A stretch of 64,000 nt of DNA from NCBI GenBank assembly GCA_019056595.1, contig CP036163.1:310001-374000 (forward strand), written 5' to 3'. Numbering within the stretch: the stretch's first letter is position 1; every line of letters begins with the position of its first letter. Made by a program: the position numbers and the translations under genes. This document shows, piece after piece, positions 1-64,000 of the stretch. This DNA is from Pectobacterium atrosepticum. Lineage in GTDB: Bacteria > Pseudomonadota > Gammaproteobacteria > Enterobacterales > Enterobacteriaceae. The notes beneath the pieces were generated by a model. It had not been told where the DNA came from. It was given only the letters and a program-made list of their open reading frames with translations, and did no database searches.

Positions 1-124
1 TGGTTCATTTAGTTATAGCTGAGCTTTGGACACGCGGCAATTGACGAATTGGCCGGATTCGATGGATAAAGATCGCTGATGGGATAAAAAAGACGTGTGT
101 TTGCGCTGTCTATCAATTGAGAAG

Positions 125-146
125 TGCGCTCCCCTGAGAGAGCGCA
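125..146 (-). terminator. Hairpin after the sugar operon
   Basis: A 7-bp inverted repeat (TGCGCTC / GAGCGCA) with an 8-base loop lies 15 bases past the aldolase stop codon, where the minus-strand operon should end. There is no clear T-run, so it is a candidate terminator or mRNA-end stabiliser only. Nothing else is seen in bases 1-160. Confidence 0.4.
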
Positions 147-160
147 ACATAGCGTCTGAA

Positions 161-1060
161 CTAGGGGCGCTGGTACCGTTTTAACAGCGCCTGAATATCG
201 TTAAGGCGTGAGACGGCAACCGTGGATAGCTTCTCTTTAGAAACGTTGCGATCGAGCGAGATGCAATCCTTCCACAGAGAACGACCGGCAATCACGCCAG
301 AAGCGCCATTTTTTAACGCGCTCTCCACCTGAGGGAGAAAGGTAGCGTGATCGACGCCCGCAGACAGAACGGCCCAGGGTATTTCACCGCAGAGTGTGGT
401 CACGCGCGCGCAGGCTTCATCCGACCCAGGATAAGGAATCTTCAAGACTTTTGCGCCTTGATCGATACAGGCCTGACAGCCCGCCGGAATGAGCTCAGGC
501 AGAAGGCGGGTATAGGCATCACGAGATTCATTTTCCAGAGAATAGGTCAGAAATTCGACGACGAGCAGTAAATCCTCCTGCGCAAAATCCTGAATCACGG
601 TACGGAGTGTTTCAAGATTACGCGTATTGGCGTCTGGGATATCCGGGCGAAGGTAGATCATGATTTTTCCACCGGTGGCCCCCCATTCGCGGACTTTGCG
701 TGCCGTCACGCCCTCAACCATAGTGGAGATCCGATAGCCTTCTGGGGTCGTTTCCCAACCTGAAGCATCAAGCCCGATGAGCAGACCGGTATCGCGAGGC
801 AAAATGTTTTCGTCTATAAGACCCGGTATGGCACAGATCGGATCGACCAGTACACAGCCCGCCTCAGCCGCCAGATAGCGAGTGATGTCGTATTTTGTTT
901 TTCCTAATGTTTCATTGGTAATCGCAGCCTGCGCATCAGAGGTCGGTGCTAATAACGTTCGCATGCCGCCACGTTGATCGCAGGCAATAACCATCATAGC
1001 GCCCGTCGCGTTACAAATTAATTGATATCCTCGGTGCTCAGCTGTTGTCATGGTGTTCAT
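161..1060 (-). CDS. LacD/YihT-type class I ketose-bisphosphate aldolase
   Basis: This 299-aa protein resembles tagatose-1,6-bisphosphate aldolase LacD and the sulfofructose-phosphate aldolase YihT. The pattern ACDQRGGMR at residues 26-34, a VVEF strand ending near Glu169, the expected Schiff-base lysine in VLKIPYPG (Lys207) and a phosphate-binding GVIAGR segment near residue 260 all fit a class I TIM-barrel aldolase. I start at the ATG preceded by GAGGG 8 bases upstream; a longer frame with four more codons and another ATG lacks that spacing. It is the last gene of the operon, so it probably cleaves the bisphosphate made by the phosphofructokinase homologue (inference). The exact sugar cannot be read from the sequence. 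Confidence 0.82.
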   Translation of the reverse strand: MNTMTTAEHRGYQLICNATGAMMVIACDQRGGMRTLLAPTSDAQAAITNETLGKTKYDITRYLAAEAGCVLVDPICAIPGLIDENILPRDTGLLIGLDASGWETTPEGYRISTMVEGVTARKVREWGATGGKIMIYLRPDIPDANTRNLETLRTVIQDFAQEDLLLVVEFLTYSLENESRDAYTRLLPELIPAGCQACIDQGAKVLKIPYPGSDEACARVTTLCGEIPWAVLSAGVDHATFLPQVESALKNGASGVIAGRSLWKDCISLDRNVSKEKLSTVAVSRLNDIQALLKRYQRP

Positions 1061-1096
1061 GATAATTACCCTCATAAAATTAATGTAAATAAGCGA

Positions 1097-1630
1097 TTAA
1101 TCCAGGTGTGTTTTGATCCATTGAATTAATTCCTGATGATTAATTTCCTTATCCTGATCAACCGTGTAACACTTCCCAATGCACATTGGCTGTGCCTGAT
1201 GTGCGAGTGAAATTAATTCCGGGAGATACTCATCACCGGGATGGCCTTTTATTCTTTCATTCATTCTGGTTTGATATCGTTCTGCCACCCGATCGGATGA
1301 GATGGCATTCCATATTTCAAGCGGATGTTCGATATCACACGAGGTCAGATATTCCTGTAATATCGATTTTTCGCGAAATCCGAACCAGGCATCAAGAATA
1401 AAAATACTACTATTAGGCGCTTGCCTAACGATATTAAACATCGCCTGATACGCGGCGCATCCCAGTTTTCTATTTAACGATCTATCGATAATGTCGCAGA
1501 ACTGCATCATGAATGGTTCTTTTATTTCATCGAGGCTTAACCGTGGGAGATGCAATTCATCAGCAATAATACGCGCCACAGTGCTTTTCCCTGATGCGGG
1601 TATGCCATTTACTAAAATAATTTTTTTCAT
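1097..1630 (-). CDS. P-loop (AAA_33-like) small-molecule kinase or ATPase
   Basis: This 177-aa protein opens with a Walker A motif, GIPASGKST at residues 9-17, and has the size of small kinases such as gluconokinase-like or chloramphenicol-phosphotransferase-like P-loop proteins. A hydrophobic strand ending in LDAW follows as a possible Walker B. Its ATG overlaps the IIA stop by four bases (ATGA), so it is translationally coupled and belongs to the sugar operon. The substrate is unknown: PTS uptake already gives a phosphorylated sugar and the operon has its own phosphofructokinase-like enzyme, so this may be an accessory or repair kinase (inference). I do not recognise a named orthologue. Confidence 0.7.
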   Translation of the reverse strand: MKKIILVNGIPASGKSTVARIIADELHLPRLSLDEIKEPFMMQFCDIIDRSLNRKLGCAAYQAMFNIVRQAPNSSIFILDAWFGFREKSILQEYLTSCDIEHPLEIWNAISSDRVAERYQTRMNERIKGHPGDEYLPELISLAHQAQPMCIGKCYTVDQDKEINHQELIQWIKTHLD

Positions 1631-2064
1631 AATACCCCGACAATATCATCTGACGTGGTGGCACATCGAATCCGAGAGAGCATGTCATCCTGCTCCAATA
1701 GATTGACGATGGAGGCGATGCCTTCTGTAATATGAGCATCACTGTTAACGCCACCAAACATAATTAAAATATCCACCGGTTCACTTCCATGAATAGAAAG
1801 TGGAGTTTGTAACGTTAGTAAACTGAAGCAATTCTCAATAACGCCGCACTCAGGGCGGGCATGTGGAATAGCGACTCCTTCATCAAAAACATAATAAGGA
1901 CCGTACTCCTTCGTGCTTTCTATCACCGCAATGGGATAGTCCCTCGTAATACACCCCGCACTGATTAATGGTTGTGCGGCACAATAAATAGCCTCTTCCC
2001 ATGTTTTACACATCACGCCGAGTTGAATGCAATTGTGCTGCAAAAGGAAATTTTTTATGCTCAT
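1627..2064 (-). CDS. PTS sugar-specific IIA component (mannitol/fructose/ascorbate type)
   Basis: This 145-aa single-domain protein is the size of a PTS EIIA-2 domain. The phosphoryl-accepting histidine is expected at His68 in GVAIPHARPE, the signature of this family and of UlaC. It would take phosphate from HPr and pass it to the separate IIB encoded upstream. The start is set by GAGG five bases before an ATG; its stop overlaps the downstream kinase gene. Together with IIB and the UlaA-like IIC it makes a complete three-subunit permease of the ascorbate-Gat superfamily. Confidence 0.88.
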   Translation of the reverse strand: MSIKNFLLQHNCIQLGVMCKTWEEAIYCAAQPLISAGCITRDYPIAVIESTKEYGPYYVFDEGVAIPHARPECGVIENCFSLLTLQTPLSIHGSEPVDILIMFGGVNSDAHITEGIASIVNLLEQDDMLSRIRCATTSDDIVGVL

Positions 2065-2070
2065 AAAGCC

Positions 2071-2349
2071 TCATATATTTTTCCGAATGGTATTTCTGAG
2101 TTCATCGATCTGAATGAAAATAGTATCAACCCGATCCCGATAATCAGGATGGGAAGAAAATAATTGAATGGCCTGATTGTATTTAATCATTAACGTTTTT
2201 TGTGTTTCACTATGCGTCGGATCTTGTGCTAAACGAGATTCAAGTTCCGTTAATTCATCCTCAATTTCCCTGACGCGATTGTCATTTGTATTATCACGGT
2301 GACCGGAAGGCGGGGCAGGCGATAAAAAACGTTTGAGTAGAGAAAACAT
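2071..2349 (-). CDS. Small predicted coiled-coil protein of the sugar operon, function unknown
   Basis: I do not recognise this 92-aa protein. It has no membrane span or signal peptide. A basic, proline-containing N-terminus (about residues 1-20) precedes a charged segment with heptad-like spacing (about 27-55) rich in Glu, Leu and Arg, then a second helical region. It is probably real because an AAGGAG sequence sits 5 bases before the ATG and it lies between the IIC and IIA genes with short gaps in the same orientation. A role as partner or regulator of the permease is possible but not shown by sequence. Confidence 0.62.
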   Translation of the reverse strand: MFSLLKRFLSPAPPSGHRDNTNDNRVREIEDELTELESRLAQDPTHSETQKTLMIKYNQAIQLFSSHPDYRDRVDTIFIQIDELRNTIRKNI

Positions 2350-2413
2350 AGTAACTCCTTAGCAATTGACACAATGACATTAATGACGACAGACCATGCG
2401 ACGTGTTTATGCG

Positions 2414-3751
2414 CTATTGCGATAGTTTACGATTCGCAATAAAGGCAATGGCTGCAACGAACGCGACAAATGCGGCGACAAATAACCAGTCCTGCTGGAA
2501 GGCGTGTCCTAATATCAGGCCAGTACCGATAACGTCAGAATCACTGAAGGTGACGCCAGTAAATCCGAAGACTTCCAGTAATGGCACCAGAATGGCTGGC
2601 AATAAGGTAATGAAAAGACCATGAACCACACCGCCGATAATAGCGCCGCGCCGACCTCCCATTGCGTTACCGAAAATACCCGCCGTCCCGCCCGCAAAGA
2701 AGTTGGTCAATAAACCCGGCAAAATCATTGCCAATCCAAACATCGGGAAGATCAGCATTCCCAGAATGGAGCCGACGGTGGTGGCGAGGAAGCCAACAAT
2801 CACGGCGTTGGGTGCATAAGGGAAGAGCACCGGGCAATCCAACGCGGGTTTAGCGTTAGGCACCAGACGCATGGCGATACCTCGAAATGCGGGAACCAGC
2901 TCATTAAGCAGCAGACGGACACCGCTGTAGAGAACGAAAACGCCCGCCACAAACTGCATGGACTGCATAAACGAGTACATCAGATAGTTGACGCCATTGG
3001 CATATTGCGCGATGTATTCTGGTCCCGCTGCCACGGCGGGGATGAGGTACATCGGCACCATAACGACGGCCATCGACAGGTAGGTATCCTGCAAGAATTT
3101 GAAGTTATCGGGCAGCGTTAAATCTTCTGTGGATTTGGAGTTTTTACCGACTAGCCGAGCAACGGCGGCCTGCACCAGATACCCGATGGTACAAAAATGC
3201 CCGAGTGCAACATCATCGGAATTTGTGATTTTACGGACAATCGGCTGTGCCAGCGCAGGCATCAGCACGGCCATAATGCCGCCAAATATGCCTCCGGTTA
3301 GGATCAGCGTCGCGCCGGTTAAGCCCGACTTATAGCCGATCACGGTACCGATTGTTGCCATCCACAGCAGAGCCTGTCCCGTCAGGAAGATATATTTAAA
3401 GGGGGTAATTCGTGCAATCAGGATGTTGACGGCAAAGATCACCATCAGCGTTAACGCGACTTCTGAGCCGAGTTCGCGGTTTGCCAATCCGGCGATGGCG
3501 GCGACATCGGTGATGTAGCCCTTCATGCCGAAACCGTGGGTAAAGATACTGTTCAAATACGTCAGAGCATCGACGATGATGTTAATCCCCGCCATCATGA
3601 TGAGGAAACCAAGCAGTGTCTTGAATGTCCCCTCTGCAATTTTCCCTACCGACTTCTTCTGTAAAATCAACCCGATCATGGCGATCAGCGCGATTAATAT
3701 GGATGCCTGGCCTAATAAATCTTTCACAATGAAATTGATAACGGTGTTCAT
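2414..3751 (-). CDS. PTS IIC permease, UlaA/SgaT (ascorbate) family
   Basis: This 445-aa, very hydrophobic protein has about ten or more membrane segments across its length. Sequence and length match the UlaA/SgaT permeases of the ascorbate-type PTS, including the glycine-rich stretch around TNFFAGGTAGIFGNAMGGRRG in the C-terminal third. It would carry the sugar across the inner membrane while IIB phosphorylates it. GAGGTG precedes the ATG by five bases. Family members transport L-ascorbate but also other substrates. None of the ascorbate-pathway enzymes (UlaD, E, F, G) is in this operon, and the companion enzymes suggest a ketose instead (inference). Confidence 0.9.
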   Translation of the reverse strand: MNTVINFIVKDLLGQASILIALIAMIGLILQKKSVGKIAEGTFKTLLGFLIMMAGINIIVDALTYLNSIFTHGFGMKGYITDVAAIAGLANRELGSEVALTLMVIFAVNILIARITPFKYIFLTGQALLWMATIGTVIGYKSGLTGATLILTGGIFGGIMAVLMPALAQPIVRKITNSDDVALGHFCTIGYLVQAAVARLVGKNSKSTEDLTLPDNFKFLQDTYLSMAVVMVPMYLIPAVAAGPEYIAQYANGVNYLMYSFMQSMQFVAGVFVLYSGVRLLLNELVPAFRGIAMRLVPNAKPALDCPVLFPYAPNAVIVGFLATTVGSILGMLIFPMFGLAMILPGLLTNFFAGGTAGIFGNAMGGRRGAIIGGVVHGLFITLLPAILVPLLEVFGFTGVTFSDSDVIGTGLILGHAFQQDWLFVAAFVAFVAAIAFIANRKLSQ

Positions 3752-3764
3752 TTTTCACCTCATG

Positions 3765-4058
3765 CTATTTATGAGCCTGGATATACGCTAAAATTTTTTC
3801 TTCTATTTCATCTTTGTCGGTAAGTTTATTAAGAATGATGACCCTTTTTTTCTCATCTTCACTGGCATCGCTATTCAGAATGTCAGCAAATATTTTCTGG
3901 GTTAGGATGACGTCATAATTGAAGGCAGAGGCTTCTGAAATCGTGGTGTGATTGATTTCCGCATCAATGCCTAGCTTTTTTAGTACGGATTTCGCACTCA
4001 TTTCGATAGCGAAACTGGAGCCTAATCCACAGCCGCAAACGCAAAGTACTTTCAACAT
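3765..4058 (-). CDS. PTS IIB component, ascorbate/lactose-like fold
   Basis: This 97-aa protein begins with the IIB active-site loop: the pattern CGCGLGSS starts at Cys8, the expected phosphocysteine, and is followed by an amphipathic helix as in UlaB and GatB. I use the internal ATG giving MLKVLCVCGCG because GAGG lies eight bases upstream; the frame remains open further upstream into the preceding gene, but that extension would add about 21 residues not seen in the family. It lies 10 bases after the phosphofructokinase-like gene and 13 before the IIC gene, so the permease subunits are co-transcribed. Confidence 0.87.
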   Translation of the reverse strand: MLKVLCVCGCGLGSSFAIEMSAKSVLKKLGIDAEINHTTISEASAFNYDVILTQKIFADILNSDASEDEKKRVIILNKLTDKDEIEEKILAYIQAHK

Positions 4059-4068
4059 AATAATGGCC

Positions 4069-5049
4069 TCATATAAGATGATGAGTTTTCGCGAGCTTAT
4101 AAAAGTGACTTTCGACATCAACCAAACGTCGTTCAGAATCCTCCAGATCGATAGGGATCGCTTTGTTGTTATTATTGATAATGATAATTTTATTAGTCAG
4201 GCCAGCGTTAATACACCGAACCATTTCTTCTGCTAACAGGGTGCCCTGAATAATTTCTTCCCCGGTGGGCGCGCCATTTCGTAAGCCGTATCCTAAAATG
4301 GTTTTTCGGATACGGATTCCAACCTTATGTTCGAGTTTCTTGATAATAGTATCGATAGCGCCCTGAAAACCGGGAGTGTATTCATGGGTGTAGCCTTCAG
4401 AGCATAAAATGATCACGCTATTTTGTTCTGCGATTTTATCCCGAATACATTGTGCTAACGCATCAATATCCCACGGTGATTCTGGAATGAGTGCGATATC
4501 GGCATTACTCTTTAATGCCGCCTGTAGTGTTAATTCACCACAATAGCCACCGAGTAATTCAATCATGAATACCCGACCTTGTAATCCACGGCCCGTATTA
4601 CGCAATTTCTCTACTTCACTCATTACTTGTTCGCAGGCGGTGGAAAAACCAATCGTATAGCTATTTCCTGAGATGTCATTATCAATCGTCATTCCTACAC
4701 CGTAGCAATGAATACCATAGCAACTTAATTTTTTTAGAAATTGGAACGAGCCATCTCCACCGGCCATAATGAGCGAGTCGAGCTTTTGTTTTTGGATATT
4801 TTTGACGATTTTCTCGTAGTCTGTTTTTCTACATTTCCCGGTTTTTCTCCCTGATGTAACCAAGGGCATTGATGAGAGTGAATAATCCACCAGATCGCGG
4901 CGGGTGAGAACTTTGCAGCAGTTATCGATAAGGCCATTAATTCCACCATCGAAAATGACGATGTCAGAGGCAGTCATTCTATTCACCTGAAAGATGAAGT
5001 TATTTATTCCGCTAACGTCGCCGCCGCTAATAACTAGTCCAATTTTCAT
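4069..5049 (-). CDS. Phosphofructokinase (PfkA)-family sugar-phosphate kinase, divergent
   Basis: This 326-aa protein has the PfkA fold signatures: SGGDVSG near residues 8-14, GGDGS at 97-101, the catalytic TIDND at 121-125, TIGFSTA, and LGGYCGE near 166-172. GGDGS rather than GGDDS indicates ATP rather than pyrophosphate as donor (family knowledge). The ligand-binding block RKTILGYGLRNGAP (248-261) has Tyr254 where E. coli PfkA has the fructose-6-phosphate-binding His249, and the arginine of the MGR motif is glycine. So the substrate may be another ketose 6-phosphate such as tagatose 6-phosphate (inference). The start is the second of two adjacent ATG codons, five bases after AGAGG. It is the first gene of the operon. 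Confidence 0.85.
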   Translation of the reverse strand: MKIGLVISGGDVSGINNFIFQVNRMTASDIVIFDGGINGLIDNCCKVLTRRDLVDYSLSSMPLVTSGRKTGKCRKTDYEKIVKNIQKQKLDSLIMAGGDGSFQFLKKLSCYGIHCYGVGMTIDNDISGNSYTIGFSTACEQVMSEVEKLRNTGRGLQGRVFMIELLGGYCGELTLQAALKSNADIALIPESPWDIDALAQCIRDKIAEQNSVIILCSEGYTHEYTPGFQGAIDTIIKKLEHKVGIRIRKTILGYGLRNGAPTGEEIIQGTLLAEEMVRCINAGLTNKIIIINNNNKAIPIDLEDSERRLVDVESHFYKLAKTHHLI

Positions 5050-5188
5050 CATCGCCTCTACAATATGAATAACCATCTTGTGAACACAATGTTATTAAAC
5101 TGATAAGGCGTTTTTTTGATGAATGTCTCAAATTTGTATTTAACTATGGAAGGGTATGTCTTGACAGTGATGTTATTGACTTTATTGT

Positions 5189-5204
5189 TGTGATGATTAT
5201 CACA
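5189..5204. promoter_or_regulatory. Predicted CRP-cAMP site, operon side
   Basis: TGTGA-N6-TCACA matches both CRP half-sites exactly, in an AT-rich setting. Its centre is about 147 bases before the start codon of the phosphofructokinase-like gene, as expected for activation of a PTS sugar operon. Confidence 0.75.
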
Positions 5205-5310
5205 ATTTAAAAATAAGCAACCTGACTAACTTGTTAATTAATTTAGGATTTAACATCTTCATCTTTTTTATTTCCCCTGACCTTTTCTGCTAAAAAACGA
5301 ATACGTATTT

Positions 5311-5326
5311 TGTGAATAGTTTCACA
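5311..5326. promoter_or_regulatory. Predicted CRP-cAMP site, dadA side
   Basis: A second exact TGTGA-N6-TCACA lies about 122 bases downstream of the first and about 212 bases before dadA. CRP activation of dadA is known in E. coli, so this site may serve dadA, the sugar operon or both. Confidence 0.7.
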
Positions 5327-5530
5327 GTTATTTCGTTACGATCTCAATGATGAATCGAAGATATAAAAGACGACGATAGATAAATGTTATCGCTGAGACG
5401 AGTGACAATTCCCTCCCAAATGCTAGAGTAGTCTTCAGTTTTACCTTTTAACTAGTGTTTTATTCCATTAAATAAGCATTTTTCCAGCAGATTAGACGGT
5501 CTTTTACGGAAAGAAAGGGAGAGCGGTAGC

Positions 5531-6790
5531 ATGCGGGTTGTGATTCTGGGAAGTGGTGTAGTTGGCGTCAGTACCGCCTGGTATCTTGCGCAGGCAGGGC
5601 ATGATGTCACCGTTATCGACAGACAACCGGAGCCTGCGTTGGAAACCAGCGCCGGGAATGCCGGACAGATTTCCCCCGGCTATGCCGCGCCTTGGGCTGC
5701 ACCGGGAATACCGCTGAAAGCGATAAAATGGATGTTCCAGCGCCATGCGCCGTTGGCCATTCGGCCTGACTTCACGACTGCACAGCTTTGTTGGATGTGG
5801 CAAATGCTGCTTAACTGCGATGCGCGCCACTATAAAACCAATAAAGCGCGGATGGTGCGTCTGGCTGAATACAGCCGTGACTGCTTGCAACAGCTGCGGC
5901 GAGATACGGGTATCCAGTACGAAGGTCGACAAGGTGGAACGCTGCAACTGTTCCGCACCGAACAGCAATATGACAATGCGACACGGGATATCGCCGTGCT
6001 GGAAGAGGCTGGCGTACCGTATCAATTGTTGGCTCGCCATGAGCTGGCCTCGATTGAACCCGCGTTGGCGAATGTAGTCGGGACACTGACTGGCGGGCTG
6101 CGTTTACCACACGATGAGACGGGCGATTGCCAACTGTTCACCCGCCAACTGGCAGCGATGGCCGCTGAGGCTGGTGTCACGTTTAAACTGGGGCGTAACG
6201 TCCGTCAACTGCGGGTTGAAGGGCAGAGCGTCACGGGCGTGCAGTGCGACGACGAGATGATTGTGGCAGATGCCTATGTGATGGCCTGCGGTTCCTATTC
6301 AACGGGACTACTGCGCCAGTGGTTCGATATTCCGGTTTATCCGCTGAAAGGTTATTCACTGACGATCCCGCTGGCGGATGACGCCTCAGCACCGGTTTCT
6401 ACCGTGCTGGATGAAACGTACAAAGTGGCAATTACGCGTTTTGACAATCGTATTCGCGTTGGTGGAATGGCAGAAGTTGTGGGCTTCAACACTGATTTGA
6501 ACCCCAAGCGCCGGGAAACGCTGGAAATGGTGGTACGCGATTTGTATCCCCATTGTGGCCCGATTGAGCAAGCGACATTCTGGACGGGATTGCGTCCGAT
6601 GACACCGGACGGTACGCCGCTGGTGGGACGTTCACCGCTGAAAAACCTGTATCTGAATACCGGCCACGGCACATTAGGCTGGACGATGGCCTGCGGGTCG
6701 GGAAAATTGCTGGCTGATATTCTGTCGGATAAATCACCGGAGATTGAGGCCGATGATTTATCCGTGTCTCGCTATACTCGTCATACTTAA
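5531..6790 (+). CDS. dadA: D-amino acid dehydrogenase small subunit, C-terminal tail altered
   Basis: DadA is a membrane-associated FAD enzyme that oxidises D-alanine and other D-amino acids to 2-oxo acids and ammonia and feeds electrons to the respiratory chain. The 419-aa product has the N-terminal dinucleotide-binding motif GSGVVG (residues 7-12), the [20 protein letters not shown] block, and the C-terminal [15 protein letters not shown] and [10 protein letters not shown] motifs. The start follows GGGAGAG. It ends about 13 residues earlier than E. coli DadA (432 aa), because the last codons run into an ERIC-type repeat that supplies the stop. The partner alanine racemase gene dadX, next to dadA in E. 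coli, is absent here. Confidence 0.95.
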
Positions 6791-6912
6791 AGTTGCATGT
6801 GCGTTGGCTGCGCTTAAATACTCGGCCCGTCGTGGGCCTCGCCCTGAAGGGCCGCTGCAAGCAGCGTTCAAATCTGCTCCCGGCAGATTTGTCACCCGAA
6901 TCACTTACCTGA
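6780..6912. repeat. Partial ERIC element with an insertion module
   Basis: The left ERIC end (catactt...gcgttggctg) begins inside the last codons of dadA. It is interrupted at about 6811-6892 by an 82-base hairpin-rich module nearly identical to one at 18810-18891, and resumes with the ERIC core (cacccgaatcacttacctga). The right half of the ERIC is missing. The element lies between the convergent dadA and MFS genes. Confidence 0.85.
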
Positions 6913-6928
6913 TGTTTTGCACTAGGCA

Positions 6929-8128
6929 CTAGGCACGGGGCAGCGATGTAATGCTGCTCTTGTGGTGACGCGTGAGCAGGCGGGCGCGTATCGCCAGCAG
7001 GGCGGCACAAAGCATAACCAGCGCCAGTGATATTTTTGACGGCAGAGGAATCGCCATCGCACCCAGCCCCAACACCGCACCGCCGGCCATCTGCACAAAT
7101 CCTACCATCGCCGACGCAATACCCGCCTCATTGGGATAAGGCTCCAGCGCATAGCTGGTGGATGGACCGATCAAAAATGCCAGACCCGCACAGGCCAGCG
7201 CGACGGGCAACATGTAGGTTGGCCAAGTGTCTTGCATCGCTTCGGGTAAGAGCGCGACACCACCAAGCAGCGAAAGAAAACCCGCTCCCATCAGCAGGCT
7301 ACCGATAGCCAGACAGCGCGGCCGACCGACTTTGCGGATAATACGATTCGCGAAGAAGCTGACCAGCATAATCCAAAAACCGTTCGCGCCGAAGGCAATC
7401 GAAAACTCAAGCGGTGTGAGTTGCGCCTGATTCATCAACACCACAGGAGAAAAGGTGACATAGGTTAACGCCATGCCCATTGCGCCCGCATTGACTGATG
7501 CGAACCCCAGAAAGTGGCGATCGGATAGCAGGCGGGCATATTGGCGCAGCGGCAAACCGTGCACAGGTAAGGTTGAGTCTGGGCGTGTTTCTGGTAGAAA
7601 GCGGATAATGAGAGCCAGTACCAAAATGCTGTAACCTGCCAGGAACCAGAAGGGTGCACGCCAGCCAAAGGCTTCGGCCAAAAGTCCGCCTAATAGCGGT
7701 GCCAGCGCCGGTACAATGTTCAGCGTGCCGTTAAGAAAGCCATAGGTTCTGGCGGCATCATCGCCGTTTAGTTTGTCACGCACGCTGCTGAAAATGGCAA
7801 CGGCGGTACAGCAGACGGCCATGCCCTGAAAAATGCGTGAGAGAATGAAGAGTGTGGCGCTGGTGGCTAGTGCCGCAATGATCGCACCGATGATGTAAAT
7901 AACCACGCCAGCTAACGCCATTGGACGCCGACCATATTTATCAACCAGCGGTCCGGCCAGAAGCTGACCTAATCCCATGACCAGAATAAAGAGAGCGACG
8001 GTAGACTGAATCAGCGATTCTGGGCTGTCCAGCGCCACGGCGATGGCGGGGATAAGCGGTAAATAGATGTCAATGCCCAGAGGGCCGAGTAGAACCAGAG
8101 TCAGTAAAATCAGAACAAATCGTTGCAT
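6929..8128 (-). CDS. Bcr/CflA-family MFS drug or metabolite efflux transporter
   Basis: This 399-aa inner-membrane protein has about 12 hydrophobic segments. The N-terminal pattern GIDIYLPLIPAIA is typical of the Bcr/CflA subfamily of drug:H+ antiporters, and the MFS loop motif GPLVDKYGRRP lies between helices 2 and 3. Family members export chloramphenicol, bicyclomycin or sulfonamides, or metabolites; the substrate here cannot be predicted. A short tandem duplication (ctaggca twice) covers its stop codon. It is convergent with dadA and appears monocistronic, with about 140 bases between its start and the end of yeaH. Confidence 0.85.
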   Translation of the reverse strand: MQRFVLILLTLVLLGPLGIDIYLPLIPAIAVALDSPESLIQSTVALFILVMGLGQLLAGPLVDKYGRRPMALAGVVIYIIGAIIAALATSATLFILSRIFQGMAVCCTAVAIFSSVRDKLNGDDAARTYGFLNGTLNIVPALAPLLGGLLAEAFGWRAPFWFLAGYSILVLALIIRFLPETRPDSTLPVHGLPLRQYARLLSDRHFLGFASVNAGAMGMALTYVTFSPVVLMNQAQLTPLEFSIAFGANGFWIMLVSFFANRIIRKVGRPRCLAIGSLLMGAGFLSLLGGVALLPEAMQDTWPTYMLPVALACAGLAFLIGPSTSYALEPYPNEAGIASAMVGFVQMAGGAVLGLGAMAIPLPSKISLALVMLCAALLAIRARLLTRHHKSSITSLPRA

Positions 8129-8269
8129 AACAAAACAGAAATCTACGTTTTATGGGTTCGACAGGGTAATGCGCACATTGGCGGAAAGGAAGTATTATCT
8201 TTGTGACAACGTCACGCTGATGTCGTTGGGAAAGGAAATCGGCCAGTTTACTGGCCGATTAAGATGTGC

Positions 8270-9544
8270 TCAATGTCCTACGGTTTGTTTACGGAAGAGT
8301 TCACGGAAGACAGGGTAGATATCATCCTGATCGCGAATATGCTGCATGGCGAAATTGTCGAACGTATCGCGCAGCGTTTCATATTCGCGCCAGAGCGTCT
8401 GATGTGAACGCCGGGTGATTTCAATGTAGCTGTAGTAACGCACCATCGGCAGAAGTTTACTCGCCAGAATTTGGTGACACAGCGGTGAATCATCAGCCCA
8501 GTTATCACCATCCGATGCCTGGGCGGCGTAGATATTCCACTGTGACGGGTCGTAACGCTCGCGCACGACTTCCTCCATCAGCTTTAGCGCACTGGAGACA
8601 ATGGTCCCGCCAGTTTCCTGAGAGTAGAAGAACTCCTGTTCATCGACTTCTTTAGCCTGCGTGTGGTGGCGAATGTAGACAACGTCGACGTTTTTGTAAT
8701 TTCTGCTGAGGAACAGGTACAGCAGAATATAAAAGCGTTTCGCCATGTCTTTTGTCGCCTGATCCATGGATCCAGACACGTCCATCAAACAGAACATCAC
8801 GGCCTGACTCGATGGCTCGGCCCGGCGCTCGTAGTTCTTGTAGCGCAGGTCAAACGTATCGATAAAAGGCACGCGCGCGATTTTCTTGCGTAGTTCGGCG
8901 ATGTCCTCCCGTAGCCGCTCCTCTTCCAGCAATTGTGCCGGTTCGGTGTGTGCCAGCTGTTCTAACGACTCTTCCAACTCATGCAGCGTGCGACGTTTAC
9001 CCGCTGTCATCGCCATACGGCGTGCCAGCGAGTTTTGCAACGAACGTACCACGCTGATATTGGCAGGAACGCCGTTAGCGGTGTACCCGGCGCGATGCAT
9101 TTTGTACTCGGTCATCTGTCGGTGCTGGGTCTTCTTCAGATTCGGCAGCGCCAGATCTTCAAACAGCAGGTCCAGATATTCGTCTTTGGAGATCTGAAAG
9201 ACAAATTCATCATCACCTTCGCCGTCTTTACTGGCGTCACCCTGACCGGAACCACTGCCGCCACCTCCTTGTGGCCGCTCGATTTTGTCGTTCTGTACGA
9301 AGTGATCGTTACCTGGGTGGACGCGGTGGCGGTGTCCTCCGCGCCCCTGATGGAACATCGGTTCGTTGATGTCTGCATTGGGGATCGATACTGACTCCCC
9401 GCTTTCGATGTCGGTCACCGAACGCTTATTAATGGCCTCGGAAATCGACTGTTTTATTTGCGACTTATAGCGGCGCAGAAAGCGTTGGCGGTTCACCGTG
9501 CTTTTGTTTTTGCCGTTCAGCCGTCGATCAATAAAATAGGCCAT
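8270..9544 (-). CDS. yeaH: YeaH, DUF444 protein with von Willebrand A domain
   Basis: YeaH is the conserved partner of the YeaG kinase and its biochemical role is not settled. The 424-aa product has a glycine-rich linker near residues 93-110, a Glu/Leu-rich helical segment near 187-222 and a C-terminal VWA-like domain with the MIDAS motif DVSGSMD at 255-261. The start MAYFIDRR is preceded by GGGGGA; an in-frame ATG nine codons upstream is less well placed. It follows yeaG by 36 bases and both are probably transcribed from the sigma-54 promoter upstream of yeaG. Confidence 0.92.
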
Positions 9545-9580
9545 GTTTCCCCCAAACGCTGTTGCCAGCATCGTGCGTCA

Positions 9581-11515
9581 TTATGATGACTTCCTCACCC
9601 GCAGATACCATTCGCACAGCAAACGAACCTGCTTCCGGGTGTAGCCTTTCTCCATCATGCGATCGACGAAGTCATCATGTTTTTTCTGTTCATCCGTTGA
9701 GGTTTTGGTGTTAAACGAAATCACAGGCAGCAGCTCTTCCGTGTTGGAGAACATCTTCTTCTCGATAACCGTGCGCAGTTTTTCGTAACTGGTCCAGTTT
9801 GGATTCCGGCTGCTATTGCTGGCACGGGCGCGCAGGACAAAGTTGACGATCTCGTTACGGAAGTCTTTGGGATTACTGATCCCCGCGGGCTTCTCGATCT
9901 TTTCCAGCTCGGCGTTCAGCGATTCACGGTCAAACAGCTGACCCGTATCTGGATCACGGTACTCCTGATCCTGAATCCAGAAATCTGCATAGGTAACATA
10001 ACGGTCAAAAATGTTCTGCCCGTATTCGGAATAGGATTCGAGATAGGCGGTCTGGATCTCTTTACCGATAAACTCCGCGTACTTCGGCGTCAGATACCCT
10101 TTCAGGTGCTCCAGATATTTCTCTGCCAGCTCCTGTGGGAACTGCTCGCGTTCGATCTGCTGTTCCAGTACGTAGAACAGGTGTACCGGGTTGGCGGCGA
10201 CTTCGCTGTGATCGAAGTTGAAGACGCGTGACAGAATCTTAAACGCAAAGCGGGTCGACAGACCGTTCATCCCTTCATCCACGCCCGCGTAGTCACGATA
10301 TTCCTGATAGGATTTGGCCTTCGGATCGGTATCTTTCAGGCTTTCCCCGTCGTAAACCCGCATTTTGGAGTAGAGGCTGGAGTTTTCGGGATCTTTCAGT
10401 CGCGACAGAATGGAGAAGCGAGCCAGCGTTTCCAGCGTACCGGGCGCGCAAGGGGCATGTGTCAGCTCGCTGTGATCCAGCAGCTTGTCGTAGATCTTGA
10501 CCTCTTCGGACACGCGCAGGCAGTAGGGCACCTTCACGATATACACGCGGTCGAGGAACGCTTCATTGTTCTTGTTGTTACGGAACTGCACCCACTCGGA
10601 TTCGTTGGAGTGCGCCAGAATAATCCCGTTGAACGGCAGGGCAGCAATGCCTTCCGTCCCGTTATAGTTGCCTTCCTGTGTGGCGGTCAGCAGCGGGTGG
10701 AGCACCTTGATGGGGGCTTTGAACATCTCGACGAATTCCATAATGCCCTGGTTCGCGCGGCACAATGCACCGGAGTAGCCGTAGGCATCGGGGTCGTTCT
10801 GGGCAAAATGCTCTAGCTTGCGGATATCGACTTTACCGACCAGCGCTGAAATATCCTGATTGTTTTCATCGCCGGGTTCGGTTTTCGCGATCCCGATTTG
10901 CGCCAGAATTGATGGCCACACTTTGACGACTCTGAATTTGGAAATGTCGCCGCCGAATTCCTGGAGGCGTTTGGCCGCCCATGGCGACATAATGGTGCCG
11001 AGGTAGCGCCGAGGAATCGTGTACTCTTTCTCGAGTATCCCAGCATCTTCCTGCGGATTGAATAGGCAGAGCGGATGATCATTTACTGGGCTGTGCTCGC
11101 CGTTGGCACTGAGGATGTAAATAGGCACGCGCTGCATCAGCGCTTTCAGGCGTTCGGCCAGAGAGGATTTCCCGCCGCCGACTGGCCCCAACAGATACAG
11201 AATCTGTTTCTTCTCTTCCAATCCCTGCGCGGCATGCTTCAGGTAAGAGACAATCTGTTCGATAGCCTCTTCCATACCATAGAATTCTTCAAAAGCAGGA
11301 TAGCGGGCAATCACCCGGTTAGAGAATAGGCGCGACATTCGTGATTCTTGGGCGGTATCCACCATTACAGGCTCACCGATAGCCGTTAACAATCGTTCAG
11401 CCGCGTTTACATAAGCATTGCGATCTTGCTGACAGATGGTAAGGAATTCCTGCAGAGTGAACTCTTCGTCCTTGGCAGCGTCGTAGCGCTGGCGGTAGTG
11501 ATCAAATATGTTCAT
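9581..11515 (-). CDS. yeaG: PrkA-type AAA+ serine protein kinase YeaG
   Basis: YeaG/PrkA is a cytoplasmic stress-response kinase linked to nitrogen starvation and stationary-phase adaptation in E. coli. The 644-aa product has an AAA+ Walker A motif, GPVGGGKS, at residues 110-117 and the C-terminal PrkA kinase region. Length matches the E. coli protein. It is the first gene of yeaG-yeaH, with roughly 90 bases of leader between the predicted sigma-54 start and the ATG. In E. coli this operon belongs to the NtrC regulon, which agrees with the promoter seen here. Confidence 0.95.
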   Translation of the reverse strand: MNIFDHYRQRYDAAKDEEFTLQEFLTICQQDRNAYVNAAERLLTAIGEPVMVDTAQESRMSRLFSNRVIARYPAFEEFYGMEEAIEQIVSYLKHAAQGLEEKKQILYLLGPVGGGKSSLAERLKALMQRVPIYILSANGEHSPVNDHPLCLFNPQEDAGILEKEYTIPRRYLGTIMSPWAAKRLQEFGGDISKFRVVKVWPSILAQIGIAKTEPGDENNQDISALVGKVDIRKLEHFAQNDPDAYGYSGALCRANQGIMEFVEMFKAPIKVLHPLLTATQEGNYNGTEGIAALPFNGIILAHSNESEWVQFRNNKNNEAFLDRVYIVKVPYCLRVSEEVKIYDKLLDHSELTHAPCAPGTLETLARFSILSRLKDPENSSLYSKMRVYDGESLKDTDPKAKSYQEYRDYAGVDEGMNGLSTRFAFKILSRVFNFDHSEVAANPVHLFYVLEQQIEREQFPQELAEKYLEHLKGYLTPKYAEFIGKEIQTAYLESYSEYGQNIFDRYVTYADFWIQDQEYRDPDTGQLFDRESLNAELEKIEKPAGISNPKDFRNEIVNFVLRARASNSSRNPNWTSYEKLRTVIEKKMFSNTEELLPVISFNTKTSTDEQKKHDDFVDRMMEKGYTRKQVRLLCEWYLRVRKSS

Positions 11516-11615
11516 AGCGATGCCCGTCCTTCGTCGATTAGCACAGATTAAGAGAGCGTGTGGAATATATGTCTATTAATGTATTGCCCTCCGAAAGAAG
11601 AAGTCTTTTAAGTCC

Positions 11616-11631
11616 AGCAACCCTTATGCCA
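11616..11631 (-). promoter_or_regulatory. Predicted sigma-54 promoter of yeaGH
   Basis: On the minus strand the sequence TGGCATAAGGGTTGCT matches the sigma-54 consensus TGGCAC-N5-TTGCW, with GG and GC exactly 10 bases apart. Transcription would start near 11605. I found no clear NtrC palindrome in 11632-11970, which otherwise holds only AT-rich DNA and the mipA leader. Confidence 0.78.
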
Positions 11632-11970
11632 ACTTGTCGCGTCAGGGCGTCGTAATTTTATTCATACCTGCTGGTCAGGAAGACGTCACCTTCTGTATTA
11701 AAGCGTAGTTTGCATCCGTAAAATTTCCTCTAGTCCACGGACGTATTTTTAAGATATTTCAATGACTCACTTTCAGGAAAATCCGTGTAACATTACAGTT
11801 AATAGGCTCTCAGCCTTAAGAACACTGCCTATTACAGACGTTAGCGCACGTAAAACCTATCGAATATATCGGTTATTCGTTAATGTTATTTTTATATAAC
11901 CTGAACGCGAACGGGTGTAATTGGCTTATCATGTTTCATGATGTTTATCTGTAATAGGAAATAGAAAACT

Positions 11971-12720
11971 GTGAAAAAACCTCAACTATGTGTGCTGGCC
12001 GCGCTGATTTCTGGTGCTGTGGTCCTGCCTTCAGCCTATGCCGCAGATGTTTCTCTGGGCCTTGGCGCTGTGGGCTCAACGTCCGTGTATCGTGGTGTTG
12101 ATAATGATGTTTATCCGCTTCCTGTACTGAATTATGAAAGTGATAGTTTTTATTTCCGCGGGCTGGGTGGTGGATACTACCTGTGGAATGACGGCGTAAA
12201 TCGTTTCTCTTTAACGGCCTACTACCTGCCTTTAGGTTTTAAACCGGGAGATAGCGACGATCAGCGTATGAAACAGTTGAATAAACGCCGTGGGACGCTA
12301 ATGGCCGGTGCGGCTTATCGTCATACCGCTGACTGGGGTGAAATTCGTACCGTGCTGGCAGGCGATACGCTGGATTACAGCAACGGCTTCGCGTGGGATA
12401 CCGCCTACCTTTACCGTTTCTCAATGGGCGATCTGAGCATCACCCCTGGTATCGGTGCGACTTGGTTTAGTGAAAACATGAACCAGTATTACTACGGTGT
12501 GAGTGCGCAAGAATCTTCGCGTTCTGGCTTTAACCAGTACAGCCCTGGTGATGGCTGGGCTCCGTATCTTGAACTGAGCGCGGGCTATCAGATTAACGAA
12601 AGCTGGAGCGCTTGGGCCGTCGGTCGTTACACGCGTTTGTCTGACGAAATGAAAGACAGCCCTATCGTTGATAGTAACCACAGCATCTTAATGAGCGCGG
12701 GCGTCAGCTATCGCTTCTAA
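11971..12720 (+). CDS. mipA: MipA/OmpV-family outer-membrane protein
   Basis: MipA is an outer-membrane scaffold protein that in E. coli links the murein transglycosylase MltA with PBP1B; the family also includes OmpV. The 249-aa product has a signal peptide of about 24 residues ending SAYA-A, then alternating beta-strand sequence and a C-terminal aromatic residue (SYRF) as in outer-membrane barrels. The start is GTG with a weak AGGAAA ribosome-binding site 11 bases away. It is divergent from yeaG with 455 bases between. Confidence 0.88.
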   Translation: MKKPQLCVLAALISGAVVLPSAYAADVSLGLGAVGSTSVYRGVDNDVYPLPVLNYESDSFYFRGLGGGYYLWNDGVNRFSLTAYYLPLGFKPGDSDDQRMKQLNKRRGTLMAGAAYRHTADWGEIRTVLAGDTLDYSNGFAWDTAYLYRFSMGDLSITPGIGATWFSENMNQYYYGVSAQESSRSGFNQYSPGDGWAPYLELSAGYQINESWSAWAVGRYTRLSDEMKDSPIVDSNHSILMSAGVSYRF

Positions 12721-12755
12721 CGCTTTTCGTTAGCATGGTGCATCTGCCGTACAAT

Positions 12756-12777
12756 AATGGGGTGATATCACCCCATT
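12756..12777 (+). terminator. Perfect 22-bp palindrome after mipA
   Basis: AATGGGGTGAT/ATCACCCCATT is a perfect inverted repeat 35 bases after the mipA stop. There is no T-run, so it may be a weak terminator or an operator upstream of yeaE. Confidence 0.45.
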
Positions 12778-12810
12778 TGCACGTTTATAGTGCACCGAAT
12801 GCCATGTTAG

Positions 12811-12844
12811 GTTGACGGTAAACACGTTACGTTGACGGAAAACA
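12811..12844 (+). repeat. Twin 14-base direct repeat upstream of yeaE
   Basis: GTTGACGGTAAACA and GTTGACGGAAAACA are 20 bases apart start to start, just before the yeaE ribosome-binding site (AGGGAGAG). The two-turn helical spacing could suit a dimeric activator or repressor. No known operator was recognised. Confidence 0.5.
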
Positions 12845-12856
12845 AGGGAGAGATTC

Positions 12857-13708
12857 ATGACAAAAGCGATTCATTTTCCAGATGATACCCGCGTACCGGC
12901 AATCGGTCAGGGAACGTGGTACATGGGCGAAAATGCTCGAATGAAAGCACGGGAAGTGACCGCGCTGCAAACGGGTATCGACCTAGGTTTAACGTTGATT
13001 GATACCGCTGAAATGTACGCGGAAGGTAGGGCGGAAGACGTAGTCGGGGAAGCGATTCGTGGCCGTCGCGATAGCGTTTATCTGGTATCGAAAGTCTACC
13101 CGCACAATGCGGGAGGCGAAAAAGCGATACAGGCGTGTGAACGTAGTCTGAAGCGACTGAAAACCGAGCGTATTGATTTGTATCTGCTGCACTGGCGCGG
13201 TGGTATCCCACTCGTCGATACGATTGCGGCGATGGAACGGTTGCAGCAGGCAGGTAAAATTGGTCAATGGGGCGTATCCAATCTCGACCTTGAGGATATG
13301 CAGGAGTTGTGGTCGCTAAGCGGCGGACAGCGCTGCATGACCAATCAGGTGCTTTACCATTTGGCATCGCGTGGCATTGAGTTTGATTTGTTGCCGTGGT
13401 GTCAGCAACAGCAGCTTCCCGTGATGGCGTATTGCCCGCTGGCGCAGGCGGGGCGGTTACGTGATGGATTATTTTCACATCCAGTGGTGAATCGCATTGC
13501 GCGCGAACACAATATTACGCCAGCTCAACTTTTATTGGCATGGGTCATCCGTCAGCCGGGCGTGATCGCGATTCCAAAAGCAAGTGCTGTAAAGCATGTT
13601 CAGGAAAATGCTAAAGCGCTGGACGTATTGTTGTCTGCGGAAGATCTCGCGCAGTTAGATCAGGCATTTCCACCGCCAACGCGCAAACAGCATTTGGATG
13701 TGGTGTAG
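12857..13708 (+). CDS. yeaE: Aldo/keto reductase YeaE (methylglyoxal reductase type)
   Basis: YeaE is a cytoplasmic NADPH-dependent aldo/keto reductase that in E. coli reduces methylglyoxal to acetol. The 283-aa TIM-barrel protein shows the catalytic tetrad: Asp49 and Tyr54 in TLIDTAEMYAEG, Lys79 in YLVSKVYP and His112 in YLLHWRG. The NADPH-binding segment IAIPKASAVKHVQEN lies near the C-terminus. GGGAGAG precedes the ATG. It stands alone between mipA and convergent yeaD, matching E. coli order. Confidence 0.93.
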   Translation: MTKAIHFPDDTRVPAIGQGTWYMGENARMKAREVTALQTGIDLGLTLIDTAEMYAEGRAEDVVGEAIRGRRDSVYLVSKVYPHNAGGEKAIQACERSLKRLKTERIDLYLLHWRGGIPLVDTIAAMERLQQAGKIGQWGVSNLDLEDMQELWSLSGGQRCMTNQVLYHLASRGIEFDLLPWCQQQQLPVMAYCPLAQAGRLRDGLFSHPVVNRIAREHNITPAQLLLAWVIRQPGVIAIPKASAVKHVQENAKALDVLLSAEDLAQLDQAFPPPTRKQHLDVV

Positions 13709-13713
13709 CGGAG

Positions 13714-13740
13714 GGTGTATGGCATCAGCAGCCATACACC
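13714..13740. terminator. Hairpin between convergent yeaE and yeaD
   Basis: GGTGTATGGC and GCCATACACC form a perfect 10-bp stem with a 7-base loop, six bases after the yeaE stop. No T-run follows on either strand. It may stabilise or end both converging messages. Confidence 0.55.
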
Positions 13741-13764
13741 AAGGTATTTAGAGTATCGCTATGG

Positions 13765-14634
13765 TTATTTCTTGATGCGGATAACCGTCGTCAGACGAGC
13801 CGGAGCTTTGGCAGACGCGACAAACGGTTGATTAATCCGCGCGGTTTCCACACACACGAACGTTTTATATCCCTCATCTGGCATATCGCCAATCGTACGG
13901 GAGAGTTCTGCACCGGGGTTCCATGACACTACGTCGCTATGGTGAGTATGGTGGACTTCGATGGCGCGTTTCAGTACGGCATCATGCACCACGCTAGTGT
14001 CCTGCGGTTGGGTATAGATACGGTCTGTACGATCGGTAAAGACCAGATCGCCTTGCTGCGTTGCCAGTTTGCCCTGATCGACCTTATCAATGAATGACTC
14101 ACCCAGACCGGCAATGCGAATATCGCTGATGTCGCCGATGTTGAAATAGGTGTGCAGCGCGCTGGTAATGCTGTAATCGCCATGCGCCTCTAACTCAATA
14201 CCGCACTCCTTGCCCAGTTTGAAACGAGCGATGAGTGTGAATTCATGCGGCCAGCTCTTACGCGTTTCTTCATTATCGCGCAGTGTGAATGTGAGTTGTA
14301 CGCCATGCTCATCTTCGCTGTGGGCGGTAAATTCCCACGGCAGCAGACGGGCAAAACCGTGGTTAGGTTCGGCGAAAGGCCCAAACCAAGGGAAACAGAT
14401 AGGGACACCGCCGCGAATAGCAACGTGATGAGTAAAAGGCGTATTGTCGCTCAGCCAAAGCACCGGCTCTTCGTTTGTCGGCTGCCAACTGAGCAGGTGC
14501 GCCCCTTGTAGTGCTACTGCTGCTCGAACTTCAGGATGATCAACGACGATGACGGGTAATTGGTCCAACTGACGTTGGCTGAGGGTGGCGCTAATTTGCT
14601 TAGTGACGGGGAGTGAGAAAATTGTGTTATGCAT
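13765..14634 (-). CDS. yeaD: Glucose-6-phosphate 1-epimerase (hexose-6-phosphate mutarotase)
   Basis: YeaD interconverts alpha and beta anomers of hexose 6-phosphates and belongs to the aldose-1-epimerase superfamily. The 289-aa protein shows the substrate-binding RGGVPICFPWFGPF segment and the catalytic histidine region ALHTYFNIGDIS. It is encoded downstream of gapA in the same direction, with a strong terminator between them, so it is either read through or transcribed from its own promoter. Order and length agree with E. coli. Confidence 0.92.
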   Translation of the reverse strand: MHNTIFSLPVTKQISATLSQRQLDQLPVIVVDHPEVRAAVALQGAHLLSWQPTNEEPVLWLSDNTPFTHHVAIRGGVPICFPWFGPFAEPNHGFARLLPWEFTAHSEDEHGVQLTFTLRDNEETRKSWPHEFTLIARFKLGKECGIELEAHGDYSITSALHTYFNIGDISDIRIAGLGESFIDKVDQGKLATQQGDLVFTDRTDRIYTQPQDTSVVHDAVLKRAIEVHHTHHSDVVSWNPGAELSRTIGDMPDEGYKTFVCVETARINQPFVASAKAPARLTTVIRIKK

Positions 14635-14690
14635 GATAGTGCCTTTTTTTGATTGTTTTTCGTTGTAAAAAGAAATCTGCAGTTAACAAT

Positions 14691-14721
14691 AAAAAAGGGC
14701 GACATCACGTCGCCCTTTTTT
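14691..14721 (-). terminator. gapA intrinsic terminator
   Basis: AAAAAAGGGCGAC / GTCGCCCTTTTTT is a perfect 13-bp stem whose A and T tracts work in either direction. It lies 21 bases after the gapA stop codon and before yeaD. Confidence 0.9.
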
Positions 14722-14741
14722 CACCGAATCATCGCTGACGC

Positions 14742-15749
<1,008 letters not shown>

Positions 15750-15962
15750 CTATTGGTTTGTGAATAAAAATTTGTGAATAAAAAGGTTGGTTGTAAAATT
15801 ACAAAAACCTTGCTGAGCGTCAAGCGGAATCGTGTCAATAGTTGCTGTAAGTCAAACCTATGACCAAACTTTGTGCGAAAACCGCTCGACCCTGTAACTA
15901 AGTAACATCTAAGACTGATATGAGGGCGGAATGCATCATATAAAGCCTGCATTACCTCATTA

Positions 15963-15978
15963 TGTGATACACATCACA
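15963..15978. promoter_or_regulatory. Predicted CRP site in the gapA-msrB intergenic region
   Basis: TGTGA-N6-TCACA matches both CRP half-sites. It lies 225 bases before gapA and 117 before msrB. E. coli gapA is known to respond to CRP, so gapA is the likelier target. The rest of 15738-16094 is AT-rich and holds no gene. Confidence 0.7.
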
Positions 15979-16094
15979 ATTAAATATTCGTGCTAATAAC
16001 ATTCCTAATATTAGGCCAGAACAGCCTGTTAGGTTGTTAATTTTTTGTTATAATCAATGATTAATTGAATTGCTAACACCGCTGTGAGACTCCC

Positions 16095-16514
16095 ATGACT
16101 AACGACTCTGCTTCGCATACCCCGTCCGATAATACTGAAATGACAGAGATGCAGCGCTATGTCACCCAGCAACGCGGTACCGAGCCTGCGTTTTCAGGCA
16201 AATTGCTGCATAACAAGCGCACAGGCGCTTATCACTGCTTGTGCTGTCAGGCTCCGCTGTTTTATTCCGACAGTAAATATGATTCCGGCTGTGGCTGGCC
16301 GAGCTTCGATCAGCCCGTTTCCTCAGAGGCGGTTCGTTATCTGGAGGATGAATCACACAATATGCGCCGTATCGAGATCCGCTGTGGGCAGTGTGATGCG
16401 CACCTGGGGCACGTTTTCCCTGATGGCCCGAAAACCACTGGCGAACGCTACTGCGTGAATTCCGCCTCACTGAGCTTTATCGACGACGTTGATGGCGAAC
16501 GTGTTGACGGATAA
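16095..16514 (+). CDS. msrB: Peptide methionine-(R)-S-oxide reductase
   Basis: MsrB repairs oxidised proteins by reducing the R form of methionine sulfoxide, using thioredoxin. The 139-aa protein has the four structural zinc cysteines Cys48/Cys51 and Cys97/Cys100, the CGWPSF motif at 66-71 and the catalytic Cys120 in [10 protein letters not shown]. Length matches E. coli MsrB. It is divergent from gapA and followed after 130 bases by yeaC in the same direction. Confidence 0.95.
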
Positions 16515-16644
16515 TCTGTCTGCGATAGGTGTGGCAGTGACAGGCTGATAATCTTAGCTTTAAACGATTCAGCTAATATGGCGCGCTGTCAGCAACAGGA
16601 ATCCAGTAATAATAAACTGATCTTTCTCGGAGCAGAAACCGGAT

Positions 16645-16917
16645 ATGGAACTCAATGATCTGATCGACGTCATGACGCCAGAAATTTATCAACGGCTAGT
16701 CACGGCGGTAGAGTTGGGCAAATGGCCAGACGGTGTCGCGTTGACGGCTGAACAGAAAGAAAACTGCCTGCAAATGGTGATGATGTGGCAAGCTCGCCAT
16801 AACGAACAGGCTGAGCACATGACGATTGGTACTGATGGCGAAATCGTGATGAAGAGCAAGCAGGAGCTGAAACGCCAGTTTAACGGTTCTGATGCGATTG
16901 TTACGCTTAAACCCTAG
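16645..16917 (+). CDS. yeaC: YeaC family protein (DUF1315), unknown function
   Basis: This 90-aa cytoplasmic protein matches E. coli YeaC in length, sequence style and location next to msrB. It has no signal peptide or membrane span; the middle is predicted helical and contains a conserved-looking MVMMWQARHN stretch. Function is not known. It could share a transcript with msrB, although the 130-base gap also leaves room for a promoter. Confidence 0.85.
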   Translation: MELNDLIDVMTPEIYQRLVTAVELGKWPDGVALTAEQKENCLQMVMMWQARHNEQAEHMTIGTDGEIVMKSKQELKRQFNGSDAIVTLKP

Positions 16918-16958
16918 TTACTCTTGGCTTTAGAAACGCAACGCGTAACGTGTAAGCA

Positions 16959-16977
16959 GGCAGCCTTATCGGCTGCC
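16959..16977. terminator. Hairpin between convergent yeaC and pncA
   Basis: GGCAGCC and GGCTGCC form a 7-bp stem around TTATC, 41 bases after yeaC and 23 bases beyond the end of pncA. No T-run is present, so it is a candidate terminator for either strand. Confidence 0.45.
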
Positions 16978-17000
16978 GCTATGTTCGGTTGTGAGTGACG

Positions 17001-17648
17001 TTAGCGAACAGACGACAGTGTGGTAAGAAACTGCGTCATATCCGTAAGCGTTGCGCCACGCTGCACCATTTCCTGTAATGCGGATTCACTGTCGTCGGGC
17101 GAAAGATTAACGCCACGACAGCCATCCACCAATACTTCGGTGTGATAGCCCAGAGCAATAGCATCCAATACACTGAATTTTATGCAATAATCTGTCGCCA
17201 GCCCCAGAATGGTCAAATGGGTGATTTGATTGGCGCGTAGCCACGCATCCAATTCGGTTTTAACTCGATGCCCGTTATCGAAAAAAGCGCTATAGCTGTC
17301 GATCTCCGGCTGGGTTCCTTTTTGTACGATCCACTGAATGGCCGACTGATTCAGTGCTGGATGAAAATCAGCTCCGGTTGTTCCCTGCACGCAGTGAACA
17401 GGCCACCAGATCTGCGGCCATCCGTTTAGCTCGCCGATTTCTCCGACCTTGGTATTCGCATTCACGGCAAAGCTGCCGTGGTTCGTCGGGTGCCAATCCT
17501 GACTGGCAATCACCGCGACGCCAGCGGCCAGGCAGGCATCAATAGCACGGTTGGCAACCTCAATGACGCGGTCGCCTTCGTTAACGGCTAAGGCACCTTC
17601 GGGACAAAAATCATTTTGTAAATCAACTAATAGCAATGCTTTTTTCAT
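17001..17648 (-). CDS. pncA: Nicotinamidase / pyrazinamidase
   Basis: PncA deamidates nicotinamide to nicotinate in the NAD salvage pathway. The 215-aa product has the isochorismatase-like catalytic triad Asp9 (LLVDLQNDF), Lys110 and Cys155 (ATDYCIKFS), and metal ligands Asp51, His53 (SQDWHPTNHGSF) and His85. It starts 19 bases after the ansA stop in the same direction, so the two are likely one operon, as in E. coli. Confidence 0.95.
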   Translation of the reverse strand: MKKALLLVDLQNDFCPEGALAVNEGDRVIEVANRAIDACLAAGVAVIASQDWHPTNHGSFAVNANTKVGEIGELNGWPQIWWPVHCVQGTTGADFHPALNQSAIQWIVQKGTQPEIDSYSAFFDNGHRVKTELDAWLRANQITHLTILGLATDYCIKFSVLDAIALGYHTEVLVDGCRGVNLSPDDSESALQEMVQRGATLTDMTQFLTTLSSVR

Positions 17649-17667
17649 TATCTACTCCGTGATTAAC

Positions 17668-18687
17668 TCAATCTTTATCGCTCAATTCCCCATGCAGGTT
17701 CTGCTGCATCAAATGGCGGATTTCATCGGCGCTTAAATCTTGCTGGCTCAATAAGTAATGCAGTTTGGTCAATGCCGCCTCAACGGTCATGTCAAAGCCA
17801 CTAATTACCCCAGCATTCGCCAGCGCATTACCTGTTGCATAGCCACCCATATTCACACGCCCGGAAATACACTGAGTCAGGTTGACGACCACAATGCCGC
17901 GTGCGGAGGCTTCACGTAACTCGTGCAGCAGCCCGGGGCTTTGCGGCGCGTTGCCAACACCGTAGGATCGCAAGATAAGCGCCTTCACTGGCTGACGGAG
18001 GAAATTGCTGATGACATCGGCAGAAATACCGGGGTAAATCGTAATCACCCCAATAGGCTGCGGCGTAATGTGATGCACTTTCAGTGGCGGACAGTTGCTG
18101 CATTCCACTGTGGGTGCCAGCCGGCGAATATGGATACCGGCTTCCAGCAGCGGTGGATAGTTGGGGGAAGCAAAGGCATCAAAACCATCCGCATGGGCCT
18201 TGGTGGTGCGGTTGCCGCGTAACAGTTTGTTATTGAAGAAGAGTGCGACTTCATTAATCGGATGATTAGCGGCAACGTATAGGGCGTTTAGCAGGTTTGT
18301 CTGGCCGTCCGAGCGCAATTCCGCTAGCGGAATTTGTGACCCTGTCACGATGACTGGTTTAGCAAGATTTTCCAGCATAAACGAGAGCGCAGATGCGGTG
18401 AACGCCATTGTGTCAGTACCATGCAGGATTACGAAGCCGTCATAATCATCGTAGTGGGCTTGAATATCGTCCGCGATGGATTGCCAATCTGCTGGTGTCA
18501 TATCAGACGAATCGATCAGTGGGTCATATTCATTAATCGTGAACGAAGGCATCTCTTCGCGGTGGAATTCGGGCATTTTTGCCAGTTGCTGCTGTAAATG
18601 ACCGGATACCGGCACATAGCCATTGGCAGATCGCTGCATGCCTATGGTGCCGCCCGTATAGGCGACATAAATGGATTTCTTTTGCAT
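17668..18687 (-). CDS. ansA: Cytoplasmic L-asparaginase I
   Basis: AnsA hydrolyses L-asparagine to aspartate and ammonia in the cytoplasm. The 339-aa protein has both asparaginase signatures: YTGGTIG with nucleophile Thr14 and LHGTDTMAF with Thr91 and Asp92. There is no signal peptide, which separates it from periplasmic AnsB. It leads the ansA-pncA pair. Upstream lies the ERIC composite and then sppA in the same direction. Confidence 0.95.
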   Translation of the reverse strand: MQKKSIYVAYTGGTIGMQRSANGYVPVSGHLQQQLAKMPEFHREEMPSFTINEYDPLIDSSDMTPADWQSIADDIQAHYDDYDGFVILHGTDTMAFTASALSFMLENLAKPVIVTGSQIPLAELRSDGQTNLLNALYVAANHPINEVALFFNNKLLRGNRTTKAHADGFDAFASPNYPPLLEAGIHIRRLAPTVECSNCPPLKVHHITPQPIGVITIYPGISADVISNFLRQPVKALILRSYGVGNAPQSPGLLHELREASARGIVVVNLTQCISGRVNMGGYATGNALANAGVISGFDMTVEAALTKLHYLLSQQDLSADEIRHLMQQNLHGELSDKD

Positions 18688-18778
18688 GGTGGTGTGAGTC
18701 AGGATTAAAAATCAAGTATAGAGGGAAAAACAGCCCAGCAATATCATCATAAGCAATGACTATTACCGGGCTATCCCC

Positions 18779-19116
18779 GTCATACTTCAAGTTGCTGGTG
18801 CGTTGGCTTCGCTTAAATACTCGGCCCATCGTGGGCCTCACCCTAAAGGGCCGCTGCTAGCAGCGTTCAAATCTGCTCCCGGCAGATTTGTCACCCCAGT
18901 CACTTACTTGAGTAAGCTCCTGGGGATTAATGAGCCTCATAAATGAGATTCACCCTTCGGGCCAGCGCTAGCGCTGTTCAAATCGGTATAAAACCGATTT
19001 GTCGCTCGGTTGCCGCGTTATTCGGCCTTATGGCCTCACCCCTTCAGGGTTAGCGCAAGCGCTGTTCAAAAACGGCTTGCCGTTTTTGTCCTGCAACTCG
19101 AATTATTTAGGGTACA
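18779..19116. repeat. ERIC element carrying three insertion modules
   Basis: Compared with the uninterrupted ERIC at 46110-46234, this copy keeps both ends and the core (agtcacttacttgagtaagc) but is split three times: at about 18810-18891, 18929-19002 and 19016-19089. Each insert contains four small hairpins and ends in GTTCAAA-hairpin-TTTGT. The element fills most of the 450-base gap between ansA and sppA. No gene is seen there. Confidence 0.88.
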
Positions 19117-19137
19117 TATGAACAGCCGATATAAATC

Positions 19138-20988
19138 TTACCGGACTTCTCCGCAGGTGAGACAAAATGCGTATCGGTTCTGCGGGTCGTTCAGGTTATT
19201 CATGATGGACGGCTGTGAACGCACAACTTCCGCCAACTGTGCGACCGGAGCTGGCAGCATAGACTGAACAGCAACGGGCAGCAGGGCGTAAACAGACGCG
19301 TTCACCTGATTCAACATTGTGTCGAGCAGACCCGGTTGTTCGGCATACCAGTTCAATTGATATTGTCCCAGTTTTGCCAGTTCAGCGGCCTTCTTCACGG
19401 CATCATCAAAATCACCGATCTGATCGACCAGACCATTTTCTTTCGCGTCGCTACCGACCCAGACGTGTCCTTGTGCGATCTCATTGATTTGCTCTGGCGT
19501 TTTCTTACGTGCCTGAGCCACGATATCGATGAAGTTCTTATAACCGCGTTCGATACTCAACTGCATCATCTGCGAGAATTCAGGTGGCAGCGATTTCGTG
19601 ATCGACAGATCGGCCAGCGGGGAGGTTGCAACGCCATCCGTGTGGACGCCAAGGCTTTCCAGCGAATCTTCGAACGTGGTAATCACGCCAAAAATACCGA
19701 TAGAGCCTGTTAACGTACTGGCGCTGGAGATGATTGCGTTCGCCGGCGTTGAGATCCAGTAGCCGCCTGATGCCGCCATGCCGCCCATGGATACCACGAT
19801 CGGTTTACCCGCCATACGGAGCGACATCAGTTCTGAGCGAATCAGTTCCGATGCCGTGACGCTACCGCCAGGGCTATTGACGCGCAGTACCAGCGCTTTG
19901 ACTTTAGGATCGAGGCGCGCGGCACGAATTTGTGCAGCTGTGGTATCACCACCGACCATTCCCGGCGTTTCCGGTCCGTCAATGATTGCACCATTGGCAA
20001 AGACAACCGCTATCTGGTTGTTATTTTGTACCGGCGGTTTGACGACATAGTCGTAGATGCTGATGGAATTAAAGTTGTTCTTCTGGTTATTCCAGCCGAA
20101 CGTTTTCACCAGCGATTGTTCGGTCACGGAACGTGATGCCACTTCATCGACCAGCTTGTTATCCAGCGCATAGCGTGCGGTGTCACCCTGAACGGCCTGC
20201 AAACCCGCAATAATGCTGGTTGCACCAGGGAAGAGCTGCTGAGGCGTAATCTGACGATTAGCGGAAACCGTATTTAAATACTGCTGCCACAGAGCGTTGA
20301 TCCAGCGGCCATCGGCATCGCGAGCAGCAGGTGACATGTCATCACGCAGATACGGCTCAACGGCTGATTTGTACGTTCCCACTCGGAAGATATTGGTGGT
20401 CACTTTCAGCTTGTCGAGCATGGATTTGAAGTAGAGGTTGTTGGTCGCAAAACCGTGCAGATCAACACTGCCTTGTGGCGTCAATGACACCGTATTGGCA
20501 AAACTGGCCAAATAGTATTGAGACTGGTTGTAGCTGTCACCAACGGCATAAATGGGTTTACCACTATCGCGAAATTCGCGCAGCGCCTTGCCAATATATT
20601 GCAGAGACGGCTGATCGGCACCGGTAAAATCGCTGAGGTCCAGTACCATTCCGGTAATATTGTCGTCGCCTTTTGCCTGACGAATGCTGTCGACGATATC
20701 AAACAGTGAGTTTTCCTGACGGCGGTTGCTCGATGCGCCAAAGAATTCACGCCCTAATTGACGCAGCTTATTATTGACGGTTGGTTGATCAACCACCACG
20801 CCCGTCAGATCGACCAGCAGAGCTCCCTTCGTGGCCGCTTCCGGCGTCGTTTTTACCTGTGAGTAGATCCCAACGCCAGCTAAAATCAGCGCGATAAGGA
20901 AAATATTGAGAATAAATTCTCTGATAAAATTAAGCAGACGCCATGTCCACTTAAAAAAGCCGCTAAAAATTCGCCACAATGTGCGCAT
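19138..20988 (-). CDS. sppA: Signal peptide peptidase A (protease IV)
   Basis: SppA digests cleaved signal peptides from the periplasmic face of the inner membrane. The 616-aa protein has one N-terminal membrane anchor near residues 24-43, two tandem S49 domains, and the Ser/Lys dyad expected at Lys207 (RVGTYKSAVEPYL) in the first domain and Ser407 (MAASGGYW) in the second. Length is close to E. coli SppA (618 aa). It is divergent from ydjA. Confidence 0.95.
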   Translation of the reverse strand: MRTLWRIFSGFFKWTWRLLNFIREFILNIFLIALILAGVGIYSQVKTTPEAATKGALLVDLTGVVVDQPTVNNKLRQLGREFFGASSNRRQENSLFDIVDSIRQAKGDDNITGMVLDLSDFTGADQPSLQYIGKALREFRDSGKPIYAVGDSYNQSQYYLASFANTVSLTPQGSVDLHGFATNNLYFKSMLDKLKVTTNIFRVGTYKSAVEPYLRDDMSPAARDADGRWINALWQQYLNTVSANRQITPQQLFPGATSIIAGLQAVQGDTARYALDNKLVDEVASRSVTEQSLVKTFGWNNQKNNFNSISIYDYVVKPPVQNNNQIAVVFANGAIIDGPETPGMVGGDTTAAQIRAARLDPKVKALVLRVNSPGGSVTASELIRSELMSLRMAGKPIVVSMGGMAASGGYWISTPANAIISSASTLTGSIGIFGVITTFEDSLESLGVHTDGVATSPLADLSITKSLPPEFSQMMQLSIERGYKNFIDIVAQARKKTPEQINEIAQGHVWVGSDAKENGLVDQIGDFDDAVKKAAELAKLGQYQLNWYAEQPGLLDTMLNQVNASVYALLPVAVQSMLPAPVAQLAEVVRSQPSIMNNLNDPQNRYAFCLTCGEVR

Positions 20989-21256
20989 GATATCTCCATG
21001 AACGGGTAAACAGCGTGTGCCCTACGTCCTTCAACTCGCCCTCTGGCAAGTGGTGAAGCACAAGGAGTGATAGTATCCTAATGAGCAGACAGTAAAAAGT
21101 CAGCATTAAATCACCGTGGCAGCGCACCCTTTCGGGGTTATCTTGTAACAAAACTTCTACTTGTGCTAACGTGGCGCGCAACGTTGTCGTACCGCTGTTT
21201 CTTCCTGAGAAATCGGTTGTACCGCAGAAATTATATTGCCAGACAGGAGATGTGCG

Positions 21257-21808
21257 ATGGATGCTCTTGAGTTGCTATTGAATCGTCGTTCGGCCTCGCG
21301 CCTGACCACGCCAGCACCGACGGGTGACGCATTGAATAACATTATCCACGCCGGTATGCGTGCGCCGGATCATGGTGCGATGCAGCCGTGGCGCTTTTTT
21401 ATGATCGAAAATAATGGTCTGGATCGTTTTAGTACATTACTGACTCGTGCTGCGCAGCACGAGGGGCTGGACGAAGCTGGCATCGATAAAGCACGTCAGG
21501 CTCCTTATCGTGCCCCGCTGATTATCACCGTTGTCGCGCATTGTGAAGATAGCCCGAAAGTCCCGCTCTGGGAGCAAATTGTCTCCGCCGGTTGTGCGGT
21601 TCAGGCGATGCAGATGGCGGCATTGGCACAAGGCTTTAATGGCATCTGGCGTAGCGGTGCCTGGACGCACAATACGCTGGTCCGTGAGGCGTTTAACTGT
21701 CGCGAACAGGATGAAATTGTCGGTTTCCTTTATCTGGGGACACCACAGCTGAAAGCATCGACCACGGTCACGCCGCTTGATACCGACGCGTTTGTTCACT
21801 ACTTCTGA
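21257..21808 (+). CDS. ydjA: YdjA, FMN-dependent nitroreductase-family protein
   Basis: YdjA is a small flavin-dependent oxidoreductase of the nitroreductase superfamily; its physiological substrate is unknown. The 183-aa product starts [16 protein letters not shown], typical of the family's FMN-phosphate contact region, and contains GAMQPWRF. I choose this ATG because AGGAGA lies six bases upstream; the seven extra upstream codons lack a site. In E. coli selD follows ydjA, but here topB follows directly. Confidence 0.92.
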
Positions 21809-21856
21809 TCGTCGTCTTTTGAATAATATCGATTTCCCACTCGTTTTACAGCGTGC

Positions 21857-21879
21857 TTTCCCGCGAGTTACGCGGGAAA
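21857..21879 (+). terminator. Hairpin between ydjA and topB
   Basis: TTTCCCGCG and CGCGGGAAA form a perfect 9-bp stem with a 5-base loop. No T-run follows. It could reduce read-through or protect the ydjA 3' end. Confidence 0.4.
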
Positions 21880-21904
21880 TGCCCAGTCTGCTTGATGGTG
21901 AATA

Positions 21905-23830
21905 ATGCGACTTTTTATTGCCGAAAAGCCTAGCCTTGCGCGGGCGATTGCAGACGTGTTACCCAAACCGCATCGACGCGGCGATGGTTTTATTGCCTGT
22001 GGCCAGAATGATGTTGTGACGTGGTGCGTGGGGCACCTGCTGGAGCAGGCGCAACCGGATGTTTATGATGCGCGCTACGCACGGTGGTCTCTCGCCGACT
22101 TACCGATCATTCCTCAGAAATGGCTGTTGCAACCGCGCCCCTCGGTCAGCAAGCAGTTGAGCGCCATAAAAAAACTCCTGAATGATGCCAGCGAAGTGAT
22201 TCACGCGGGAGACCCCGATCGTGAAGGGCAACTGCTGGTTGATGAAGTACTGGACTATCTTTCCCTACCGGAAGAGAAGCGTCAGCAGGTACGTCGTTGT
22301 CTGATCAACGATCTCAATCCACAGGCGGTAGAGCGCGCCGTTTCTCGCTTGCGTGAGAACAGAGAGTTCATTCCCTTGTGCGTTTCGGCATTGGCGCGTT
22401 CCCGTGCTGATTGGCTCTACGGCATTAACATGACCCGTGTCTATACGATATTGGGGCGCAATGCCGGTTATGATGGCGTGCTGTCGGTTGGCCGCGTGCA
22501 AACGCCAGTGCTGGGGCTGGTGGTGCGGCGAGACGAAGAAATAGAAAACTTCGTTTCCAAAGATTACTTTGAAGTTAAAGCCCATATCGTGACCCCGGCC
22601 GATGAACGCTTTGTCGCTATCTGGCAGCCCAGCGAATCCTGCGAGCCTTATCAGGATGAAGAAGGGCGCCTACTGCACCGTTCTCTGGCGGATCACGTCG
22701 TTAAACGCATCGACGGTCAGCCCGCGTTCGTCACCAGCTATAATGATAAGCGGGAATCGGAAACCGCACCGCTACCTTATTCGCTCTCGACGCTTCAGAT
22801 TGAAGCTGCGAAGCGTTTCGGGCTCAGCGCACAGCAGGTACTGGACGTGTGTCAGAAGCTGTATGAAACCCATAAGCTGATTACGTACCCACGTTCTGAC
22901 AGTCGCTATCTGCCAGAAGAACATTTTACCGGACGTCATGCCGTCTTGAATGCGATAGCCGTACACCAACCTGACCTCTTGCCACAGCCGGTTATGGATA
23001 TCGATCGGCGCAACCGCTGCTGGGACGATGGTAAGGTTGACGCTCACCACGCGATTATTCCTACTGCTCGCAGTGCCAGTGCCTCGCTGACTGAGAATGA
23101 ACGCAAGGTGTATGGTTTAGTCGCGCGGCAGTACATCATGCAGTTCTGCCCGGACGCCGTGTTTCGCAAATGTGTTATTGAATTGGATATTGCGGGCGGT
23201 AAATTTATTGCCAAAGCACGATTCCTGGCCGAGGCCGGTTGGCGAACGTTGCTAGGCGGCAAAGAGCGAGACGAAGAAAACGAAGGCATGCCGTTGCCCG
23301 TGGTGGCAAAGGGTGATGAATTATTGTGTGAACGCGGTGAGGTGGTTGAGCGTCAAACTCAGCCGCCGCGACCTTTTACCGATGCGACGCTGTTATCGGC
23401 GATGACGGGTATCGCACGTTTTGTGCAGGATAAAGAGTTAAAGAAAATCCTGCGGGCGACCGATGGTTTAGGCACAGAGGCGACGCGTGCAGGTATCATC
23501 GAGCTCTTGTTTAAGCGGACATTTCTGTTTAAAAAAGCGCGCTATATTCACGCGAGTGAAGCGGGGCGAGCATTAATTCACTCGCTGCCTGCTAGCGCGG
23601 CGCATCCTGATATGACCGCACATTGGGAAGCCACGTTGACGCAGATCAGCGAGAAGAAATGCCGCTATCAGGATTTTATGCAACCGCTGACGAACTCCTT
23701 ACAGGAGCTGATTCAACAAGCGAAACAAAACGGTGCAGTGAGAGCATTCAAAGGGCTTTCTGCACCGCCGTCGGGTGCCTCAAAGCGGCGTAAGCCTCAG
23801 ACTAAAAAAGCGAAGGAACAGGATCAATGA
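21905..23830 (+). CDS. topB: DNA topoisomerase III
   Basis: TopB is a type IA topoisomerase that decatenates replication intermediates. The 641-aa protein has the TOPRIM elements [16 protein letters not shown] at residues 5-20 and DPDREG at 103-108, and the active-site tyrosine in [13 protein letters not shown] near residue 328. The C-terminus is lysine- and arginine-rich ([16 protein letters not shown]), in keeping with DNA binding. Its last codons overlap the start of ynjH by four bases. Confidence 0.96.
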
Positions 23831-24117
23831 AATCGTTAGTGTCGTTGTGTTTCTCCAGTGTGATGCTGGTGCTGCCCACGCTGGCGCAGGCTAATCGCGG
23901 CGGAACGGATATTGTCGTTCCCGTTCCACCGGAAGTATGGGGAGCAGGGACGACGGTACGCGAGCAAAGCAATAACTGCCTGCGCTGCTGCGTGTATGAA
24001 AACCGTAATTATTCTGAAGGCGCGGTGGTAAAGGTTGACGGGGTGATTCTCCAATGCGTGCGGGACAAGCAAACGCTGGGAACGAACAACCTGATATGGC
24101 AATTGATTAAGCAGTAA
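23827..24117 (+). CDS. ynjH: YnjH-like exported protein (DUF1496)
   Basis: This 96-aa protein has an N-terminal signal peptide of about 22 residues ending TLAQA-N. The mature part has a cysteine cluster ([18 protein letters not shown]) and a later cysteine in GVILQCVRD, as in DUF1496/YnjH proteins, which are probably periplasmic and disulfide-bonded; their function is unknown. The start ATGA overlaps the topB stop, so translation is coupled to topB, an odd pairing of an exported protein with a topoisomerase. A terminator follows. Confidence 0.82.
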
Positions 24118-24164
24118 CCGTAAATTAAGAAAATATTATATTCGGCACGACTGTTGATGTTAAT

Positions 24165-24204
24165 CACCGCTGTAGCTTTGATGCCCAGCGGTGGTGTCAT
24201 TTTT
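24165..24204 (+). terminator. Terminator after topB-ynjH
   Basis: CACCGCTG and CAGCGGTG form an 8-bp stem, followed by TGTCATTTTT. It lies between convergent ynjH and xthA. Confidence 0.65.
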
Positions 24205-24218
24205 ACCACCCACTCTTT

Positions 24219-25025
24219 TTAAAGCGTAAATTCCGCCCAGATCGGCGCATGGTCGGAAGGTTTTTCCATTCCACGAATATCGTAATCAATCCCGGTGGCG
24301 ACACAGCGTTCGGCCAGGAAGGTACTGGCGAGAATGAGATCGATGCGCAAACCGCGGTTGTCATCAAATCCAGAAGAGCGATAGTCGAACCACGAGAAAC
24401 GATCGTTACTTTCTGGATTGGCTGCACGGAAGGTGTCGATGAGCCCCCAACCTTGCAAACGCGCCATCCACTCACGCTCTTCCGGTAGGAAAGAACATTT
24501 ACCGGTGCGTAGCCAGCGCTTGCGGCTTTCTTCGCCGATACCGATATCCAAGTCGGTAGCGCTGATATTGACATCACCCATCACAATCAGCGGCTGTGTC
24601 GCGCTGTGGTGCTGTTCCAGATAGGTTTGTAGATCCTGATAGAAGCGCGTCTTGGCGGGGAATTTCACCGGATGGTCGCGGCTTTCTCCTTGCGGAAAAT
24701 ACCCGTTTACTACTGTAAGCGTACCGTGCTCGGTGGCGAAGTCCGCCATGATGATCCGACGTTGCGCATCCTCTTCATCTGTTGGGAAACCGCGACGGAC
24801 TGCAAGGGGTTTCTCTTTACATAGCAGCGCGACGCCGTAGTGACCCTTCTGTCCGTGATAATAAACGTGGTAGCCGTACTGGCTGACATCCTCTAACGGA
24901 AACATGTCATCGTGGACTTTCGTTTCCTGCAACCCAATTACATCCGGCTGGTGTTGTTCGATAATGGCGGCCAACTGATGAGGGCGCGCCCGCAGGCCAT
25001 TGATATTAAAAGATACAACTTTCAT
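24219..25025 (-). CDS. xthA: Exonuclease III
   Basis: XthA is the major AP endonuclease and 3'-5' exonuclease of base-excision repair. The 268-aa product begins [14 protein letters not shown] and shows catalytic Glu34 ([10 protein letters not shown]), the [13 protein letters not shown] block with the Asp/Asn pair, and the C-terminal [10 protein letters not shown] histidine. I start at MKVVSF, the usual family N-terminus and length; the four upstream codons are probably not used. Confidence 0.97.
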
Positions 25026-25229
25026 GTTCGCTGCCATTCGCTAAAAAATGTGACCAGATGGTAGCAGAAAATGGCGCGTGGCGTCACGGCGAGGCTGCGC
25101 TTTCGGATTGAGTTGATAGGCTTATTGCTATGGCTTTAGTGACGGGTGAGGCAGATGAAAATCGTTGAAAATAAGATTCACTTATATTCAGTTGAACACG
25201 AGGCTTATCGACCGTTATACTCCGCACCT

Positions 25230-25448
25230 CGCAGGAGAGAGGGCGTGTACTTCAGCATACTTCAAGCTACATGTACGTTGGCATAAAGTATAACGCTCCG
25301 CCGAAGGCGCAAACTCCCATAATCGCTCAGGCTACCCTAACTGCGAATTCCATTGAAGCCAACTGGAGAGAGGTTGCGATGCAACCCACCGAAGGGGCAA
25401 GCAGCTCTGCTGCGTAAACTCTCAGGTAAAGCGGACAGAGGGAGTGGC
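25230..25448 (+). ncRNA. Tandem glycine riboswitch
   Basis: Two gcvT-type aptamers lie in series. Aptamer 1 (about 25230-25345) has a P1 stem CGCAG/CTGCG, then GGAGAGAGG, the core CGCCGAAGGCGCAAACTCCC and the CTCAGG segment. Aptamer 2 (about 25358-25448) has GGAGAGAGG, ACCGAAGGGGCAA, AAACTCTCAGG and ACAGAGGG, closed by GCCAACT/AGTGGC. The GTG of the next gene follows 22 bases later, and CACA/TGTG pairing could cover its ribosome-binding site. No terminator is visible, so control may be translational (inference). Confidence 0.9.
25256..25281 (+). repeat. ERIC-end fragment in aptamer-1 loop
   Basis: These 26 bases, starting catacttcaag and ending tacgttgg, match the left end of the ERIC elements in this window at nearly every position. 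They fall in the loop closed by GCGTGTACTT (25243-25252) and AAGTATAACGC of the first glycine aptamer. Confidence 0.7.
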
Positions 25449-25469
25449 ACATTTCACAGGATAACTTGT

Positions 25470-26096
25470 GTGCTGACTTACATCTATCTGATCGCAATTA
25501 CAGCCGAAGGGATGTCCGGGGCGCTAGCCGCCGGGCGTCGTAATATGGATATTTTTGGCGTAGGCATGATTGCCTTTATCACCGCGCTTGGCGGTGGTAC
25601 CGTTCGCGATATTCTTCTCGGTAATTACCCCATCGGCTGGACGCAGCATCCCGGCTATACCTACCTCACCATTGGTGCAGGTCTTTTCACGATTATCATT
25701 GCGCGTTTTATGCACCATTTGCATCGTCTCTTTCTGGTACTGGATGCGATGGGGCTAATTGCTTTTACCATTATTGGGTGCAATGTGGCGCTGAAGCTGA
25801 ATTATTCGATGACAGTAGTTGTCATGGCGGGGATTGTGACCGGGATTTTCGGTGGCATATTACGTGATATTTTCTGTAACCGTACGCCAATGGTGTTGAA
25901 GAAAGAGCTGTATGCCAGCGTCTCGCTTCTCGTCGCACTTTTATATCTGGGTCTGAAATCGCTTAATATCAATCACGATATTAACCTGCTGGCGTCATTC
26001 ACTATCGGTCTGGCTGTGCGATTGGCAGCAATTCGCTGGTCATGGCAGCTTCCCGTGTTCTCTTATGTTCCTGGACGCTGGAAAGGGAAGGCGTAA
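25470..26096 (+). CDS. UPF0126/TRIC-family inner-membrane protein, probable glycine transporter
   Basis: This 208-aa protein of about seven membrane helices is a YicG/YadS homologue: two repeated glycine-rich motifs, ITALGGGTVRD and GIFGGILRDIFC, are the UPF0126 signature. Pfam names this family a glycine transporter because glycine riboswitches often precede it; the tandem riboswitch here agrees. Structural work relates the family to trimeric cation channels, so the transport role is not proven. I start at GTG, eight bases after AGGA; the upstream in-frame ATG lies inside riboswitch aptamer 2 and is not a plausible start. Confidence 0.85.
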   Translation: MLTYIYLIAITAEGMSGALAAGRRNMDIFGVGMIAFITALGGGTVRDILLGNYPIGWTQHPGYTYLTIGAGLFTIIIARFMHHLHRLFLVLDAMGLIAFTIIGCNVALKLNYSMTVVVMAGIVTGIFGGILRDIFCNRTPMVLKKELYASVSLLVALLYLGLKSLNINHDINLLASFTIGLAVRLAAIRWSWQLPVFSYVPGRWKGKA

Positions 26097-26143
26097 GGGT
26101 AACTTTTCCCCATCCATAATATTGTGCTGATTAGTGGTGCAAG

Positions 26144-26160
26144 TGGTGGTGGGGGAAGGA
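26144..26160 (-). repeat. Repeat of the tRNA-Tyr 3' end
   Basis: Seventeen bases are identical to the 3'-terminal part of the tRNA-Tyr gene (26317-26333), 173 bases further along its transcript. The arrangement recalls the rtT repeats of the E. coli tyrT operon, which each contain the last 19 bases of the tRNA. Confidence 0.75.
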
Positions 26161-26229
26161 TAATTCGGCGCTTCGCACCTCACGCTGCGGGTCAACGCTA
26201 AGCGTTGCTCAAAACCGTACCGGTTTTGT
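26161..26229. repeat. Stand-alone insertion module, fifth copy
   Basis: This stretch has the same order of hairpins as the modules inside the ERIC elements, ending with AACGCT-AA-(A)GCGTT then GCTCAAAACCG-TAC-CGGTTTTGT. It lies within the spacer between the tRNA and its partial repeat and is not flanked by ERIC sequence. Confidence 0.6.
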
Positions 26230-26316
26230 CGAACCTTGGTCGAAGGTTCTCACCTTCCCCTGATGGGAATTTGATGCTTTGGTGTTGGGATGTAGTTCAG
26301 AAGTGTTGCTTTGAAA

Positions 26317-26401
<85 letters not shown>

Positions 26402-26442
26402 ACTGGCCTTGCTGCAAGAAGCTTTCACTTCAAGCGGGGCGC

Positions 26443-26470
26443 ATCATATCAAATGACACGCCCCTGTAAA
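26443..26470 (-). promoter_or_regulatory. Promoter of tRNA-Tyr
   Basis: TTTACA and TATGAT are separated by 16 bases and followed by a GC-rich discriminator (GCGCCCCGC), as in the stringently controlled E. coli tyrT promoter, which it closely resembles. Confidence 0.9.
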
Positions 26471-26555
26471 GCGGTATATATCAAAAATAAATGTGCCTGC
26501 CGTTTTTTTATTCCGTTCGGCGCATCCTTATACAAAAAGATGTCCGATCAACCAA

Positions 26556-27404
26556 TTACAGAATAATGGTACGGTTCCCGTAGACAAAAACACGCTGTGC
26601 CAGCACGCGATACAGCGCCCGGCTTAGGACATTTTTCTCAACGTCGCGGCCTGCACGCATCATGTCGTCACCCGAGTACGTATGGTCGACGTGAATGACG
26701 TCCTGCATGATGATTGGGCCTTCATCCAGATTATCGTTGACGTAGTGGGCTGTCGCGCCAATGATTTTCACTCCACGCTCATATGCCTGATGGTACGGGC
26801 GGGCACCGATAAAGGCGGGTAAGAATGAATGGTGGATGTTGATCACTTGGTTTGGATAGTGCTGAACAAACGCCGGAGTCAGAACTCGCATGTATTTCGC
26901 CAGCACGACGTAATCAGGTTTGTATTGATCGATCTGCGCGATCATCTGTTGATCGTGCTCTTCGCGAGTCAGCCCTTCATGGCTAACCAAATGGAAAGGA
27001 ATATCAAACCGCTCGACCAGCGTCTGTAACGTATCGTGGTTGCCGATGACGGCAGAGATTTCGACATCCAGACCGCCATACGCGCTCTTCATCAACAGAT
27101 CGCCCAGGCAGTGAGCTTCTTTCGTTACCAGAACGACGATGCGACGACGGCCTGCTGCGGTTAATTCGCGAGACGATCCTTCTGGAAGTGCGCTATCTAG
27201 ATCGGCTAACAGCGTGGTGTCGTTGAAAATCCCTTCCAACTCGGTCCGCATGAAAAAGCGTCCAGTGCGATGATCGACAAACTCATTGTTTTGCACGATG
27301 TTCAGTTCGTGCTTATAACAAATATTCGTAATTTTCGCGATGAGCCCTTTTGCGTCGGGGCAAATGGTTCGTAATACTTTTCTTTGTATATTTTGGGATT
27401 GCAT
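26556..27404 (-). CDS. purU: Formyltetrahydrofolate deformylase
   Basis: PurU hydrolyses 10-formyl-tetrahydrofolate to formate and tetrahydrofolate, balancing one-carbon pools and supplying formate for PurT. The 282-aa protein has an N-terminal ACT domain (about residues 9-85) and a C-terminal formyltransferase-like domain with NIHHSFLPAF and the HYVNDNLDEGPII block carrying the catalytic aspartate. Length matches E. coli. It lies downstream of tRNA-Tyr's promoter region and next to ychJ, the standard order. Confidence 0.95.
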   Translation of the reverse strand: MQSQNIQRKVLRTICPDAKGLIAKITNICYKHELNIVQNNEFVDHRTGRFFMRTELEGIFNDTTLLADLDSALPEGSSRELTAAGRRRIVVLVTKEAHCLGDLLMKSAYGGLDVEISAVIGNHDTLQTLVERFDIPFHLVSHEGLTREEHDQQMIAQIDQYKPDYVVLAKYMRVLTPAFVQHYPNQVINIHHSFLPAFIGARPYHQAYERGVKIIGATAHYVNDNLDEGPIIMQDVIHVDHTYSGDDMMRAGRDVEKNVLSRALYRVLAQRVFVYGNRTIIL

Positions 27405-27487
27405 GAGCGTGTAGATCCTGTCGAAAAACTAGAATAACGATCTTATGGTAACGCAGCGGTAAGGCCGCGTGGGCGACTGCCTGTGTT

Positions 27488-27955
27488 CTATTGTCCGCAA
27501 CACTTTTTGTATTTTTTGCCGGAACCACACGGGCAAGGTTCATTTCTGCCTGTCTGCAAATGAACGCCGTCTATATAGTACCAGCGATTATGCTGGCGAA
27601 GGAAGCGTGAGCGCTCTCGCATCACTTCTGTGCGCTGGCTGTCGATTTCCGATATATAACGCGCGGCAAATTCCACATAACCTTCATCGGGCATTTTCCC
27701 GGGAGATGTTGCCAGTATAGTGAGGCCAAGCCACTGTGAATTCTGGCAGCTTTCAGTGAGAGACTCGCGCCATTTCTCGGGGTGAAGGTCGGGATGCCAG
27801 GTAGCGATAAGGTAATCGACATCGTGCTTGACGTAGGCGGTATAGCGCGACCTCATTAATATGGCAGGTTCGGCCGCTGTGGCGGCGTGCGTGAGGTAGG
27901 GTTGACAGCATGCGTTATACTGCAACCCACTGCAACAGGGGCAAGATTCAGACAC
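27488..27955 (-). CDS. ychJ: YchJ, SEC-C-motif protein
   Basis: The 155-aa cytoplasmic protein has an N-terminal cysteine cluster ([14 protein letters not shown]) and a C-terminal SEC-C zinc motif ([16 protein letters not shown]), with an NTF2-like middle. The SEC-C module is shared with the SecA tail, where it binds zinc. The biological role of YchJ is not established. It is transcribed towards purU with an 83-base gap and diverges from rssA. Confidence 0.92.
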
Positions 27956-28087
27956 GATGTCTCCTGAAGAAAATTTAAGATAAAAATTGATAGATAATAA
28001 ACAGATCCCTATGCAGGATGCCGATATGTTACCTAAGAAACTCTACGTGTAGCAATGTGCGCTAAAATGAAGACAGGTGGATCAATC

Positions 28088-28993
28088 ATGCAACGGAAAA
28101 AAATTGGAGTAGCCTTGGGGTCCGGGGCCGCGAAAGGATGGGCGCATATTGGTGTATTGAATGCGTTAACTGAAATGGGGATCGAGGTCGATGTTGTAGC
28201 CGGTTGTTCTATCGGCGCGTTGGTTGGTGCAGCGTATGCCACAAACAATTTATCCTCAATGGATCGCTGGGTGAGAAGTTTTGGTTACTGGGATGTGATT
28301 CGACTGATGGATCTCTCTTGGCAGCGCGGCAGTTTATTGCGTGGTGATCGCGTCTTTAACAGTGTGAAACATTTGTTACATACAACACAGATTGAAGACT
28401 GTGATATCAAGTATGGCGTGGTGACGACAAATCTTAGTACTGGTCGTGAACTCTGGCTGACAGAAGGCGATTTACATCAGGCTATGCGAGCGTCTTGCAG
28501 TATGCCAGGTCTGCTATCCCCGGTTAGATTTAACGATTACTGGTTGGTGGATGGGGCGGTGGTTAATCCCGTTCCCGTTTCTCTGGCGCGGGCAATGGGA
28601 GCTGACATCGTGATTGCGGTTGATCTCCAGCACGACGCGAGTCTTAATCATCAGGATTTGCTATCGATCAAACCGACGGCGTCGGACATTGATGTGGAGA
28701 ATGTTCCACAAGATTGGCGTAGTAGGATTCGGGAACGTTTACTGCGTGGTCGACGTCATCCAGCAGAAAGTTCGCCAACGGCAATGGAGATAATGAGCAC
28801 ATCGATCCAGATTCTTGAAAATCGATTGAAGATGACGCGGATGGCGGGCGATCCGCCCGACGTACTGCTGCAACCGCATTGTCCCCAGATTGCTACGTTA
28901 GATTTTCATCGGGCGCAGGAGGCGATCGATGCGGGCTATAAGGCGGTGGAAAAGATGCGTGATGAATTGTTGCCGCTAGCGAAAGAGGCATAG
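28088..28993 (+). CDS. rssA: Patatin-like protein RssA
   Basis: RssA is a patatin-family putative serine hydrolase encoded before the sigma-S regulator rssB; its substrate is unknown. The 301-aa product has the oxyanion motif GSGAAKGWAHIG (residues 11-22), the GxSxG nucleophile Ser41 (AGCSIGALVGA) and the DGAVVNPVP aspartate motif. I start at MQRKKIG, with AGGTGGA seven bases upstream and the same length as E. coli RssA; 11 upstream codons are not used. Confidence 0.94.
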   Translation: MQRKKIGVALGSGAAKGWAHIGVLNALTEMGIEVDVVAGCSIGALVGAAYATNNLSSMDRWVRSFGYWDVIRLMDLSWQRGSLLRGDRVFNSVKHLLHTTQIEDCDIKYGVVTTNLSTGRELWLTEGDLHQAMRASCSMPGLLSPVRFNDYWLVDGAVVNPVPVSLARAMGADIVIAVDLQHDASLNHQDLLSIKPTASDIDVENVPQDWRSRIRERLLRGRRHPAESSPTAMEIMSTSIQILENRLKMTRMAGDPPDVLLQPHCPQIATLDFHRAQEAIDAGYKAVEKMRDELLPLAKEA

Positions 28994-29080
28994 TGAAGAG
29001 CGTATACGTGTAGCTAAGCACACACGTGGTAAAGAAAACATGGTGTGAAGAAGACATACGTGTGAAGAAAATATAGTGTG
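28992..29080 (+). repeat. Degenerate 17-base tandem repeats between rssA and rssB
   Basis: The clearest units are GTGTGAAGAAGACATAC (29043-29059) and GTGTGAAGAAAATATAG (29060-29076), head to tail with 14 of 17 bases equal. Weaker copies precede them from 28992. They fill most of the rssA-rssB gap; no promoter could be placed with confidence. Confidence 0.55.
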
Positions 29081-29146
29081 CCGTCTATCCGGCGCATTGA
29101 CGCTAAAGCAGATGTGATTATTCGGTGTTTGAAGTAAGGGGTACTG

Positions 29147-30163
29147 ATGGAACAACCACTGGCGGGTAAGCATATTTTAGTCATTGATGACGAGGCCGTT
29201 TTTCGATCTGTGCTCGCTGGTTATCTGACTTCTCTTGGCGCTTTAGTTCAGGAGGCGGTTAATGGATTAGATGCGCTAAGTATTCTTGAACATTACCAAC
29301 CCGATTTAATGATTTGCGATCTGAAGATGCCGACCATGGGAGGCATTGAATTCCTTGAATGTCTGCGCTTGAAGGATAACGACACGCCAATACTTGTCAT
29401 TTCTGCGACCAGCCAGATGGCGGATATCGCCAAAGTCTTGCGCCTTGGTGTCCAGGATGTATTGCTGAAACCGATTCGTGATTACACACGTTTGCGTGAG
29501 GCTGTTATGTCCTGCCTCTATCCCGACATGTTCACCTCACAGTTGAATGAGATGGATCAGCTGATGCAGGATATGGATTCCCTTAATCAATCTCCTGAAG
29601 CGGTAACTAAACTGCTCGCTCAGTTGCAACCGCCCGTTCAGCAAACGCTTGCTCGCTGCCGTGTTAACTACCGTCAGTTGACGACCGCCGAACAACCGGG
29701 GCTGGTGCTGGATATTGCCGCGCTTTCGGAGACAGAGCTAGCGTTCTATTGCCTGGATGTCACTCAGGGCGTCAATAATAATGGGACGCTGGCGGCGCTA
29801 CTGCTTCGAACCTTGTTTAACGGGTTACTTCAGGAGCATTTGGCCGATCAGCAACATCGTTTACCGTATCTGCCGACGTTATTAAAGCAGGTAAACCAGC
29901 TGCTGCGACAGGCGAGCCTAGACGGTCGTTTTCCTTTGCTTGTGGGATATTACCATCGGCAATTAAAACAGCTGATACTGATTTCCGCTGGGTTAAACGC
30001 GACGTTGAATGTTAACGAGCAGCAAATAGCATTGAATAGCGGTATCCCTTTAGGAACGCTTGAAGGCGCTTATCTCAACCAGCTAAATTATCAATGCGAA
30101 GCGTGGCAGTGTCAGATATGGGGGGGCGGCGGTCGTTTACGGCTCATGTTGGCTACAGAATAA
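29147..30163 (+). CDS. rssB: Response-regulator adaptor for sigma-S degradation
   Basis: RssB (Hnr, SprE) binds sigma-S and delivers it to ClpXP. The 338-aa protein has an N-terminal receiver domain with Asp14/Asp15 (LVIDDEA), phosphoacceptor Asp58 (LMICDLKMP) and a Lys in LLKPIRD, then a linker and a C-terminal PP2C-like effector domain lacking metal ligands in other RssB proteins. Length agrees with E. coli (337 aa). It follows rssA in the same direction. Confidence 0.95.
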   Translation: MEQPLAGKHILVIDDEAVFRSVLAGYLTSLGALVQEAVNGLDALSILEHYQPDLMICDLKMPTMGGIEFLECLRLKDNDTPILVISATSQMADIAKVLRLGVQDVLLKPIRDYTRLREAVMSCLYPDMFTSQLNEMDQLMQDMDSLNQSPEAVTKLLAQLQPPVQQTLARCRVNYRQLTTAEQPGLVLDIAALSETELAFYCLDVTQGVNNNGTLAALLLRTLFNGLLQEHLADQQHRLPYLPTLLKQVNQLLRQASLDGRFPLLVGYYHRQLKQLILISAGLNATLNVNEQQIALNSGIPLGTLEGAYLNQLNYQCEAWQCQIWGGGGRLRLMLATE

Positions 30164-30369
30164 TCTTATAGAACGAGGTGGGCGCTGGTTTCGGGTAATA
30201 CCTCTCTTTCGGTACTATTCTTTATTTCCTACTATGTAGGGAGTTATCTTATTTTTATTGAACGCTAACGTTGGGACAAGCGTGCCCTTGTTAAAGAAGT
30301 TATACTCTTCCGGTTATCTTGATTAGATAAATAAAGTTCATTATTTGAACGGTATATAAGAGGCTGTTT

Positions 30370-31281
30370 ATGTCTATTGTGAATAAAAAAGTAAAAAAAG
30401 CGGTCATACCGGTTGCTGGATTAGGTACGCGTATGCTGCCTGCCACCAAAGCCATTCCTAAAGAAATGCTGCCGTTGGTAGATAAACCGCTGATCCAATA
30501 TGTCGTTAATGAGTGTATCGCCGCAGGGATTAATGAAATTATCCTGGTTACGCACTCCTCTAAGAATTCCATCGAAAACCATTTCGATACCAGTTTTGAA
30601 CTCGAAGCCATACTGGAAAAGCGTGTTAAACGTCAGCTGTTGGAAGAAATTCAATCCATCTGCCCTAAACACGTCACCATTATGCAAGTCCGTCAGGGAT
30701 TAGCGAAAGGGTTGGGCCATGCCGTATTGTGCGCGCACCCGCTAGTCGGGGATGAGCCAGTCGCGGTTATTCTGCCGGATGTGATTATTGATGAATATGA
30801 ATCCGATCTGAAGAAAGATAACCTGAGCGAAATGCTACAGCGTTTTTCTACTACAGGTCACAGTCAGATTATGGTTGAGCCGGTTGAGAATGTAAGTAGC
30901 TACGGCGTGGTTGATTGCAAAGGCGTGGAATTAAAAGCAGGGGATAGCGCACCTATGGTTGGTGTGGTTGAAAAACCGAAAGCTTCCGAAGCGCCGTCTA
31001 ATTTAGCTGTTGTTGGCCGTTATGTACTCTCAGCGGATATTTGGTCTCTGCTGGAGAAAACACCACCAGGCGCTGGTAATGAAATTCAGTTAACCGATGC
31101 TATTGCGATGCTGATGGAAAAAGAAACAGTAGAAGCGTATCACCTGAAAGGTGTGAGCCATGACTGTGGTAACAAATTAGGCTATATGCAGGCATTTGTG
31201 GAATATGGCTTACGTCATGATGGTTTAGGCGAAGAGTTCGCGCAATGGTTGCAGGAAGCGATTGACGCAGAAGAAAAATAA
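30370..31281 (+). CDS. galU: UTP-glucose-1-phosphate uridylyltransferase
   Basis: GalU makes UDP-glucose for LPS core, exopolysaccharide, trehalose and the Leloir pathway. The 303-aa protein has the nucleotidyltransferase signature [20 protein letters not shown] near residue 18 and the conserved VEKP and [12 protein letters not shown] segments. Length is one residue more than E. coli. A strong hairpin follows its stop. The 206-base upstream region is AT-rich and must hold its promoter. Confidence 0.97.
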
Positions 31282-31295
31282 CAGGATGTAATAAT

Positions 31296-31323
31296 TGCCC
31301 TCTGTTTACAGAAACAGAGGGCA
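31296..31323 (+). terminator. galU terminator hairpin
   Basis: TGCCCTCTGTTT and AAACAGAGGGCA make a perfect 12-bp stem with a 4-base loop, 14 bases after the galU stop. The T-run is poor. Confidence 0.7.
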
Positions 31324-31374
31324 GCCTAAAACGGCGACATATCTGTTTTCTCTTTGCAAGACGCGTTATAAAGA

Positions 31375-31406
31375 AAAACCCCCGATAGCTAGCTATCGGG
31401 GGTTTT
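31375..31406 (-). terminator. hns intrinsic terminator
   Basis: A perfect 32-base palindrome (AAAACCCCCGATAGCT / AGCTATCGGGGGTTTT) lies 23 bases past the hns stop codon. It can act on both strands, so it may also back up galU termination. Confidence 0.9.
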
Positions 31407-31429
31407 CAATATTCAGTACTTATAAACAA

Positions 31430-31837
31430 TTACAGCAGGAAATCATCTAAAGATTTACCTTGCTCTTCGATTGCTTTCTTGATTACTGCTGGAGTACGAC
31501 CCTGACCAGTCCAGGTTTTAGCTTCACCGTTCTCGTCAATGTATTGATATTTTGCCGGACGGGCAGCGCGTTTGCTTTTACCTGCAACTTTCACTGAACC
31601 TAAAGATTGCAATAATTCGTTAGGGTCAATGCCATCTGCAATCAGCATATCGCGATATTGTTGCAATTTACGCGCACGTTCTTCAACTTCAGCCTGAACC
31701 TGGCTATCTTCTTCGCGGCGTTCATTAACCACGACTTCCAGTTTTTCCAGCATTTCTTCCAACGTATCGAGGGTACATTCTCTTGCCTGGGCACGCAGAG
31801 TACGGATGTTGTTAAGAATCTTTAGTGCTTCGCTCAT
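31430..31837 (-). CDS. hns: Nucleoid-structuring protein H-NS
   Basis: H-NS silences AT-rich and foreign DNA. The 135-aa product has the N-terminal oligomerisation helices (residues 1-65, with ERREED charged region), a short linker and the C-terminal DNA-binding domain with the AT-hook-like TGQGRTP motif at residues 110-116. Start, length and placement between galU and tdk match E. coli hns rather than its paralogue stpA. Confidence 0.96.
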
Positions 31838-32228
31838 TGTGATAATCTCAAATTAATATTATTGGTGGCGTGTAGTGTGATAATAGAGTGCTATTTTCCT
31901 TTCTGCAATAGTCAAATTTGTAAGTTTGTTAAAAAACATCATTTTTAAAACAGATATCACATCGTATGTTACATAAATATAAATACTTTCCTATTATCAA
32001 AAAAATACATTTTGTATGCCGTTTTTCTACCTCAAACGACAGTGAATGGTTTATTGACGCGCGTCGTTGTTATAAGGAATTTTTATATCTTTTATCGTAA
32101 TGGGCAGCCAGTGGCGGCCGAGTGGACAAGATGTGGTCGGGAATAGCCCATTGCACAGCGTGAAGGCGAGTTGTTACAATAAGTTTTTACGACACGACGA
32201 TCATATAGCCTGTGTTTGGAGTAGTTAA
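31838..32228. other. AT-rich hns upstream region
   Basis: This 391-base gap between divergent hns and tdk holds no gene. It is AT-rich around 31900-32090, with runs suited to DNA curvature, as at the autoregulated hns promoter of E. coli. No exact site was assigned. Confidence 0.5.
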
Positions 32229-32825
32229 GTGGCCCAACTTTATTTTTATTATTCTGCAATGAATGCAGGGAAGTCGACGGCACTATTGCAGTCGTCATAT
32301 AACTACCAGGAACGCGGGATGCGCACGCTGGTGTTCACCGCAGAAATAGATAATCGGCATGGTGTAGGGATAGTCAGTTCACGGATCGGTCTTTCTTCCC
32401 CAGCATTATTGTTTAATCGGCAGACATCCTTATTTGAACTGCTGGAGAAAGAGCACCGTACTCAGCCCGTAGATTGTGTATTAATTGACGAATGTCAATT
32501 TTTAACCCGCGAGCAGGTGAACGAGCTTTCCGATGTCGTGGACCAATTAGATATCCCGGTATTGTGTTACGGGCTGCGTACTGATTTTCGTGGTGATTTG
32601 TTTTCCGGAAGTCACTATTTATTAGCGTGGGCAGATAAGCTGATTGAGTTAAAAACGGTCTGTCATTGCGGCCGTAAAGCCAACTGTGTATTGCGGTTAG
32701 ATGCTCAGGGTAATGCCGTCCATGAAGGGGAACAGGTCGTTATTGGTGGCAATGAGAGTTATGTTTCCGTGTGTCGTAAACATTATAAAATTGCGCTGGG
32801 ATTAACCCGTAAGGAAAGCGTGTAA
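32229..32825 (+). CDS. tdk: Thymidine kinase
   Basis: Tdk phosphorylates thymidine to dTMP in pyrimidine salvage. The 198-aa protein has the P-loop MNAGKST at residues 11-17, the DECQFL motif, and a zinc-binding set of cysteines (CHCGRKANC and CRKHY) typical of type II thymidine kinases. The start is GTG. It is convergent with adhE and shares a terminator region with it. Confidence 0.96.
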
Positions 32826-32892
32826 GGCGGTTAAATATCCGGCTGGCGGGATGATTAATAAACGGCGCATTGATGCCTGTGCGTGTAATAAA

Positions 32893-32921
32893 AATGCCCA
32901 ACCTTAAAAGGGTTGGGCATT
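32893..32921 (-). terminator. adhE terminator (shared with tdk)
   Basis: AATGCCCAACC and GGTTGGGCATT form an 11-bp stem. On the minus strand it is followed by TTTTTATT, a good intrinsic terminator for adhE; on the plus strand the T-run is poor. Confidence 0.85.
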
Positions 32922-32959
32922 GTAGTGAACTAAACTATAAGGCAGTAACAGCTGACGCG

Positions 32960-35635
32960 TTAATGTGCGGCTTTCTTGCCGGTTTTGGCGGCTTTTGCTA
33001 CAGGTTCAACGGTTTCCGTTTTTACCTCTTCAGAGAACTTACGACCATAGTAAGTGTCCAGCAGAATCTGTTTCAATTCAGAAATCAGCGGGTAGCGTGG
33101 GTTAGCACCAGTACACTGATCGTCGAACGCATCTTCTGACAGTTTATCGACCTTAGCCAGGAAATCGGCCTCCTGTACGCCCGCTTCACGAATGGACGCT
33201 GGGATCCCCAGTTCGGTCTTTATTTCTTCCAGCCAGTTCAGTAATTTCTCGATTTTCTGTGCAGTACGGTCGCTAGGCGCAGTCAAACGTAGGTGGTCGG
33301 CTATTTCAGCGTAACGACGACGAGCTTGCGGACGGTCATATTGGCTGAACGTTGTTTGTTTGGTCGGGTTATCGTTCGCGTTATAGCGAATCACGTTCGA
33401 GATCAGCATGGCATTAGCCAGACCGTGCGGAATATGGAACTCCGAGCCCAGTTTATGCGCCATTGAGTGACAGACGCCGAGGAAGGCGTTGGCAAACGCG
33501 ATACCCGCAATCGTCGCGGCGTTGTGCACGCGCTCACGGGCAACCGGGTTTTTCGCACCGTCACGGTAGCTGTCCGGCAGATTTTCCTTCAGCAGTTTCA
33601 GCGCTTGTAACGCCTGTCCGTCTGAATATTCATTTGCCAGCACGGAAACATAGGCTTCCAGCGAGTGGGTTACGGCATCGAGCCCACCAAAGGCACACAG
33701 CGATTTCGGCATGTTCATCACCAGATTGGCATCAACAATGGCCATATCTGGGGTCAGCGCATAGTCCGCCAACGGATATTTCTGTCCAGTTGCATCGTCG
33801 GTCACCACGGCAAATGGCGTGACTTCGGAACCAGTACCGGATGTAGTGGTAATCGCCACCATCTTGGCTTTGACACCCATTTTCGGGAACTTATAGATAC
33901 GTTTACGGATATCCATAAAGCGCAGCGCCAGCTCTTCGAAGTGTGTAGTAGGGTGCTCATACATCACCCACATGATCTTCGCAGCATCCATCGGAGAACC
34001 GCCACCCAGTGCAATAATCACATCGGGCTTGAAGGAGTGCATTTGTTCCGCGCCTTTGCGCACGATGCTCAGTGTCGGGTCAGCTTCAACTTCAAAGAAA
34101 ACTTCGGTTTCCAGTCCGTGTTGTTTCAGTACGGAAGTTACCTGATCAACGTAGCCATTATTGAACAGGAAGCGGTCAGTCACGATAAATGCGCGTTTTG
34201 CACCATCGGATGCGACTTCTTCAAGTGCGATAGGCAGTGAGCCACGACGGAAGTAAATGGATTTAGGAAGTTTATGCCACAACATATTCTCTGCTCGCTT
34301 GGCTACCGTTTTTTTGTTGATCAAGTGCTTCGGACCGACGTTTTCGGAGATGGAGTTTCCGCCCCATGAGCCACAGCCCAGTGTCAGAGACGGAGCGAGT
34401 TTGAAGTTGTAGAGATCGCCGATACCACCCTGAGAAGCCGGCGTGTTAATCAGGATACGTGCCGTTTTCATCATATTCCCGAAATGATTTACACGCTCTG
34501 GCTGATTGTCCTGATCGGTATACAGGCAGGATGTGTGACCGATGCCACCCATTGCCACCAGTTTTTCCGCTTTAATGACGGCGTCATTGAAGTCTTTCGC
34601 CCGGTACATCGCCAGCGTCGGAGACAGTTTTTCATGGGCAAACGGTTCGGATTCATCAACGGCCGTCACTTCACCGATCAGCACTTTGGTGTTCGCAGGG
34701 ACGGTGATACCCGCCATTTCAGCGATCTTTGGTGCTGGCTGGCCCACAATGTCGGCATTCAGTGAGCCGTTTTTCAGCAGAATGCCTTGTACGGCATGAA
34801 GTTCTTTGCCTTTCAGCATGTAGCCGCCGTGGGTGGCGAAACGCTCACGTACGGCATCATAGGCGCTGTCTACCACGATGACTGACTGTTCTGACGCACA
34901 AATGACGCCGTTATCGAAGGTTTTCGACATCAGGATAGAGGCAACGGCACGCTTAATATCCGCCGTTTCGTCAATAACAACGGGGGTGTTACCTGCACCT
35001 ACGCCGATCGCCGGTTTACCTGAGCTGTATGCCGCTTTCACCATACCCGGCCCGCCGGTAGCCAGAATCAGGTTGATATCTGGGTGGTGCATCAGTTGGT
35101 TGGATAAATCGACGGACGGTTGATCAATCCAGCCGATGATATCTTTCGGGGCGCCAGCGGCAATCGCAGCTTGCAGTACAATGTCTGCGGCTTTATTGGT
35201 CGCATTTTTTGCACGTGGATGGGGAGAGAAGATAATCCCGTTACGAGTCTTCAGGCTGATCAGCGCTTTAAAAATCGCGGTAGAAGTGGGGTTGGTGGTG
35301 GGAACAATACCGCAAATCAGGCCAATAGGCTCTGCAATGGTAATAGTACCGAAAGTGTCATCAGTAGAGAGGACGCCACAGGTTTTTTCATCCTGATAGG
35401 CGTTATAAATGTATTCGGATGCGAAGTGGTTTTTGATGACTTTATCTTCCACGATCCCCATACCGGATTCAGCAACCGCCATTTTTGCCAGCGGGATACG
35501 GGCATCCGATGCAGCGAGTGCGGCAGCGCGGAAGATCTTGTCCACTTGTTCCTGAGTGTAAGTGGCAAATTCCTGCTGTGCCTTTTTAACTCTTTCGACC
35601 AGTGCGTTAAGTTCAGCAACGTTGGTTACGGCCAT
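32960..35635 (-). CDS. adhE: Bifunctional aldehyde/alcohol dehydrogenase
   Basis: AdhE reduces acetyl-CoA to acetaldehyde and then ethanol during fermentation and assembles into spirosomes. The 891-aa fusion has an N-terminal aldehyde dehydrogenase domain (active-site Cys in GVICASEQS near residue 246) and a C-terminal iron-dependent alcohol dehydrogenase domain with GGGSPMDAAK and the metal-binding HSMAHKLGSEFHIPHG block. The C-terminal tail is alanine/lysine-rich. GGAGAG precedes the ATG. E. coli ychE, which lies beyond adhE, is absent; a 1-kb gene-free region follows instead. Confidence 0.97.
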   Translation of the reverse strand: MAVTNVAELNALVERVKKAQQEFATYTQEQVDKIFRAAALAASDARIPLAKMAVAESGMGIVEDKVIKNHFASEYIYNAYQDEKTCGVLSTDDTFGTITIAEPIGLICGIVPTTNPTSTAIFKALISLKTRNGIIFSPHPRAKNATNKAADIVLQAAIAAGAPKDIIGWIDQPSVDLSNQLMHHPDINLILATGGPGMVKAAYSSGKPAIGVGAGNTPVVIDETADIKRAVASILMSKTFDNGVICASEQSVIVVDSAYDAVRERFATHGGYMLKGKELHAVQGILLKNGSLNADIVGQPAPKIAEMAGITVPANTKVLIGEVTAVDESEPFAHEKLSPTLAMYRAKDFNDAVIKAEKLVAMGGIGHTSCLYTDQDNQPERVNHFGNMMKTARILINTPASQGGIGDLYNFKLAPSLTLGCGSWGGNSISENVGPKHLINKKTVAKRAENMLWHKLPKSIYFRRGSLPIALEEVASDGAKRAFIVTDRFLFNNGYVDQVTSVLKQHGLETEVFFEVEADPTLSIVRKGAEQMHSFKPDVIIALGGGSPMDAAKIMWVMYEHPTTHFEELALRFMDIRKRIYKFPKMGVKAKMVAITTTSGTGSEVTPFAVVTDDATGQKYPLADYALTPDMAIVDANLVMNMPKSLCAFGGLDAVTHSLEAYVSVLANEYSDGQALQALKLLKENLPDSYRDGAKNPVARERVHNAATIAGIAFANAFLGVCHSMAHKLGSEFHIPHGLANAMLISNVIRYNANDNPTKQTTFSQYDRPQARRRYAEIADHLRLTAPSDRTAQKIEKLLNWLEEIKTELGIPASIREAGVQEADFLAKVDKLSEDAFDDQCTGANPRYPLISELKQILLDTYYGRKFSEEVKTETVEPVAKAAKTGKKAAH

Positions 35636-36679
35636 AATGCTCTCCTGATAAATGTTAAACTCTTTCAGTCAATTGTTCGCCGGATAGAACAGTATAGATA
35701 AACAAGCGGGGTACGTTTCCGCTACCAGGCTATTCTTTCCTATCTATCTCACGTTAATTGACTCAAAGAGCTTGTCAGACGCCGTTATGGCGCGATTGCA
35801 GCTTTTTAAAATACTGTAACCGTCGATACCGTAAATTTTTGAAATATTGTTTTGAAAATAAGCCAAAATTAAGAGGATTTACGTGTTCACTACGGTATGG
35901 AATGAGCATACCTATTTGTGGGTGCCTTTTTTGTGATCAACATCGAACTTTCTTTAAGCTGACACCATTCAGCAATGTGATATTGATAATCAATATCATT
36001 AGGAAGGTAAAGGTAGGGGCTTTTCTACCTAAAATGGAGTGGTAGGGGGGCAGAATTGACGGCGGTGATACAGATAGTTATCGGAATCACTGACGAGTTC
36101 GACTTGTTTGTAGAATAGGGTCTATCCGTTCGAGTAAAACGTATTCGTATAAATATTGCTTATATCTTAATCGGGTTAGTTATTTTACGTGCCGTCTATA
36201 GCAGAGAAGCAGAACGCTATCGGCGCGTATGGTTAGTAATAAAATTGTTAAAATAATAACATTCCGATCAGATAATGACGCGGATAGGTAAGCATGCGTC
36301 ATCATTTTTGTGCTGTGAAAATGATGAAACCCACTACGATGTTTTTTTGTTCAAAATCCATAAATTGCTGAATATTTAAAAAACATTTGCAAATAAAGAT
36401 AAAAGGCATTGTTTATCATGGGGTTAATCATTGCGTCACTCTATTGCAATAAAACAGCTATCGGGCTGTATTAAAGAAAATTAAGCAACATCAATGTAAA
36501 AATATTGGCGAATGTGTCCGCTTTTGATAGCTTCGAGTTTCGACCTGTTATCCGCCATTCACCCATAAATTAATTTTATGATTTATTTGGATAATAGGCG
36601 TTCTTTTCTACTCTATGTGACGGCAATTTTTACGCATAGAGTCCGGTATGGCGTTGTATCAGACAGGGGCGTTTATAAA
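35636..36679. other. Long non-coding region between adhE and oppA
   Basis: About 1,040 bases contain no gene I can support. One open frame at 35758-36045 would need a TTG start and has no ribosome-binding site. The region holds the adhE promoter area, a strong Fur box at 35979-35997, and AT-rich DNA with the leader of the first oppA, including an AGGGG sequence about 10 bases before its GTG. Small RNAs cannot be excluded. Confidence 0.6.
35979..35997. promoter_or_regulatory. Strong predicted Fur box
   Basis: GATATTGATAATCAATATC is a perfect 9-1-9 inverted repeat and agrees with the 19-base Fur consensus GATAATGATAATCATTATC at 17 positions. It lies 344 bases upstream of adhE and about 680 before oppA, with no iron-uptake gene adjacent. 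Confidence 0.72.
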
Positions 36680-38317
36680 GTGAAAATTTGCAAAACAAAA
36701 CGATGCTTTGTTACCAGTATGATTGCCGCGGCAGTGATGGCGTCATGCGTGAATGTTCAGGCTGCTAATGTACCTGCCGGTATTGAGCTGGCAAAAGAAC
36801 AGGTTCTGGTGAGAAACAATGGCGCCGAGGTGTCATCACTGGATCCGCATAAAATAGAAGGCGTACCGGAATCCAACGTCGCGCGCGATTTATATGAAGG
36901 ATTGGTAATTTCCGATCCGGATGGACACCCGATTCCCGGCGTGGCTGAGCGTTGGGAAAGCAGCGATTTTAAAGTCTGGACGTTCCATTTACGTAAAGAT
37001 GCCAAGTGGTCAAATGGCGAACCGGTTACCGCACAGGATTTCGTTTATAGCTGGCAGCGTCTGGCCGATCCGAAAACCGTTTCCCCTTATGCCAGCTATT
37101 TGCAATATGGTCATCTGTTGAATATTGATGACATTATTGCCAGCAAGAAATCTCCCGATACGCTGGGCGTAAAAGCACTCGACGCCCATACGTTGGAAGT
37201 GACATTAAGCGAGCCGATCCCTTACTTTTATAAATTACTGAATCACTCGTCCATGTCCCCAGTAAATAAAACAGCGGTGGAGAAATTTGGTGATAAATGG
37301 ACCCAGCCGGAAAACTGGGTGGGGAATGGTGCCTATCGCCTTAAATCCTGGGTAGTGAATGAACGGCTTGTGCTGGAGCGTAACCCCCAATATTGGGATA
37401 ACGCCAAGACCGTGATTAATCAGGTCACCTATCTGCCGATTTCTTCAGAAGTCACGGATGTTAACCGTTACCGTGCGGGGGAAATTGATGTCACCAATAA
37501 TAAATTACCCATCGAGCTATTTCAGAAGCTAAAAAAAGAAATCCCACAAGAAGTTAACATCAACCCTTATCTCTGCACCTATTATTACGAAATCAATAAC
37601 CAGAAACCGCCATTTAACGATGTTCGGGTACGTACAGCTCTGCGCATGGGGCTCGATCAGGACATATTGACCAATAAAGTTAAAAATCAGGGCGACATTC
37701 CTGCCTATGGCTATATTCCACCCTTTACTGACGGCCTGAAAGCGCATACGCCAGAGTGGTTTACCTGGCCACAGGCGAAACGTAATGAAGAAGCGAAAAA
37801 ATTACTGGCGGAAGCGGGTTATACCGCAGATAAGCCGTTGACGTTTAATTTGCTTTATAACTCGTCTGATTTGCATAAAAAGATGGCGATCGCAGCGGTA
37901 TCGATCTGGAAACAGAATCTGGGCGTCGACGCGAAGTTGGAAAATCAGGAGTGGAAAACCTATCTCAGCACCCGTCATCAGGGCAATTATGACGTCGCGC
38001 GTGCTGGATGGTGTGCGGACTATAACGAACCGACATCGTTCCTGAATAGTATGCTGTCAGATAGCAGCAACAACACGGCGCATTATAAGAGCGCGGCGTT
38101 CGACAAGCTGATGGCTCAGGCTGTTCAGGCGAAAACGGACGATGAACGTGCACAAGTTTATCAGCAGGCAGAATCGCAGTTAGATAAAGATGCAGCCATT
38201 GTACCGGTCTATTACTACGCGAACGCCAGGCTGATAAAACCCTATGTCGGTGGCATTACCGGCAAGGATCCGTTGGATAATTTACGGGTGAAGGATCTCT
38301 ATATCATTAAGCATTAA
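36680..38317 (+). CDS. oppA: Oligopeptide-binding protein OppA, first copy
   Basis: This periplasmic SBP_bac_5 protein would capture oligopeptides for OppBCDF. I start at GTG (MKICKTKRCF), preceded by AGGGG about 10 bases away: this gives a normal signal peptide ending VNVQA-A and the same 545-aa length as the second copy. The 34 upstream in-frame codons are unlikely to be coding. It is closely similar to the second OppA throughout but differs in the signal peptide and in spots such as KLLNHSSMSPV against KLPVYVAMSPI, so it may bind a different peptide range (inference). Confidence 0.9.
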   Translation: MKICKTKRCFVTSMIAAAVMASCVNVQAANVPAGIELAKEQVLVRNNGAEVSSLDPHKIEGVPESNVARDLYEGLVISDPDGHPIPGVAERWESSDFKVWTFHLRKDAKWSNGEPVTAQDFVYSWQRLADPKTVSPYASYLQYGHLLNIDDIIASKKSPDTLGVKALDAHTLEVTLSEPIPYFYKLLNHSSMSPVNKTAVEKFGDKWTQPENWVGNGAYRLKSWVVNERLVLERNPQYWDNAKTVINQVTYLPISSEVTDVNRYRAGEIDVTNNKLPIELFQKLKKEIPQEVNINPYLCTYYYEINNQKPPFNDVRVRTALRMGLDQDILTNKVKNQGDIPAYGYIPPFTDGLKAHTPEWFTWPQAKRNEEAKKLLAEAGYTADKPLTFNLLYNSSDLHKKMAIAAVSIWKQNLGVDAKLENQEWKTYLSTRHQGNYDVARAGWCADYNEPTSFLNSMLSDSSNNTAHYKSAAFDKLMAQAVQAKTDDERAQVYQQAESQLDKDAAIVPVYYYANARLIKPYVGGITGKDPLDNLRVKDLYIIKH

Positions 38318-38389
38318 TCTGCCGCTGTTTACGGTTTGATGCAAATGAAGTGAGCGAGCAGCGATTAATTTGGTGTTTAATCTCTGGTT

Positions 38390-38416
38390 ACCCATTCCTA
38401 CTCTGTGGGAATGGGT
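38390..38416 (+). terminator. Hairpin between the two oppA genes
   Basis: ACCCATTCC and GGAATGGGT form a 9-bp stem with a 9-base loop, 73 bases after the first oppA stop. There is no T-run; it may be a partial terminator or 3'-end stabiliser. Confidence 0.45.
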
Positions 38417-38508
38417 CGTGAGTCGAATCGATTAATCGTCTTCTCACAGGACTCTCATTCAGGAATCGTGCTGGGATAACTAACACGACAACATTACAGG
38501 AGAAAATA

Positions 38509-40146
38509 ATGACACACATCACAACTAAAAAAAGAGTAGCTGCCGCTATTATCGCGGCATTAAGTAGCACGATGGCTGTTTCTGCCTTCGCCGCGACCGT
38601 TCCCGCAGGCGTTCAGTTAGCAGACAAACAGGAATTGATTCGTAACAACGGCGCTGAAGTTTCATCCCTTGACCCGCATAAAATCGAAGGTGTACCGGAA
38701 TCTAACGTATCGCGCGATCTGCTGGAAGGGTTGGTGATTTCTGACGTTAACGGCAAAACCAGCCCCGGTGTAGCGGAAAGCTGGGATAACAAAGATTTTA
38801 AAGTGTGGACATTCCACCTGCGTAAAGATGCCAAATGGTCGAATGGTGAGCCGGTTACCGCACAGGATTTCGTCTACAGCTGGCAGCGTCTGGCCGATCC
38901 AAAGACGGCATCGCCTTATGCTAGCTACCTGCAATATGGTCATCTGCTGAATATCGATGACATCATTGCCGGTAAAAAATCCCCAGATACGCTAGGCGTG
39001 AAAGCGATCGACGACCATACGTTTGAGGTCACGCTTTCTGAAGCCGTACCTTACTTCTATAAGCTGCCTGTTTACGTCGCAATGTCCCCAATCAATAAAA
39101 CCGTTGTTGAAAAATTCGGTGAAAAATGGACGCAGCCGCAAAACTGGGTTGGTAATGGTGCCTATAAGCTGAAAAGTTGGGTGGTGAATGAAAAAATGGT
39201 GCTGGAGCGTAACCCGCAATATTGGGACAACGCCCATACTGTGATTAACCAAGTGACGTATTTGCCGATTGCGTCTGAAGTGACGGACGTTAACCGCTAC
39301 CGCAGCGGTGAAATCGACATGACGTACAATAATCTGCCAATCGAACTCTTCCAAAAACTGAAGAAAGAAATCCCGGATGAAGTGAAGGTTAACCCGTACC
39401 TGTGTACCTACTACTACGAAGTTAACAACCAGAAGCCACCGTTTAATGATGTGCGCGTACGTAACGCGCTGCGTCTGGGCCTGAGCCAGGATATTCTGAC
39501 CAACAAGGTGAAGAATCAAGGCGACATTCCTGCCTATGGCTTTGTACCACCCTATATCGATGGCCTGAAAGCATCAGTACCTGAGTGGTTCACCTGGTCA
39601 CAGACCAAACGTAATGAAGAAGCGAAAAAACTGTTGGCCGAAGCGGGTTATACCGCAGAAAAACCGCTGACGCTGAGCCTGCTGTACAACACTTCCGATC
39701 TGCATAAGAAAATGGCTATCGCGGCAGCTTCTATCTGGAAACAGAATATCGGTGTAGACGTTAAGCTGGAAAATCAGGAATGGAAAACCTTCCTCAGCAC
39801 CCGTCATCAGGGGACCTATGATGTTGCACGTGCCGGATGGTGTGCGGATTATAACGAACCGTCAACCTTCCTGAACAGCATGCTGTCCGACAGCAGCAGT
39901 AACACCTCGCACTATAAGAGCAAAGAGTTTGATGCACTGGTGGCGAAATCCTTGCAGGTGAAAACTGACGAGGAGCGCGCTGCGGTTTACCAGCAGGCGG
40001 AATCACAGCTGGATAAAGACGCTGTCACCATACCGGTCTATTACTATGCGAATACCCGACTGGTGAAACCTTATGTTGGTGGATTAACGGGCAAAGATCC
40101 CCAAGATAATGTTTACGTGAAAGATCTTTATATCATCAAGCACTAA
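38509..40146 (+). CDS. oppA: Oligopeptide-binding protein OppA, second copy
   Basis: This 545-aa periplasmic binding protein has a clear signal peptide ending VSAFA-A and the family features of OppA, including GVPESNVSRDLLEGLV and the conserved ENQEWKTFLSTRHQG block. AGGAG lies seven bases before the ATG, a stronger start than for the first copy. An ACACGACAACATT stretch in its leader resembles the CA-rich GcvB sRNA target of E. coli oppA (inference). It directly precedes oppBCDF and is probably the main receptor of the transporter. Confidence 0.96.
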   Translation: MTHITTKKRVAAAIIAALSSTMAVSAFAATVPAGVQLADKQELIRNNGAEVSSLDPHKIEGVPESNVSRDLLEGLVISDVNGKTSPGVAESWDNKDFKVWTFHLRKDAKWSNGEPVTAQDFVYSWQRLADPKTASPYASYLQYGHLLNIDDIIAGKKSPDTLGVKAIDDHTFEVTLSEAVPYFYKLPVYVAMSPINKTVVEKFGEKWTQPQNWVGNGAYKLKSWVVNEKMVLERNPQYWDNAHTVINQVTYLPIASEVTDVNRYRSGEIDMTYNNLPIELFQKLKKEIPDEVKVNPYLCTYYYEVNNQKPPFNDVRVRNALRLGLSQDILTNKVKNQGDIPAYGFVPPYIDGLKASVPEWFTWSQTKRNEEAKKLLAEAGYTAEKPLTLSLLYNTSDLHKKMAIAAASIWKQNIGVDVKLENQEWKTFLSTRHQGTYDVARAGWCADYNEPSTFLNSMLSDSSSNTSHYKSKEFDALVAKSLQVKTDEERAAVYQQAESQLDKDAVTIPVYYYANTRLVKPYVGGLTGKDPQDNVYVKDLYIIKH

Positions 40147-40153
40147 TAATAAT

Positions 40154-40186
40154 GGCTGGCGCACGCAACTGTGCTGCCAGCCTTTT
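40154..40186 (+). terminator. Attenuating hairpin between oppA and oppB
   Basis: GGCTGGC-GCAC ... GTGC-T-GCCAGCC followed by TTTTAT looks like an intrinsic terminator. It would let oppA be made in excess while some transcription continues into oppBCDF. Confidence 0.75.
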
Positions 40187-40199
40187 ATAGGTACGAGCA

Positions 40200-41120
40200 A
40201 TGTTAAAATTTATTCTTCGCCGCTGTTTAGAGGCGATTCCAACGCTACTTATCCTGATCACCATCTCGTTCTTCATGATGCGATTGGCACCCGGCAGCCC
40301 TTTTACCGGTGAACGTAATTTACCGCCGGAAGTGATGGCGAATATTGAAGCTAAATATCATCTGAACGACCCAATACTGACGCAGTACGGTAATTACTTG
40401 CTGCAATTGGTACAGGGTGATTTCGGTCCTTCTTTTAAATACAAAGACTATTCCGTGAACGATTTGGTCGCGACATCTTTCCCAGTTTCTGCGAAATTAG
40501 GGTTCGCGGCATTCATTCTTGCCATTGTTTTTGGTGTGAGTGCGGGTGTGATCGCCGCGCTGAATCAAAATACGAAATGGGATTATACCGTGATGGGCTT
40601 TGCCATGACGGGGGTGGTTATTCCCAGCTTTGTCGTCGCGCCGTTATTGGTGCTGATTTTTGCCATTACGCTACGTTGGCTACCTGGCGGTGGCTGGAAC
40701 GGCGGGGCACCCAAATACATGATTTTACCGATGGTGGCACTGTCTTTGTCTTATATCGCCAGCATCGCGCGTATTACCCGAGGATCTATGATCGAGGTTT
40801 TGCACTCTAACTTTATCCGCACCGCGCGCGCCAAAGGGCTACCGATGCGTCGCATCGTTCTGCGCCACGCGTTAAAGCCTGCGTTGCTGCCCGTGCTTTC
40901 CTATATGGGGCCCGCGTTTGTGGGGATTATTACCGGCTCAATGGTTATTGAAACCATTTTTGGTTTACCCGGTATTGGGCAACTGTTCGTGAACGGTGCA
41001 CTGAACCGCGACTATTCACTGGTATTGAGTTTGACGATTCTGGTCGGCGGCTTAACCATTTTATTTAATGCGATCATTGACGTGCTCTACGCTGTTATCG
41101 ATCCGAAAATTCGCTATTAA
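40200..41120 (+). CDS. oppB: Oligopeptide ABC transporter permease OppB
   Basis: OppB is one of the two membrane subunits of the Opp importer. The 306-aa protein has about six membrane helices and the binding-protein-dependent permease (EAA) motif near RTARAKGLPMRRIVLRHALKP, which contacts the ATPases. Length equals E. coli OppB. The oppC start follows after 11 bases. Confidence 0.96.
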   Translation: MLKFILRRCLEAIPTLLILITISFFMMRLAPGSPFTGERNLPPEVMANIEAKYHLNDPILTQYGNYLLQLVQGDFGPSFKYKDYSVNDLVATSFPVSAKLGFAAFILAIVFGVSAGVIAALNQNTKWDYTVMGFAMTGVVIPSFVVAPLLVLIFAITLRWLPGGGWNGGAPKYMILPMVALSLSYIASIARITRGSMIEVLHSNFIRTARAKGLPMRRIVLRHALKPALLPVLSYMGPAFVGIITGSMVIETIFGLPGIGQLFVNGALNRDYSLVLSLTILVGGLTILFNAIIDVLYAVIDPKIRY

Positions 41121-41131
41121 TTGGAGGCGTT

Positions 41132-42040
41132 ATGTTTTGGAATCGAAAAAACGTTGAAGCGTTAGAGAACTTCACCGAGCAGGCTGAGATTGAAGGCCGT
41201 AGTTTGTGGCAGGATGCGCGCCTGCGCTTTATCCATAACCGTGCTGCGCTGGCCAGTCTGTTTGTTTTGGCTGTGATTACTGTGTTTGTGATTTTTGCAC
41301 CTCTGCTGTCTGCATTTGACTACGCCGATACGGACTGGGGAATGATGTCAGCTGCGCCGGATATGACGTCCGGACACTATTTTGGTACAGACTCCTCCGG
41401 TCGTGATTTGTTGGTTCGCGTTGCCATCGGTGGACGCGTCTCGCTGATGGTGGGTGTCGCGGCGGCGCTGGTTGCCGTGGTCGTTGGAACGCTGTATGGC
41501 GCGATGTCCGGTTATTTGGGCGGAAAAGTAGATTCGGTGATGATGCGTCTGCTGGAGATCCTCAATTCGTTCCCGTTCATGTTCTTCGTCATTCTGCTGG
41601 TAACATTCTTTGGGCAAAACATGCTGCTGATCTTCGTGGCCATTGGCATGGTGTCTTGGCTGGATATGGCGCGTATCGTGCGCGGCCAGACACTGAGCCT
41701 GAAACGTAAAGAGTTCATTGAGGCGGCGATGGTTTCCGGTGTCTCTACGCGCGGTATCGTGCTGCGTCACATTGTTCCTAACGTGCTCGGTGTGGTGGTG
41801 GTTTATGCCTCTTTGCTGGTGCCAAGCATGATTCTGTTTGAGTCCTTCCTGAGCTTCCTGGGTTTGGGAACGCAGGAGCCGTTAAGCAGCTGGGGCGCTT
41901 TGCTGAATGATGGTGCGAACTCAATGGAAGTGTCGCCATGGTTACTGTTCTATCCGGCGGCGTTTCTTGTTGTCACGTTGTTTTGTTTTAACTTTATCGG
42001 CGATGGCCTGCGTGATGCCCTCGACCCGAAAGATCGCTGA
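41132..42040 (+). CDS. oppC: Oligopeptide ABC transporter permease OppC
   Basis: OppC pairs with OppB in the inner membrane. The 302-aa protein has an N-terminal cytoplasmic stretch, a first membrane helix near residues 35-55, an EAA loop (EAAMVSGVSTRGIVLRHIVPN) and five more helices. GGAGG precedes the ATG. It is followed after 11 bases by oppD. Confidence 0.96.
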   Translation: MFWNRKNVEALENFTEQAEIEGRSLWQDARLRFIHNRAALASLFVLAVITVFVIFAPLLSAFDYADTDWGMMSAAPDMTSGHYFGTDSSGRDLLVRVAIGGRVSLMVGVAAALVAVVVGTLYGAMSGYLGGKVDSVMMRLLEILNSFPFMFFVILLVTFFGQNMLLIFVAIGMVSWLDMARIVRGQTLSLKRKEFIEAAMVSGVSTRGIVLRHIVPNVLGVVVVYASLLVPSMILFESFLSFLGLGTQEPLSSWGALLNDGANSMEVSPWLLFYPAAFLVVTLFCFNFIGDGLRDALDPKDR

Positions 42041-42051
42041 GGAGCATTAAC

Positions 42052-43047
42052 ATGAGCAAAATTGAGTTAACTGGCGCGCAAGACGCGCTGCTACATGTTC
42101 AGGATCTACGGGTAACGTTTAAAACGCAGGATGGAGACGTGACGGCGGTTAACGACCTGAATTTCACGCTCAATGCTGGTGAAACGCTGGGGATTGTCGG
42201 TGAATCTGGGTCCGGTAAATCACAGACTGCGTTTGCGTTGATGGGGCTATTGGCCCGCAATGGCCGTATTGGTGGCTCGGCGCGTTTTCGTGGTAGAGAG
42301 ATTCTCAATTTACCTGAAAACCAACTGAATAAGCTGCGTGCTGAAGAAATTAGCATGATCTTTCAGGATCCGATGACCTCGCTGAACCCTTACATGCGCG
42401 TCGGTGAACAGCTGATGGAAGTACTGATGCTGCACAAACGCCTGAGCAAAAGTGAAGCGTTTGAAGAGTCGGTCAAAATGCTGGATGCGGTCAAAATGCC
42501 GGAAGCGCGTAAGCGTATGAAGATGTATCCGCATGAATTTTCCGGTGGGATGCGTCAGCGCGTGATGATTGCGATGGCGCTGCTGTGTCGGCCGAAGTTG
42601 CTGATTGCCGATGAACCGACAACGGCACTGGATGTGACCGTTCAGGCGCAGATTATGACGCTGTTGAACGAGCTGAAGAGCGAGTTTAATACCGCCATCA
42701 TCATGATCACGCATGATCTGGGTGTGGTTGCCGGTATTTGTGACAAAGTGCTGGTGATGTACGCGGGGCGCACCATGGAATACGGCGTTGCACGCGATGT
42801 CTTTTATCATCCGAGCCACCCATATTCTGTCGGCTTGCTCAATGCCGTGCCGCGTCTGGATGCAGAAGATGACGTGTTGGCGACCATTCCGGGTAATCCA
42901 CCTAACTTATTACGCTTGCCGAAAGGGTGTCCGTTCCAACCGCGCTGCCCGTATTCAATGGATGTCTGCCATAGCGCACCTGCGCTAGAATCTTTTGGTG
43001 ATGGCCGCTTGCGCGCCTGCTTTAGAGCGATTGAGGAGGTGGTATGA
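42052..43047 (+). CDS. oppD: Oligopeptide ABC transporter ATPase OppD
   Basis: OppD is one of two ATPases driving peptide uptake. The 331-aa protein has Walker A GESGSGKS, the ABC signature FSGGMRQRV, Walker B LLIADEPTTALD and a C-terminal cysteine motif (CPFQPRCPYSMDVC) characteristic of oligopeptide ATPases and known to bind an iron-sulfur cluster in relatives. Its end overlaps oppF by four bases. Confidence 0.97.
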   Translation: MSKIELTGAQDALLHVQDLRVTFKTQDGDVTAVNDLNFTLNAGETLGIVGESGSGKSQTAFALMGLLARNGRIGGSARFRGREILNLPENQLNKLRAEEISMIFQDPMTSLNPYMRVGEQLMEVLMLHKRLSKSEAFEESVKMLDAVKMPEARKRMKMYPHEFSGGMRQRVMIAMALLCRPKLLIADEPTTALDVTVQAQIMTLLNELKSEFNTAIIMITHDLGVVAGICDKVLVMYAGRTMEYGVARDVFYHPSHPYSVGLLNAVPRLDAEDDVLATIPGNPPNLLRLPKGCPFQPRCPYSMDVCHSAPALESFGDGRLRACFRAIEEVV

Positions 43048-44078
43048 ACAACGCGGACGAGAAAAAGGTGTTGTTAGAAGTGGACGATCTGAAAGTCCAC
43101 TTTGATGTCAGAGATGATAAGCAGTGGTTCTGGCAGCCGCCGAAAAAACTGAAAGCCGTCGATGGTGTGACGCTGCGCTTGTATGAAGGTGAAACGCTGG
43201 GCGTGGTCGGGGAATCCGGCTGCGGCAAGTCTACGCTAGCGCGTGCTATTATCGGATTGGTAAAAGCGACGGACGGGCGGGTGACCTGGCTGGGGAAAGA
43301 TCTGCTGGGGATGAGCGCAGCTGAATGGCGCGCAACGCGTAACGATATTCAGATGATATTTCAGGATCCGCTGGCATCGCTGAATCCGCGTATGAACATC
43401 GGCGAAATTATTGCTGAGCCGTTGAAAGTTTATCATCCAGAGCTTGATCGACAGACGGTGAAAGACCGCGTGAAAACCATGATGTTGAAGGTTGGACTGC
43501 TGCCGAGCCTGATCAACCGCTATCCGCATGAATTCTCCGGCGGGCAGTGCCAACGTATTGGGATCGCGCGGGCGCTGATTCTGGAGCCGAAGCTGATTAT
43601 CTGTGATGAGCCAGTTTCCGCACTGGACGTATCTATTCAGGCTCAGGTCGTTAACCTACTGCGTCAGCTACAGCGTGAAATGCGCCTGTCGCTGATTTTC
43701 ATCGCCCATGATTTATCGGTAGTGAAGCACATTTCCGATCGCGTGTTGGTGATGTATCTGGGTCATGCGGTAGAGCTGGGAACGTACGATCAGGTCTATC
43801 AAAACCCGCAGCACCCGTATACCCGTGCGCTGATGTCCGCTGTGCCGGTTCCCGATCCCGATAAGGAACGCAACAAGAAGATACAGTTGCTGGAAGGGGA
43901 TCTACCTTCACCGATCAATCCGCCATCGGGCTGCGTATTCTGCACTCGTTGTCCCGTAGTCGGCCCTGAGTGCACGAAAACCCGGCCATTGCTGGAGGGG
44001 AGCTTTACACACGCCGTCTCGTGTCTGAAAGTCGATCCGCAGGCGCTACTACCGGCCTCGGAAGCGGAAGCACAGTAG
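43044..44078 (+). CDS. oppF: Oligopeptide ABC transporter ATPase OppF
   Basis: OppF is the second ATPase. The 344-aa protein has Walker A GESGCGKST, signature FSGGQCQRIGIARAL, Walker B LIICDEPVSALD and the C-terminal CVFCTRCPVVGPEC cysteine motif. An N-terminal insert, RDDKQWFWQPPKK, is typical of OppF/DppF. The ATGA overlap with oppD gives translational coupling. A hairpin follows 26 bases after the stop. Confidence 0.97.
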   Translation: MNNADEKKVLLEVDDLKVHFDVRDDKQWFWQPPKKLKAVDGVTLRLYEGETLGVVGESGCGKSTLARAIIGLVKATDGRVTWLGKDLLGMSAAEWRATRNDIQMIFQDPLASLNPRMNIGEIIAEPLKVYHPELDRQTVKDRVKTMMLKVGLLPSLINRYPHEFSGGQCQRIGIARALILEPKLIICDEPVSALDVSIQAQVVNLLRQLQREMRLSLIFIAHDLSVVKHISDRVLVMYLGHAVELGTYDQVYQNPQHPYTRALMSAVPVPDPDKERNKKIQLLEGDLPSPINPPSGCVFCTRCPVVGPECTKTRPLLEGSFTHAVSCLKVDPQALLPASEAEAQ

Positions 44079-44104
44079 CTTGTTTTATCCGTTACCAATG
44101 TAAA

Positions 44105-44130
44105 AAGGCGTCTCCTGTGGGAGACGCCTT
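44105..44130. terminator. Terminator shared by oppF and yciU
   Basis: AAGGCGTCTCC and GGAGACGCCTT form a perfect 11-bp stem with a 4-base loop. On the minus strand a T-run (TTTTTA) follows, making a good yciU terminator; on the plus strand it can serve oppF. Confidence 0.85.
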
Positions 44131-44147
44131 ACGTTTAGGCGAGATGA

Positions 44148-44562
<415 letters not shown>

Positions 44563-46023
44563 TCATAGCAGGGGGCTGAAAAAGTAGAACAGCCGCTCGA
44601 CAATGCGTTGCCAATAAGGACGGTTTTGCCACTGCGTCGCGTTTAACAGGCGTGAGCGGGCGATATAGTCTTCCTGCACGCAGGCTAAGTCGCTGCCGAA
44701 TCCAGCATCGTCAATCACCAGCGTAATTTCAAAATTCAGCCACAGGCTGCGCATATCGAGATTCACCGTGCCGACCAAGCTGAGCTGTCCGTCGACCAGC
44801 ACACTTTTGGTGTGCAGCAGTCCGTCTTTGAATTGGTAAATTTTTACGCCTGCGGCCAGCAGTTCCGTGAAGAACGCACGGCTGGCCCAGCCGACCAGTA
44901 CGGAGTCGTTCTTGTGCGGAACAATAATGCTGACATCGACCCCGCGCTGGGCGGCGGTGCAGATGGCATGCAGCAGATCGTCGCTGGGCACGAAGTAGGG
45001 GGTCGTCATGATCAATTGCTTACGCGCCGAATAGACGGACGTCAGCAGCGCCTGATGAATCATTTCTTCCGGGTAACCAGGGCCGGAAGCTATAACCTGA
45101 ATGGTGTGGCCGCTCTCCTGTTCGAACGGCATGACGTTAACATCAGGCGGCGGCGGGAGCAGGCGTTTGCCCGTTTCCATCTCCCAGTCACAGCAGTAAA
45201 TGATGCCCAGGGTAGTCGCTACCGGGCCTTCAATACGCGCCATGAGGTCAATCCATTGCCCAACGCCAGCATCCTGCTTGAAGAGACGTGGATCGACCAT
45301 ATTCATGCTGCCGGTATAAGCAATGCGGCTGTCGATCAGAATAATTTTACGGTGCTGTCGTAAATCCATGCGGCGCAGGAAAGCACGGAACAGATTCACT
45401 TTCAGCGCTTCGACCACTTCTATTCCAGCGGTGCGCATCAGTTCGGGATGATGTTGGCGGAAAAATTGAACGCTGCCGGCCGAGTCCAGCAGGATGCGGC
45501 AATGTACGCCGCGTCGTGCGGCCGAGATAAGGGAAGACGTGACTTGCTCGACCAGACCACCGGGTTGCCAGATATAGAACACCATTTCGATGTTATTACG
45601 CGCGAGTTCAATATCACGTAATAACGCCTTAATGGTGTCATCAAATGTGGTCATCAATTGCAACTGGTTGCCTTTGACGCCGCCAACCCCTTGTCGGCGT
45701 TCACAGAGCTGAAATAGTGCGCTGGCGACTTCACTGTTTTCCGTCGCGAAAATACGGCGATATTCCTTTAATTCGCGCAGCCATTTTGCCGTTGATGGCC
45801 ACATTTTGCTCGCGCGTTCAGCCCGACGTTTACCGAGATGGAGTTCGCCAAATGAAAGATAAGCGACAATACCGACAAGTGGCAGAATATAAATCACCAG
45901 TAGCCAGGCCATCGCTGAAGGCACTGCCCGACGTTTCATCAGAATACGCAAGGTCACACCTGCGATCAGCAACCAGTAGCTAAAAACCAGTAACCAACTT
46001 ATTACGGTATAAAATGTCGACAT
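44563..46023 (-). CDS. clsA: Cardiolipin synthase A
   Basis: ClsA condenses two phosphatidylglycerol molecules to cardiolipin and glycerol in the inner membrane. The 486-aa product has two N-terminal membrane helices (about residues 5-25 and 38-60) and two phospholipase-D HKD motifs, [18 protein letters not shown] and [19 protein letters not shown] start at MSTFYTVIS, which gives exactly the E. coli length; 12 upstream codons are excluded. Confidence 0.95.
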
Positions 46024-46109
46024 AAAAGCAGCATAGTCCCTTCTGCAAAGAATTAACAAAGTGTACGCATAGATTTATAAAAGGGGAAATGCCTTTCCTC
46101 TGAATATCC

Positions 46110-46234
46110 CCTTCATACTTCAAGCTGCATACGCGTTGGCTGCATTCACTCACCCGAATCACTTACCTGAGTAAGCTCATCGGGATTCCCTCTCTTGCCG
46201 CCTTCATGCAACTCGAATTATTTAGGGTATAAAC
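46110..46234. repeat. Uninterrupted ERIC element
   Basis: About 125 bases carry the ERIC hallmarks: left end cttcatacttcaag, core inverted repeat ccgaatcacttacctgag / taagctcatcggg and right end gcaactcgaattatttaggg. It lies between divergent clsA and yciY and is the reference for the interrupted copies elsewhere in the window. Confidence 0.92.
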
Positions 46235-46337
46235 GTTATGGGTAAGAAGAGAATGACGGAGAGGGTGATTCACCGATTGTCGTCACGTATTAGGGGTATA
46301 TAATGCCCAGCGCGAGTGGATTAATAAGAGTTGCATA

Positions 46338-46514
46338 ATGAAACGCAGTCGGAATGAAGTGGGCCGCTGGCGGATGTTACGTCAGGTTCAGCGTAGAAGA
46401 AGCCGCTGGTTGGAGGCGCAATCGCGTACTTACCGCCATATTCGCTCTGCCCGTTATTTGCAGCAGAAGCATCAACGGCGGGCATTACTCTATGCGGTAG
46501 CCTACGAGTGGTAA
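46338..46514 (+). CDS. yciY: YciY, small basic protein
   Basis: This 58-aa protein begins MKRSRNEVGRWRML and is very rich in Arg and Gln, matching E. coli YciY (57 aa), which also lies next to cls. It has no membrane span or signal peptide; the charge suggests nucleic acid or ribosome contact, but no function is known. The ribosome-binding site is weak (AAGAG, 7 bases upstream). A good terminator follows. Confidence 0.83.
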   Translation: MKRSRNEVGRWRMLRQVQRRRSRWLEAQSRTYRHIRSARYLQQKHQRRALLYAVAYEW

Positions 46515-46525
46515 ACCAGCGAGGA

Positions 46526-46558
46526 AAATAGCGACCCGAAGTATGGTCGCTATTTTTT
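46526..46558 (+). terminator. yciY terminator
   Basis: AAATAGCGACC and GGTCGCTATTT form an 11-bp stem continuing into a T-run (TTTTTTT). Confidence 0.88.
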
Positions 46559-46590
46559 TATCACAAAACGGCTCTTATTCCCTTATCCGT

Positions 46591-48264
46591 TCATCCCATC
46601 ATGGGAATGCGCTGTGTCATCTCTCTCTGATCAATCATCGGGTTCACATCAGCTTCTGTCGAGGGCAGGATAAACAGCGACACTGAAGTATTTAAGCGTT
46701 CCGTTTGCTCCAGCAGTGAGGCGAAGGTGTGAGCGGAGGCTTCAACCTGTCCTGCATTTTCTCTGACGGTGTCGTTCAGCGTGCTGAGTCGCGCAGTCAC
46801 TTCATGAATACTTTCGTTCTGCTGGTGTGATATCTCCGAGATCTCGCTCAGGAACGTGCCCGTGTCTTTCGCCGTCTGAATGATATTCTGTAGGCTGTCA
46901 TTCAGTTTGTTCACCAGTCGTGTTCCTGCGGTTACGCTGTTGTCTGAATCACGAATCAGCACATTAATACTTTGTGCTGAGTGACTGCTTTGCGAAGCCA
47001 GGGTGCCAACTTCTCTGGCGACAACGGCAAACCCTCGACCCATCGTGCCAGCTCGCGCCGCTTCAATCGCTGCGTTCAATGACAAGATATGCGTCTGGAA
47101 TGCTACATTTTCAATCATCCCAATGGCTTCTGTCATTTCTCGAGTTCTGCCTGCAATATCTGACATTGCCGCCTTGACGTCATTCATCATTGTCTCACCC
47201 TGCGTGGCGATTTTGCTGGTGTCTTCTGCGTGCAAATTAGCCTGCTGGGTATGCTGAGTGTTTTGCTCGAGATGTTGGCTAAGTTGAATGACGTGTTCAG
47301 TAGTCACTTTGAGTTCGTGGGACTGGCGATTCGCCTGCTCGGAAAGACGATGGTTATCCTCAGCCACGCGATCGACCTGTGTCACCATGTGATCAACACC
47401 CTGACGAACCTGATTAACCAAGGTCACCAGACCTTCCTGCATTAGGATGACGCTGGTATTGAGCTGTTCAACTTCCCGTGTTCCGCGTGTCTCTGTATTG
47501 ACTGAATGAGAAAGATCGCCCGCCGCGATCAGTTTTAAATGGGCAATGATGTGCGCCAGTGGACGAATAATGACCCGGTTAACGCCAAACCAAACGGCAA
47601 TGGCGATCGCCAGTAATAACCCCAACACCGTGATAAAGATTGTTTTCGCTTGATCGAGAGAGGATAAAAATTGTTGGCCATGCTGTTTTTGCAGCGCATC
47701 GGTATCTTGCAGATAGTGTGAGTACTTCTGGGTAAAATCGCTTTGATAGGCCTGAACCGGGACAGCAAAGAAAATATCGATCTGATTGGTGGTTTTTATT
47801 CCTTCGGCTAACTCGACAAGCCCGGAATAAAGCTGGTTGTAGCCCTTTTTCAGATCGACAAATGCTGTTGTGTCTGCTTCCGCCGTCGTGGTTGTTTCCA
47901 GTAACTGATAATGTTCTTTTGCCTGTTTCAGAGACACTTCAGCCTCATCCATCAGGCTGTGCCAGCTGCCTTCAGACCCGGTTTCTTTGTCTACCAACAG
48001 ATAAATGCCTGCGCGGTTAAGTTTGTCGCTGGCATTCATGACTTCCATCCGCGCTTTATCCATTAACGCTTGTTGCTGGCGCAGACTCTCGTTAGCAGAA
48101 ATATCCTGTTGAACCTGGGTCATTGTTTGAGAAATGACGCCGACGGAAACCAATTGCAATAAAGAAAATAACCCAATGATCAATAACAATCCAGAGAGAA
48201 TACTGAGGCGATGACGGCGGCGGATAGTAGCAACTCCGTTTCGCAAAATCGCAGGCATTAACAT
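46591..48264 (-). CDS. Methyl-accepting chemotaxis protein
   Basis: This 557-aa chemoreceptor has an N-terminal membrane helix (about residues 20-45), a periplasmic four-helix ligand domain of the Tar/Tsr kind, a second helix (about 195-215), a HAMP domain and the cytoplasmic signalling domain with the conserved hairpin IENVAFQTHILSLNAAIEAARAG and RGFAVVAREVGTLA. The C-terminus lacks an NWETF-type CheR-binding pentapeptide, so it is probably a minor receptor needing others for adaptation. I start at MLMPAILRNG, nine bases after GAGGG; some 70 upstream in-frame codons are not family-like. The ligand is unknown. No receptor lies here in E. coli. Confidence 0.92.
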   Translation of the reverse strand: MLMPAILRNGVATIRRRHRLSILSGLLLIIGLFSLLQLVSVGVISQTMTQVQQDISANESLRQQQALMDKARMEVMNASDKLNRAGIYLLVDKETGSEGSWHSLMDEAEVSLKQAKEHYQLLETTTTAEADTTAFVDLKKGYNQLYSGLVELAEGIKTTNQIDIFFAVPVQAYQSDFTQKYSHYLQDTDALQKQHGQQFLSSLDQAKTIFITVLGLLLAIAIAVWFGVNRVIIRPLAHIIAHLKLIAAGDLSHSVNTETRGTREVEQLNTSVILMQEGLVTLVNQVRQGVDHMVTQVDRVAEDNHRLSEQANRQSHELKVTTEHVIQLSQHLEQNTQHTQQANLHAEDTSKIATQGETMMNDVKAAMSDIAGRTREMTEAIGMIENVAFQTHILSLNAAIEAARAGTMGRGFAVVAREVGTLASQSSHSAQSINVLIRDSDNSVTAGTRLVNKLNDSLQNIIQTAKDTGTFLSEISEISHQQNESIHEVTARLSTLNDTVRENAGQVEASAHTFASLLEQTERLNTSVSLFILPSTEADVNPMIDQREMTQRIPMMG

Positions 48265-48395
48265 GATTGTTGACCCTCTATAGATGAATAGCGGCCAAAC
48301 TATCACGGTTAAATGACTAAAATATTTCAGCTTTTGACGGAGGGGTAGGAGGCCATGGTTTTTGCGTGTAACCATGACCTGTATCAATTGAACCT

Positions 48396-48692
48396 TTAAA
48401 ACACTTTTTTGAAGGGTTTCACACTGACGCGTTGATAGACACCGGCTGCGATGTAGGGGTCGGCGTTGGCCCATGCTGTTGCCTCATCCAGCGATGCGAA
48501 TTCAGCGATGATCACGGAACCGCTAAAACCAGCCTGACCGGGATCTTCGCTGTCGATAGCAGGTAACGGGCCAGCGGTAATCAGTCGGCCCTGATCGCGT
48601 AATGCCTGTAAACGGGCAAGATGGTCTGGTCTTACCGACAGGCGTTTTGCTAATGAATCAACATTATCTTCAGCATAAATGACATAGAGCAT
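48396..48692 (-). CDS. yciI: YciI family protein
   Basis: This 98-aa protein matches E. coli YciI, a small ferredoxin-fold protein related to muconolactone isomerase and dehydrochlorinase folds, with a conserved His/Asp pair in the family and no settled function. The start [13 protein letters not shown] gives the E. coli length; 35 upstream in-frame codons are excluded. It lies 250 bases from divergent tonB as in E. coli. Confidence 0.9.
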
Positions 48693-48886
48693 AGCGACCT
48701 CACTGGTTAGGAAGGTACCCTTTCTCGTTTGGGATACCGGGTAGGGATCCCAGTGGCCAAACGCTATCGGGTAAGAGAAACGTGTTTTTATCATCATACG
48801 TGATGTTGTTCGAGGACAATAGGTTGATTTGCCAGACTAATCCCCCCACGATTTCTGTTTTTTTTACAATTCCACGCGTTGTTATT

Positions 48887-48907
48887 GAATATGATTGCTA
48901 TTTGCAT
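48887..48907 (+). promoter_or_regulatory. tonB promoter region with weak Fur-like site
   Basis: The stretch GAATATGATTGCTATTTGC resembles the conserved enterobacterial tonB promoter, where Fur acts, but agrees only partly with the Fur consensus. It lies about 37-57 bases before the tonB ATG. Confidence 0.5.
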
Positions 48908-48943
48908 TTAAACTTGGGCGGCATAAGAGGATAAAGACAGACT

Positions 48944-49693
48944 ATGCCGCAAAAAAAGTTTTTTTTGACCCGCCGTTACTCATGGCCATTCATACTTTCA
49001 GTTGGTTTTCATGGTTCACTGATTGCAGGTTTGCTGTACGCATCGTTTAATAATTCAATCGAATTACCGCAGGAATCTAAGCCTATCAGCGTTGTGATGG
49101 TGAACCCTGCGGCCTATGAAGCTGCGCCTGCTGCCAAATCTGCGCCCGAACCTGAGCCAGTTAAGCAACCAGAACCTGAGCCGGAACCGATTCCAGAACC
49201 GGAGCCATTGCCGCAGCCGGTTCCTATGCCATTACCCGAGCCAAAGCCCAAACCTAAACCGGAACCTAAGCCCGTAAAGAAGGTTGAGCAGCCGAAGCCG
49301 GTTAAACGTGAGCCGACCGTTGAAAAACAGCCGCCTTCACCGTTTACCAGCGAAGAGCCGACGCGCAATGTCAATAATGCGCCAGTGAAGCAGGCGCCCG
49401 CGCCCGCAGCAAGTTCGCAGTCAAGTGGGCCGCGCCCGTTGAGCCGCGCACAGCCACAGTATCCGGCGCGTGCGTTCTCTCTGCGTGTTGAAGGGCGAGT
49501 GAAAATGCAGTTTGATGTGGATGAGTCTGGACGCGTTGATAACGTTCGCGTGCTTTCTGCCGAACCGCGCAATATGTTCGAGCGTGACATCAAGCAGGCG
49601 ATGCGCAAATGGCGTTACGAAGCGAGCAAGCCGGGTAAAGATCTGGTTGTGACCATCGTCTTTAAAATTGACGGCGGCGCGGCGGTCGAATAA
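48944..49693 (+). CDS. tonB: Energy transducer TonB
   Basis: TonB couples the ExbBD proton-driven motor to outer-membrane receptors for iron-siderophores and vitamin B12. The 249-aa protein has an N-terminal membrane anchor (about residues 13-33, with SVGFHGSL), a long periplasmic Pro-Glu then Pro-Lys repeat region (about 65-120) and the C-terminal receptor-binding domain (from [14 protein letters not shown] to the end). It is divergent from yciI and convergent with yciA. Confidence 0.96.
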
Positions 49694-49710
49694 TTTACAC
49701 CAATGCAGAT

Positions 49711-49752
49711 AAAAAACGGGACGTCATCTTTGGCAGATGGCGCCCCGTTTTC
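49711..49752 (+). terminator. Terminator between tonB and yciA
   Basis: AAAACGGGACG ... CGCCCCGTTTT with an inner TCATCT/AGATGG stem forms a long hairpin usable from both sides. Confidence 0.8.
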
Positions 49753-49806
49753 GTTAATTATTCAGGATAGATGATGTCGCATCTACGCGAAAAGGTGTGT
49801 CAGAGG

Positions 49807-50229
49807 TTACTCGCTTGGTGTGAAGTTGCTTTTACCTGCTGGCAGCTCACGCGGCTGGCCTTCTTCATCGACTGCTACGTAGGTGAATAACGCTTCGGTG
49901 GCCCGATAGCGCTGACCAATCGGCTCAGACGACACTTTCTTTACCCAAACCTCAACATTGACGTTGATGGAGCTGCGACCAGTGCGTAAGCAACGCGCAT
50001 AGCAGCAAACGACATCGCCCACGGCGACAGGTTTTAAGAACGACATTCCATCAACCCGTACAGTAACGACACGCCCCTCGGCGATTTCTTTCGCCAAAAT
50101 CGCACCGCCCATGTCCATTTGCGACATCAGCCAGCCGCCAAAAATATCGCCATTCGCATTAGTATCGGCTGGCATGGCCAGCGTACGGAGAACCAGTTCA
50201 CCCTGTGGTAACACGTTTTGTGTGCTCAT
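49807..50229 (-). CDS. yciA: Acyl-CoA thioesterase YciA
   Basis: YciA is a hot-dog-fold thioesterase with broad acyl-CoA specificity. The 140-aa product has the family block LAMPADTNANGDIFGGWLMSQMD with the active-site Asn/Asp region near residues 20-35. It is the last gene of the yciC-yciB-yciA group, 22 bases after yciB. Confidence 0.95.
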   Translation of the reverse strand: MSTQNVLPQGELVLRTLAMPADTNANGDIFGGWLMSQMDMGGAILAKEIAEGRVVTVRVDGMSFLKPVAVGDVVCCYARCLRTGRSSINVNVEVWVKKVSSEPIGQRYRATEALFTYVAVDEEGQPRELPAGKSNFTPSE

Positions 50230-50251
50230 TGTGTATGCCTCGGTTTAGCGA

Positions 50252-50818
50252 TTACGGTTGCTCGCTTTTTTCTTCTTCTGATTTCTCTTGGTCGTTAGGC
50301 AAGTGGCGATAAATATAGACGCCACAAATCAGCGTAAACAGCAGCGTCACACCAGTTAGCCCAAAAACTTTGAAATTTACCCAAACGCTTTGCGGTAGCC
50401 AGAAAGCAATATAGATGTTAACCAATCCACACACCAGAAAGAACATGGCCCAGGCGAAATTCAATTTCCCCCAGACGGGCTGTGGCAAAGTGAGTTCTTT
50501 ACCCAACATCTTCTGAATCAGGGTCTGTTTCATAACAAACTGGCTGACCAGCAGGGCAACGGCGAACAAGCCGTAGATGATGGTGACTTTCCACTTGATG
50601 AACAGGTCGTTATGGAACACCAGCGTTAGCGAACCAAAAATGACGACCATCGCAAAGGTGACCAGCGTCATTTTCTCTATTTTACGATACATCACCCAGG
50701 TGACCACGAGTGACAGCGCGGTTGCCGCAATCAGTGCACCCGATGCGATATAGATGTCATAAAGTTTATAGGCCGCAAAAAAAACGACCAACGGTATAAA
50801 ATCAAGAAGTTGCTTCAT
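50252..50818 (-). CDS. yciB: YciB, inner-membrane septation/envelope protein
   Basis: YciB (also called IspA or IspZ in some annotations) is a five-helix inner-membrane protein tied to cell-envelope integrity and cell-division proteins. The 188-aa protein begins [21 protein letters not shown], the standard N-terminus, with five hydrophobic segments and a charged tail. It is followed by yciA in the same direction. Confidence 0.95.
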
Positions 50819-51017
50819 TATGTCAATCCATCACTCAACAGTGTCGTAATCATAACCCGCGAGAGTTATCCGATAGCTCATGCCATTATCCTTTATTGTG
50901 GAACACCATTCCCGAGATATTGTAATAATTTGCAGAAAATTACGATTGGGTAGATAGCGAACGGGGATCTGGCGAAGCCTATGCCACCAAAGTAGTGGCA
51001 TAGGCAGAGGACGGCAA

Positions 51018-51770
51018 TTAAGCACGTAGCAGCATATAAAGGCGGAACAGATAAATAAGCAGGATAGCGGAGATCAGATTGCTTAACCCGTTCAGAACCA
51101 CGCTCAGTACCGTGGGTGAGGAAATCGGTAACTTTGACACGATCAGCAAAATAGCGATTTTAGCCAGCAGCCACATCACGATGGCAGGTGCGGTTGCACG
51201 TAAGTTGCTATAGGCCAGTTTGGTGCTCGTTTTAATGGCACTGAAAATTCCGCTTTTTTCAGTGACGACAATCACAGGGGACAAACTCAGCGCAATAGCT
51301 AACAACACGCCAGGAATGACCAAAAGCATCATGCCAAGCTGGATGAGCAGGGTGCACAGCAGAATCAAGAAAAGCAGACGCAGTAAAAACGGTGCGGATG
51401 CGCCAATGGCTCGCAGGGCACTGGTGCGTTGTCCGTCAGAAACCAACTGGATCAGCATCAGAACCCCGCCCGTTAGCAGCACGTTGCCCACTAACGCAGC
51501 AAAAGTGCCTGCCGCCGACATTTTCAGCAACACGGTTTGTTGTTCCGGCGTCATTTGCTGAATCAAATCCATTAGGCCAGATTCGACAGAAGATGACAGA
51601 TCGCTGCTGGAACTGCTCAGAATCTGTAACTCGTCTCCAGAAGGCGATAACGCATGATTCAGTATGACAGTAATGAATGCCGTCAACAGCGACATCATTA
51701 AGATGCTGATGAGCTGGTTACGGGTAAAATTCATTGTGTCACGGTACAACGTGTTAGCCGTGATAGGCAT
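51018..51770 (-). CDS. yciC: YciC, UPF0259 inner-membrane protein
   Basis: YciC is a six-helix inner-membrane protein of unknown function. The 250-aa product begins [19 protein letters not shown], typical of the family, and has long hydrophobic helices with little periplasmic sequence. It lies upstream of yciB with a 199-base gap. Its start is divergent from ompW. Confidence 0.92.
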
Positions 51771-51957
51771 GCAGGCTCCTTGAAAAAGATAATCGACAGA
51801 AAGAACTTAACTCGCGATTGTAACCTGTTAATTCGCGCTGTGGCACCCCGTCAACGACACAATGCTGCTTTTCCCTTCACACCAGATCAATGCGGCATTG
51901 CTACTAATAGTGATTCTCCTTGTTATCGGTTACGTGTTTTATGATGTTGTGTTGTTT

Positions 51958-51971
51958 TTGATCTGGATCAA
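51958..51971. promoter_or_regulatory. Predicted FNR site upstream of ompW
   Basis: TTGAT-CTGG-ATCAA matches both FNR half-sites exactly. It lies 147 bases before ompW, which is oxygen-regulated through FNR in E. coli. The rest of the 347-base gap holds no gene. Confidence 0.75.
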
Positions 51972-52061
51972 TTCCATGAAATTTAATTGGTTAGTGATAA
52001 ATGATTCAGTTCAATTTGGGGGTGAAATCTTTAAAGGATGTGATCTGGCTTAAAACAAGAA

Positions 52062-52077
52062 TACCTACTTAGGGGTA
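52062..52077. promoter_or_regulatory. Possible NarL/NarP 7-2-7 site upstream of ompW
   Basis: TACCTAC-TT-AGGGGTA places two heptamers in the NarL/NarP 7-2-7 arrangement; the second (TACCCCT on the minus strand) fits TACYYMT fully and the first at six positions. It lies about 41-56 bases before the ATG, so a bound regulator could block the promoter. Confidence 0.5.
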
Positions 52078-52117
52078 TATTTCGCTCGAAATTTAAACCC
52101 TATATAAGGAGTGGGTA

Positions 52118-52753
52118 ATGAAAAAGGCATCTTTCTTATTGTTGGCGGCGGCATTAATGCCGGCATTGGCACAGGCTCATCAAGAGGGTGATTTCATTGT
52201 TCGTGCGGGATCGGCAACCGTACGCCCTTCTGAAAGCTCGGACAACGTGCTAGGTAGCCTGGGGTCGTTTCAGGTTAATAACAATACCCAGTTGGGTCTG
52301 ACCTTCAGTTACATGGTGACGGATAACATTGGTGTCGAATTGCTGGCTGCAACCCCGTTTAACCACAATGTCGGTTTGCGAAGCACTGGGACAATCGCTG
52401 AAGTGAAACATTTGCCGCCGTCTCTAGTGGCACAATATTACTTTGGTGATAAGGAAGATACGCTACGCCCCTATCTCGGCGTAGGCGTGAACTACACCCT
52501 GTTCTTCGATGAGAAATTTAATGATACGGGGACAAATGCTGGGCTGAGCGATCTGAGCCTGAAAAATTCCTGGGGCATTGCGGCGCAGGCGGGGTTGGAT
52601 TACAACCTGGATAAAAACTGGTTGCTCAATATGTCCGTGTGGTGGATGGATATTGATACCGATGTGAAATTTAAAGCCGGTAACGATCAGCAAAGCGTGC
52701 ATACTCGTCTCGATCCGTGGGCCTTTATGTTTGGCGTAGGTTATCGTTTCTGA
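52118..52753 (+). CDS. ompW: Outer-membrane protein OmpW
   Basis: OmpW is an eight-stranded outer-membrane barrel with a hydrophobic channel, responsive to oxygen, osmolarity and iron. The 211-aa precursor has a 20-residue signal peptide ending ALAQA-H, the mature start HQEGDFIVRAGSATVRP and a C-terminal YRF. AAGGAG lies before the ATG. A perfect terminator follows. Confidence 0.96.
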   Translation: MKKASFLLLAAALMPALAQAHQEGDFIVRAGSATVRPSESSDNVLGSLGSFQVNNNTQLGLTFSYMVTDNIGVELLAATPFNHNVGLRSTGTIAEVKHLPPSLVAQYYFGDKEDTLRPYLGVGVNYTLFFDEKFNDTGTNAGLSDLSLKNSWGIAAQAGLDYNLDKNWLLNMSVWWMDIDTDVKFKAGNDQQSVHTRLDPWAFMFGVGYRF

Positions 52754-52797
52754 TTGCGAACTTAATTTTATTCTTTGCGTCAGCAACGGCACGCCAT

Positions 52798-52833
52798 AAA
52801 AAAACGGCGAAGTTAATAACTTCGCCGTTTTTA
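52798..52833. terminator. ompW terminator
   Basis: AACGGCGAAGTTA and TAACTTCGCCGTT form a 13-bp stem with A-tract before and T-run after, so it can act in both directions for ompW and the convergent porin gene. Confidence 0.9.
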
Positions 52834-52905
52834 TAGACAGGAAATAACAAACCAATAAAGAAAAACTATTTACTATTGAATCTATTCTCTAAATGGCGTT
52901 AGCCA

Positions 52906-53637
52906 TTAGAAATTGTATTGTACACCAACGCGGTAGCGAGTTTGACGTTCGTCAGTATTTTTGCTGCCAACCACGTTGCCGACTTCAGCGTAAGGCGTCC
53001 AGTTTTTATCGTATTTATACGCTAATTTAAAGTTGTGAGTTAGGCCATAGTTGTCGTTGTCAGCAATGTAACCAGGAGATCCTGCTTTGGTTTTTTTATC
53101 GTATTCAAATTCGTATTCAACCACAAAGTTCGCTGGCAGTTTATAACCCAGAGTACTGGTGATAGTATAGCCTTTGATGTCACTAGGGTTCGCCGCGGTA
53201 TTGGTGTTACCGATGTTGTTACTTTTGCGCAGGTAAGATGCACGGTAGCGCAGACCATAATACAGTGAATCGGTGATGTTAGCCGTGCCTTTGATATAAG
53301 GGCGATAGTTGTTGTCGTCTGAAGTAGAAACCATGTTCAGGCCGCCTTCCAGCCCAAAGGTTTTATCGAATTTGTACAGGTAGCTGGCGGTCACTTCAGT
53401 ACCGTTGCTGACGGTTTCGTTATATGGCTTATTTGGGGTTGTATCACTTTTTGATTGACCCCACTTGCCTTCCAGTGACAGACCAAAACCATTGTCGAAA
53501 CGGTGGGACATCAGCAGGCGATCTTTATGGTCGTTTTTTGCCGTATCCTGCATTTCATGACGATAGTCAATCGTAACAGCCATGGAGCTTAAGCTGATTA
53601 AGGAAGTTACCATCATCGTCAATATTTTAGCTTTCAT
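52906..53637 (-). CDS. KdgM-family oligogalacturonate-specific porin
   Basis: KdgM-type porins let oligogalacturonides from degraded pectin cross the outer membrane. The 243-aa precursor has a 20-residue signal peptide (ending LSSMA-V), then VTIDYRHEM, repeated YRP/Y-F beta strands and a C-terminal VQYNF. Its size fits KdgM and KdgN (about 235-240 aa). I start at MKAKILTMM; six upstream codons are excluded. It occupies the place of yciGFE in E. coli. No clear KdgR operator could be picked out upstream. Confidence 0.87.
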   Translation of the reverse strand: MKAKILTMMVTSLISLSSMAVTIDYRHEMQDTAKNDHKDRLLMSHRFDNGFGLSLEGKWGQSKSDTTPNKPYNETVSNGTEVTASYLYKFDKTFGLEGGLNMVSTSDDNNYRPYIKGTANITDSLYYGLRYRASYLRKSNNIGNTNTAANPSDIKGYTITSTLGYKLPANFVVEYEFEYDKKTKAGSPGYIADNDNYGLTHNFKLAYKYDKNWTPYAEVGNVVGSKNTDERQTRYRVGVQYNF

Positions 53638-54022
53638 TTTATTATCCCAAGTCAAAGAGAATTATTATTTAAAAACGCGCTGCCACTTTTGTTCAGCGGT
53701 TCCATTCTATTTATTATTTCTTACAGTAATGTGAACGAGATCGTTAAAAAGAGAAAATTTTAAATGATCTCAATTATGTGATTTTCTTCGTATTTTACTG
53801 ATGGGATTTATGCGGTTTGGAAAATAATGGTTAATTAATTTATTTCTTTAAAGTGATGGTAAATAATTATTTCAATTTGAAAATAATTCTTACAATTATA
53901 ACTAATTAGACATTAAATAATAATTGAATATATTAATCGTTAATTAAATAAGAAATAATTTGAAACATTATTGGGCGCGCGACATCGCTTGCGTTAAGCA
54001 CAAATCGCGCGCCTGAAAAGTC
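53638..54022. other. AT-rich gap between the porin and trpA
   Basis: This 385-base region is strongly AT-rich and holds no gene. A motif TGTGAACGAGATCGTT at about 53732 keeps only part of the CRP consensus. The trp terminator hairpin lies at its right end. Confidence 0.5.
53974..54013 (-). terminator. Hairpin at the end of the trp operon
   Basis: GGCGCGCGA and TCGCGCGCC form a very GC-rich 9-bp stem with an inner GCTT/AAGC helix, 10 bases after the trpA stop. The following minus-strand DNA is AT-rich without a clean T-run. Confidence 0.6.
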
Positions 54023-54829
54023 TTATGAACGTGTAGCCGCTTTCATTTCACTCACAAAGGCGTGTAACTCTGACAGCATGACATCAGGCTGGTTCAGATT
54101 TTTTTCGATAATCCGGACGATGGCAGAGCCAGAAATGGCCCCCGCTGCACCTGACGCTACTGTTTCACGCACTTGGGCAGGATCAGAAATGCCAAATCCT
54201 TGTAGTGGCGGAGCAGCGTGATACTCGTTCAGTTTGGCAACCAGATGATTCAGCGGCAACTGAGCACGTTTTTCTGCCCCCGTCACGCCCGCGCGTGAAA
54301 CCAGATAGGTATAGCCACGGCCATAAGAGGCGATCTCTCGCAGCAGTTCATCATCAGCATTGGGTGGACAGATAAATATAGGGGCAATACCGTGCCGCAG
54401 CGCTGCGGCACGGAAAGCGGCTGACTCGACCACCGGGACATCTGCCACTAAAACCGAATCGACGCCAACCTCTGCACAGCGCTGATAAAATTCATCAATG
54501 CCGTTGCTGAAAACCAGATTGGCATACATCAGCAGGCCGATTGGAATTTCCGGGTATTTCTGGCGTATGGCCGCCAGCATTTCGAAACATTGCCCTGACG
54601 TGACGCCTGCGGCAAAGGCGCGCAGGTTAGCATCCTGAATGGTTGGGCCGTCCGCTAGCGGGTCAGAGAAGGGGACCCCCAACTCTAGCGCATCGGCACC
54701 GGCGGCAATCAACGTATCGATAATCTTCAGTGACTGCTCGGGGGACGGATCGCCTAGCGTGACAAAGGGGACGAACGCGCCTTCTTTTTTCTCTGACAGG
54801 CGTGTAAACAACTGTTGATAGCGCTCCAT
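54023..54829 (-). CDS. trpA: Tryptophan synthase alpha subunit
   Basis: TrpA cleaves indole-3-glycerol phosphate to indole and glyceraldehyde 3-phosphate. The 268-aa TIM barrel has catalytic Glu49 ([11 protein letters not shown]) and Asp60 (LADGPTIQ). Its ATG overlaps the trpB stop as TAATG, so the subunits are coupled in translation. Last gene of trpEGDCFBA. Confidence 0.97.
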
Positions 54830-56019
54830 TAGATTTCTCCCCGATCTTTCAAAATATCGTGCACGGTAAAGATGTCTTTATCACCACGTCCGGACAGGTT
54901 GACCACCAGCAGTTGCTCTTTCTCCGGCTCCGCTTTGATCATCTTCAAGGCGTGTGCCAGCGCATGGGAGGATTCCAGTGCAGGGATAATACCTTCACCG
55001 CGGCAGAGCGCTTTGAAGGCATCCAGCGCTTCATCATCGGTAATCGAGACATAGTCTGCACGGCCGATGCTGTTCAGGTAGGCGTGCTGCGGCCCTACGG
55101 ATGGGAAATCCAGCCCAGCGGAAATAGAATAGGACTCTTCAATTTGTCCGTCAGATGTTTGCATCATCGGGGACTTCATACCGAAATAAATACCGACGCG
55201 GCCATGCTTTAACGGTGCACCGTGCTGCCCAGATTCAATGCCTAAGCCGCCCGGCTCAATGCCGATCAGGCGAACGTGAGTATCGTCGATGAAATCAGCG
55301 AACATGCCAATTGCGTTAGAGCCGCCGCCGACACAGGCCAGCACCGCATCCGGCAAGCGACCTTCTTTTTCCAGGATCTGCGCTTTCGTCTCTTCACCAA
55401 TCATACGTTGGAATTCGCGTACGATAGTTGGGTAAGGGTGCGGACCTGCCGCCGTTCCCAGCAGATAGTGTGCCGTTTCATAGCTGCCAGACCAGTCACG
55501 CAGCGCTTCGTTACAGGCATCTTTCAGCGTGGAAGAACCGCTATGAACTGGAATCACTTCTGCACCCATCAAGCGCATGCGGAAGACGTTCGGCGACTGA
55601 CGCTCAACGTCTTTTGCACCCATATAAACGCGGCATTTCAGGCCAAGCAGGGCGCAAGCCAGCGCCGTCGCGACGCCGTGTTGTCCCGCACCGGTTTCAG
55701 CGATGATTTCACTTTTACCCATGCGCTTAGCCAGCAATGCCTGTCCAAGCACCTGATTCGTTTTGTGCGCGCCGCCGTGCAGCAGATCTTCACGCTTCAG
55801 GTACAGCTTGGTTTTCGTCCCAGCCGTCAGGTTTTTGCATAGGGTTAATGCTGTCGGGCGACCCGCATAGTTTTTCAGCAGATCGGTAAATTCAGCCTGA
55901 AATTCAGGATCTTTTTGTGCGCTGACGAAAGCCTCTTCCAGCTGGCGCAACGCCGGGATGAGGATCTGCGGAACAAACTGTCCGCCGAATTCACCGAAAT
56001 AAGGGTTGAGTAATGTCAT
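54829..56019 (-). CDS. trpB: Tryptophan synthase beta subunit
   Basis: TrpB condenses indole with serine using pyridoxal phosphate. The 396-aa protein has the PLP lysine at Lys86 ([10 protein letters not shown]), the phosphate-binding GGGSNA and the GRGDKD segment. I start at [13 protein letters not shown], the family N-terminus; 19 upstream in-frame codons overlap trpCF and are excluded. Confidence 0.97.
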
Positions 56020-56035
56020 AATTTTCCCGTCTGTT

Positions 56036-57403
56036 TTAGTGTTGCTGCTGACGTAACGTCGCAAAAACGGCAGCAATTTTATGTGAATCTTTTTTCCCCG
56101 GTTCGCTTTCCACCCCGGAATTGAAATCCAGTCCTGCGCAACCTTGCCGTGCCGCCAGTGCGCAGTTATCGCTATTCAGTCCACCGGCTAACAGCACGTT
56201 ATCCAGTGACTGATTGTCCAGCAGCGACCAGTTGAAGGTTTTACCGCTGCCGCCCTGACCGTTGTCAAACACGTAGCGATCGACGTGAGTGAGATTACGC
56301 TCTGGCAGCACATCCGTGATGCTCAGTGCTTTCCAAATCTGGCACGTTGCAGGTAATTGCTGGCGTAGCTGGTCGATCGTCTGTTGATCCTCATCGCCAT
56401 GTAGTTGAACAGCCGCTAACCCCAACTGCGTCGTGATAGCAACGATATGAGCGACGGGCGCATTGCGGAAAACGCCGACATAACGCAGTGGCGCACCCTC
56501 AATGACATCGGCCGCTTGTTTGGCGTCGATATAGCGTGGAGAACTGGCGACGAAGATTAAACCGCCGTAGAGCGCACCCGCATGATAGGCGGCCTGTGCA
56601 TCAGCTGCGCGCGTCAGGCCGCAGACCTTGTTTTCACCCAGAATAACGCGGCGTACCGCGCCGTTCAGATCCGGTTCAGACATCAGTGAACTGCCGATCA
56701 GGAAGCCCTGAGCAAAAGCGCTGAGTTCACGAATCTGTGCCTGGCAGTTGATACCGGATTCGCTGATCACGGTGACGCCAGCAGGCAGACGCGGTGCGAG
56801 CGTCCGGGTACGGTTGAGGTCAATGGAGAGATCGCGCAGGTCGCGGTTGTTGATCCCAACGACGCGTGCTTCGAGCTGAATGGCCCGCAGCAGCTCTTCT
56901 TCATTACTAACTTCTGTCAACACGCCCAGCTTCAGGCTGTGCGCCACTTCGGCCAGTTGCTGATATTGCTCGTCGTCCAGCACGGATAGCATCAGCAGAA
57001 TGGCATCGGCCTGATAGTAGCGTGCCAGATAGATCTGGTAGGGCGAAATAATAAAGTCTTTGCACAACACCGGCTGATGGACTGCCGCGCTAACCTGCGG
57101 CAGGAAGGCAAAATCGCCCTGAAAATACTTTTCGTCAGTCAAAACGGAAATAGCAGACGCGTAATCTTTATAGACCTGAGCTATCGCTACCGGGTCGAAA
57201 TCATCGCGAATCAATCCCTTCGACGGTGACGCCTTTTTGCATTCAAGAATAAAGGCGGGCTTATCTTGTTTCAGCGCCTGATAAAAGTCGCGCTGGCTGG
57301 GAACGATCTCATGCTGAAAAGAGGCCAGCGGCTGTGCTTTTTCTCGTTCCGCAACCCAGAGCGCTTTATCACGCACAATTTTATGTAATACGGTTTCCTG
57401 CAT
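56036..57403 (-). CDS. trpC: Bifunctional indole-3-glycerol phosphate synthase / PRA isomerase
   Basis: TrpC(F) carries out two successive steps: isomerisation of phosphoribosyl anthranilate and closure of the indole ring. The 455-aa fusion has the synthase domain first ([15 protein letters not shown], the catalytic lysines, and VTVISESGI) and the isomerase domain second ([15 protein letters not shown], with catalytic Cys, and GLDFNSGVE). I start at [10 protein letters not shown]; 28 longer codons lie in trpD sequence. As in other enterics, C and F are fused. Confidence 0.96.
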
Positions 57404-57410
57404 GGTTCCA

Positions 57411-58478
57411 TTATCCTCTGGCGGACAGGGCGATAACGCGCTGATAAGCCTGTCCACTATGAATGACTTCAAGCGCCTGTTGCGCATTTTGGCGCAGATC
57501 TTCTTGTCCGAATAATCTCAGGAGCAGCGCAACGTTGGCGGCAACCGCCGCGGCGTGCGCGCGTTCACCTTTACCTTGTAGCAGTGACGCGAGAATGTCA
57601 CGATTTTCTTCTGGCGTACCGCCTTGTAATGCCGATAGCGGATGCGTATCCAGCCCGAAATCGCGGTGCGTCAGTTCGTAGGTTTCGATCTCGCCATGGT
57701 TCAACTCGGCAACCTGCGTCGGTGCATGAATCGCGACTTCATCCATTCCGCCACCGTGTACAACCGCGGCACGCTGGTAGCCCAGCACTTTCAGCGTTTC
57801 GGCGATAGGGCGAACCAATTCGGGGCTATACACGCCAATCAGCGCCAGCGGTGGACGAGCGGGGTTAACCAACGGCCCCAGCACGTTGAAGACGGTGCGT
57901 GTTTTGAGCTGCTGACGTACCGGCATGGCATGACGGAAGCCCAGATGGTATTGCGGAGCAAACAGGAAACACACGCCCAGGTCGTCCAGCGCCTGACGGG
58001 AATCCTGTGCGCTCATATCCAGCTTAATGCCGAAAGCGGAGAGTAAGTCAGAGGAACCGGAACGGCTGGATACGCTACGGTTGCCGTGCTTGGCGATTTT
58101 CAGACCACAGCTGGCAGCAACGAAGGCACTGGCCGTCGAAATATTGATGCTGTTGGTGCCGTCACCGCCTGTGCCGACGATATCGGCAAATAAATAGTCA
58201 GGGCGCGGGAACGGCTGCGCATCGGCCAGCAGAGCCGTGGCAGCACCGGCGATCTCATCGGGATGTTCGCCGCGCACTTTCATACTAATCAACGCCGCTG
58301 CCAGTTGGCTGGCTTCCAGTTCACCGCGAATAATGGCACCAAACAGCGCCTGACTTTCCTGACGGCTGATGCTGTTCGCGCCGTATAATTTTTCCAGTAT
58401 GTGTTGCATGGTAATGACATCCTGAGCAGTAGACGGTTCCTGGGTCTTAGACGACGGTTGTGTAGAAGACAGTTGCAT
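57411..58478 (-). CDS. trpD: Anthranilate phosphoribosyltransferase
   Basis: TrpD joins anthranilate to PRPP. The protein has the PRPP-binding motif [17 protein letters not shown] and [17 protein letters not shown]. Two starts are possible: the 355-aa form used here has GAGGG eight bases before its ATG and a short Ser/Thr/Gln-rich extension; a second ATG 23 codons later ([10 protein letters not shown]) corresponds to the usual N-terminus but has a weaker site. TrpD is not fused to TrpG, unlike in E. coli. Confidence 0.93.
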
Positions 58479-58492
58479 AATCGTATCCCTCG

Positions 58493-59071
58493 TTAAGCCA
58501 GCGCCCAGTCCAGCGTTTGTTCCAGCAGTCGAGCGCCGTGCGTGGTCAGGATCGACTCAGGATGGAATTGAAAACCGCAGACGCGATCGGCATCGTTCCG
58601 CACGGCCATGACCATCGTGTTGAAGTGTGCGTTGACGGTCAGCGTCGACGGAATGTTGCTGCCGACCAGCGAGTGGTAGCGAGCGACGGGCAATGGATGC
58701 GGTAAACCGCTAAACATGCCGCTGGCATCGTGGTCGATGGCAGACGCCTTGCCGTGCAGGATTTCACCCGCCTGACCGACATGGCCGCCGTAGGCTTCCA
58801 CAATGGCCTGATGGCCGAGGCAAATGCCGATAATCGGCAACTGACCGCGCAAACGTTGCAGCAGCTCAGGCATACAACCCGCTTCGGCTGGCGTGCCGGG
58901 GCCGGGGGAGAGCATCAGGATCGGTTTTTCCATTTGCTGTAACCGCGCGATGATGACGTCGGCAGGCAGATGGTTACGGTAAATCACGACCTGATGACCG
59001 CTGGCACGCAGCTGATCCACCAGGTTGTAGGTGAATGAATCGATGTTATCGAGCAGCAGGATATCGGCCAT
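58493..59071 (-). CDS. trpG: Anthranilate synthase glutamine amidotransferase subunit
   Basis: TrpG supplies ammonia from glutamine to TrpE. The 192-aa class I amidotransferase has the triad Cys84 (GICLGHQAI) and His/Glu in FQFHPESIL. It is a stand-alone gene, as in Serratia and Yersinia. Its ATG overlaps the trpE stop as TGATG, coupling the two subunits. Confidence 0.96.
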
Positions 59072-60633
59072 CAGAAAATCTCCTTTGCATGGTGCGCGCT
59101 GGCAATGGCTCGCAGTACGGCCCGGGCTTTATTGCGTGTTTCGTCGGCTTCGGCTTGAGGGTTAGAATCCAGCACCACGCCCGCACCGGCCTGAACAGTG
59201 GCAATACCGTCTTCGACATAGGCGGAGCGAATGACGATGCAGGTGTCCAGGTCGCCGTGAGCGGTGAAGTAGCCCACCGCGCCGCCGTAGCTGCCGCGTC
59301 GGGTTTTCTCACTTTCGGCAATCAGCTGCATGGCCCGAACTTTCGGCGCGCCGCTTAGCGTGCCCATATTCATGCAGGCGCGGTAGGCGTGCAGCACATC
59401 TAAATCTTCACGCAATGTCCCCACAACGCGGGAGACCAGATGCATGACAAAGGAATAGCGGTCCACTTTGGTCAAGTCAGCAACGTAACGGCTACCCGGC
59501 TGACAGATGCGCGCCAGATCGTTACGGGCTAAATCTACCAGCATCAAATGCTCAGCCAGCTCTTTATGGTCGGTACGCATTTCCAGTTCAATACGGCTAT
59601 CGAGATCGCGATCCAGCGAGCCATCGGCACGGCGACCGCGCGGGCGAGTACCGGCAATCGGATAGATTTCGATTTGACGGCTGTCTGCATCGTATTTCAG
59701 CGAGCTTTCCGGCGAGGCACCGAACAACGTGAAGTCTTGATCCTGCATGTAAAACATGTAAGGGCTGGGATTGCTATCCTTCAGCGTTTGGTAGGCGGCC
59801 AGCGGTGAAGGACACGGCAGAGAGAAACGACGTGACGGCACGACCTGGAAAATTTCACCGATGCGGATAGCTTCCTGCATCTGGCTGACGACTTCCCCGA
59901 AAGCCTCATCGCTCTGGTTGCAGCTCAGCGTCATGTCTTCGATGGACTGACGCGGCAGCGCGGGCGCGGGCTGAGTGAGCTGAAGTTGCAGCTGTTCCAG
60001 ACGCTGTTGCAGACGCTGCTTTTCGCTATGGTTCGGTGTAAACAGGCTGGCTTGCAGAGCGGTCACACGTTTTTGGTGGTCAAGCACCAGCAGCGTTTCT
60101 GCCAGATAGAAGCAAAAATCCGGGCAACGCTGCTGCTGGTTCAGCGCAGGTAATTCTTCAAACCCGGCGACCAGATCGTAGGCGAACAGGCCGCCGAGAA
60201 ACATAGCTTCACGCTCATCTATCGGGCAGGCGACCAGCGTCAGAATCTGACGTAAGGCGTCAAACACGGACAGCGAACGCAGGCGAGCATCTTCGTCCTG
60301 CATGGCGTCTGCCAGTGGGAACGTGAGTTCACGACCGTTCGGACGCGGCTGATTGATAATCTCCACTGGCAGCGCGGCATCCAGAAGCGGCAGAAGGCTG
60401 GCGCCGTTTGCCGTGAGTGCCTGAATGGAAACGTGCTGACCCAGTGCGGTGATGCGTAGTGCGCTATCTACGATCAACAGGCTTTTCAGGTTTTCCTTGC
60501 TGTCGATTTCAGCCGACTCTAACAGCAACGTTGCCGGTCTGGCACCGCAGAGCTGATGGAAGATGGCGCTGGGGTCGTTACGGTAAACGGCCTCAATACG
60601 CAGCAGTTCCAGTTTAGGTTGTGTTGTTTGCAT
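59071..60633 (-). CDS. trpE: Anthranilate synthase component I
   Basis: TrpE makes anthranilate from chorismate and is the feedback-inhibited entry step. The 520-aa protein has the N-terminal tryptophan-binding LLESAEIDS segment near residue 38, and the chorismate-binding C-terminal half with [26 protein letters not shown] and [11 protein letters not shown]. It follows the attenuator of the trp leader. Confidence 0.97.
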
Positions 60634-60664
60634 TCTTGCTACCCGTTTAATGTTGTGACCATCA

Positions 60665-60692
60665 AATAAAAAGCCCGCTTAGTTAAGCGGGC
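60665..60692 (-). terminator. trp attenuator
   Basis: GCCCGCTT-AACT-AAGCGGGC followed by TTTTTATT on the minus strand is an intrinsic terminator 32 bases before trpE. It lies 39 bases after the leader-peptide stop and is the expected regulated 3:4 hairpin. Confidence 0.92.
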
Positions 60693-60730
60693 CTGGGAAT
60701 ATCTGCATGTGTGATAACAGCGATGCGTGA

Positions 60731-60793
60731 TTAGTCCACCCGCGAGAGGGAAGAGCGCCACCAACCATGCTTCATCATTTTCTGCGTTGCCAT
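60731..60793 (-). CDS. trpL: trp operon leader peptide
   Basis: A 20-aa leader peptide, MATQKMMKHGWWRSSLSRVD, has tandem Trp codons at positions 11-12 followed by Arg, the same GWWR core as E. coli TrpL (14 aa), with a longer C-terminus. Translation through WW would control formation of the attenuator at 60665-60692. The start is the ATG nine bases after GTGAG; two other in-frame ATGs lie just upstream. Confidence 0.9.
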   Translation of the reverse strand: MATQKMMKHGWWRSSLSRVD

Positions 60794-60845
60794 TATCATC
60801 ATCTCACTGTTTGTATACTGATTACTGTCTGCGCACTGCGCTTGT

Positions 60846-60879
60846 GTACTAGTTAACTGGTTCGGGGATAAAATGTCAA
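60846..60879 (-). promoter_or_regulatory. trp promoter and TrpR operator
   Basis: On the minus strand TTGACA and TTAACT are 17 bases apart. The -10 region lies inside GAACCAGTTAACTAGTAC, which agrees closely with the E. coli trp operator (GAACTAGTTAACTAGTAC), so TrpR would block polymerase directly. Confidence 0.93.
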
Positions 60880-60936
60880 CACCTTCAATAGGATTATTTT
60901 ATCGATGCTTTACATCATAAAAAGGCAGCAGTTATG

Positions 60937-61974
60937 TCATTTCATAGGCAAGCATGCCTTCTTACAACCTCTTTCACGAAAGAACCCAGGAGATGACCTG
61001 AACCAGCGTAGGCATGCACGGTGGAAACTACTGAGATCTTTATATCCAACCAATTCAGCAACTTGAGAAAGCGAATATTGGCTATATATGAGATAATATT
61101 CTGCAAGATTCATTTTAACGTCCTCAAGTATATCCTTGAAATAAGCCCCTTCTTCTTCCAGACGCCTCTGTAATGTCCGGGGAGTCATAAAAAGGTCAGA
61201 TGCGACAGAATGAATATTGCACGAACCGGTTTCTAGTTTTTTGTTAATGCTGTCTCTTACTCGGCTCTTTATTGTTTTATTAAAAAGAATGTCGATCAAG
61301 CAGGTTGCGTGTTTTTCATGCAATTTGAAAAGTGACGCATTGGAAGTAACCAATGGCATTAACAGGATCTCTGCATTCAGATAAACACAATTTCGATGTG
61401 TGCCAAAGGTCATTGGGCAAGCAAATAGCGTTTCATATTTTCTTATGCCATAGGGTTGTGGATAACTAAATTCCATGGAAGAAAAATGAGTAAAATTAGC
61501 AGCAGTGAGCCACTGACAATAAGCCAGTAAACTGGCAACCGTTAATTCATGAAATTGACGAGTGATTTCTTTGTTTTTATCTTGTGGGTAAAGATAAGTA
61601 AATCCTATGCAGTATGTGTTTGTGTTTTTCTTATCTAACGTTAGCTGACAGCCGCTGTATAACAGTCTAGAAAAACGGCAAAGGCATTCAAGTGCATGTA
61701 ATAAATTGTCACTACTCATCATAATATAATTAACGATATCATAATCACCAGGGTGAAAGTATTCATAAGATAGTAACCCAAAACTTTCTTTTCCCTGACT
61801 GGCATAGGCAATGTTAAGCAATTTTTGAATGTTATAAACACTGGTGAATTCATCACCGATTTCTTCACTCCTATAGCGTATTGTTGCATCGTTTGATAGC
61901 GCGTCTACGATTACCCCTTCCTTTTTTAATATATTCTCTAATGATGTTATATATTTTTTTCTTATTAAATACAT
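60937..61974 (-). CDS. AraC/XylS-family regulator with AraC-binding-type N-terminal domain
   Basis: The 345-aa protein has a C-terminal AraC-type double helix-turn-helix (last ~100 residues, with SVASDLFMTPRTLQRRLEEEG and LSQVAELVGYKDLSSFHRACLRWF) and a long N-terminal domain of the kind found in OruR/virulence regulators (LLSYEYFHPGDYDIVNYIMMSS). I start at MYLIRKKYI, 10 bases after AAGGAG; an ATG 13 codons earlier has no good site. DNA is AT-rich, unlike the trp operon beside it, suggesting acquired DNA. It diverges from the glycosyltransferase gene and is its likely regulator (inference). Confidence 0.88.
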   Translation of the reverse strand: MYLIRKKYITSLENILKKEGVIVDALSNDATIRYRSEEIGDEFTSVYNIQKLLNIAYASQGKESFGLLSYEYFHPGDYDIVNYIMMSSDNLLHALECLCRFSRLLYSGCQLTLDKKNTNTYCIGFTYLYPQDKNKEITRQFHELTVASLLAYCQWLTAANFTHFSSMEFSYPQPYGIRKYETLFACPMTFGTHRNCVYLNAEILLMPLVTSNASLFKLHEKHATCLIDILFNKTIKSRVRDSINKKLETGSCNIHSVASDLFMTPRTLQRRLEEEGAYFKDILEDVKMNLAEYYLIYSQYSLSQVAELVGYKDLSSFHRACLRWFRSSPGFFRERGCKKACLPMK

Positions 61975-62292
61975 GGTGGGTACACTCCTTGTTTTATTTT
62001 TTATCTCATCCAATAAGTAACTTTATGGGAACAGGTTTAATTTATCAAAAATGTCATTTAATGGCAAATAAGTGTCATCGTTAAACATTGTCAAATGTAG
62101 AATATTTTTTTTGGCATAGATAATCAAAATAATGTCATCATTTCCCTTAATAATAAATCGGCGAATAAGATATTAATATTGCGTTAATCATGATGATTAT
62201 CATCATTCAGGGCGTGTTTTGATATCACCATCTTAATGGTGTGAAAACTATCACCCCCTGATTATTACAAATATTTCTTAATGGGGCTTTTA
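61975..62292. other. AT-rich divergent control region of the regulator/glycosyltransferase pair
   Basis: No gene is seen in this 318-base gap. TGTCAT/TGTCAA motifs at 62052, 62073, 62089 and 62133 are candidate regulator sites, the first two 21 bases apart. A GGGG sequence lies six bases before the glycosyltransferase ATG. Confidence 0.5.
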
Positions 62293-64000
62293 ATGTTTGA
62301 ATTTATCTCTCTTGATAGGGATGGTGTTTTATATATTGCTGCTTTCTTGGTGATAATAAGATCTGTGTCACTCTATATTTTTTCGAAAGGAAACAATGTT
62401 GATAAGGCCAATGTCAACATATTGATGCTGGTTTTTTTTCTGCTCTTTATGACAGCATCCTCCCTTTCATCGTGGCCGCTTATTTATTTTTTGGCACTGT
62501 TTTTCGTCGGCAGTATTATCTCTTTCACATGGTTCACATACTCAGGAATGATAACCCCGTTTGGGTCGGGACTTACAGCAATTAGCACTACTTTGCTTTT
62601 ATGTCTGCTCAGCTACATGCTTTCTTTTTATGAAACGTTTGTCGAACATGGTTTTCAGGCTATTTTTATTGCTATTTTTTTATTTTCGATAATAACATCG
62701 ATTTATTCATTTTACTATTTGCCATTTTCTCAAAACTCCTTGTTTTATCTTAATTTCAAGAGAAATAAAAAAGTGATGCATATCCAGAGTGTTAGTGAAG
62801 TCTACTCACCCAAAGTCACTATCCATCTGCCTTGCTATTCTGAACCGCCAGAAATAGTAATCAATACGCTGAATAGTATTTCCGCATTAGATTATGACAA
62901 TTATGAAGTTATCGTCATAGATAATAACACTCGGGATGAAACACTCTGGAAACCCGTGGAAAAACACTGTAGCATGTTGGGTGAGAAATTCAGATTTTAT
63001 CATGTTCCTGTACTAGCAGGAGCAAAAGCTGGAGCATTGAATTATGCATTGAAAATCACGTCTTCTGATACTGAGTTGATCGCTGTTATTGATGCGGATT
63101 ATATCACCGAACCCGATTTTATTCGACGCTACGTCAAAATTTTTAAAGATGAAAACGTCGGTTTTGTTCAGACTAGCCATGATTACTATAATCATCAATC
63201 AAGCCCTGTTATGGAAGGCGCCTATTATTTCTGGACATTATTCCATAAAATAGAACTGCCATCATATACCGAAATTAACGCTGCATTTACCGTCGGGACG
63301 ATGTGTATTTTGAGGCGGAATATATTGGAGAAGGTAGGAGGGTGGGATGAAACTGCATTGACAGAGGATTCTGAGCTTGCAGTAAGAATGCATGCGCAGG
63401 GATATATAGGTTACGTATTCGCTGATACGGTAGGAAGAGGACTGATTCCTACAACTTTTTCTGATATGAAAAAACAGCAAGTTAGATGGACTGCGGGGCC
63501 TGTTCAACAATTACTTAAACATTGGCGGCTGTACTTCGGTTTTTCGAGTGAAAATAAAATGACCCTCAATCAAAGAGTCATGGAAATTAGACATAGTACA
63601 TCCAGAATCAAACCCGTTTTTTCGCTAATATCACTTCATATTATGGTGGTGGTGAGCTTCTTTCTCTTGAGCGGGAATGTTTATTTATCTATTCCTTATG
63701 AATTTATCGTTTTCTTTTTATGCATGTTGATAAGCACCTTTATTGAAAAAATGGCCTATTTTAGATTATTTAATTGCTCAGGGATTCTTCCCGTTTTCTA
63801 TCATGGGATTATGGCTCGGGCGTTAGAGTGGACTTTTATTTACGGAGTCATTTCATCACTGTTTGGTTTTTCAATGAAATGGGATAGGACAAATAAATTT
63901 GAAAATTCGAAGAGCATTAAGCGTGCATTTTTAGCATCAAAAATAGAGGTGGTAATGAGTGTCTTTTTTTTCTTATACTCATTTTTTTTATTATCCGGAA
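62293..64000 (+). CDS. Processive family-2 glycosyltransferase, cellulose-synthase-like (3' truncated by window)
   Basis: The frame is open from here to the window end (569 codons and continuing). Four to five N-terminal membrane helices (residues ~10-155) precede a GT-A domain with VTIHLPCYSEPPEIV, the nucleotide-binding VIDNN, the DAD metal motif at 267-269, TED at 357-359 and QQVRW at 395-399, the D,D,D,Q(Q/R)XRW pattern of processive beta-glycosyltransferases such as BcsA, HasA and NodC. More membrane helices follow from ~435. It probably makes or extrudes a polysaccharide. The sugar and polymer are unknown, and the C-terminal part cannot be seen. Confidence 0.85.
   Translation, partial: MFEFISLDRDGVLYIAAFLVIIRSVSLYIFSKGNNVDKANVNILMLVFFLLFMTASSLSSWPLIYFLALFFVGSIISFTWFTYSGMITPFGSGLTAISTTLLLCLLSYMLSFYETFVEHGFQAIFIAIFLFSIITSIYSFYYLPFSQNSLFYLNFKRNKKVMHIQSVSEVYSPKVTIHLPCYSEPPEIVINTLNSISALDYDNYEVIVIDNNTRDETLWKPVEKHCSMLGEKFRFYHVPVLAGAKAGALNYALKITSSDTELIAVIDADYITEPDFIRRYVKIFKDENVGFVQTSHDYYNHQSSPVMEGAYYFWTLFHKIELPSYTEINAAFTVGTMCILRRNILEKVGGWDETALTEDSELAVRMHAQGYIGYVFADTVGRGLIPTTFSDMKKQQVRWTAGPVQQLLKHWRLYFGFSSENKMTLNQRVMEIRHSTSRIKPVFSLISLHIMVVVSFFLLSGNVYLSIPYEFIVFFLCMLISTFIEKMAYFRLFNCSGILPVFYHGIMARALEWTFIYGVISSLFGFSMKWDRTNKFENSKSIKRAFLASKIEVVMSVFFFLYSFFLLSG

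Follow-up and report, generated by a model that had tools for sequence, protein, structure and literature searches.

What is the short, hairpin-rich module that occurs five times in a 64,000-nucleotide stretch of Pectobacterium atrosepticum DNA (the window, i.e. the whole stretch that was analysed)? The initial annotation had placed it at 6811-6892, 18810-18891, 18929-19002, 19016-19089 and 26161-26229, and saw in it a candidate for a non-autonomous mobile element or an RNA module, with a possible link to ERIC insertions. All five copies are present as placed and the shared features agree with the sequence by eye: a common order of hairpins, GTTCAAA ahead of the final stem (GCTCAAA in the fifth module), final stems that differ yet stay paired (AATCTGC/GCAGATT, AATCGGT/ACCGATT, AAACGG/CCGTTT, AACCG/CGGTT) and closure on TTTGT (plus strand). 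ERIC elements are known to carry internal insertions of about 70 bp, and we take the ERIC-borne modules here to be, probably, just these insertions. The insert reportedly figures in the ERIC literature of Wilson and Sharp in 2006 and of De Gregorio in 2005. What the annotation did not contain is the identity of the fifth module, which forms the core of the RtT RNA in Rfam. To our minds the module is probably best explained, judging from sequence comparisons, as a mobile element that is non-autonomous, measures about 66-90 bp and consists of four consecutive hairpins with fixed linkers.

One module in five places

The natural reading direction of the module is the minus strand of the window, on which each copy follows the layout GA^(CAAA-hairpin 1)-AAC-(2)(3)-GAG-(4)-GTA^A. 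In the five-module alignment (minus strand) hairpin 1 runs from CAAA to TTTG, hairpin 3 from CCC to GGG, and hairpin 4 is followed by the tail GAGTA. A covariance model made from the five modules (R1) returned at E<=0.001 these modules and nothing else from the 64-kb window, a search that tells us just that a sixth copy did not turn up, since the five are also the training set. Modules 2-4 are three insertions within one ERIC element (Table 1).

Table 1. Positions of the modules and of their hosts in the window
Feature	Position	Strand	Matches and remarks
Module at ERIC site A (this ERIC truncated, by eye)	6819..6891	-	R1 match 6811-6893, 95.9 bits
ERIC element (host) with three modules; ends approximate	18772..19115	-	plain sister ERICs align to consensus
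Module at ERIC site A (CAAATCTG...GAGTA)	18818..18890	-	R1 match 18810-18892, 95.0 bits; AaHKsRNA22 33.8 bits (below cut-off)
Module at ERIC site C (CAAATCGG...CTCATTA), 74 bp	18928..19001	-	R1 match 18933-19003
Module at ERIC site B (CAAAAACGG...GAATA), 70 bp	19019..19088	-	R1 match 19011-19090
RtT (rtT) unit: inverted T-arm piece, T-arm, module, tRNA 3' end	26144..26273	-	RF00391, 96.6 bits
Module in T-loop of tRNA-Tyr 3' fragment, GGTTCGA^(module)^ATCC	26162..26228	-	R1 match 26159-26230
Intact tRNA-Tyr gene, upstream of RtT unit, same strand	26317..26401	-	ARAGORN, Rfam tRNA

Elsewhere in the window lie a glycine riboswitch aptamer (25353-25448, plus strand) and a tryptophan operon leader (60665-60769, minus strand).

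Distribution in the genus and beyond

The covariance search for which the annotation had called was positive in the genus. With R1 at E<=1 the genome of the window gave at least 120 matches (150 of 615 candidates scored); 105 of these were chosen, leaving out 15 of lower rank, and 104 were extracted (292190 is missing). By flank rules that are rough and leave some further ERIC copies among the 'other' class, the 104 fall into ERIC site A (28), site B (26) and site C (11), tRNA T-arms (3), A/T-rich ends (12) and other (24). A second model (R2), made from an alignment (A2) of 106 own-genome matches with 104 distinct rows, found at least 31-148 matches per genome in each of the 25 genomes of the genus that were searched (E<=1e-4; 150 candidates scored in each). 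Further afield, R2 matched at least 85 of 229 genomes class-wide (E<=1e-5; that of the window included) and at least 45 of 200 phylum-wide, 31 of them in another class, both being lower bounds from overlapping samples with 20-23 candidates scored per genome. An exact 33-mer spanning T-arm and module start is present in 26 stretches of named genome records, carriers including Alteromonas flava, Neptunicella marina, Serratia rubidaea, a Methylococcaceae and several Chromatiales. As regards carriage by phages, an exact 28-mer core occurs in none of the IMG/VR contigs, divergent copies lying outside such a search.

For comparison across genera, 127 matches were realigned from 85 of 91 loci (L091-L181) in 48 genomes among the best class-wide hits, a high-scoring rather than random sample from which near-duplicate loci (L103-L105, L112, L113, L115) were left out. 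GA stands at the start of 111 of the 127 matches, and 16 have another start.

Several variants were seen on the way. Among the 104 own-genome copies, the 12 with A/T-rich ends (TAAAAAACG...CATAAAAAA; e.g. C2:187569, 2535057, 4206977) form a variant, and some of these 12 adjoin terminator-like sequences; at C2:296500, 742997 and 1384554 a shorter module variant lies within another shared repeat; and at L098:1207-1344 and L101:1501-1650 inverted modules are, by eye, nested within other modules.

Compensatory changes in the hairpins

With a hand-written structure, 90.7% of 107 cells in the five-module alignment are paired (77.3% after shuffling), 8 of 23 pairs have changed on both sides (shuffled mean 4.3) and none of 500 shuffles reached the covariation score, while, among the five measures used, that of further pair types did not go beyond chance (65 of 500 shuffles). 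The 104 distinct own-genome rows of A2 have both-sided changes in 21 of 22 pairs and 93.8% of cells paired, as against 72.1% when shuffled and 31-41% when slid, values to be read with the bias towards the structure that fitting to a covariance model gives the rows. Across genera (124 distinct rows from the 48 other genomes) both-sided changes extend to all 22 pairs, and 96.3% of cells are paired as against 72.5% (shuffled) and 29-47% (slid). Unguided RNAalifold recovered hairpins 1 and 2 and no others, so that hairpins 3 and 4 depend on the imposed structure.

Hence compensatory changes, whose statistics the annotation had proposed as a check, exceed both shuffled and slid controls. Its further claim, that they point to selection on the folded form, fares less well, as such selection is not separated from palindrome correction in DNA. 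Correction of quasi-palindromes during replication, rather than selection on the fold, would indeed be consistent with cross-genus rows in which both-sided changes (605 cells) greatly exceed one-sided ones and in which G-U makes up only 2.1% of pairs, with its lowest share (0.9%) in hairpin 1. We nonetheless consider it an unlikely source of the pattern: correction alone leaves unexplained why the unpaired linkers GA, AAC, GAG and GTA recur across genera, and own-genome copies have a G-U share of 4.8%. The latter is as frequent as in the 87 tRNAs of the cross-genus loci (4.1%) and would, together with the strong covariation, suit a module that is a functional RNA first (as a trailer of tRNA operons or an element of mRNA processing or stability), kept by selection on its RNA fold and spread only secondarily. 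Against this stands the low cross-genus share, above all in hairpin 1, as a weak sign of maintenance as DNA; taken together, the G-U percentages do not decide whether RNA or DNA is the maintained form.

Empty and filled sites at one ERIC element

The window locus (18770-19140), which carries ERIC with modules at sites A, B and C, was compared with 19 orthologous loci from 24 sister genomes with a match. ERIC is missing from four (L215, L228-L230), plain in five (L214, L217, L224, L226, L231) and internally deleted in four (L218, L219, L222, L223); ERIC with module A is found in one (L227), with A and B in two (L213, L220) and with A and C in one (L221), while L216 and L225 look like deletion products of a composite. 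Over the published ERIC/RU-1 consensus the five plain loci cover 127 of 127 letters with 104-106 identical and L227, holding one module, gives 108 of 127, whereas the window composite aligns poorly in a single pass because of its three inserts.

Ends were read from single-insertion fits (minus strand) of a filled against an emptier sister locus. At site B (L227 against L220) 71 bp are inserted at GTG(A)^AGG with 220 of 223 flank letters matching, and at site C (L227 against L221) 72 bp at ACG(A)^ATCC with 218 of 223; at both, target duplication is absent and the junction is ambiguous by 1 nt. Sites B and C thus fit clean 71-72-bp insertions at GA^A, as far as aligned sequences can tell. Mapping of empty and filled sites, as the annotation had suggested for defining the ends, therefore places them at GA^A for these two sites but not for site A, where the fit (72 bp, 142 of 151 flank letters) splits best at GAA^GCC. 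When the whole A+B+C composite was fitted as a single insertion on A+C, the fit failed (122 of 295), which we attribute to the window's site-A module belonging to another subfamily and lying at a slightly different position.

At this locus, conversion from another ERIC could leave the same picture as a fresh insertion. Each ERIC site holds, by eye, just a few module subfamilies, and within the genus many ERIC copies probably owe their spread to transposition of ERIC or to gene conversion and not to fresh insertion of the module.

Sense-oriented copies in tRNA loops

Module 5 sits in a tRNA 3' fragment downstream of a tRNA, an arrangement that modules 1-4, in ERIC, do not share. Its unit and two more places in the same genome exceed the 45 bits required of RtT, whereas ERIC modules 2-4 (18700-19200) are not listed by the RtT model at E up to 10. 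Comparable units at other tRNAs score 34-43 bits, under the cut-off of 45, in five of eight loci (L093, L095, L136, L142, L170), and those of L091, L117 and L121 do not reach E 0.01. One annotated E. coli RtT has the same layout with hairpin 1 altered, and matches R2 with 30.5 bits.

Across genera, the 5' strand of the T-arm (GGTTCGA^ATCC) precedes 63 of 127 copies in 35 of 48 genomes and antisense T-arm words (three complement words, left flank) precede no genuine case among the 127, a 63-to-0 count that covers left-flank words only, in high-scoring hits and with tandem copies included. Three complement-like left flanks are anticodon-loop copies of one tRNA-Ser array (L099; CTCGA^AA). A tRNA or tmRNA lies within the same locus for 73 of the 127 matches; at the score threshold used, 53 run on into a copy of that RNA, compared with a mean of 0.35 tRNA matches per run for shuffled tails. 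A control stretch 150 nt further right matched a tRNA in 16 of 70 cases, which probably arise from continuing arrays and tRNAs; at a stricter threshold there are 33 tRNA matches, 32 of them sense. Ser accounts for 19 of the 53, Gln for 16, Arg for 8, Pro and Tyr for 3 each, and tmRNA, Val, Glu and Thr for 1 each. Of the 53, 52 are on the strand of the tRNA. Two had come out antisense: at L098:1265 one module lies inverted within another, and L145 was judged an artefact, its left flank being a sense T-arm.

Downstream of the tRNA lie 41 of the 53 (35 of them at 34-113 nt), and in 32 of 51 sense matches exactly 19 nt of tRNA remain after the module, corresponding to GGTTCGA^ATCC. As the T-loop core TTCGAA is a palindrome, insertion in both directions would be expected were that word alone decisive. 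Many units have an extra inverted T-arm piece ahead of the T-arm, and in the copies at L116, L141 and L164, which lie in the D-loop of tRNA-Ser, the GA^A word is by eye preserved. Judging by overlapping matches at L286-L309, the number of tandem RtT units, each of about 194 bp, ranges from one to three among sister species.

Sense orientation next to tRNA genes is also what the above functional RNA would predict. One E. coli record labels RtT an sRNA processed from the tyrT transcript, and PMC7657543 mentions that RtT has a tandem GA motif, both in keeping with that option. Yet ERIC, RU-2/YPAL, further repeats and a protein gene all hold copies, which occur in both orientations, and 144 of 229 class-wide genomes have no match (detection being a lower bound), so we regard it as improbable that RNA function came first.

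Two further observations concern DNA next to such units. Judged by match positions, six sister genomes (G420, G430, G431, G433, G434, G440) have an additional 1-3.5 kb downstream of tyrT. At L121:814-6010 (G115) rtT-like units beside tRNA-Ser flank several kb with small genes that are, by eye, AbrB-like and toxin-antitoxin-like; this may be an island with the rtT-like unit as attachment copy.

Copies in other repeats and in a protein gene

RU-2-like flanks surround five own-genome modules of the 'other' class (C2:2794476, 2831115, 3142414, 864144, 3780042) and, in part, that at 2747232. At C2:2831115 RU-2 is continuous around the module, split between positions 78|79; two further 'other' copies tried against RU-2 scored weakly. 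In G122 (L102-L105) module copies lie in a repeat of about 252 bp with 94.9-96.4% identity, whose ends near AGCCCGGATATTGCACCAAGG appear inverted by eye. In G136 (L109:808-3204 and 2-1309; G136:C1:1267600-1271500) a BREX-3 pglZ gene (PADLOC E=1.6e-228) contains four in-frame stretches encoded by modules: one close to the N-terminus, two internal, of which one has 25 residues and the other comes from an antisense module, and one at the C-terminus; at the protein level these inserts are absent from two homologues. Beside it, a BrxA-similar open frame runs through three more modules, the overlap with a gene being judged by the open frame only. In GC-rich DNA the open frames near the 74 copies that lack a tRNA match are too ambiguous for sense and antisense insertions in genes to be told apart and counted.

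This range of hosts bears on the option that the module lacks mobility of its own, was captured a few times and is carried along when ERIC transposes, when tRNAs are duplicated and by gene conversion. The site-specific subfamilies in ERIC (by eye) and the rtT tandem arrays of varying number agree with such passive carriage. With one junction word in ERIC, RU-2, nine tRNA/tmRNA kinds, other repeats and a protein gene, however, many separate insertions would be needed in many hosts and families, and we find carriage as the whole explanation distinctly unlikely.

Candidates for the moving enzyme

Hairpins near both ends, an oriented target and the lack of a duplication are also traits of IS200/IS605- or RAYT-type elements moved by a Y1 HUH transposase, and the fixed target word without duplication is found here as GA^A at sites B and C, with GAA^GCC at site A. 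Across the 229 genomes Y1_Tnp is slightly commoner where modules are found (65 of 85 module-positive, 91 of 144 negative; p=0.04, weak), a comparison in which 'module absent' is uncertain, the scoring having covered just 20 candidates in each genome, with strict filters. On the other hand, 20 of 85 module-bearing genomes have no Y1_Tnp, the genome of the window itself has no Y1_Tnp match despite more than 100 copies, and in 30 loci around Y1 genes (of 40 listed, about 3 kb each) no module was found at E<=1. A Y1-moved element hence seems to us a rather poor prospect. RVT_1 (reverse transcriptase) showed no association in the same 229 genomes (30 of 85 against 54 of 144), with the same uncertainty about absence.

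Y1 transposase had been our first candidate mover and was set aside for want of a match in the window's genome, for the empty Y1 loci and for the weak co-occurrence.

Proposed mode of spread

Comparison of sequences gives a sequence-structure family across many Proteobacteria, presence/absence steps and a GA^A junction. Genus-wide matches, compensatory changes and empty and filled sites support the annotation's notion of a non-autonomous mobile element or RNA module linked to ERIC, and very probably we are dealing with a mobile insertion family that includes RtT. The module, which carries no gene, would insert between GA and A of its target without target duplication. It may be envisaged to move in folded, single-stranded form, as ssDNA or RNA, by means of an enzyme supplied in trans, a mode that we infer as quite possible and that would account for the hairpins, for the lack of a target duplication and for insertion into tRNA T-loops in one direction only. 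More tentatively, the unit that goes by the local names of rtT, ERIC inserts and AaHKsRNA22 could be a minimal bacterial mobile element, functionally analogous to a SINE, in which a folded strand of 70-90 nt inserts in sense at GA^A, within loops of tRNA copies and at other places across Proteobacteria, through an undescribed enzyme or pathway.

If true, this would give a single origin to repeats filed as sRNA, cis-regulatory RNA and ERIC insertions, and would account for rtT-like units after tRNA genes in many lineages. It would also raise the question of what inserts so short an element, devoid of genes, at one word and free of duplication. The sister-species series at one ERIC provides natural empty and filled sites, and the in-frame copies imply that the module can alter a protein, too.

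Comparison with known families

In the literature searched (most subscription journals being outside reach) we found no paper that unites rtT, the inserts of ERIC and the tRNA-loop units in a single family, nor a description of the module in the accessible parts of PMC2229807, PMC3733652, PMC10969869, PMC7657543 and PMC2759123. At Rfam gathering scores, 11 cross-genus loci gave no hit to the module. As for an exact match to a described family, which the annotation would have counted against its reading, there is one in part: a subset of copies is Rfam RtT (RF00391), and the ERIC-borne copies are probably the ERIC insertions of about 70 bp.

With REP, RAYT, REPIN and GTAG- or CGTC-tagged palindromes (PMC3733652) the module shares small size, palindromic build, lack of autonomy and high copy number, but it has four hairpins in about 75 bp, a GA^A target, by eye no GTAG/CGTC tag and, in the Y1 loci compared, no link to Y1/RAYT. 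Rickettsia palindromic elements (RPE) likewise insert in frame inside protein genes and are 105-146 bp long in Rickettsia (PMC2229807); they differ, by description and not by sequence, in being longer and Rickettsia-borne. A strict MITE, which has terminal inverted repeats and a target-site duplication, is not matched either, with module ends CAAA... and ...GTA and no target duplication at sites B and C. RU-2/YPAL (RU-2 sequence from PMC2759123) serves as another host, RU-2 itself being without the module.

AaHKsRNA22 (RF02902), although filed as an Aggregatibacter sRNA gene, has the same hairpin order. Its scores stay below the 39.8 bits required, with 33.8 (site-A module) and 24.4 bits in the window and 38.6 and 38.1 bits on L121; it is thus no member by cut-off, though probably homologous to the module. 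Of ERIC (IRU, RU-1) the internal sites are those occupied by window modules 1-4, with net inserts of 71-72 bp in sister loci, yet the insert constitutes a separate family that also occurs at ERIC-free sites. RtT, for its part, has the module as its core, with four hairpins set between GGTTCGA and ATCC of a tRNA-Tyr 3' fragment, whereas Rfam classes it as cis-regulatory RNA. A single mobile family appears to comprise RtT, the inserts within ERIC and, probably, AaHKsRNA22.
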